Below are positions 1 through 23,884 of a DNA stretch of 23,884 nt, in pieces. Below the pieces are notes generated by a model. It ran no database searches. It was not told the origin of the DNA and worked only from the letters and a program-made list of their open reading frames with translations. Location: positions 1 through 23,884 of IMG/VR virus record IMGVR_UViG_3300035698_002522. One strand, 5' to 3'. Positions within the stretch are counted from its first letter, which is position 1. Each line of letters starts with the position of its first letter. Origin of the DNA: a virus. The translations under genes were made by a program, and so were the position numbers.

Positions 1-935
1 GTCGCCCCGATTGTCATTCTTGCCTCCGAATATAATTTCAAGTCAGCGTTTTTAACGGCTGTATTTATTGCAGCAAGATTTACATCATCAGTTGCAACCG
101 TTATGCGTTGCGTGCCAGCATTAGCATTGCCAGAATCGACTGGAACACGAGTACCTCTTACCTTAGCAATATTGATGTTTTGTGATGTTGAAGGATCGGT
201 ATTTGACATCGAATCAGTAACTCTACCACCTACCAAGTGTATGTTGTCAAAGATGATTCCGGCAATTTCAGTTGTTTCAGCAGTAGATTCAACACCAAAG
301 GCAATATAAGTAACCGCTGATTGATCCCAACCATTACCTGCATAACAGCAAGGCTTAGCAGTTGGTGTTCTTAATACCATCCAAACATCAGCAGTCATAT
401 CATCTTCAAGAATTGTCCATTCGTTATAATTACTCGCGTCAGTACCAAGCCGTATAAAAGCATTCACAACACCAGTAAGATCAGGAATCTTCAAGCCCAT
501 ACCTAAAAAAGCACCGGCTTCGAATATTTCACTAAAATTAACTGCTGTAATGGTTTCTTCAACACCAGCAAATTTTGTATTATCCGCACCATTCACTTTA
601 TTAAATGTAATCGACCCTGTACCAAATACGTGATCCAGTGAATCAGCTTTTCCCGTAGTATCATTACTCAAAGCTGTATAATCTGTATGATCATTACAAT
701 TAGCCAAGTCCAATTGACGTTGATCCTTAGTGCGAAGCTCTTTCCAGCCGGTAAGGGACAACTTATCGACCTCACCTTCTGCAATCGCAGTTCTGGTTTG
801 TCCTTCTGCTATTACACCCTGGCATGTTACATCGCCGATATCAATTGTTGGGGTTGCGCCAAGCGTTACTGGAAGTCGTCCACCAGATATAATCGAAGAC
901 ACCGCCTCGACGGCAATTTTAATTTTTCTTAACAT
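1..935 (-). CDS. Virion protein, tail or receptor-binding type (partial, runs off left edge)
   Basis: The minus frame is open from an ATG at 935 to the window edge with no stop (311 codons seen), so the C-terminus is missing. An AGGAG site lies 6 bases before the ATG. The protein starts MLRKIKIAVEAVSS. Near the visible end it has a stretch of the type VPVDSGNANAGTQRITVATD followed by DVNLAAINTAV, a pattern I associate with phage structural or tail proteins that describe a site then an 'AGTQR-T-A-D' segment. The composition is Gly, Thr, Asp and Asn rich and beta-like, with no membrane segment. It is the most promoter-distal gene seen in the late block, after the adaptor, which fits a tail or fibre role. 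The function is inference; the family memory is soft. Confidence 0.6.
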   Translation of the reverse strand, partial: MLRKIKIAVEAVSSIISGGRLPVTLGATPTIDIGDVTCQGVIAEGQTRTAIAEGEVDKLSLTGWKELRTKDQRQLDLANCNDHTDYTALSNDTTGKADSLDHVFGTGSITFNKVNGADNTKFAGVEETITAVNFSEIFEAGAFLGMGLKIPDLTGVVNAFIRLGTDASNYNEWTILEDDMTADVWMVLRTPTAKPCCYAGNGWDQSAVTYIAFGVESTAETTEIAGIIFDNIHLVGGRVTDSMSNTDPSTSQNINIAKVRGTRVPVDSGNANAGTQRITVATDDVNLAAINTAVKNADLKLYSEARMTIGA

Positions 936-944
936 TACAATCTC

Positions 945-1235
945 CTAATTAACTTGGACTATTGATACTTCGCCGCCTGTTTCGGCATCCATATAAATTA
1001 CTCTGCTATCTGGGGCTAACTCTACATATATTGGGAAATTAGTCGGAACCTTTGCGCCTCCAGCCTCTGCTTCGGCAGCAGTAAGCCCAATAGATGCCCA
1101 TGTGTCAATGCTATGTATCAACAAAACAGCACCTTTGTCAAAATCAACGATACCTTCAATAAGTTCCGCAGTTCCGCTGAGAGTATGGGTGTGCTTTTTT
1201 GATTTTCGTATATTTGCAATCTTTATCGCGTACAT
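945..1235 (-). CDS. Small virion-block protein, unknown function
   Basis: A 96-residue protein starting MYAIKIANIRKSKKHTHTLSG, with a good AGGAG site just upstream. It is not recognised. It has an N-terminal basic stretch followed by a beta-type sequence ending in VSIVQVN, and no Cys pair, membrane segment or signal peptide. It lies between the adaptor gene and the partial tail-type gene, with only 8 to 10 bases on either side, so it is co-transcribed with them. Its position suggests a small head-tail or tail accessory protein, which is inference from location only. Confidence 0.65.
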   Translation of the reverse strand: MYAIKIANIRKSKKHTHTLSGTAELIEGIVDFDKGAVLLIHSIDTWASIGLTAAEAEAGGAKVPTNFPIYVELAPDSRVIYMDAETGGEVSIVQVN

Positions 1236-1243
1236 ATTTTCTC

Positions 1244-1954
1244 CTATTCAACGCCATCTATTGCAGGTATTGGAAGTTGAATGCTTGTGTTTTGCCCTGC
1301 GCCTACAATGCGAGGACGTAAATCATTATCTAAAATTATGCTACGCTCCAAAGAGCGTTGGAATCGTTGAGTATTAAAACCTGCTTCACCGCGAGTTTCA
1401 TATTCCCACACCATATAAGCTGCATGAAGTATTGTTATCGCATGTAACGAACCACCAAGTGGGTAATCGGTAGCTCCTGACAATAAAGCAGCACAACGGC
1501 GATATTGGAAAGCCAAAGTCATATCTGCATTAGTTTTTGGATATATCTGTATTTCCCATTGCTGGCCGGTTGCAGTAACAAACAGAAGAGGACTTATTGC
1601 GTAAAATCGCGGAATACCCTCATAGTCGTTACTGGCACGCCTACGCCTTATCTCGTCTGGTGATACTTCTATCAAGTCGGGATAGCACGAATCGGCAGAC
1701 CATGAAACCGCACCATCAATTGCTCCAAAATCATCTGGAAGAGTTTCTTCACCATCACCACTTGAAAGAGTAAGCGAAGCGGTAGGATACATAAACTTCC
1801 AAGTATGAGATTGCAAAAACTCCTGATAACCTTCATTAACATACCGCTTACACGTAACAAGCGAAGTTCCTGTAGGCGCAGCATCGTTAAAAATACGCTC
1901 GCCAATGGCGTTGTAATAATCAGAAAATTTCCACGCTGTTGTAGGTTGGGTCAT
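1244..1954 (-). CDS. Head-tail adaptor (connector) protein, SU10-adaptor-like
   Basis: A 236-residue protein. The pattern matches the phage adaptor family that docks under the portal ring: an N-terminal helix with YVNEGYQEFLQSHTWKFMYP (about residues 38-57), then a short strand pair ending in ETLPDDF, then IEVSPDEIRRRR, then GIPRFYAISP, then an 'IQIYPKTNADMTLAFQYRR' strand, then PLGGSLHAITILHAAYMVWE. This order of W-F, 'LP-DF', 'G-P-Y' and 'Y' strand is the family signature as I remember it. Its place, two genes after the major capsid protein, also fits. It would act at the neck of the virion between portal and tail. The exact subfamily is not certain. Confidence 0.75.
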   Translation of the reverse strand: MTQPTTAWKFSDYYNAIGERIFNDAAPTGTSLVTCKRYVNEGYQEFLQSHTWKFMYPTASLTLSSGDGEETLPDDFGAIDGAVSWSADSCYPDLIEVSPDEIRRRRASNDYEGIPRFYAISPLLFVTATGQQWEIQIYPKTNADMTLAFQYRRCAALLSGATDYPLGGSLHAITILHAAYMVWEYETRGEAGFNTQRFQRSLERSIILDNDLRPRIVGAGQNTSIQLPIPAIDGVE

Positions 1955-2014
1955 ATAAAAACCTTATGGGGCAGGTTGGACGTAGGTTAGTCACAACCCA
2001 CCCCAAAGTAAGGG

Positions 2015-2416
2015 TTAGACAAATGCCAATACGCCAGATGGGTACACTTCAGAACCCAAATACGCGCGAAGGTATCTGGATGACTTAGTACCAGACTGGG
2101 TTGCTGTTATGATAAGCTCGCCAGTTGAATCTGTTTCGTAAATTACATTGTTGTCGGTTTCGAGTTCTTTTAACTCTACTCCACTCGAACCAATAGCCAA
2201 GGTAGTGTTTGTCGTACTTCCAGCACCGTACTGTGCCGCACCTTGCCAAACATTGATCTTGAAATATCCGGCTAAATCTTCGCCACGTTCTTGCACTTGA
2301 AAAGTTATAGTCATATCGTGCGTGGCTTGGTCGCCAACTGTAGTTTTTATACTTCTGAAACGGTCTGGATAACTACCAGCCGATACGCGAAGTGTACCTG
2401 TATCAAATTCGGACAT
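2015..2416 (-). CDS. Small virion-type protein, unknown function
   Basis: A 133-residue protein starting MSEFDTGTLRVSAGSYPDRF, rich in Thr, Gly and Ser. The alternating hydrophobic pattern is typical of beta-sandwich proteins (for example TITFQVQERG and LIITATQSGT). It has no cysteine and no membrane segment. It lies directly downstream of the major capsid gene and upstream of the adaptor gene, a slot where phages often keep a head decoration or head-completion protein. That assignment is positional inference; no family was recognised. An AGGAGATAT site precedes the ATG. Confidence 0.6.
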   Translation of the reverse strand: MSEFDTGTLRVSAGSYPDRFRSIKTTVGDQATHDMTITFQVQERGEDLAGYFKINVWQGAAQYGAGSTTNTTLAIGSSGVELKELETDNNVIYETDSTGELIITATQSGTKSSRYLRAYLGSEVYPSGVLAFV

Positions 2417-2509
2417 AATATATCTCCTAAAAAGTAGTAAAAAGGCTAGGTGGAGGCGGTCAAAATGAATAACGCACCGCCCCCACCATGCAGGGAAAGG
2501 ATCACTTAA

Positions 2510-3619
2510 TTATTCATTCCAGTTTATCATTGCTCCACATTTTTGCGGATCAATCGGCATCATTTGGCCACGAATATCGACATACTCAACAAACGAGTCA
2601 GTTGTCATCGGAACAAGCTGAACTGGATTGTGTCGCATCCATTTTTTCGCATCTTTGCGGAACCGAAGCAAATCAAGGTTAATGAAGTACATCGGATTGT
2701 AACCGCGATAAGTAGTGCTTGCAGTTTCAAGCTCTTTGACTCGTCTGACGGTGATACCGTTGATGAAGTGCGAGTTGTGATATTTGGTGATATCTGCACC
2801 AATGTTATCGTTCAACTGCTCTTTAACAACGCCAAGCTGCTGCCACATGGTATCGTTGGTATAAATCCGCTTATTCTTAAACGGAGGAGTATCAAGTTCC
2901 TTAACATCGTCAGGAGCCTTGAAATCCATCTGCCAAAGTAATTCGGCAATTCGTACCCTGTCAGTACTTGCGATTGTTCCTTCAGAGTTCGTCCAAGCAG
3001 CATTGTAGTTACGCAGACTCGCGTAAGTAGAATCCGAAAGGTCAACACCACACATGTCGCTGCGGCCGTCTCGGTTAGCACCCTGGAACGATCCACCAAG
3101 AGTTGTGGCAGCACTAATTTGAGCCGCAGTAATCGGGACAATATATTCAGGAATACCAAACAATTGCGTGGCAACACCAGATGTTTCATCCGCAACGCCC
3201 CAGAAGTCACCATCCATACCAGTTAAGAAACTAACATGCTCGGATACCCTAATTCGCTTCAATTCATCGACGATCTTTGCCGGCTTGCGGTTAGCAAGAA
3301 TCTGCTCTTCAATGTACGAAACGTCATACCCGCCAGTAAAGATAGGCGTATTGCCAACAACGGTGTTGTTGATCAAATGCCCCTGACGCTGTGTGCCTGA
3401 TTTGAAATATCGCTTGGTCTTGTCTTTGGCGGCAACGTCATAAATCCAGTTTTCCTGAATCGTAGTTCCGCCTTCTATGACCTCGCCAGTTTGCTTCATA
3501 AACTCGTCTACCATGTAGAACTTGTTCTGAGGCATCATTACATTTAGTTTGTCTTTGTTTAGTTCTGCAAGACTATTCAAAAGACAGTCTGCAAAACCTG
3601 ATGTGTTATAACCAGCCAT
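2510..3619 (-). CDS. Major capsid protein
   Basis: A 369-residue protein starting MAGYNTSGFADCLLNSLAEL. Its length, the lack of transmembrane segments and its place directly after a scaffold-like gene and before small connector genes fit a phage major capsid protein of the HK97 fold. The N-terminal part has a long charged extended stretch (about residues 40-90, with YDVAAKDKTKRYFKSGTQRQ), as in N-arm and E-loop regions. The C-terminal part carries the P-domain-like segment TYRGYNPMYFINLDLLRF followed by MRHNPVQLVPM, the kind of ending seen in virion capsid proteins. Five or six hundred copies would form the shell. I cannot name the closest relative. Portal or tail identity is unlikely because those genes are accounted for elsewhere. 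Confidence 0.75.
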   Translation of the reverse strand: MAGYNTSGFADCLLNSLAELNKDKLNVMMPQNKFYMVDEFMKQTGEVIEGGTTIQENWIYDVAAKDKTKRYFKSGTQRQGHLINNTVVGNTPIFTGGYDVSYIEEQILANRKPAKIVDELKRIRVSEHVSFLTGMDGDFWGVADETSGVATQLFGIPEYIVPITAAQISAATTLGGSFQGANRDGRSDMCGVDLSDSTYASLRNYNAAWTNSEGTIASTDRVRIAELLWQMDFKAPDDVKELDTPPFKNKRIYTNDTMWQQLGVVKEQLNDNIGADITKYHNSHFINGITVRRVKELETASTTYRGYNPMYFINLDLLRFRKDAKKWMRHNPVQLVPMTTDSFVEYVDIRGQMMPIDPQKCGAMINWNE

Positions 3620-3677
3620 TATTGTTCTCCATACATCTGGAGAATCGAAACATATTACAAAATAAAATAGATGCTAC

Positions 3678-4613
3678 TTAATTGCTTTTTTGGTAATTTT
3701 CCCAAATTGCAACCGCAGCGTCATCGCCTTCAGCAGCCTTTGGAGCAGTACTGGCCTTTGTATTTGTCGGAGGCATACTACCCTTGTTCTGCTTTCTGGT
3801 TTTCGTCGTCAAGTTCCGCTTCTCTGATGCTGTTACTAATTCCGGGACGACATCAATAAGTGCTTTTTTCTGTGCTTGATCCCAAGGCAATTCCTTGCCA
3901 GTTCGTTCCATATATGCATCGCGAAACGCAGCTGCCGAAAAATATACATCTCTGCGAAGTTCGAGTTCAGAACCACCTTCTTCCAAAGAATCAGATAGGC
4001 CTGGCGCGAAAGCCGCAAAATCTTCCTCGTTCAAACTGTCGAAAAAGGCATCAAATGTCGTCTCTATTTCTTTACTTTCTTTTATTTTGGCATCGGTCTC
4101 TAATTTGGCGATTTTCTGATTAAGCTTGCCAACTTGCTGCTTAACAGCTTCACCATCTTCAGATTCGAGTTGTTCCAAAATATCGTCGCTAATTACTTCA
4201 AGCTCTTCTGGCTGCGACTCCGTACCAGGCTTGTCAACGTACTTTGGCTTCAGACCTCTCGCTTGGCGACTTAAATCGCTTCGCTGTTTACCAGCTCGTT
4301 CTAAAACCGCTGGATCGAAATTACCAACGTCTTCGGGTTTGATCTTCAAGTAATCAGCTCCAAGTCGTTGGTTTTTAGTCAATACAACAGGTTTATCTTC
4401 TTCTGGTTTGTCCTCGACAGGCTTTTCATCGCCTTTGTCCGGTACGTTTGTTACATCTTTTTGAGGTTGGTCAGGTTGAGTGGTTCCTTTGTCTTCGAAG
4501 TGTTTCTCAAAAACAGCAGCAGCCTTATCGTCAGCCGTAGTTGCTTTTGGAGTTCCGTCGACTTTCGGAGTAATCGTCTCAACCGGAGTCTCTTTTGATG
4601 CTTCTTCTGTCAT
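3678..4613 (-). CDS. Capsid scaffolding-type protein
   Basis: A 311-residue, highly acidic and Lys/Glu-rich protein. The first 100 residues are low-complexity (Pro, Glu, Lys, Asp, Thr). The middle (about 150-190) is a probable coiled coil (EDGEAVKQQVGKLNQKIAKL). A more structured part follows (FDAFFDSLNEEDFAAFAPGL, then ELPWDQAQKKALIDVV). The C-terminus ends AIWENYQKSN, with a basic, Pro/Thr-rich linker before it. This architecture directly upstream of the major capsid gene is typical of phage scaffold proteins that guide procapsid assembly and are then lost. The ATG at 4613 sits 7 bases after AGGAG. A second, out-of-frame ATG lies 5 bases before it. Confidence 0.65.
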   Translation of the reverse strand: MTEEASKETPVETITPKVDGTPKATTADDKAAAVFEKHFEDKGTTQPDQPQKDVTNVPDKGDEKPVEDKPEEDKPVVLTKNQRLGADYLKIKPEDVGNFDPAVLERAGKQRSDLSRQARGLKPKYVDKPGTESQPEELEVISDDILEQLESEDGEAVKQQVGKLNQKIAKLETDAKIKESKEIETTFDAFFDSLNEEDFAAFAPGLSDSLEEGGSELELRRDVYFSAAAFRDAYMERTGKELPWDQAQKKALIDVVPELVTASEKRNLTTKTRKQNKGSMPPTNTKASTAPKAAEGDDAAVAIWENYQKSN

Positions 4614-4654
4614 TTCATTTCTCCTAAAACTTCTCCTGTGTCGAGCGCGTACAT
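4610..4654 (-). CDS. Possible micro-ORF MYALDTGEVLGEMK before the scaffold gene
   Basis: A 14-residue frame starting at the ATG at 4654. Its stop TGA overlaps the scaffold start (ATGA), so it could couple translation into that gene. The same frame stays open upstream for 13 more codons (reading ...KQFSHVPPGT before the Met) until a TAG, with no ATG, GTG or TTG in them. The peptide reads like real protein sequence (VPPGTMYALDTGEV), but no clear ribosome site precedes the only Met. It could be a short accessory protein with a start I cannot see, or chance. Confidence 0.3.
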   Translation of the reverse strand: MYALDTGEVLGEMK

Positions 4655-4718
4655 CGTGCCCGGTGGTACATGGGAAAATTGTTTCCTTACTGCCTAAACC
4701 GCCCTAAACAGCGGAATT

Positions 4719-5021
4719 CTATAAATACTTCGCTAAAATATCCTCAAGCAAGCAAATCACACGATGCTCGTTATTATCAGGTATATCGTCCATAAAAGCA
4801 TCTGCAAAAACTATATGCAATAGTTCGTGGATAATACCAGCACGTTGCTTCTTGCCAACGGGAGACCAAATAATGCAAGTTCGCCTAGCACTATCAAAAT
4901 TAACCTGTGCCGAAGCGTCAAGACCAACCCACGTAGGCCGCTCTTTGCACTCAGACAGCTTGATATCCCACGCATCCAATTTGAACAATTTAATGAGTTT
5001 TTGGAATTCCCTGCTTTTCAT
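4719..5021 (-). CDS. Small HELLH zinc-metallopeptidase-like protein
   Basis: A 100-residue protein with a clear HExxH zincin motif, HELLH at residues 65-69 in a hydrophobic helix (AGIIHELLHIVFADAF). A third metal ligand could be Glu85 or His86 in the following helix (NNEHRVICLLEDILAKYL). The N-terminal 55 residues contain a beta-type stretch that would form the sheet next to the active helix. Small 'minimal' zincins of this kind occur in phage genomes, mostly without known substrate. Here it lies directly before the scaffold gene in transcription order, so a role in scaffold or capsid processing is possible. That is inference; most known phage prohead proteases are serine enzymes. Confidence 0.65.
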   Translation of the reverse strand: MKSREFQKLIKLFKLDAWDIKLSECKERPTWVGLDASAQVNFDSARRTCIIWSPVGKKQRAGIIHELLHIVFADAFMDDIPDNNEHRVICLLEDILAKYL

Positions 5022-5028
5022 GCCAACC

Positions 5029-5394
5029 CTACCCTATTTCTAAAACACCCTTGCCATAATGTCTGCACAGCTTCTTTTGGGTTTTTAAGCCGCCAGTAAA
5101 CAATAAACCACCTGCTGGAGAATAACCAACAGCTTCTTCAATTCCAGCTTTATGCAATATCTTCAACTGTCTAGCCTGCTCGGGTTTCGTTCGACCAAAA
5201 GTTACCGACTCCATTAACCGGGTATCTGCCTGTCTCATACTACCCTTTACAAGTTTGCCATTGCGAAGCACATAAGTACCGCTAGATTCTTCAAGTTCGG
5301 CCTCGGTCTTGAGATATGCGGGCTTCTTGTCCTTCCACAGAACACAATCGTCAGGTAGCTGGCCCGATCTATTCCTGTCACCTTTTCCGCTCAT
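5029..5394 (-). CDS. Conserved-looking virion-block protein, unknown function
   Basis: 121 residues from the ATG at 5394 (MSGKGDRNRSGQLPDD). This start overlaps the upstream stop in an ATGA junction and was preferred to the ATG at 5445, which would overlap the upstream gene by 55 bases. The body is basic and Gly-rich (FTGGLKTQKKLCRHYGKGVLEIG at the C-terminus), with a central EQARQLKILHKAGIEEAVGY helix region. No domain is recognised. It sits between the unknown gene at 5391-5942 and the HELLH gene, with 7 bases to the latter, so all three are translated from one message. Confidence 0.6.
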   Translation of the reverse strand: MSGKGDRNRSGQLPDDCVLWKDKKPAYLKTEAELEESSGTYVLRNGKLVKGSMRQADTRLMESVTFGRTKPEQARQLKILHKAGIEEAVGYSPAGGLLFTGGLKTQKKLCRHYGKGVLEIG

Positions 5395-5942
5395 GCTAAA
5401 CCAGCCTTGATTATAGCTCGCATTGCCTTTCCGGTAATTGTCCACACAACATCAATCGGCGGAATTTGAGACTTGGCAAATGCGTATAATTCCTTTTTGC
5501 TCATCGCGTCAAGGTCGCCACGGGCATCTACGGCGTCCTCAGTGCCTTTTTCTGCCACTTCGTCAACAGGTACCACCAGTTCGCTATAATTCTCGATAAT
5601 GTTCCCTATAAGCATCTTTAGAAGGTCAGGAGATGATACGGACTCATCGTAAACCATATCAAAATGATCAAAACCTTTTCGGATAACATCTCGCGTATTC
5701 GTGCGGTCTGAAGCCAATCTTTGATTCGCAATCTTTAACGACTCGAGTTCTTCTAAGTCAAGACCTTTACCATCGTCGGTAGTTGTTGCAATAACAACCT
5801 GCTCGACAACCTCTTCTGGTAAAGCAATACCATGTTCAATGTCATAAATCTGTGCCTTTAATGTTTCGGCTGTGTCAATATCCCTTGCTAACAAAGCCTG
5901 CTCAAGCATCTCTCGTTTCCGTTCAATACTATTCTTGTTCAT
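5391..5942 (-). CDS. Unknown protein with N-terminal helical region
   Basis: A 183-residue acidic protein. The first 60 residues are a charged helix (NSIERKREMLEQALLARDID, then TAETLKAQIYDIEHGI) that could form a coiled coil. The C-terminal 50 residues (AMSKKELYAFAKSQIPPIDV, then VWTITGKAMRAIIKAG) have the look of a SAP- or HeH-like helix pair, as in the short 'MSKKELYAYAK' motif of other phage proteins; that link is tentative. It follows the GroES-like gene with a 4-base overlap and precedes the 5029-5394 gene with another ATGA overlap, so the group is translationally coupled. Function not known. Confidence 0.6.
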   Translation of the reverse strand: MNKNSIERKREMLEQALLARDIDTAETLKAQIYDIEHGIALPEEVVEQVVIATTTDDGKGLDLEELESLKIANQRLASDRTNTRDVIRKGFDHFDMVYDESVSSPDLLKMLIGNIIENYSELVVPVDEVAEKGTEDAVDARGDLDAMSKKELYAFAKSQIPPIDVVWTITGKAMRAIIKAGLA

Positions 5943-6244
5943 TTTGGTTCCTTTTCCTTACTCAAGACTGCTAAAATTTCCAATTCTCTTATGATCCTTA
6001 TCTTTTCACCCTCAATCTCAATCTGTACACCAGAACGTTCTCCAAATGTGATCACATCACCAACGTTGACACTAAGAGGGATACGCTTATCTGTTACGTT
6101 AGAACGAGCGCCTGGGCCGCAAGTGATTATTACTCCTATGTGCGAAATCATAGAACTGTTATCTGGTAGGATAACCCCACCCTTTGTCTTAAAGCTCTTT
6201 GTTTCCCTAACTGCAATACGATCATCAATCAATTCAAAACTCAT
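5939..6244 (-). CDS. GroES-like co-chaperonin
   Basis: A 101-residue protein with the full order of GroES/Cpn10 signatures: the N-terminal 'ddRIaVre' strand (residues 8-14), the mobile-loop segment KGGVILPDN (21-29) including the Val-Ile-Leu that in GroES contacts GroEL, the GVIITCGPG strand-turn (37-45), IPLSVNVGDVITFGE (55-69) and a C-terminal IIRELEILAVL strand (84-94). In GroES this protein caps the GroEL folding chamber. A phage copy, as in T4 gp31, would retune the host chaperonin for virion proteins, probably the capsid protein encoded four genes downstream. The ATG at 6244 was chosen over 6277 because AGGAAAGGA lies just before it; the earlier ATG lies inside the portal end. Confidence 0.85.
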   Translation of the reverse strand: MSFELIDDRIAVRETKSFKTKGGVILPDNSSMISHIGVIITCGPGARSNVTDKRIPLSVNVGDVITFGERSGVQIEIEGEKIRIIRELEILAVLSKEKEPK

Positions 6245-6257
6245 TTTAGTTCCTTTC

Positions 6258-7970
6258 CTATTGTTCCATATCTGCACTTGCCGTCTCTAGTGGGGTACGA
6301 CCTCTCGCACCACCCATGTTTATCGTTGTATTGTCACCCGCCGGGCTACCTGCTGGTTGCGACTGAGATTGTTGCTCCTGCTCCTGAACATCAATCCAGA
6401 AATCTTCAGTATCGTCTATACCCAAATCGCCACCCATTTCGGAAATCTTCTCAACATTGATAGTCTTACCCTGTGCCGCGGCATAAGGTGCAAGTGGAAG
6501 TATCTGCTCAGCAACATACTTCGCACGACGATCATAGCGTTCTTGAGGAGTGTCCTGCTGGCCAACAAAAACCCTGATATCTAATTCAAAATCACTAAAC
6601 TCACCCTCGCGGTATTCGGGACTCCATTTTTCAATTAAGCCATCATCAATATCGCCAGTCATATTCAGAGAAAATTCTGCGTGATGGTCGTGCCAAAGCC
6701 AATAAGCCGTCTTACTACACAAACTCTTAGCAATGTTGACGACCATTTTACGGAAATCTGCGATCTTAACACCAGATTGACCCAAAAGCATTTCGTCCTG
6801 ACGCCAAGTTCCACTTTGTGGTGACATGCCACCAAGAACGTCGCTATTAAGCGAACTGCGATTATACTGCTCTTCAGCCCACTGTTTACCAGCAAGCATT
6901 GGTTGACTTACACCACCGGTATGGATCGTAGTAACCTCGCCCGAAGCAGAAACAAGGATTTCGCCATCTCTTGCATCTTTCAATGCGTCCAACGTCTTTT
7001 GCTCAGTAAAGTTGCCTACTGGATTGTCTTTTTCCTTCAAAGAACGATCTATAATCTTGTTCGCAAGTTTATTGTTTATCAGATGCAATCCGAGTATTTG
7101 ATAAAGAATCGGAATAGATTTAATAGCACCGGGGCAATCCAAGAAGCTTAGGCGATCATACGGCCCACCTTCCGGGCCTTCATATTCCCTGTCAGATAAA
7201 AACCCTACACGCTCAACTTGTTTCAAATCGCCGGGAATAGTCACTATCCGACGCGTTTGTGGTAAATACAGGTGCAACAGCTTGATTTCGTCATAAATAC
7301 CTGTAAATCCATCTACATCTTCAGGTTGAATCAGCTTTATTAATTCTGGCGGGTACAAACCGCAACCCATCGCAAACTCTTTCGGTACGTCTTGAATATG
7401 ACCCATAAACTTACAAGAATCCCATTTTTTGGAATCCTGGTCGTAAATAAAATCTCTCCGATCAACACATTCGGCAAAGAATTGGCCTGGATCGTCAAGA
7501 TATCCCGTTGCTTCTTTGAAATTGCCGACAATTTTAGCAGGTGCAACGCCGGAAACGATGATCCCATGACCAAGTAAAGCATTGACTATGCAATGCCGGA
7601 TAACTTCATCCATCTTACATTCATGGAACCTTTTATTCGTGGCAGACTCGTAAATGCGTGAGAATGGCCCAAGTCCACCCTTATTCCACCCGAACTTCGC
7701 CTCTGGATCAATTGCCAATAATGGTAACAATGTTATAACTGTATTATACAGCATTGATAACAGCTTATCAGGTTCGTACTCTTTTTTAGTCTCACCGTCA
7801 AAGAACTGGCCGCAAATCTCTTTTACAACAATATCGCACTGATTATTAACCTTTTTGGCATGCTTACTGGATAATTCAACCTGCTGAAACAATCGTGCTT
7901 GTTCTTTATCCATCTTAACACCGGACTCGGTAAAGTCAATGCTATCTGTATAGTTTATATTTGATACCAT
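6258..7970 (-). CDS. Portal protein
   Basis: A 570-residue protein directly downstream of terminase large subunit, the usual portal slot, with the expected size. It starts MVSNINYTDSIDF. Its body is mostly alpha-helical with mixed strands, including an early helix (LLSMLYNTVITLLPLLAIDP), a central segment TIPGDLKQVERVGFLSDREY, a long helix region LYQILGLHLINNKLANKIID and a C-terminal acidic, Gln- and Gly-rich tail. Twelve copies would form the ring through which DNA is packaged. No individual catalytic residue applies. The 3' end overlaps neither neighbour but lies 13 bases past the GroES start. The identity rests on size, order and overall pattern rather than a diagnostic motif. Confidence 0.75.
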   Translation of the reverse strand: MVSNINYTDSIDFTESGVKMDKEQARLFQQVELSSKHAKKVNNQCDIVVKEICGQFFDGETKKEYEPDKLLSMLYNTVITLLPLLAIDPEAKFGWNKGGLGPFSRIYESATNKRFHECKMDEVIRHCIVNALLGHGIIVSGVAPAKIVGNFKEATGYLDDPGQFFAECVDRRDFIYDQDSKKWDSCKFMGHIQDVPKEFAMGCGLYPPELIKLIQPEDVDGFTGIYDEIKLLHLYLPQTRRIVTIPGDLKQVERVGFLSDREYEGPEGGPYDRLSFLDCPGAIKSIPILYQILGLHLINNKLANKIIDRSLKEKDNPVGNFTEQKTLDALKDARDGEILVSASGEVTTIHTGGVSQPMLAGKQWAEEQYNRSSLNSDVLGGMSPQSGTWRQDEMLLGQSGVKIADFRKMVVNIAKSLCSKTAYWLWHDHHAEFSLNMTGDIDDGLIEKWSPEYREGEFSDFELDIRVFVGQQDTPQERYDRRAKYVAEQILPLAPYAAAQGKTINVEKISEMGGDLGIDDTEDFWIDVQEQEQQSQSQPAGSPAGDNTTINMGGARGRTPLETASADMEQ

Positions 7971-7987
7971 ATATCACAAATTACCTG

Positions 7988-9646
7988 TTAAAATTCGCTT
8001 TTATTACGCTCTTTTTCCGCTTGCATTGCATCGAAGTAGTCAATAGAACCAAACAATGGCTGTCTGGATGCCGGTGTATACAACTCAACGCTCGACCGCA
8101 ACCTGTGAGCTACATTAGCCGTTATCATCCGCGACATCAACGCGTCATCGTGCGCACCGTCCGGGGCTGTCATTTTGCCGTGCTTGTCTCGAATAAACGA
8201 CGCCATCTGACTCACTGCTCGCGGGTCACGCCAATCCAATCGCTCCTGTTCGGTAAGCTCCTTCGTCACAGCAACCATTTCGGGCTTAGTGTGAGCATCT
8301 GTCAACCAGCCATAATCTTTTGATTTATGACCTTTAAGCTCTACCTGATTCGACCGAACCCATATTTTAGGGTATGACCAGTTATTACCAGCCAAACCAC
8401 GCAAGACAGCCACAACGCCCTGAGCCGCCTGTGCGTTACGTTCTGGGGCAAGCCATGCAGTATTGTAGTAATATCCCAGTGAAGCTAATATCGCCGCCCA
8501 GCGAGGCATATCCCACCTGCCATGGATACATGCCATCATATCACCAGTTTCAAGGCATTCAACATGAGCTTCGTCATAATCGGCTGTATCCTTCGTACCC
8601 CATTGGCAATCAGCACCAACAACATACGTGTATCGCTTATCAGGCTCCACCCATCGCGACATTGACCCACCATCAGAACCTTCCAATATAAATTCCTCAG
8701 GATTATCCTTCGGGTATATCTCGCCCTTCCATGTCGGAAGTGTAACTGTGTGTTTCGCTTTTACGACCTGCTCGGCTGTAAATATCGCTCCGCCACCGGA
8801 CATAAACGCTTCTTCTGGTGTGCTTGGGTACTGATTGCAGAACATCAATGGGTCTTTTGACTCACTATTGCGAATCTTAAATCGACGCCATGCCAATTGC
8901 TCATCGTCAGCACCTAATCGCTTCAGCTCTCGCTCTGCTGCATTATACTCAATGATATCATTAGCAGGAAGCCTGTATTCGTCCTGAATCAGCCATGACA
9001 GGAATATCTTAGTGTAATCGTTGTCGGTATCACTCCAGAGCCGGTGGAACCAATCGCCGACATTCTCACCGGTTGACTCCAAAGCTATCATTGTACCCGA
9101 TAATGTCGGTATACCTTGGAATGTCTGACGCTCGATCTCGCTTGGATTGAGCCATAACGCCGATTCAGAACCATGAAACCAGTGGGGCGTTGTACCAACT
9201 GCAGGTGTCTTACCCTCAGAACTTCCGATCATGTACCGACTTTTGATGACATCGTACCACATTTCGGAAGCATTGCTTGCTCCTAAGTGCGGTTGTAGTG
9301 ATTCCGGGGTTTCATCGTACCATTGCCTAGCACGCTGTAACCATATCTGGGGCAACTTGAGCTTATCGGCAATACTCATTACCGTCGCGCCAGCATGATA
9401 CTGGGCGTAGTGCTGCAATAAAGCACACAAAAACGTCGACATACCGCATTGACGGTACTTAAGCACTAATAACCGTACAGGCTTGCCGGCTAACAAATCC
9501 CTAACAATCAGTCTGTAAACCTTTAACTGGGCCGGGTTGAGTGCGAATCGGTGTCGGCGCTGATCCTTGCCAATGACATACCAGTGTTTGGCGACAAACG
9601 ACGGGAAGTCCTGGACTAGCCTTATCAGTTGCTGGGACTTGCTCAT
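7988..9646 (-). CDS. terL: Terminase large subunit
   Basis: 552 residues from the ATG at 9646, with GAGG upstream; the longer frame would need a TTG. The N-terminal ATPase has the adapted Walker A of terminases, KYRQCGMST (residues 63-71), and the 'SE-A-W' motif, SESALW (160-165), that marks the coupling and Walker B region. The C-terminal RNase H-like nuclease has Asp346 in GADCQWG, Glu402 in PERN and the HDD pair at 499-501, matching the usual acidic triad. It cuts concatemeric phage DNA and drives it into the head through the portal. Very clear assignment from motif order and position beside the portal gene. Confidence 0.92.
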   Translation of the reverse strand: MSKSQQLIRLVQDFPSFVAKHWYVIGKDQRRHRFALNPAQLKVYRLIVRDLLAGKPVRLLVLKYRQCGMSTFLCALLQHYAQYHAGATVMSIADKLKLPQIWLQRARQWYDETPESLQPHLGASNASEMWYDVIKSRYMIGSSEGKTPAVGTTPHWFHGSESALWLNPSEIERQTFQGIPTLSGTMIALESTGENVGDWFHRLWSDTDNDYTKIFLSWLIQDEYRLPANDIIEYNAAERELKRLGADDEQLAWRRFKIRNSESKDPLMFCNQYPSTPEEAFMSGGGAIFTAEQVVKAKHTVTLPTWKGEIYPKDNPEEFILEGSDGGSMSRWVEPDKRYTYVVGADCQWGTKDTADYDEAHVECLETGDMMACIHGRWDMPRWAAILASLGYYYNTAWLAPERNAQAAQGVVAVLRGLAGNNWSYPKIWVRSNQVELKGHKSKDYGWLTDAHTKPEMVAVTKELTEQERLDWRDPRAVSQMASFIRDKHGKMTAPDGAHDDALMSRMITANVAHRLRSSVELYTPASRQPLFGSIDYFDAMQAEKERNKSEF

Positions 9647-9684
9647 TGCGTTAGTCCTCAAATGCTAAATCAAAAGCCTTGTAT

Positions 9685-10113
9685 TCAAGGCGCCACCCCA
9701 ATATCTGTTAGTGCCTTCCGGTCGGCCACTGTGAGATCGGCCCATATCCAAGCGCGTAATTTCCCGCATCGATTACATTTAAATTGATAGCGATAAAAAC
9801 TTGGCGTGGGGTAATACTGCGGTACCAAGAATTGACAATCAAACTTCCAGTCATGCTCCCCGTACTCATCTACGCAGTCAACCTGCCACTTGAGGGCTTC
9901 GAATGCTCCCGTATATTCGCCCTGTGTTGCTTCAAGCTTGGCGATGCGGTCACGGGCTAAGCTTGCCCGCCACGCGAGCGTAATATAATTGTCTAACAAC
10001 TCGCCACGCTTCTCCCATCGCTTGTCTCCGAGCTTGCGGAAGATTGCGAAGCATATCCAAATCACCACGAGCCAAAGAAAAACCTCAACAACCATTCCAA
10101 TTACACTTTCCAT
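9685..10113 (-). CDS. Membrane-anchored protein with C-terminal zinc-type Cys pair
   Basis: A 142-residue protein with one strong N-terminal membrane segment (about residues 3-25, MVVEVFLWLVVIWICFAIF), a charged helix (about 28-70) and a C-terminal domain with His-Asp-Trp (about 87) and CNRCGK (about 113-118), which could bind a metal together with the earlier Cys92 and His87. The topology would put most of the protein in the cytoplasm. It sits between the small proteins after terminase small subunit and terminase large subunit. A holin or spanin role is not supported, since the soluble part is too large and Cys-rich. Function unknown. AAGGAAAG precedes the ATG. Confidence 0.6.
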   Translation of the reverse strand: MESVIGMVVEVFLWLVVIWICFAIFRKLGDKRWEKRGELLDNYITLAWRASLARDRIAKLEATQGEYTGAFEALKWQVDCVDEYGEHDWKFDCQFLVPQYYPTPSFYRYQFKCNRCGKLRAWIWADLTVADRKALTDIGVAP

Positions 10114-10114
10114 T

Positions 10115-10225
10115 TTACTTTCCTTTTCCCGGCATTTTACGCCGACCTTTACCCTTACCGTAGTGTCGATAGCCCCTTACGAGCTAACCTCGACGCCGAT
10201 TATTCCTATTATCCGCCCGAACCAT
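10115..10225 (-). pseudogene. Possible small basic protein interrupted by an amber codon
   Basis: The frame from ATG 10225 to TAA 10115 encodes 13 residues (MVRADNRNNRRRG), then TAG at 10184-10186, then 22 more in-frame residues rich in Lys, Arg and Gly (LVRGYRHYGKGKGRRKMPGK...). The match of composition on both sides of the stop suggests one basic peptide of 36 residues split by an amber codon. No ribosome site precedes the ATG, which lowers the support. It lies in the only larger gap of the packaging region. Elsewhere TAG ends normal genes, so recoding is not general. It may be chance, a decayed gene, or a read-through product. Confidence 0.25.
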
Positions 10226-10242
10226 GCCAATGAGCGAAATAC

Positions 10243-10437
10243 TTACGTCTTTTCGCTCGTTTGTATCCGCCCCGTGACGATTCGCATAATCATCAATGTT
10301 TCGGGGTTAAACTCAAACCACCACTTAGCGGTAGAATTGACGTAAGTGTCATTTATGGCCACCAAATCATGTAATATCGGCGAATCGCAGTACATTGCCA
10401 TCACCAAAAGCGCAAGATTACAGTCGATGTCACTCAC
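10243..10437 (-). CDS. Small unknown protein in packaging block
   Basis: About 64 residues if started at the GTG at 10437. That start has GAGG six bases before it and gives an 8-base overlap with the terminase small subunit end; the longer frame would need a TTG at 10458. The sequence contains a hydrophobic, Met-rich stretch (NLALLVMAMYCDSPILHDL), then AKWWFEFNPETLMIMRIV and a polar C-terminus. It may be a short helical protein that touches membrane or packs against a partner. Nothing is recognised. Its tight overlap with terminase small subunit suggests it is a packaging-linked accessory, by context only. Confidence 0.45.
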   Translation of the reverse strand: MSDIDCNLALLVMAMYCDSPILHDLVAINDTYVNSTAKWWFEFNPETLMIMRIVTGRIQTSEKT

Positions 10438-10750
10438 TATCGCCCTCGCTCGCTGCAATAATCAGCGCATCAATAGTGACCGACCCCGTGACTTCATTTT
10501 CAATCTTATTCGGCATCAGTTTGGCCGCAATCGCTGCCCATAACTGCCGATCATGCTTGTCGTTAGACTCCGCGAGCTTCTTGAGGTAGTCCTGCCCGCC
10601 CAAGTCCTCGTACACCGCGAACACATCTTCAACCACTTGTTTAGAAATGGCGTTCTTACTGCCCTTTGCTCTACCGGGGCCTGCACCAGCAAATCCAACA
10701 CCGCTGATTGGTGACGGTTTCAAAGGTTTCTTGTAGGTTTTTGCTTTCAT
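10430..10750 (-). CDS. terS: Terminase small subunit
   Basis: A 106-residue protein with a basic Pro/Gly-rich start (MKAKTYKKPLKPSPISGVGF), a GRAKGSKNAISK segment (about 26-37), the helical GGQDYLKKLAESNDKHDRQL (about 51-70), then KLMPNKIENEVTGSVTIDAL. The 'G-R-x-KGSKN...', 'GG-DYLKKLA' and 'LMP-KIE-EVTG' order is what I know from a family of phage small terminase subunits that bind the packaging-start site and recruit the large subunit. It lies upstream of terminase large subunit with two small genes between. Identification is by pattern memory, not by catalytic residues. Confidence 0.65.
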   Translation of the reverse strand: MKAKTYKKPLKPSPISGVGFAGAGPGRAKGSKNAISKQVVEDVFAVYEDLGGQDYLKKLAESNDKHDRQLWAAIAAKLMPNKIENEVTGSVTIDALIIAASEGDSE

Positions 10751-10773
10751 GTCAACACTCTATTTATTCCGTC

Positions 10774-11019
10774 TTAACCTACGCCGTTCCAACTGTTTAC
10801 ATCAGCGGTGAAACAATAATGATGTGATAAATGTTTAGACAGCCACGTCTTTTTAGGCTTAAACCCTAATTTTTTTATCGCTCGGTAATGCCTTTGTCTC
10901 GCCGCAGCGGTTGTTATTCCCATTATTTTGGCGATTTCGGGAAACTTTTGTCCATTGAAGTAATATCTTACGATAATGGCTTTTTGTTTGTTCGTCACTA
11001 AATCGAAGACGTTAGTCAT
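10774..11019 (-). CDS. HTH protein resembling sigma factor region 4
   Basis: An 81-residue protein. Residues 8-51 (VTNKQKAIIVRYYFNGQKF, then PEIAKIMGITTAAARQRHYR, then AIKKLG) form the helix-turn-helix pattern of sigma-70 region 4 and related regulators: 'LT-kQ--ii-ryy-nG-s--EIA--mGit-a-aRqr--rA-kkLg'. The rest is a basic tail ending HYCFTADVNSWNGVG. It could bind DNA at phage promoters or act as a packaging-linked DNA-binding protein (some small terminases have an HTH, but that gene is next door). It is the second gene of the minus-strand message. GAGGATAACC precedes the ATG. Confidence 0.65.
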   Translation of the reverse strand: MTNVFDLVTNKQKAIIVRYYFNGQKFPEIAKIMGITTAAARQRHYRAIKKLGFKPKKTWLSKHLSHHYCFTADVNSWNGVG

Positions 11020-11074
11020 TGGTTATCCTCTTCTATTATAATATAGGTAAAAACGTAACGTTTTGGACGATTAT

Positions 11075-11362
11075 TCAACCGTTTGGTACTCCTAAATTTT
11101 GTTCTCTGTGTTGCATGTGCTTTATTTCACTAGTGGTTAGAGAAAGTTCGGCGAATTTGAAGTTTGTACTCTTTGCATCTAAATATCCAACGCCACTTTC
11201 CGGGGTCTTTGTAGCCTTGGACGGTTCCATCTCTTGACCTGGGACATACTCCTCGGCTTTTGAGTACCAGTCTGGTATGTACCGCCAGAGCTTACAATCC
11301 TCGCAGATCAACCCCAGTGTTACGGTTTTGATTGGATTGCCGCATTTTACACAGTTTTCCAT
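11075..11362 (-). CDS. Small zinc-ribbon protein, first gene of minus-strand message
   Basis: A 95-residue protein with two N-terminal Cys pairs, CVKCGNP (4-10) and CEDCK (20-24), spaced as a zinc ribbon. The remainder is polar and probably flexible (PGQEMEPSKATKTPESGVGY), with a short C-terminal helix. Domains like this bind nucleic acid or protein. It is the first gene after the minus-strand promoter. Its ribosome site is weak: GGAAG lies about 16 bases before the ATG. No specific family recognised. Confidence 0.55.
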   Translation of the reverse strand: MENCVKCGNPIKTVTLGLICEDCKLWRYIPDWYSKAEEYVPGQEMEPSKATKTPESGVGYLDAKSTNFKFAELSLTTSEIKHMQHREQNLGVPNG

Positions 11363-11405
11363 GATATTATCTTTTCAACTTCCTTGTTTGTTTCGGACTT
11401 CCCGC

Positions 11406-11434
11406 ATTTTCGCACCAAAAGAAATTGTAGTCAA
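11406..11434 (-). promoter_or_regulatory. Sigma-70-like promoter for the minus-strand block
   Basis: On the minus strand, TTGACT (11429-11434) is followed by a 17-base spacer and GAAAAT (11406-11411). It points into the zinc-ribbon, HTH and terminase genes; the first ATG is at 11362. The -35 hexamer is identical to that of three plus-strand promoters. Seen directly; activity is inferred. Confidence 0.55.
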
Positions 11435-11507
11435 AGATATTTTTTGAAAAAACTTTGCGTGTTTTGCTGGGGTTTTCGACAATTTTGCAAATCTTTGAAA
11501 ATAGATA

Positions 11508-11536
11508 TTGACTTTTTATGTAATGTATCCGATAAT
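11508..11536 (+). promoter_or_regulatory. Sigma-70-like promoter for the early plus-strand operon
   Basis: TTGACT (11508-11513), a 17-base spacer and GATAAT (11531-11536) face right, with a predicted start near 11543 and the first ATG at 11581. It lies back to back with the minus-strand promoter at 11406-11434. This makes 11363-11580 the divergent control region; no gene in that gap is convincing. Confidence 0.65.
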
Positions 11537-11555
11537 ACTTGTAGTGATAGACAAC

Positions 11556-11571
11556 AACTTTAACACGGGAG
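11556..11571 (+). repeat. First copy of a 16-base ribosome-site block
   Basis: AACTTTAACACGGGAG occurs here and again, exactly, at 11882-11897, each time just before a start codon. The GGGAG is the Shine-Dalgarno core. A duplicated translation-start unit is the simplest reading. Confidence 0.7.
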
Positions 11572-11580
11572 CAAAAATCA

Positions 11581-11849
11581 TGCACGCAACAATCATATCA
11601 TCCGACCACGGAACGCCGAAAGTAACGACAATAGAGCAACCCAAAACTATCGGGACGACAACATATCGCATCGGCGCACAGGGGAGCCTTGCAAGATTCA
11701 AGCAAGCGAAAGAAACGCGAGGCGCTCTTATTTGTGGCAAGTGCTTAAAAGCACACGGTAAAAATGAGCTTATTATATCGCTTGGTAAGGATGATTGTTT
11801 TGTGTGCGAAACTACACAAGAGGTGTGCTTTTGTGTCATAGCCGACTAA
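11581..11849 (+). CDS. Small zinc-binding-type early protein
   Basis: 89 residues from ATG 11581 (MHATIISSDHGTPKVTTIEQ), chosen for the GGGAG site ten bases upstream. The C-terminal half has Cys pairs in CGKC (about 52-55) and CFVC (about 73-76) plus CFC near the end, consistent with a zinc ribbon. The N-terminal half is Thr and Ile rich. It is the first gene of the early operon, a position often used by phages for proteins that act on host transcription or defence. That is context only; no family recognised. Confidence 0.65.
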
Positions 11850-11881
11850 ACAGCCCGCCGCTGCGATGGCTTGGAAGTATA

Positions 11882-11897
11882 AACTTTAACACGGGAG
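11882..11897 (+). repeat. Second copy of the 16-base ribosome-site block
   Basis: Exact second copy of AACTTTAACACGGGAG, feeding the gene that starts at 11906. A nearby ATG at 11900 lies only 2 bases after the GGGAG and is too close to be the true start. Confidence 0.7.
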
Positions 11898-11905
11898 AAA
11901 TGAAA

Positions 11906-12136
11906 ATGGAAACTATTAAAGCAGAAACAAAAGAAGAAACGATAGCACTTCAATCGCGATGGGATAACGCCACCGAAGGATTTCAGGCAGAGATATTATC
12001 AATATCACAGGATACCAGCCAATCATTGACAGAAACTTTGTCCCGGTGGTTCATCTACTCTGATTGGTGTACAATTTATGATCAATCTCCGACATTGCCA
12101 GAGTTTAGGATGCAGCAGGAAGCTGTACTAGCATAG
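11906..12136 (+). CDS. Small acidic early protein, unknown function
   Basis: 76 residues from the second ATG (METIKAETKEETIALQSRWD), which is 8 bases after GGGAG; the ATG at 11900 would also be in frame but is too close. It is acidic and helical in the first half (DNATEGFQAEILSISQDTSQ), with aromatic residues after (RWFIYSDWCTIYDQ). It has no Cys pair and no membrane segment. Acidic helical small proteins of early phage regions are often inhibitors or DNA mimics, but nothing here shows that. It is followed by an 82-base spacer that holds a strong hairpin. Confidence 0.6.
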   Translation: METIKAETKEETIALQSRWDNATEGFQAEILSISQDTSQSLTETLSRWFIYSDWCTIYDQSPTLPEFRMQQEAVLA

Positions 12137-12143
12137 CAACCCA

Positions 12144-12182
12144 CCCCGCAAGGTTTGACCGGGCTTCGATGTCCGGGCGGGG
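12144..12182 (+). ncRNA. Folded leader RNA before the cysteine-rich gene
   Basis: Outer stem CCCCGC (12144-12149) pairs with GCGGGG (12177-12182). Inside, CCGGGC (12159-12164) pairs with GTCCGG (12171-12176) around the loop TTCGAT, with one G-U pair. The next ribosome site (AGGAG near 12206) follows 24 bases later. The inner hairpin resembles that at 17426-17441. Likely a cis-acting RNA element, either a processing site or a translation control. Confidence 0.5.
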
Positions 12183-12218
12183 ATTGAACGATTAGCCTTT
12201 ATTATAGGAGTAGTTACG

Positions 12219-12371
12219 ATGATAAACGAATTCGCAACTAAGGAATTAACCCGCGATACTTGCGAACCTTGCCAATGCAAACGATGCGTTACTGATTGTC
12301 CTATACCATGCAAGGCATTAGTGCCTTGTGACACGCCCGTCACAGAGTGCGAACACTTCCGAGAAGCCTAA
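12219..12371 (+). CDS. Cysteine-rich small protein
   Basis: 50 residues starting MINEFATKELTRDTCEPCQC. It contains eight cysteines in a compact middle (CEPCQC, CVTDCPIPCK, VPCD) plus one in ECEHF, a spacing that suggests a zinc cluster or iron-sulfur binding fold rather than a zinc ribbon. An AGGAG ribosome site precedes the ATG. The gene is shorter than most ORF-calling limits, so it may be missed by others. No family recognised. The folded leader at 12144-12182 lies just upstream, so the two may be linked in regulation. Confidence 0.6.
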   Translation: MINEFATKELTRDTCEPCQCKRCVTDCPIPCKALVPCDTPVTECEHFREA

Positions 12372-12379
12372 CCCCAGCA

Positions 12380-12393
12380 GCCCCTACAGGGGC
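12380..12393 (+). promoter_or_regulatory. GCCCC-TACA-GGGGC hairpin touching the ribosome site
   Basis: A perfect 5-base-pair GC stem with a 4-base loop ends one base before AGGAG (12394-12398), which serves the ATG at 12407. It may block or position ribosome entry, or mark a processing point. There is no T-run, so it is not a terminator. Confidence 0.55.
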
Positions 12394-12406
12394 AGGAGAT
12401 ATGATA

Positions 12407-12718
12407 ATGGAACATACACCGACACCGTGGACTATGGATAAACGCGTAGTCAAATGGCACGTAAATATACGCGGAAAATCAAAATCAGTAATAGCAAGTG
12501 TTTTTGCTGCCCGCACAAAAGGCACTATCAACGCTGAATTCATCTGCCTGGCATGTAATGCACACGACCAGCTTGTGAAAGCGTTGGAGAACAGCTACGC
12601 AGAATTAAAGGTAGCGTCGATAATACTCTTTAATGTGGGAACCAAAGGTGACTACAGGGCAGCAAAAGCCGCAGCAAAAATAGCCAGAAAAGCTCTAGCA
12701 GCAGCAAAGGAGAAATGA
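12407..12718 (+). CDS. Conserved phage protein of the 'HTPTPW' type, unknown function
   Basis: 103 residues from ATG 12407 (MEHTPTPWTMDKRVVKWHVN), 8 bases after AGGAG; an ATG at 12401 is too close. The start motif 'EHTPTPW' and the central 'NAEFICLACNAHDQLVKAL' segment are shared by a widespread set of small phage proteins as I remember them; no function is known. The C-terminus is an Ala- and Lys-rich helix (RAAKAAAKIARKALAAAKEK), probably a coiled coil or DNA-contacting tail. It ends in an ATGATG junction with the next gene. Confidence 0.7.
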   Translation: MEHTPTPWTMDKRVVKWHVNIRGKSKSVIASVFAARTKGTINAEFICLACNAHDQLVKALENSYAELKVASIILFNVGTKGDYRAAKAAAKIARKALAAAKEK

Positions 12719-12819
12719 TGCTATACGTCATATCGGTAATTGTGATAATAGCCCTGTATTTTGCGGCGGTTTGGCTACTGGAAGCGTTTGACGACAAAGA
12801 CGCGGGGGTGAAGCTATGA
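12718..12819 (+). CDS. Tiny single-pass membrane protein
   Basis: A 33-residue protein, MLYVISVIVIIALYFAAVWL followed by LEAFDDKDAGVKL. It is one hydrophobic helix with an acidic cytoplasmic-type tail. Start 12718 was chosen because AAGGAG (12707-12712) is 5 bases away; the ATG at 12715 is only 2 bases away. It shares its first base with the previous stop and overlaps the next start by four. Function not known; phage proteins of this shape can be membrane disruptors, superinfection or anti-defence factors. Confidence 0.55.
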   Translation: MLYVISVIVIIALYFAAVWLLEAFDDKDAGVKL

Positions 12820-13001
12820 ACACAATAGAACTCATTCATGCGGCATTACAGGGCACTACGCGTATGGAGCTATGCAAACGGGCGGGTATATCGCCTCAAC
12901 ACCTCTGCAGGCTGCTACGTGGCCAAGCGCCTACTGTTGCTACCCTGCAAAAGATAGGCATGGCAGTTGGATTAAAATTAAGCCTAAATTGGAAAGAATA
13001 A
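12816..13001 (+). CDS. XRE/Cro-type helix-turn-helix regulator
   Basis: A 61-residue protein with the XRE-type HTH pattern: RMELCKRAGISPQHLCRLLR (about 16-35), then PTVATLQKIGMAVGLKLSLN. It is close to the short single-domain regulators of phages and plasmids that bind DNA as dimers. Start overlaps the preceding tiny gene in ATGA. It may repress an early promoter, possibly the divergent ones at 11.4-11.5 kb, but no operator is proven. Confidence 0.75.
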   Translation: MNTIELIHAALQGTTRMELCKRAGISPQHLCRLLRGQAPTVATLQKIGMAVGLKLSLNWKE

Positions 13002-13003
13002 TT

Positions 13004-13156
13004 ATGACCCAAACATACAAAACATACGACAAAGCAACGGCAGCTATGAAGTGCGACGGGTGCTATTTGTCCCACCCTCACATGCATGGTGACCCGAACA
13101 GCGACGCAGACGGACGCGTTTGGGTTATCGTATACCCCAAAGCAATGCTAATTTGA
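13004..13156 (+). CDS. Small protein with a Cys-x-x-Cys and His motif
   Basis: 50 residues, MTQTYKTYDKATAAMKCDGC then YLSHPHMHGD and RVWVIVYPKAMLI. CDGC together with HPHMH could hold one metal. GGAAAG lies about seven bases before ATG 13004. A longer upstream frame exists but overlaps the XRE gene. Unknown function. Confidence 0.5.
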   Translation: MTQTYKTYDKATAAMKCDGCYLSHPHMHGDPNSDADGRVWVIVYPKAMLI

Positions 13157-13238
13157 CATTTATGGCACATGGTTTGCATGGGCTGAATAACTCATAAATT
13201 GATGCCTAATCGGTCATAAACTTTAGAAAGGAATTATT

Positions 13239-13463
13239 ATGAGCAACCGGAACAAATTTTTATACATCTGTGCTGATTGTGGTAAAGGTACATTCTATCA
13301 CAAATACGCAATGACACGGCGGATTAAGCCACACTGTACCGAGTGCGGCAGTACATTTTTGGAGATTGCTGCCGAGTCTGCTCGTGATAAAGTAGCCACG
13401 GGGCATGATGCTTTTATCGCAGATTTGAAAATAAAAACAAAACCCCTTGACTTTGAAGGATAA
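13239..13463 (+). CDS. Small zinc-ribbon protein
   Basis: A 74-residue protein with two Cys pairs, CADCGKG (about 11-17) and HCTECGS (about 32-38), the classic zinc-ribbon spacing, followed by a helix (AAESARDKVATGHDAFIADL) and a Lys-rich tail. GAAAGGAA precedes the ATG. Its 3' end carries the -35 box of the promoter at 13447, so gene and promoter overlap. Possible nucleic-acid binding; no family recognised. Confidence 0.65.
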   Translation: MSNRNKFLYICADCGKGTFYHKYAMTRRIKPHCTECGSTFLEIAAESARDKVATGHDAFIADLKIKTKPLDFEG

Positions 13464-13475
13464 CGGGCGTACAAT
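13447..13475 (+). promoter_or_regulatory. Sigma-70-like promoter of the small-RNA locus
   Basis: TTGACT (13447-13452), a 17-base spacer and TACAAT (13470-13475); predicted start near 13482. The -35 lies in the last codons of the preceding gene. Among the best consensus matches in the window, and followed within 110 bases by an intrinsic terminator. Confidence 0.7.
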
Positions 13476-13481
13476 ACTAAC

Positions 13482-13584
13482 ATGATGAATCAAATGTTCA
13501 AACTAAACTTATCACGCATGACGGCCTTGAACAGCCGGATTCATTTATGCCCTGTACGAGTGAAAGCTCTTGCAGGGTTTTTTT
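13482..13584 (+). ncRNA. Candidate 100-base small RNA with own promoter and terminator
   Basis: Starting just after the promoter, ATGAATC (13485-13491) pairs with GATTCAT (13538-13544). Nested within, TGTTCAA (13495-13501) pairs with TTGAACA (13527-13533). Then comes the terminator stem and a run of seven T (13578-13584). Both helices are perfect. A 106-codon frame also begins at 13482, but it has no ribosome site, runs through the terminator, and its protein is not convincing. Transcript size would be about 103 bases. The function is open: a host-directed small RNA, a sponge, or a leader. Confidence 0.6.
13550..13584 (+). terminator. Intrinsic terminator of the small RNA
   Basis: CCCTGTACGAG (13550-13560) and CTCTTGCAGGG (13567-13577) form an 11-pair stem with one mismatch and one G-U, loop TGAAAG, followed by seven T (13578-13584). 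Rightward only. Confidence 0.8.
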
Positions 13585-13586
13585 AT

Positions 13587-13671
13587 GCCCACAGAAAAGG
13601 TTTGGTCGCTACTGTAATACCTTTAATTGGAACATCTTTTGGATGGGTGCGGTTCAATTCCCACCGTGGGC
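13587..13671 (+). ncRNA. tRNA-like element with partial tRNA features
   Basis: GCCCAC (13587-13592) pairs perfectly with GTGGGC (13666-13671), an acceptor-like helix 85 bases apart. Directly inside the 3' strand lies a T-arm-like GG-TTCAATT-CC (13651-13661), with five pairs if one C is bulged, and an ATTGG similar to the D-loop. No canonical anticodon arm or D-stem could be fitted, so I do not call a tRNA. It may be a decayed tRNA or tRNA mimic; it starts three bases after the terminator T-run. Confidence 0.35.
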
Positions 13672-13952
13672 GATTCTTGGCTATTCTTGAAACGTTATGG
13701 AATAGCGCCGTTACCACTTTTGCTCTACGGACTCCTTTAGGTGGTACACCGACCGACGCGACCGACACAGCACGGCAAATTTTTACAGGTTTTTTTGTTT
13801 AATACTTACACTTGGACTTAAACCGAGAATAAGAGTATACGCAAGATAATACCTGCCGGACTGGATAGGGAAGCTAGGGAAGGGTGAGGCTGGTAAGGAG
13901 TCCGTGTATCTTAACATAATGTAGCCAAGGTCTAACTATAGAAAGGTGAATC
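13672..13952 (+). other. Noncoding stretch with long-range helix before the YopX-type gene
   Basis: No supported gene. ACGGACTCCTT (13727-13737) is an exact inverse of AAGGAGTCCGT (13895-13905), an 11-pair helix spanning about 180 bases. A hairpin GCTATTC/GAATAGC lies near 13678-13706, and TACCAC (13712-13717) with GTGGTA (13741-13746) would compete with or form a pseudoknot with the long helix. A T-rich stretch (13782-13797) lacks a good stem, so it is not called a terminator. The stretch may be a long structured leader of the next gene. Confidence 0.45.
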
Positions 13953-14390
13953 ATGGCAAATCGTAAAATAGAATTCCGAGGCATGCGTAAAACAGATACT
14001 GATAGATGGGCTTATGGCTCTTCTGTTAAAATTGCACAGTATGCGTTTATTGTTCCAAGCGACGCATTTCTCTGCGAAGACGAGTACGGCGACTTATCGA
14101 TAAAAGATTTTGTCGAAGTCATCCCCGAAACGGTTGGTCAGTACACTGGCCTTAAGGATGAGGCTGGCGTTAAGATATTTGAGGACGATGTTGTAAGCGG
14201 GAACGAGCGATTTGGCTTCCGACACAATGTTAAAGGCGTGGCCAGGTATCAAGGATTGGCTTTTTCATTTATAGGCAAGCAGGGCGATGGTTCAGAGTGG
14301 TTCTACACGATAACTTCTGATTTCAAAAAAGACAATTTGATCGAAGTCATCGGCAATATCCACGACACCCCCTCCCTACTGGAAAGGTAA
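13953..14390 (+). CDS. YopX-family protein
   Basis: A 145-residue protein with the YopX-family pattern: start IEFRGMRKTDTDRWAYGSSV (6-25), middle VIPETVGQYTGLKDEAGVKI followed by FEDDVVSG (56-83), and end LIEVIGNIHDTPSLLE. The 'ETVGQYTGL-D--G--I-E-D' core is highly typical. The family is common in Gram-positive and Gram-negative phages and prophages; its role is not established. AGAAAGGTGAATC precedes the ATG. The upstream 280 bases are noncoding and structured. Confidence 0.88.
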   Translation: MANRKIEFRGMRKTDTDRWAYGSSVKIAQYAFIVPSDAFLCEDEYGDLSIKDFVEVIPETVGQYTGLKDEAGVKIFEDDVVSGNERFGFRHNVKGVARYQGLAFSFIGKQGDGSEWFYTITSDFKKDNLIEVIGNIHDTPSLLER

Positions 14391-14394
14391 GATT

Positions 14395-14559
14395 ATGAGC
14401 GATAAAAGATGCGATTGGAAAGTAGAGTGTGATTATGACATGGACGGCGTGTGGATTACTGGATGTGGGGAAGCAGTTTGTTTCCCTGATGGTAGCCCAA
14501 AAGATAACAAATACAAGTATTGCCCCTACTGTGGGAAGGAAATCCAAGATGAGCGATAA
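14395..14559 (+). CDS. Small zinc-ribbon protein
   Basis: 54 residues starting MSDKRCDWKVECDYDMDGVW and ending with a CPYCGKEI ribbon knuckle (about 43-50), with earlier CGEAVC that could be the second pair. The type is common in phages for zinc-binding proteins of unknown role. It overlaps the next gene by 11 bases. The next protein starts almost the same way (MSDNKC), which may reflect local duplication of the start. Confidence 0.6.
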   Translation: MSDKRCDWKVECDYDMDGVWITGCGEAVCFPDGSPKDNKYKYCPYCGKEIQDER

Positions 14560-14806
14560 CAAATGCAACCAGCTTGCGGCGAAGGAGAAGGAAAACGCTA
14601 AGCTTCGGGATAATTTACAAGACGAAAAGATTCGCGCCAACGCATTTCTTGAACAGACCATAAAACTTAAAGCCAAGGTAGACGAGCTACGGGCGGTGGT
14701 AGAAAAGATTGCCTTGTGTTTCCCAGACAAGATACCAGCAGGGTCTGAATCAGTGGAATTTAACATACCCGCTTATATAATAGAGGAATTAAAATCATGC
14801 AACTGA
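14549..14806 (+). CDS. Small coiled-coil protein
   Basis: 85 residues from ATG 14549 (MSDNKCNQLAAKEKENAKLR). Residues 8-60 are heptad-like with many Lys, Glu and Leu (coiled coil), followed by a short folded tail (FPDKIPAGSESVEFNIPAYI). AAGGAAAT precedes the start. It overlaps the previous gene and, by 10 bases, the following remnant. Partner unknown. Confidence 0.6.
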   Translation: MSDNKCNQLAAKEKENAKLRDNLQDEKIRANAFLEQTIKLKAKVDELRAVVEKIALCFPDKIPAGSESVEFNIPAYIIEELKSCN

Positions 14807-14865
14807 AGGTACTAATAGCATGCGAATTTTCTGGAATTGTCCGTGAAATAAATTTGCAAAAATAG
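14797..14865 (+). pseudogene. Truncated N-terminus of a methyltransferase-like gene
   Basis: The 22-codon frame reads MQLKVLIACEFSGIVREINLQK then stops. 'KVLIACEFSGIVR' is the start motif I know from phage DNA methyltransferase-like proteins ('MKVLIACEFSGIVRDAF--rGHDA'), where hundreds of residues should follow. Here the similarity ends after GIVRE and a TAG follows at once, about ten bases before the promoter at 14876. It is best read as the stump left after a deletion or insertion at this point. Its ATG overlaps the previous gene by ten bases, as in an intact operon. Only a family-pattern memory supports the identity. Confidence 0.55.
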
Positions 14866-14875
14866 CAAAATAAAC

Positions 14876-14904
14876 TTGACTTCCTTAAACTACAATGTAA
14901 TAAT
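14876..14904 (+). promoter_or_regulatory. Sigma-70-like promoter before the tRNA-like gene
   Basis: TTGACT (14876-14881), a 17-base spacer and AATAAT (14899-14904), start near 14911. Same -35 and spacing as the promoters at 13447 and 11508, and the same AACATGA just after the -10. Confidence 0.6.
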
Positions 14905-14910
14905 AACAAC

Positions 14911-15066
14911 ATGAACGATCAGCAACAATCAAATCCTTCACAACGCCGAGAAAAGATGTGCGTTGTCTTTCCGTTGCTGGTCGCCAGCGTACATCAGGCT
15001 GTGGCGAATTTGGAGCGTGTCCCCTCCCGTTCGCGTTCCGGGTCGCCCGGCCTTTATAACAAAATA
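14911..15066 (+). ncRNA. Highly folded 5' RNA ahead of the tRNA-like element
   Basis: CGATCAGCAAC (14916-14926) pairs with GTTGCTGGTCG (14973-14983): 11 pairs with one G-U. Inside it, ACAACGC (14940-14946) pairs perfectly with GCGTTGT (14960-14966). Further small GC hairpins lie at 15000-15060, including CCGGG-TCG-CCCGG. A 63-codon frame starts at 14911 but has no ribosome site and runs into the tRNA-like body, so it is not called as a gene. This RNA could be a long 5' leader processed from the tRNA-like part, or a separate RNA. Confidence 0.5.
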
Positions 15067-15162
15067 GCGAGAGTGGCGAAATTGGCAAACGCGCGTCGAT
15101 AGACGTAACACATGTGGCCGAATTTTTCGGTGGCCTTCGCAGGTTCGATTCCTGCCTCTCGC
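15067..15162 (+). tRNA. Class-II-like tRNA body, isotype undetermined
   Basis: GCGAGAG (15067-15073) pairs 7/7 with CTCTCGC (15156-15162). The D-arm has GCG/CGC with the AAATTGGCAAA loop (A14 and G18-G19 type). The T-arm GCAGG-TTCGATT-CCTGC is perfect. No CCA is encoded. Between D-arm and T-arm lie 46 bases where no standard 5-pair, 7-base-loop anticodon arm can be formed; instead CGTC-GATA-GACG folds as a tetraloop hairpin and CCGAA/TTCGG as a variable arm. So it may be a degenerate tRNA or a tRNA mimic. A forced read gives AGA (Ser), which I do not trust. Confidence 0.6.
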
Positions 15163-15191
15163 TTTATAATCAACCAGAAAGGAACTTAATC

Positions 15192-15809
15192 ATGTGCAAA
15201 CCAGCATCATTTGTATTAACAAAAACCAAAGTATTTTGGTCTTTAGAATCAGATTCTCACGAGGATATTATAAACGAACACGGTCTAAGCGAAAATGGTG
15301 TTCGAGGTGTAAAAATCCTGCGTGTCGAAATTGCCCCCGATAATGGCGATTTGTCCCGACCGCTTAAAGAATGGGATTTTGGTTACGATCAAGATATGCT
15401 TCCAAATTGGGCTGACAAAAAGACCGACGAAAAGCGAGTAAGGGCCGAGCTTAAATTATGGGCAAAAGCTAAACTCTTTACAAATGGCGAGCATGTAGTC
15501 CGAAAGGGTTTTGCATATGCTTGCGGCTCATCTACAGTGACAGCTTGCGACTCATCTACAGTGAGAGCTTACGACTCATCTACAGTGAGAGCTTACGACT
15601 CATCTACAGTGACAGCTTGCGGCTCATCTACAGTGACAGCTTGCGACTCATCTACAGTGACAGCTTACGGCTCATCTACAGTGAGAGCTTGCGAGAACCA
15701 TTCAACAGCCAGAATTTATGGCGGAGCCAAACCATGTGTGCCAAAAGGCCCAAACGCTGTTGTTATTGATTGCCGCAAAGAACGGGCAAAATGTAAGGTC
15801 GGCAAATAA
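15192..15809 (+). CDS. Phage protein with N-terminal MCKPASFVLTK domain and octapeptide repeats
   Basis: 205 residues from ATG 15192, with AAGGAAC upstream. Residues 1-105 form a domain starting MCKPASFVLTKTKVFWSLES with LPNWADKKTDEKRVRAELKL; the start motif is widespread in phage proteins (a DUF, I believe DUF7666), unknown function. Residues about 110-165 are seven octapeptides of the type A-C/Y-D/G-S-S-T-V-T/R, which predict a regular right-handed beta-helix with a Thr/Ser face, and an eighth degenerate copy. A Lys- and Cys-rich tail follows. Such repeats may bind a polymer or surface. Regulated from the tRNA-like promoter or the main operon. Confidence 0.7.
   Translation: MCKPASFVLTKTKVFWSLESDSHEDIINEHGLSENGVRGVKILRVEIAPDNGDLSRPLKEWDFGYDQDMLPNWADKKTDEKRVRAELKLWAKAKLFTNGEHVVRKGFAYACGSSTVTACDSSTVRAYDSSTVRAYDSSTVTACGSSTVTACDSSTVTAYGSSTVRACENHSTARIYGGAKPCVPKGPNAVVIDCRKERAKCKVGK
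15519..15686 (+). repeat. Seven tandem 24-base repeats inside the octapeptide gene
   Basis: Units of 24 bases, with a core of CTCATCTACAGTGA and two or three variable sites (G/A at the Gly/Asp codon, C/A at the Cys/Tyr codon, C/G at the Thr/Arg codon). 24 is a multiple of three, so slipping changes the length by whole octapeptides without frameshift. An eighth, degenerate copy follows to about 15713. Confidence 0.9.
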
Positions 15810-15812
15810 TCA

Positions 15813-15868
15813 ACCAGCCGTTCAGCACACGGAGTCATGGATGGGTAAATTCGGACTGGGCGGCTGGA
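15813..15868 (+). ncRNA. Folded spacer RNA before the next ribosome site
   Basis: CCAGCCG pairs with CGGCTGG across about 40 bases, with a smaller AGTC/GACT pair inside; the AGGAG for ATG 15889 follows soon after. Same design as the elements at 12144, 17415 and 17496. The exact ends are approximate. Confidence 0.4.
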
Positions 15869-15888
15869 GTATTTTTAGGAGCATGAAA

Positions 15889-16035
15889 ATGTGCGACAAA
15901 AAGAACAACGACACGAAGAAATTAGCGAATGGCTGGAAGAAAGTTAGCCTTGAATGTAAACAAGCAAGACTTGGCAAGTTGTCGCAACCACAAGAAGATT
16001 TTATGGCGATGTTCAACCAATTTATAGGCAAATGA
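15889..16035 (+). CDS. Small basic early protein, unknown function
   Basis: 48 residues, MCDKKNNDTKKLANGWKKVS then LECKQARLGKLSQPQEDFMA and a FNQFIGK end. Strongly Lys-rich. Start 15889 is 7 bases after AGGAG; the in-frame ATG at 15883 would be one base away. No family or motif recognised; the high charge suggests contact with nucleic acid or an acidic partner. Confidence 0.5.
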   Translation: MCDKKNNDTKKLANGWKKVSLECKQARLGKLSQPQEDFMAMFNQFIGK

Positions 16036-16036
16036 C

Positions 16037-16216
16037 ATGAAATGGCAAATCAAAATCGAAGTTAAAAACGGCAAGTGGGAGCGAGTTGGAGTTTATAGGA
16101 CGCGTGGGCTTGCCAGAATTGCCAAACGCAAGCTTGGGCTACGACACTACCATGTAAAGGTTAGTAAATTTGAACCCGAACAGTCGATATGGGCGAGGAT
16201 ATGGCAATGGATATGA
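16037..16216 (+). CDS. Small basic protein, unknown function
   Basis: 59 residues, MKWQIKIEVKNGKWERVGVY then RTRGLARIAKRKLGLRHYHV. It is a beta-type N-terminus with a basic helix and a Trp-rich end (WARIWQW). It starts one base after the previous stop and overlaps the next gene by 10 bases, so all are coupled. The 'Y-T-rgLA' segment may be an RNA- or DNA-binding helix, but this is only a look. Confidence 0.5.
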   Translation: MKWQIKIEVKNGKWERVGVYRTRGLARIAKRKLGLRHYHVKVSKFEPEQSIWARIWQWI

Positions 16217-16398
16217 CATACTACCAATGCACAACCTGTACGTGGGTTGGAACAGAAGAAGAACTGCACCCAAAAGAAGATCGCAGTAATGACTATGACA
16301 TGCCCTCAGAATTGACTCACCACTGCCCGGATTGTGGCCTTGACAGCGAATATATGGAAGAAATTGACGAAGAAGAATACGAAAGGTTGAAAAAATGA
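16207..16398 (+). CDS. Small zinc-ribbon protein with acidic tail
   Basis: 63 residues, start MDMTYYQCTTCTWVGTEEEL at ATG 16207, 8 bases after GAGG. Cys pairs CTTC (8-11) and HHCPDCG (about 39-45) form a zinc ribbon; the tail (EYMEEIDEEEYERLKK) is acidic and helical. It overlaps the previous gene and runs into the next with an ATGA junction. ATG 16201 is too close to the ribosome site. Possible nucleic-acid or RNA-polymerase contact, unproven. Confidence 0.6.
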   Translation: MDMTYYQCTTCTWVGTEEELHPKEDRSNDYDMPSELTHHCPDCGLDSEYMEEIDEEEYERLKK

Positions 16399-16796
16399 CT
16401 AGGCAAGAAAAATTAGACTGGATGATAAATTGGGCGCACAAAAATAAGGTTATTTTAGAACTAGAGGGTAGTTGTGGCATTGGAAGGGATTGTGTTGGCA
16501 TAACAGCCAAGGGGTTATATCCAGATTACCATTGGTATGATGATAGCTATGAAAAAATAGATGAAAATGGCGATGTATGGGTTCCAGAAGACGCTTACCA
16601 TAAACACGAATGTGTTGCTGTCCTTCATCACGGCGAGAACTCAGAGGCTCAGTTGTACGAATGGCTTCAATGGTTCGACACAAATAATTTTACTGTTGAA
16701 GCTAAACAGGCTGGCGAAGAACAAATCAAATCTCTCCATATAATCGAAATTATGATGGGGAGACACAATACTTTGCGAATGGTCAAACAGAAATAG
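16395..16796 (+). CDS. Conserved phage protein, unknown function
   Basis: A 133-residue protein starting MTRQEKLDWMINWAHKNKVI, with motifs LELEGSCGIGRDCVGI (about 21-36), LYPDYHWYDDSYEK (41-54), AYHKHECVAVLHHGE (67-81) and QLYEWLQWF (86-94). This order is familiar from a small set of conserved phage and proteobacterial proteins; no function is known. Its Cys, His and Asp content could suit metal binding. ATGA overlap with the previous stop. Confidence 0.7.
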   Translation: MTRQEKLDWMINWAHKNKVILELEGSCGIGRDCVGITAKGLYPDYHWYDDSYEKIDENGDVWVPEDAYHKHECVAVLHHGENSEAQLYEWLQWFDTNNFTVEAKQAGEEQIKSLHIIEIMMGRHNTLRMVKQK

Positions 16797-16804
16797 GAGA
16801 CAAA

Positions 16805-17335
16805 ATGAAAACGATACAGGAATTTTACAACAAACACGGTGGGCGCGGTGGCGTGCAGCGACAGATCAATTTGATTAACTCCAAGCATGAGATTTGGGGT
16901 GACTTGTCCAGCACAGAGCAGGAAGTGCTTAAGGCTATTGGAGTCAACTGTGGTGACGCAAATTTGATGAATTGTGCTGGGGAAACCGAGACGTGGGCTA
17001 ATTCTTATGTCCGCAGCCCCGACTTTGCTGACATATTCCGCGTTAGCCCCGAATACGTTCTGCCTGACGAAGAACCTGTATATCCGACGGTGTTTTGGTT
17101 TATTTTGCACGATGGTAATCCTACGCTCAGATATGAATCTGTAAATTCTCTTGATCGCTGCGGCCTTATCCATCTTTTTCGTTGGGATACACTACGCATT
17201 GAAGCAAAAGCAAGGTGTTGTACATTTTTAGGCTTTTGTTTAGAGCGAGATGGCGAGATTATAGATATACGGTTTCCCTGGCATCCAGCTACAGGTGAAA
17301 TCTTAAAATATGCGAAGTTTACTAAGAAAATTTAA
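16805..17335 (+). CDS. Unknown protein
   Basis: A 176-residue protein starting MKTIQEFYNKHGGRGGVQRQ with a RESVNSLDRC-like polar middle and an aromatic-rich C-terminal half (VYPTVFWFILHDG, LIHLFRWDTL, FLGFCLERDGEI). No membrane segment long enough to call, no known motif. It follows the previous gene by eight bases with a GGAGACAAA ribosome site. It ends the first early gene group, before the leader peptide and RecT region. Confidence 0.6.
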   Translation: MKTIQEFYNKHGGRGGVQRQINLINSKHEIWGDLSSTEQEVLKAIGVNCGDANLMNCAGETETWANSYVRSPDFADIFRVSPEYVLPDEEPVYPTVFWFILHDGNPTLRYESVNSLDRCGLIHLFRWDTLRIEAKARCCTFLGFCLERDGEIIDIRFPWHPATGEILKYAKFTKKI

Positions 17336-17360
17336 TAGGCCATAGGCCGAGGAGATAATG

Positions 17361-17405
17361 ATGAGTAAGGATATTGGAATAGAAACAATCGAAATCAATG
17401 GCTAA
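17361..17405 (+). CDS. Possible 14-residue leader peptide
   Basis: The frame reads MSKDIGIETIEING then stops. It has a strong AGGAG six bases before the ATG (17350-17354) and lies directly upstream of two folded RNA elements and the RecT gene. A real ribosome site on such a short frame, in a 252-base gap, is typical of leader peptides that sense translation. It may instead be the stump of a longer gene. Isoleucine is four of fourteen residues. Confidence 0.4.
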   Translation: MSKDIGIETIEING

Positions 17406-17414
17406 TAACCTATC

Positions 17415-17470
17415 CCAGCGTGTCCACGGGCAAACGTCCGGTGACGGCTAACGCACGTCACCCACGCTGG
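17415..17470 (+). ncRNA. Three-way-junction-like leader RNA
   Basis: CCAGCGTG (17415-17422) pairs with CACGCTGG (17463-17470), a perfect 8-pair closing helix. Inside, GTGACG (17441-17446) pairs perfectly with CGTCAC (17456-17461), and a hairpin around GGGC-AAAC-GTCC lies between. The first helix and second hairpin enclose a compact junction of the type used by sensors and processing sites. No known riboswitch consensus was recognised. Confidence 0.55.
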
Positions 17471-17495
17471 CTTAAAACAATTGAATAGTGTCGAT

Positions 17496-17570
17496 TGCCC
17501 CTGTTGGAAAATGTCCCCCAGACATTAGCCGAAGGTCAACACTGTCAGGAGCGTTTCCTGGCCGGGGGCA
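17496..17570 (+). ncRNA. Second folded leader RNA, directly before the RecT ribosome site
   Basis: Closing helix TGCCCC (17496-17501) with GGGGCA (17565-17570). Second helix TGTTG (17502-17506) with CAACA (17537-17541). Within it the hairpin ATGTC-CCCCA-GACAT (17511-17525), then the hairpin CAGGA-GCGTT-TCCTG (17546-17560). All four helices are perfect, an order unlikely by chance. AGAAAGGAAAA follows at once and serves ATG 17588. Confidence 0.6.
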
Positions 17571-17587
17571 TTAGAAAGGAAAATGAT

Positions 17588-18340
17588 ATGAAACTTACAG
17601 AAGAACAATGGAAACTTGCATGGACATACGTCACATCACGGCTGTTAGCCAGTGACGGCAATCCGATAGAAGTCACGGCTGACCAATGGCATAGGTTCCA
17701 GCATATTGCTAACTCAAAGCAACTTGACCCTTTGCAAAATCAAATAACGATGATATTACACTGGGACAAAAGGAGCAAGCAGTACCGGGAGTCCGTAATT
17801 ACACAGATAGACGGGTATCGAAGCGTTGCAGATCGCACCGAGAAATATGCCGGGAGTGATATCACTTATGATCTCGACGAGGGCGTTATTAGTGCCACAG
17901 CCACGGTGTATAAGATGGTCGAGGGGCAGAAGTGTTCGTACACGGCGATAGCTTTCCTTGCCGAGTATTCGTCTAACAGTAATTTATGGAAAAGTATGCC
18001 AAAAGTCATGCTCGCAAAGTGCGCAGAGGCTTTGGCGCTACGCAAGGCTTTTCCGGGCGAACTTCATGGGTTGTATGTCAAAGAAGAATTTGACCAACCG
18101 AGGGATTTGGATGAATCAGATGATGCTCCAGTAGTGAACTTGCCCGTGCTCACGCTTGAGGTTGCAAAGAGCGAAAAGTTTAAAGAGAAGTTAGGGAAAA
18201 AGACTGATGCTACACAAGCATTTGCAGACCTGAAAAAAGCATTTGCCCCATTAGAAGTGGAAGTTCAAGCACATATTGATGAATTTTTCGTAACACGGGA
18301 ACACAATGATAATACACGCGATGAAACAACGCAGTCCTGA
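17588..18340 (+). CDS. recT: RecT/Bet-family single-strand annealing recombinase
   Basis: 250 residues from ATG 17588 (MKLTEEQWKLAWTYVTSRLL), with AAGGAAAA upstream. Contains the Bet/RecT core: LDPLQNQITMI (46-56), VTQIDGYRSVADRTEKYAG style (about 73-91), and MPKVMLAKCAEALALRKAFP then ELHGLYVKEEF near 138-168. These proteins anneal complementary single strands and, with a partner exonuclease, drive phage recombination and concatemer growth. The C-terminal 70 residues are charged and variable. The exonuclease gene follows with a 35-base overlap, the normal partner order. Confidence 0.93.
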   Translation: MKLTEEQWKLAWTYVTSRLLASDGNPIEVTADQWHRFQHIANSKQLDPLQNQITMILHWDKRSKQYRESVITQIDGYRSVADRTEKYAGSDITYDLDEGVISATATVYKMVEGQKCSYTAIAFLAEYSSNSNLWKSMPKVMLAKCAEALALRKAFPGELHGLYVKEEFDQPRDLDESDDAPVVNLPVLTLEVAKSEKFKEKLGKKTDATQAFADLKKAFAPLEVEVQAHIDEFFVTREHNDNTRDETTQS

Positions 18341-18914
18341 ATGGGACAAAATCCATTTAGGGAAGATAACATCGACCTCGTTTACACCCTTAGCGAATGG
18401 GAAACACGATACTGTTCGAGAGCTGTGCATGAAAACTGCCCTCGAACGGATATACCGCGTCACAGCTAAAAATTCATTTAGTAACAAGGCGATGCTGCAC
18501 GGCATTAACACTGAACCTGCGGCGAGAGGCATGTATGAATGGGAGTCAAATGTTATCGTTCAAGAAGTAGGATTCATCGAATACTCCGATTATTTTGGAT
18601 GCTCACCAGATGGCTTAATCGATGATGATGGTGGGTTGGAAATCAAATGTCCTATTGAGGATACGCACAAGAAATATTTGGAAAAAGATGATGCTTGGAA
18701 GGCGTATAAATGGCAAATACAAAGCTCGTTATATATGAGCGAACGCAAATGGTGGGACTTTGTGAGCTATTGCCCGCCCTTGCCAATGATAATCCAACGG
18801 GTTACGCCCGATGATGAATGTTTTGATAAGATAAAAGACGGCATGGAGTTATGCCAAAAATGGATACGAAATATAGTGTTGGCTTGGGCCAACGAGGAAG
18901 GACGAAGAAAATGA
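18306..18914 (+). CDS. YqaJ-type (lambda-exonuclease fold) phage recombinase nuclease
   Basis: A 202-residue protein of the PD-(D/E)xK fold with SPEWDKIHLGKITSTSF (10-26), HGINTEPAARGMYE (65-78), then CSPDGLI with Asp102 and LEIKCP with Glu112 and Lys114, and the helix KWQIQSSLY (135-143). This is the order of the lambda exonuclease and YqaJ families, which chew DNA ends 5' to 3' to give single strands for RecT. ACGGGAA precedes the ATG. The overlap with RecT implies coupled synthesis. Confidence 0.92.
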   Translation: MIIHAMKQRSPEWDKIHLGKITSTSFTPLANGKHDTVRELCMKTALERIYRVTAKNSFSNKAMLHGINTEPAARGMYEWESNVIVQEVGFIEYSDYFGCSPDGLIDDDGGLEIKCPIEDTHKKYLEKDDAWKAYKWQIQSSLYMSERKWWDFVSYCPPLPMIIQRVTPDDECFDKIKDGMELCQKWIRNIVLAWANEEGRRK

Positions 18915-19723
18915 CTGACGTTATCGAAGCCCCGAAACAAAACACAATGCTTGCCCCGTTCGATGAGGTTGTGGCTGAAATCGAAAAGTATAAGGTCTTA
19001 AACGAAAAACTCGCTTTTGATTATGAAGACGAAAAGGGCAATAAGGACGCAAGGAGTCATGTATACAGTTTGCGGCGTATCAAGGGCAGAATCGCGGACA
19101 TACACAAAGTTACCAAGGCTGATGTGCTAAAAATTTCACGAGAGATTGATGCGAGGAAAAAAGAACTCACCGCCCCTATTGAGGAAATGATTTATTTCCA
19201 CGACCAACACATCAAAGAGATCGAACAGCGAGAAGAAAAAGAAAAGGCTGAAGTAATTCGTAGGGCTCAGGAAGAAAAAGAAGCGGAAGATGCTAAGCGG
19301 CTTGCGGATATTGAAGCGAGAGAAAAAGAGATTGCCGACAAAGAAGCCGCCATTAAAGCCAAAGAAGATGAAACTGCCCGTATTGAGAGAGAAAAGCAGG
19401 TAGCAGAAGAGGCAAAACTTGCGGCTGAAAAAGAAGCAAAAGTCCAGCTAGAAAAAGCCGAACAGAAAAGATTGGCTGACATCGAGGCCGTAGAAGAGAA
19501 AGCTAAGCAAGAACAGATCGACCGTGATAACGCCCGGATAGCAGAAGAAAAACGATTGGCAGAAATTGAGAGCAAGCGACAGGCGAATGTTGCCCACCGC
19601 GAAAAAATCAATGAAGAAGTCACCCAAATTTTTACCGAGTATGGTATGCCGCAAGATGCGGCCGAAAGACTTGTAAAGGAACTCGACAAAGACTTGTTCC
19701 CAGCACTTTCAATCAACTATTAA
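18911..19723 (+). CDS. Long coiled-coil protein in the recombination cassette
   Basis: 270 residues from ATG 18911, ATGA overlap with the exonuclease. Residues about 95-235 are an almost unbroken Lys/Glu/Ala coiled coil (TolA-like composition). The N-terminal 95 residues are charged and helical (HKVTKADVLKISREIDARKK) and the last 35 fold separately (FTEYGMPQDAAERLVKELDK). Position between exonuclease and SSB is typical of DUF1351-like or Gam-like helper proteins of RecT phages; a host-nuclease inhibitor role is possible. No key residues decide it. Confidence 0.65.
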   Translation: MTDVIEAPKQNTMLAPFDEVVAEIEKYKVLNEKLAFDYEDEKGNKDARSHVYSLRRIKGRIADIHKVTKADVLKISREIDARKKELTAPIEEMIYFHDQHIKEIEQREEKEKAEVIRRAQEEKEAEDAKRLADIEAREKEIADKEAAIKAKEDETARIEREKQVAEEAKLAAEKEAKVQLEKAEQKRLADIEAVEEKAKQEQIDRDNARIAEEKRLAEIESKRQANVAHREKINEEVTQIFTEYGMPQDAAERLVKELDKDLFPALSINY

Positions 19724-19731
19724 GGAATACA

Positions 19732-20136
19732 ATGCCAACGCATGACGTAAAACAAATAAGCGACGAATTAGGCACTGACATAACATTTCCCGGCCTTTTA
19801 GCTGAAGCTGGGGCCGGTGGTGCAATTAAGACACTTACCGCCTTAGAAGCTCACACAGAGCGTCAAAGGAGCTGGTGGAAGGGGATACTCATGCCAGCTT
19901 TATCAAAAGACAATGGTGAAACTAAGCGGCAGTGGGAAACCAAATTGCTTATGGCTATTTTTCCCGAAGATGTAACGTATTCTGCCGTGAATAACCAAGT
20001 GTTTCCAAGTGTTAAATCTATAACAGAGTACGGTAAAAAGAAAATGAATCAGCTAATCGAAGAGTCTGTGGCAAAGTGCCATGAATGGGGCTTCGATTGG
20101 GTAACCTTACCGGATAGTGAACTTAGAAAGGACTAG
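19732..20136 (+). CDS. NinB-like recombination protein candidate
   Basis: A 134-residue protein with LEAHTERQRSWWKGILMPAL (38-57), ETKRQWETKLLMAIFPEDVT (62-81), FPSVKSITEYGKKKMNQLIE (90-109) and a closing ECHEWGF-like helix. The pattern 'R-W-K--l---- ...  f----s-t-l---em--lie-----e-g' is like NinB/Orf-family recombination mediators, which help RecT-like annealing on SSB-coated DNA; the match is loose. Placed between the coiled-coil and SSB genes, which fits. AAGGAATACA precedes the ATG. Confidence 0.5.
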   Translation: MPTHDVKQISDELGTDITFPGLLAEAGAGGAIKTLTALEAHTERQRSWWKGILMPALSKDNGETKRQWETKLLMAIFPEDVTYSAVNNQVFPSVKSITEYGKKKMNQLIEESVAKCHEWGFDWVTLPDSELRKD

Positions 20137-20139
20137 AAA

Positions 20140-20334
20140 ATGAATGAAGAAGGTAAATTTTGGATTAGGTTATGGGCTATGGCTTTTACAGCAATTTGTG
20201 TTCTAGCTATGACATTATGCTTTTATTACGCATACACAACCCACCAATATGTTGAAAATGGGTTTACACAAAAAACAATTCCAGGAGAGGCGTTCGCTGT
20301 TTGGGTAAAATGTGACCAAGGAAAGGAACAATAA
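20140..20334 (+). CDS. Small membrane protein
   Basis: 64 residues with one membrane helix (about 8-31, IRLWAMAFTAICVLAMTLCF) and a short soluble C-terminus (YTTHQYVENGFTQKTIPGEA, VWVKC). AGAAAGGACTAGAAA precedes the ATG; it shares its last base with the SSB start. Function not recognised. A single-pass protein in a recombination cassette may be a replication anchor or an accessory unrelated to it. Confidence 0.55.
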   Translation: MNEEGKFWIRLWAMAFTAICVLAMTLCFYYAYTTHQYVENGFTQKTIPGEAFAVWVKCDQGKEQ

Positions 20335-20804
20335 TGGCATCATACAACAAAATAATTATGATGGGAAATCTTACTCGTGATCCTGAACTTTCGTATCTAC
20401 CGTCTCAAATGCCGGTGGTGTCTTTTGGAATCGCTGTCAACGAAAAATGGAAGGACAAGGACGGGCAGGCGAAAGAGAAAGTTTGCTTTGTGGACTGTGT
20501 TGCCTTTGGCAAGACTGGCGAAACAATCAACCAGTGGATGAAAAAAGGCAAGCCGATTCTTATTGAGGGTAAACTTGTGCTTGACCAGTGGGAAGATCAA
20601 AGTGGCCAGAAGCGAAATAAGCATAAAATTAACGTCGAACGGTTCACGTTCATTAACGACGGACAGCAGGAGCTGCAGGGCGGTAACGCTCCACAGCGTC
20701 CTCCACAGGCTCCACCACAACAACAACCTCCAGCAGCACCGCCTTACGAGTACAAACAGCAAGGGCCACCGTCTGATTTAACAAAAGAGGATATCCCTTT
20801 TTGA
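20334..20804 (+). CDS. ssb: Single-stranded DNA-binding protein
   Basis: A 156-residue protein with a bacterial-type SSB OB fold (NKIIMMGNLTRDPELSYLPS at 5-24, VSFGIAVNEKWKDKDG, VDCVAFGKTGETINQWMKKG, LIEGKLVLDQWED), a Pro/Gln-rich linker (116-145) and the conserved acidic tip EDIPF (152-156), which in SSB recruits partner enzymes. Binds single-stranded DNA during replication and recombination. The start overlaps the upstream stop (TAATG). Confidence 0.96.
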   Translation: MASYNKIIMMGNLTRDPELSYLPSQMPVVSFGIAVNEKWKDKDGQAKEKVCFVDCVAFGKTGETINQWMKKGKPILIEGKLVLDQWEDQSGQKRNKHKINVERFTFINDGQQELQGGNAPQRPPQAPPQQQPPAAPPYEYKQQGPPSDLTKEDIPF

Positions 20805-20812
20805 GGTGAAAT

Positions 20813-20881
20813 ATGGAACTTAAAGTACCGTACCTAGACGACTATTTTATCCCCGAACCAGAAGGCGAGGTAGAACGATGA
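20813..20881 (+). CDS. Tiny ORF after SSB
   Basis: 22 residues, MELKVPYLDDYFIPEPEGEV then ER. GAGGTGAAAT is its ribosome site and its stop overlaps the next start (ATGA). It is acidic and aromatic. It could be a translated coupling peptide or a small protein of its own; no domain recognised. Confidence 0.45.
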   Translation: MELKVPYLDDYFIPEPEGEVER

Positions 20882-21117
20882 TTGAATATCCAGTTGAATT
20901 GAAGGTTGACAGGAAGTTTTTTCGAGAATTGTTCCAAGGGCAAAAGGCAAGTGATGTTGCTGATGTTGTAGTCGATGCCTTGTTTGCAATGGTTGGTAGC
21001 GCAGACTCTGAGGATATTGAAAAACGGCTGTTGTGTCTTAATGAAGGCATTGAGATAATCAAGTTTTCTCCGTTCGTTTCGAGTAAATTGACAGCCCTCC
21101 ACCCTGAGCAAGGATAA
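20878..21117 (+). CDS. Small acidic protein, unknown function
   Basis: 79 residues, start MIEYPVELKVDRKFFRELFQ, with a DVADVVVDALFAMVG helix and a conserved-looking ALHPEQG end. Start overlaps the previous stop. No motif assigned. Position between SSB and the HNH gene suggests a DNA-metabolism role, by context alone. Confidence 0.55.
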   Translation: MIEYPVELKVDRKFFRELFQGQKASDVADVVVDALFAMVGSADSEDIEKRLLCLNEGIEIIKFSPFVSSKLTALHPEQG

Positions 21118-21123
21118 ATTACG

Positions 21124-21291
21124 ATGTTTTTATGGCCTGTTTATAAGTTTTGGAGATTCAAACCGCACGCATGGTTGTTAGCAATAGCGTGGAATGTGAG
21201 CGAGATACTTGGTGTACGAATACCTTTTTGTGGAATAGTCTTTGGGATAATTATCAATCGAGAAGGAAAGGAAGTTGAAAATGAATTATGA
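21124..21291 (+). CDS. Small hydrophobic protein
   Basis: 55 residues, MFLWPVYKFWRFKPHAWLLA then IAWNVSEILGVRIPFCGIVF. It is rich in Trp, Phe and Ile, with one or two membrane-type stretches and a polar end (GKEVENEL). Six bases after the previous stop, overlapping the next start. Function unknown; too short for common ORF cutoffs. Confidence 0.5.
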   Translation: MFLWPVYKFWRFKPHAWLLAIAWNVSEILGVRIPFCGIVFGIIINREGKEVENEL

Positions 21292-21520
21292 AATGACAGA
21301 AGATGATTTAGAAAAGATAATGGAAGCGTGTAAGCCAGTTCCATATATGGTGATGGGTGGCAGGGAGCCTTCAAGCCCTCAAGAAAATGCGAACAGCGCC
21401 TGGGCTGAACTTGGTTCTCGTATGGGTTTTGATTCTATGACAGTCAAGCCAAATAGCCAAGGAAATAGGTTCTTTTCTGCTACTCCCTCCACCCCAAGCA
21501 AGGAAGCTGATGAAGCGTAG
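21281..21520 (+). CDS. Conserved phage protein of the 'AW-LG-kMGF' type
   Basis: 79 residues from ATG 21281, with AAGGAAG upstream; the TTG at 21275 is less likely. It carries NSAWAELGSRMGFDSMTVKP and NRFFSATPS, a pattern shared by a common small phage/prophage protein of unknown role. The C-terminal 20 residues are Ser/Thr/Pro-rich. It overlaps the HNH gene by 11 bases. Confidence 0.65.
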   Translation: MNYEMTEDDLEKIMEACKPVPYMVMGGREPSSPQENANSAWAELGSRMGFDSMTVKPNSQGNRFFSATPSTPSKEADEA

Positions 21521-21872
21521 CCCATTAAAACGCCGTACCCCGCTTAAACGCACTGGGTTTAAGAGCGGAGGCAAGCCGCTGGCTAAGACTTCCAAGAAGC
21601 GACGGCAGGAAATGCCTAAGATGCGAGCATGGCATGACGCAGTATTTGAGCGAGACGGTGGCAGATGCGTAAAGTGCTTACGTGAAGGTACTGATGCACA
21701 CCATATACGAGGTAGGAATGTTTCACCTGAGATGAGACACGACCCTATGAACGGGCTGGCGTTATGTAGGCTGTGCCATACATTGTTCCACTGCTATCCT
21801 ACAATGGCAAAAGACTGGCTAAAACAGACTCGCCCAGATCAATACGAACACCTTTACGGAGAACAAACATGA
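21510..21872 (+). CDS. HNH endonuclease
   Basis: A 120-residue protein with a basic N-terminal tail (MKRSPLKRRTPLKRTGFKSG) and an HNH domain: CVKC (53-56), DAHHIRGRN (62-70, the metal and catalytic His), NGLALCRLCH (81-90, Asn and the second Cys pair) and H94. The 'MKRSPLKR-TPLKR-GFK' start is typical of HNH enzymes in phage recombination loci, of the NinG type or of homing-like use. It may nick branched DNA or cut at packaging. It is coupled to the next gene by ATGA. Confidence 0.85.
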   Translation: MKRSPLKRRTPLKRTGFKSGGKPLAKTSKKRRQEMPKMRAWHDAVFERDGGRCVKCLREGTDAHHIRGRNVSPEMRHDPMNGLALCRLCHTLFHCYPTMAKDWLKQTRPDQYEHLYGEQT

Positions 21873-22066
21873 ATCTAAAAGAAATCCACGACAACTTCGG
21901 CGATAAAATATCTGTCAAACGAGAACCTGGCGAACCCTGTGTTATGCACACGGAGGAGCAATGTGGCGATACCGCTTGTGTAGAGCTATCTTTCGGTGCA
22001 GTAAAAAAGTTAATTGATGCCCTTTTTGTAGCTTACCGCCAGATGAAAAAGGAAGCAGGGAAATGA
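21869..22066 (+). CDS. Small protein, unknown function
   Basis: 65 residues, MNLKEIHDNFGDKISVKREP then a Cys-containing middle (CVMHTEEQCGDTACVELSFG) and a helix (AVKKLIDALFVAYRQMKKEA). Three Cys and a His could form one metal site. Starts four bases inside the HNH stop and runs four bases into the RusA start, so all are coupled. Confidence 0.55.
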   Translation: MNLKEIHDNFGDKISVKREPGEPCVMHTEEQCGDTACVELSFGAVKKLIDALFVAYRQMKKEAGK

Positions 22067-22443
22067 ATAGTATTACAATATCCTTGCGGTTACCACCAAA
22101 GGAAATGTCGCCGAACTACAAAGCATGGACTCGTGGGTCAAGTTTTGCAAAAAACAGGGCTAAAAAAGCAGATACAGAATTGGCACAACTGGTAACACTA
22201 GAAGCACTTGGTAGAAGAAAAGCTCCAATGTGGAAAAAGGCTACGCTCGACGCAGTGTTCTATTGGCCGACTATGGGGTTTCCTGATGACGACAATGCTA
22301 TAGGGTCGCTAAAAGGTTTTCGGGATGGAATAGCAAAGGCTGGTGTTGTTACAAACGATAGGATACTCAAGCATCGCGACACTACTTTCCTCAAAGACAA
22401 AGACGACCCCCACGTAGAGATAACAATTACAGAGGTGCAATAA
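22063..22443 (+). CDS. RusA-like Holliday junction resolvase
   Basis: A 126-residue protein with the acidic cluster of the RusA family, FPDDDNAIGSLKGFRDGIAK (73-92), including Asp75, Asp76, Asp77 and Asp88 in the expected spacing, then GVVTNDRILKHRDT (95-108). Its size and 'D-DN--ksl-D-i---gvi-nD' core match RusA. These enzymes cut four-way junctions made by recombination, consistent with the RecT cassette upstream. N-terminal ISLRLPP strand also fits. Confidence 0.78.
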   Translation: MNSITISLRLPPKEMSPNYKAWTRGSSFAKNRAKKADTELAQLVTLEALGRRKAPMWKKATLDAVFYWPTMGFPDDDNAIGSLKGFRDGIAKAGVVTNDRILKHRDTTFLKDKDDPHVEITITEVQ

Positions 22444-22658
22444 TGAGAAAGCGAACATATAAATGCAGTTGTTTCGACAATGCTTCCACGCGAGGATTGA
22501 GATTTACAAGGCTCGGTGGTGGATTCTTGAACCAAAAGCGGTTGTGGATGGCTACTTATGATGAAGATAATACAATCACAACTTGTTTATCGGCTAAAAA
22601 GTGCAGGCAAATGGCTAAGGCTCTTGTCGAGATTGCAGAAGAAATCGAGGCGCAATAA
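22443..22658 (+). CDS. Small basic protein, unknown function
   Basis: 71 residues with a Lys/Arg-rich start (MRKRTYKCSCFDNASTRGLR) and a short helix at the C-terminus (CRQMAKALVEIAEEIEAQ). CSC and one later Cys could hold a metal, but spacing is not diagnostic. TAATG overlap on the left and a shared base on the right show translational coupling. Confidence 0.55.
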   Translation: MRKRTYKCSCFDNASTRGLRFTRLGGGFLNQKRLWMATYDEDNTITTCLSAKKCRQMAKALVEIAEEIEAQ

Positions 22659-22936
22659 TGCGGCTGAAAACAGTGGACATTCGAGACTATCATCTTAACG
22701 ACGGAGTGCCGGTGCAGCCCCACGAGATACCCGACAGGGCGATTCAACTAGCGAACCATACGCGTCGAATACGTTCAGAAATGGCGGCTGCAAAGGCGCG
22801 AGACAAGCAGGACATAGAGCAGAATGTCACGGCTTCCTTAACTAAGGGGCGGAGTTGGCACGATACCGCAGCGTTATGCAACGTATCAGTCGGTAGGGTG
22901 CGAGCTATTGCTACGAAGATGGGAGATGTTAAGTGA
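22658..22936 (+). CDS. Small protein with C-terminal helix-turn-helix-like segment
   Basis: A 92-residue protein. The N-terminal half is polar (KTVDIRDYHLNDGVPVQPHE); the C-terminal half carries TKGRSWHDTAALCNVSVGRV then RAIATKMG (62-89), which reads as a helix-turn-helix of the kind used by small DNA-binding proteins ('-s----aa--cnvs-grVrai--'). It could regulate the methyltransferase gene that follows, with which it overlaps by four bases (GTGA). Confidence 0.55.
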   Translation: MRLKTVDIRDYHLNDGVPVQPHEIPDRAIQLANHTRRIRSEMAAAKARDKQDIEQNVTASLTKGRSWHDTAALCNVSVGRVRAIATKMGDVK

Positions 22937-23733
22937 CTACATTGTATCACGGCGATTGCTTAAAAATCATGCCAACAATACCAAACGGTTCCGTTGATAT
23001 GGTGATGACTTCTCCTCCGTATGATAATCTTAGAGATTATGGTAAGGATTTTATTGGATGGGGAGAGCATATATGGAAACCTTGTTTACAGCATATTACT
23101 AGAGTTCTAAAAGATGGTGGTGTTTGTGTGTGGGTAGTTGGTGATGCCACAATTAAAGGAAGTGAAACGTGCACAAGTTTCAGACAAGCATTATATGCTA
23201 AAGATGAATGTGGATTACGATTACATGATACAATGATATATGCAAAAAATAATCCCTTACCACAAAATCACAATAGGTATGAACAGCAATTTGAATATAT
23301 GTTTATTTTCTCTAAAAACAAACCAAACATTTTTAATCCTATAAAAATACCTACAAAAAATCCTAATAAACAATACTCTTGGACAAATGCAAATGATTAT
23401 GGTACAAAGTCTGCAAAAAGAAAAAGAAATGAAATAAGCACAACTAAAAAAGATAAAAATAAATTTAATATCTGGTTTTTTAATGTAGCAAATAAAAAAG
23501 AAACTAATTCTGCACCGTTCCCCGAACAATTAGCACAAGATCATATATCTTCTTGGAGTAATAAAGGAGATATTGTCCTTGATCCTTTTATGGGCAGCGG
23601 AACTACTGGAGTAGCTTGTAAGAATCTAAACCGAGATTTTATTGGTATTGAACTTGATAAGGGTTATTTTGAGATAGCAAAGAAACGGATAGAAATAACC
23701 AAACCAGAACCACAACTATTCGAGGTTAAGTAA
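22933..23733 (+). CDS. Site-specific DNA methyltransferase (beta class, TSPPY)
   Basis: A 266-residue protein from a GTG start in a GTGA overlap. The catalytic motif TSPPY (26-30) comes first and the SAM-binding motif FMGSGTTG (219-226) last, the order of beta-class enzymes; the Ser in S-P-P-Y favours N4-cytosine over N6-adenine, but this is not decisive. Phages use such enzymes to mask their DNA from restriction. The middle (about 23,180-23,560) is far richer in A and T than its neighbours, with many Lys, Asn and Ile codons, a sign of recent transfer or of a different target-recognition part. Confidence 0.88.
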   Translation: MTTLYHGDCLKIMPTIPNGSVDMVMTSPPYDNLRDYGKDFIGWGEHIWKPCLQHITRVLKDGGVCVWVVGDATIKGSETCTSFRQALYAKDECGLRLHDTMIYAKNNPLPQNHNRYEQQFEYMFIFSKNKPNIFNPIKIPTKNPNKQYSWTNANDYGTKSAKRKRNEISTTKKDKNKFNIWFFNVANKKETNSAPFPEQLAQDHISSWSNKGDIVLDPFMGSGTTGVACKNLNRDFIGIELDKGYFEIAKKRIEITKPEPQLFEVK

Positions 23734-23884
23734 TGAAAACGCTATTCGGCGAACAACCTGAAGAACCCAAGGGGCTAACAACCTTCGAGGAGTTCTGGGC
23801 TGCGTACCCAAGTGGGCCGCGTCGTGTTGGTAAGCCCCAGTGTAAAAACAAGTTCGCTAAATTGTCGGCAGAAGAAAACGCCAA
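23733..23884 (+). CDS. Start of a replication-type protein (partial, runs off right edge)
   Basis: The frame is open from ATG 23733 to the edge (50 codons): MKTLFGEQPEEPKGLTTFEE, then FWAAYPSGPRRVGKPQCKNK and FAKLSAEENAK. The 'F-eFW-aYP---gk--a--ka---l' segment is common in phage replication and helicase-loader proteins, which bind DNA or primase partners. TAATG overlap with the methyltransferase stop. The function is inferred from this short segment only. Confidence 0.5.
   Translation, partial: MKTLFGEQPEEPKGLTTFEEFWAAYPSGPRRVGKPQCKNKFAKLSAEENA

Follow-up and report, generated by a model that had tools for sequence, protein, structure and literature searches.

The window analysed here, i.e., the whole stretch of DNA under study, comprises 23,884 bases and covers the complete IMG/VR virus record, which could itself be a fragment of a genome. 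The left part carries leftward genes, with a terminase-like protein (terL) at 7988-9661, and the rightward genes are related to recombination and replication (RecT, exonuclease, SSB, HNH, RusA and methyltransferase). A DNA similarity search against phages and plasmids gave no match to the window, and no close relatives of the virus were found with the terminase, the YopX and zinc-ribbon proteins, the proteins at 2510-3619, 6258-7970 and 15192, and RecT as queries. The protein encoded at 15192-15809 contains numerous DSSTVRAY-like repeats, each of about eight residues, and only distant relatives of it were found. The promoter-terminator unit on which we focus is located in a gap of 489 bases flanked by two rightward genes:

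13239-13463, + strand: upstream gene for a small Cys-rich, zinc-ribbon-like protein, with weak Pfam matches only; the -35 element of promoter P_A lies in its last codons
13953-14390, + strand: next gene downstream, encoding a YopX-family protein (Pfam PF09643, E 1.9e-15), with the Shine-Dalgarno sequence AGAAAGG

The + strand of the window harbours three sites of the type TTGACT-17-NANAAT against 0.037 expected per strand, and shuffled sequences never gave three. These sites, together with the region in which transcription from the second of them would start, are as follows:

11508-11536, + strand: promoter P1, TTGACT-17-GATAAT, heading the rightward gene block
13447-13475, + strand: promoter P_A, TTGACT-17-TACAAT, with TTGACT at 13447-13452 and TACAAT at 13470-13475, overlapping the 3' end of the upstream ORF
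13476-13485, + strand: initiation region of P_A, ACTAAC-ATGA, whose ATG coincides with the predicted +1 at 13482, a leaderless-type start
14876-14904, + strand: sister promoter P_B, TTGACT-17-AATAAT, with an ATG at the predicted +1 (14911); promoter alignment z 4.7

The near-consensus promoter proposed in the first-pass annotation of this DNA is thus present in all its parts, namely TTGACT, the 17-nt spacer and TACAAT. P_A and P_B have the hexamers and the initiation region in common (TTGACTT-N17-ANAAT-ANNAAC-ATGA), with the ATG placed 6 nt past the -10 element. Judged by these features, P_A is the predicted own promoter of the short unit, far beyond chance. Between P_A and P_B at 14876, the + strand contains no promoter-like site matching at least 9 of 12 positions, and no further good sigma-70-type promoter is predicted ahead of the YopX gene. 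The YopX gene could be expressed from weak or phage-specific promoters outside the reach of the scan.

Downstream of P_A lie two predicted RNA structures:

13484-13545, + strand: 5' nested hairpin, with an outer helix (13484-13491/13538-13545), an inner helix (13495-13501/13527-13533) and a 25-nt loop (13502-13526)
13549-13584, + strand: intrinsic terminator with a GAAA loop and a T7 tail at 13578-13584; the opposite strand has no T-run

The RNA of 103 nt corresponding to 13482-13584 folds with a minimum free energy of -31.2 kcal/mol (z -3.5 to -3.75), which agrees with the deep stem with nested helices anticipated for it. The mean z of 190 windows of the same length from the same genome was -0.26, and z reached -3.5 or lower in 0.5% of them. 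The first-pass annotation described two nested perfect helices of seven pairs each; both helices are found, with pair probabilities mostly of 0.9-1.0, the inner one having seven pairs, the outer one eight with one terminal G-U. Most of the significance of the whole fold is supplied by the terminator hairpin (z -5.0, -17.6 kcal/mol). When the terminator is left out, the 5' hairpin has a z of -2.05 and was equalled by 32 of 1000 shuffles (3.2%), i.e., its helices are weakly significant on their own. The terminator and its seven T were likewise correctly recognised, with the correction that the stem consists of 12 pairs (8+4) with a 1x1 mismatch and not of 11. No terminator with at least six T and at -15 kcal/mol or lower occurred in 40 shuffled genomes, one strand of each being searched, and as a prediction the terminator is far beyond chance. 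If the promoter and the terminator both work, an RNA of about 103 nt starting near 13482 must arise; such an RNA is very probably produced, and the description of 13447-13584 as a small RNA unit is reasonable. Among other known elements, a C4-type immunity RNA was rejected as no Rfam match was found, a retron was rejected because the scanned proteins included no recognisable reverse transcriptase, and an intron was rejected because both flanking ORFs are complete.

The terminator lies shortly behind the final P1-block gene and would also act on P1 transcripts, and it could accordingly mark the end of that operon, the promoter nearby having arisen by chance. We consider this very unlikely, because P_A is one of a family of promoters with matching initiation sequences (z 4.7), which makes a chance promoter improbable; moreover, the next genes would be left with no other clear promoter.

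The first-pass annotation stated that the transcript holds no ribosome site. This is correct for a Shine-Dalgarno sequence, but the AUG at the predicted +1 is a start of the leaderless type. To see the motif in a wider context, IMG/VR was scanned with the pattern TTGACTTN17ANAATANNAACATGA; the 95 stretches returned were reduced to 57 distinct cases by their first 12 residues, with related sequences still remaining among the 57. In 81% of the distinct cases, the motif ATG starts an ORF of 60 aa or more, versus 18% for random ATGA controls, the median ORF length being 129 versus 16 aa. In 60 other good promoters from the same contigs, picked without regard to an ATG, the ATG peak at the 6-nt offset amounted to 8/60, and by a rough estimate chance would be expected to give few of the 95 motif stretches. 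On this evidence, we take the initiation motif as a marker of leaderless messages in many phages. As the ATG of P_A falls on the predicted +1, the short RNA would begin with AUG, inside the following frame:

13482-13802, + strand: 106-codon open frame beginning with the +1 AUG and running across the terminator and tRNA-like element A (described below)

A leaderless mini-gene would account for this arrangement: ribosomes would initiate at the +1 AUG and translate all 106 codons or, if the RNA is terminated, 34 stop-less codons of a non-stop message. The association of the motif with leaderless genes elsewhere (81% of 57 cases, median 129 versus 16 aa) speaks for it, and so does the openness of all 106 codons, whose score of -0.058 bits per codon, in a codon model trained with the genes of this phage, exceeds that of 95% of wrong frames (average -0.23, 95th percentile -0.10). 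However, nearly all real genes score positive in the same model, the part of the frame before the terminator is noncoding-like (-0.18), and the corresponding +1 AUG frame at P_B scores as noncoding. The frame crosses both the terminator and the tRNA-like element, the AT skew goes negative across it, unlike in the neighbouring + strand genes, and no homologue of its product was found. Because of the low codon score and the missing homologue, its status as a gene is doubtful; the frame is probably not a gene, although its translation is possible, and we regard the mini-gene as unlikely. In E. coli, terminators located no more than 100 bp into a coding region remain efficient despite translation (PMC4824070). 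The +1 AUG should therefore be no bar to termination, and the short RNA is expected either way.

Beyond the terminator, the first-pass annotation, which was right about the unit having its own promoter, its own terminator and a folded RNA, overlooked not only the +1 AUG and the frame open through the terminator, but also a tRNA-like element directly downstream and a sister unit at 14876:

13587-13672, + strand: degenerate tRNA-like element A, with acceptor GCCCAC/GTGGGC, a T-arm with one bulged C and a variable-arm-like hairpin
14911-15066, + strand: structured leader of P_B (z -4.21), which also begins with a nested two-helix hairpin
15067-15163, + strand: tRNA-like element B, Rfam tRNA score 39.4 bits (cut-off 29), class II, with a Leu-like D arm and no encoded CCA

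Element A is 86 nt long and starts three bases past the T-tail. Its six-pair acceptor stem joins the T-arm directly and the T-loop is canonical, while the D arm and the anticodon arm are degenerate. ARAGORN called it only at the 80% threshold, where chance-like candidates also appear, and the Rfam tRNA model gave no match to it, only the acceptor stem and T-arm being recognisable. The 3' end of element A and the 3' portion of a tRNA-Asp from another phage share the 20-mer GTTCAATTCCCACCGTGGGC without a difference. The acceptor and T-arm pattern occurs three times in the window (elements A and B and one chance-like site) against 0.235 expected per shuffled window. In the predicted fold of element B, the anticodon stem is capped by a loop of 4 nt; decoding by this element is doubtful because of the abnormal anticodon arm, and it may be a non-decoding tRNA.

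Each of the two leaderless-type promoters is thus followed by a folded leader and then by a tRNA-like element, and in the P_B unit the order is promoter, structured leader, tRNA-like element and gene, with no strong terminator. From +1 to the tRNA-like element, the leaders of P_A and P_B are not significantly alignable (z 1.1), and the tRNA-like parts align with a z of 2.6. Shared ancestry of the two units is unproven, because their leaders cannot be aligned beyond the promoter. A relative of the gene after element B (L006) has no tRNA or comparable leader upstream.

A terminator at -10 kcal/mol or lower within 250 nt follows three of the 56 motif promoters that could be checked (of the 57 distinct), and the same three (L045, L067 and L099) are the only motif promoters with a tRNA gene at most 1.2 kb downstream. 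Each consists of the promoter, a leaderless ORF of 42-43 aa, a terminator near +184, the rrn-boxA-like sequence GTTCTTTAAAAATTT, and then an array of 9 to 18 tRNAs, the first of them at +218 to +238. The rrn-boxA-like sequence suggests antitermination of the tRNA array. As the three belong to one lineage, they serve as a parallel and not as statistics. They resemble the unit in the window in the promoter and initiation motif, the short transcript, the intrinsic terminator and the tRNA directly downstream, and differ in that their conserved ORF of 42-43 aa is complete, with its stop before the terminator, and in that their tRNAs are intact. The frame in the window was rejected as a relative of these mini-ORFs, as no alignment or detectable similarity was obtained. 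It is conceivable that a leaderless-type promoter, a nested hairpin, a terminator or strong hairpin and a tRNA or tRNA-like body form a recurring phage module, in which the stop-less RNA starting with AUG and the degenerate tRNA-like bodies would act jointly, e.g., as decoys for ribosomes or the tRNA machinery; we find this reading very improbable. If a link between such short terminated units and tRNAs or tRNA-like elements holds across unrelated phages, it would become testable how phage tRNA transcription is controlled.

The first-pass annotation expected the RNA to serve as a regulator or decoy. As a trans-acting sRNA, it would pair through the 25-nt loop at 13502-13526 with a phage or host mRNA and alter its translation or decay, and the predicted folded transcript with its own promoter and terminator and a large single-stranded loop speaks for this. 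The best phage partner of the loop is the sense strand of the terL mRNA at 8412-8386 (- strand), with -30.2 kcal/mol compared to -22.3 for the next site; none of 120 shuffled loops equalled this pairing, and an extreme-value fit by hand gave a p of about 0.01. This value is weak given the search over several possible elements, the target lies deep inside the gene, away from the ribosome site, and the pairing includes several G-U pairs. Rfam searches of the transcript at gathering and loose thresholds gave no credible family, and no homologue was found, thus the role in trans is left unsupported except for one weak antisense match. We regard a trans-acting sRNA as possible but rather unlikely, and the predicted loop-terL pairing as a weak lead for it.

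Two further features were noticed around the unit. The first is a structure between element A and the YopX gene:

13720-13912, + strand: long stem structure (z -3.69) within the YopX-family gene's 5' region, closed by ACGGACTCCTT/AAGGAGTCCGT, an 11-bp perfect inverted repeat whose arms are 157 nt apart

The second is the sequence AACAAAACCC at 13436-13445, upstream of P_A, which is complementary to the 3' arm and U-tract of the terminator (13575-13584) and is carried only by transcripts coming from upstream. When the fold is started at 13400, the pairing probability of the terminator decreases from 1.0 to about 0.7. This modelled pairing might weaken the termination of transcripts started upstream and offers a weak lead for differential read-through. 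No boxA or nut was found near the unit, the sole boxA-like match in the window, at 2817, being at chance level, and no antitermination factor was named among the proteins scanned.

We tentatively propose, at somewhat less than even confidence, that the locus is a short self-terminated early unit, i.e., a promoter-proximal attenuated leader similar to 6S of lambda, before the operon of the YopX-family gene. Host RNA polymerase would start at P_A with +1 near 13482, and most of the transcripts would end at the terminator at 13584, giving the RNA of about 103 nt. Barring read-through, the terminator would hold transcription into the tRNA-like element, the structured 5' region and the YopX gene low. 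Since it lies between P_A and the downstream operon, low transcription into this operon would be its main effect; the function of the promoter and terminator and the regulation of read-through are inferred, and the short RNA would be mainly a leader product, with a role in trans possible. At the sequence level, the attenuated leader is supported by the promoter and terminator, both beyond chance and in the same direction, by the order and direction of the elements including the tRNA-like one, by the lack of a promoter-like site between P_A and P_B, by the matching order in the P_B unit and by the similar layout in one unrelated phage family. Against it speak the lack of a relative in the searched collections and of an antitermination factor, nut or boxA near the unit. 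If the unit is real, the signature TTGACTT-17-ANAAT-ANNAAC-ATG could be used to find leaderless phage transcripts in metagenomes.

The 6S RNA of lambda, about 190 nt long, is a late-operon transcript subject to antitermination by Q. As the pR'-tR' leader, it shares with the unit in the window a short transcript that extends from a phage promoter to an intrinsic terminator close by and precedes an operon dependent on read-through; the differences are that no Q-like factor was found here and that the unit in the window precedes a tRNA-like element. The claim that small RNAs with their own promoter and terminator are rare in phage early operons was too strong, as the class of short phage RNAs has many members, e.g., OOP, 6S and PreS of lambda, sar of P22 and VpdS of VP882 (PMC12197685). 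Like the RNA in the window, OOP, PreS, sar and VpdS are short, structured and located among phage genes, and several of them are separate short transcripts. They have demonstrated targets or Hfq binding, whereas the putative RNA in the window has a single weak candidate target and no Rfam relationship. By its predicted features, the unit resembles the short leader RNAs known from phages, of which it would be a variant, and, if real, it would add one more short terminated transcript to the small RNAs and leaders of phages.
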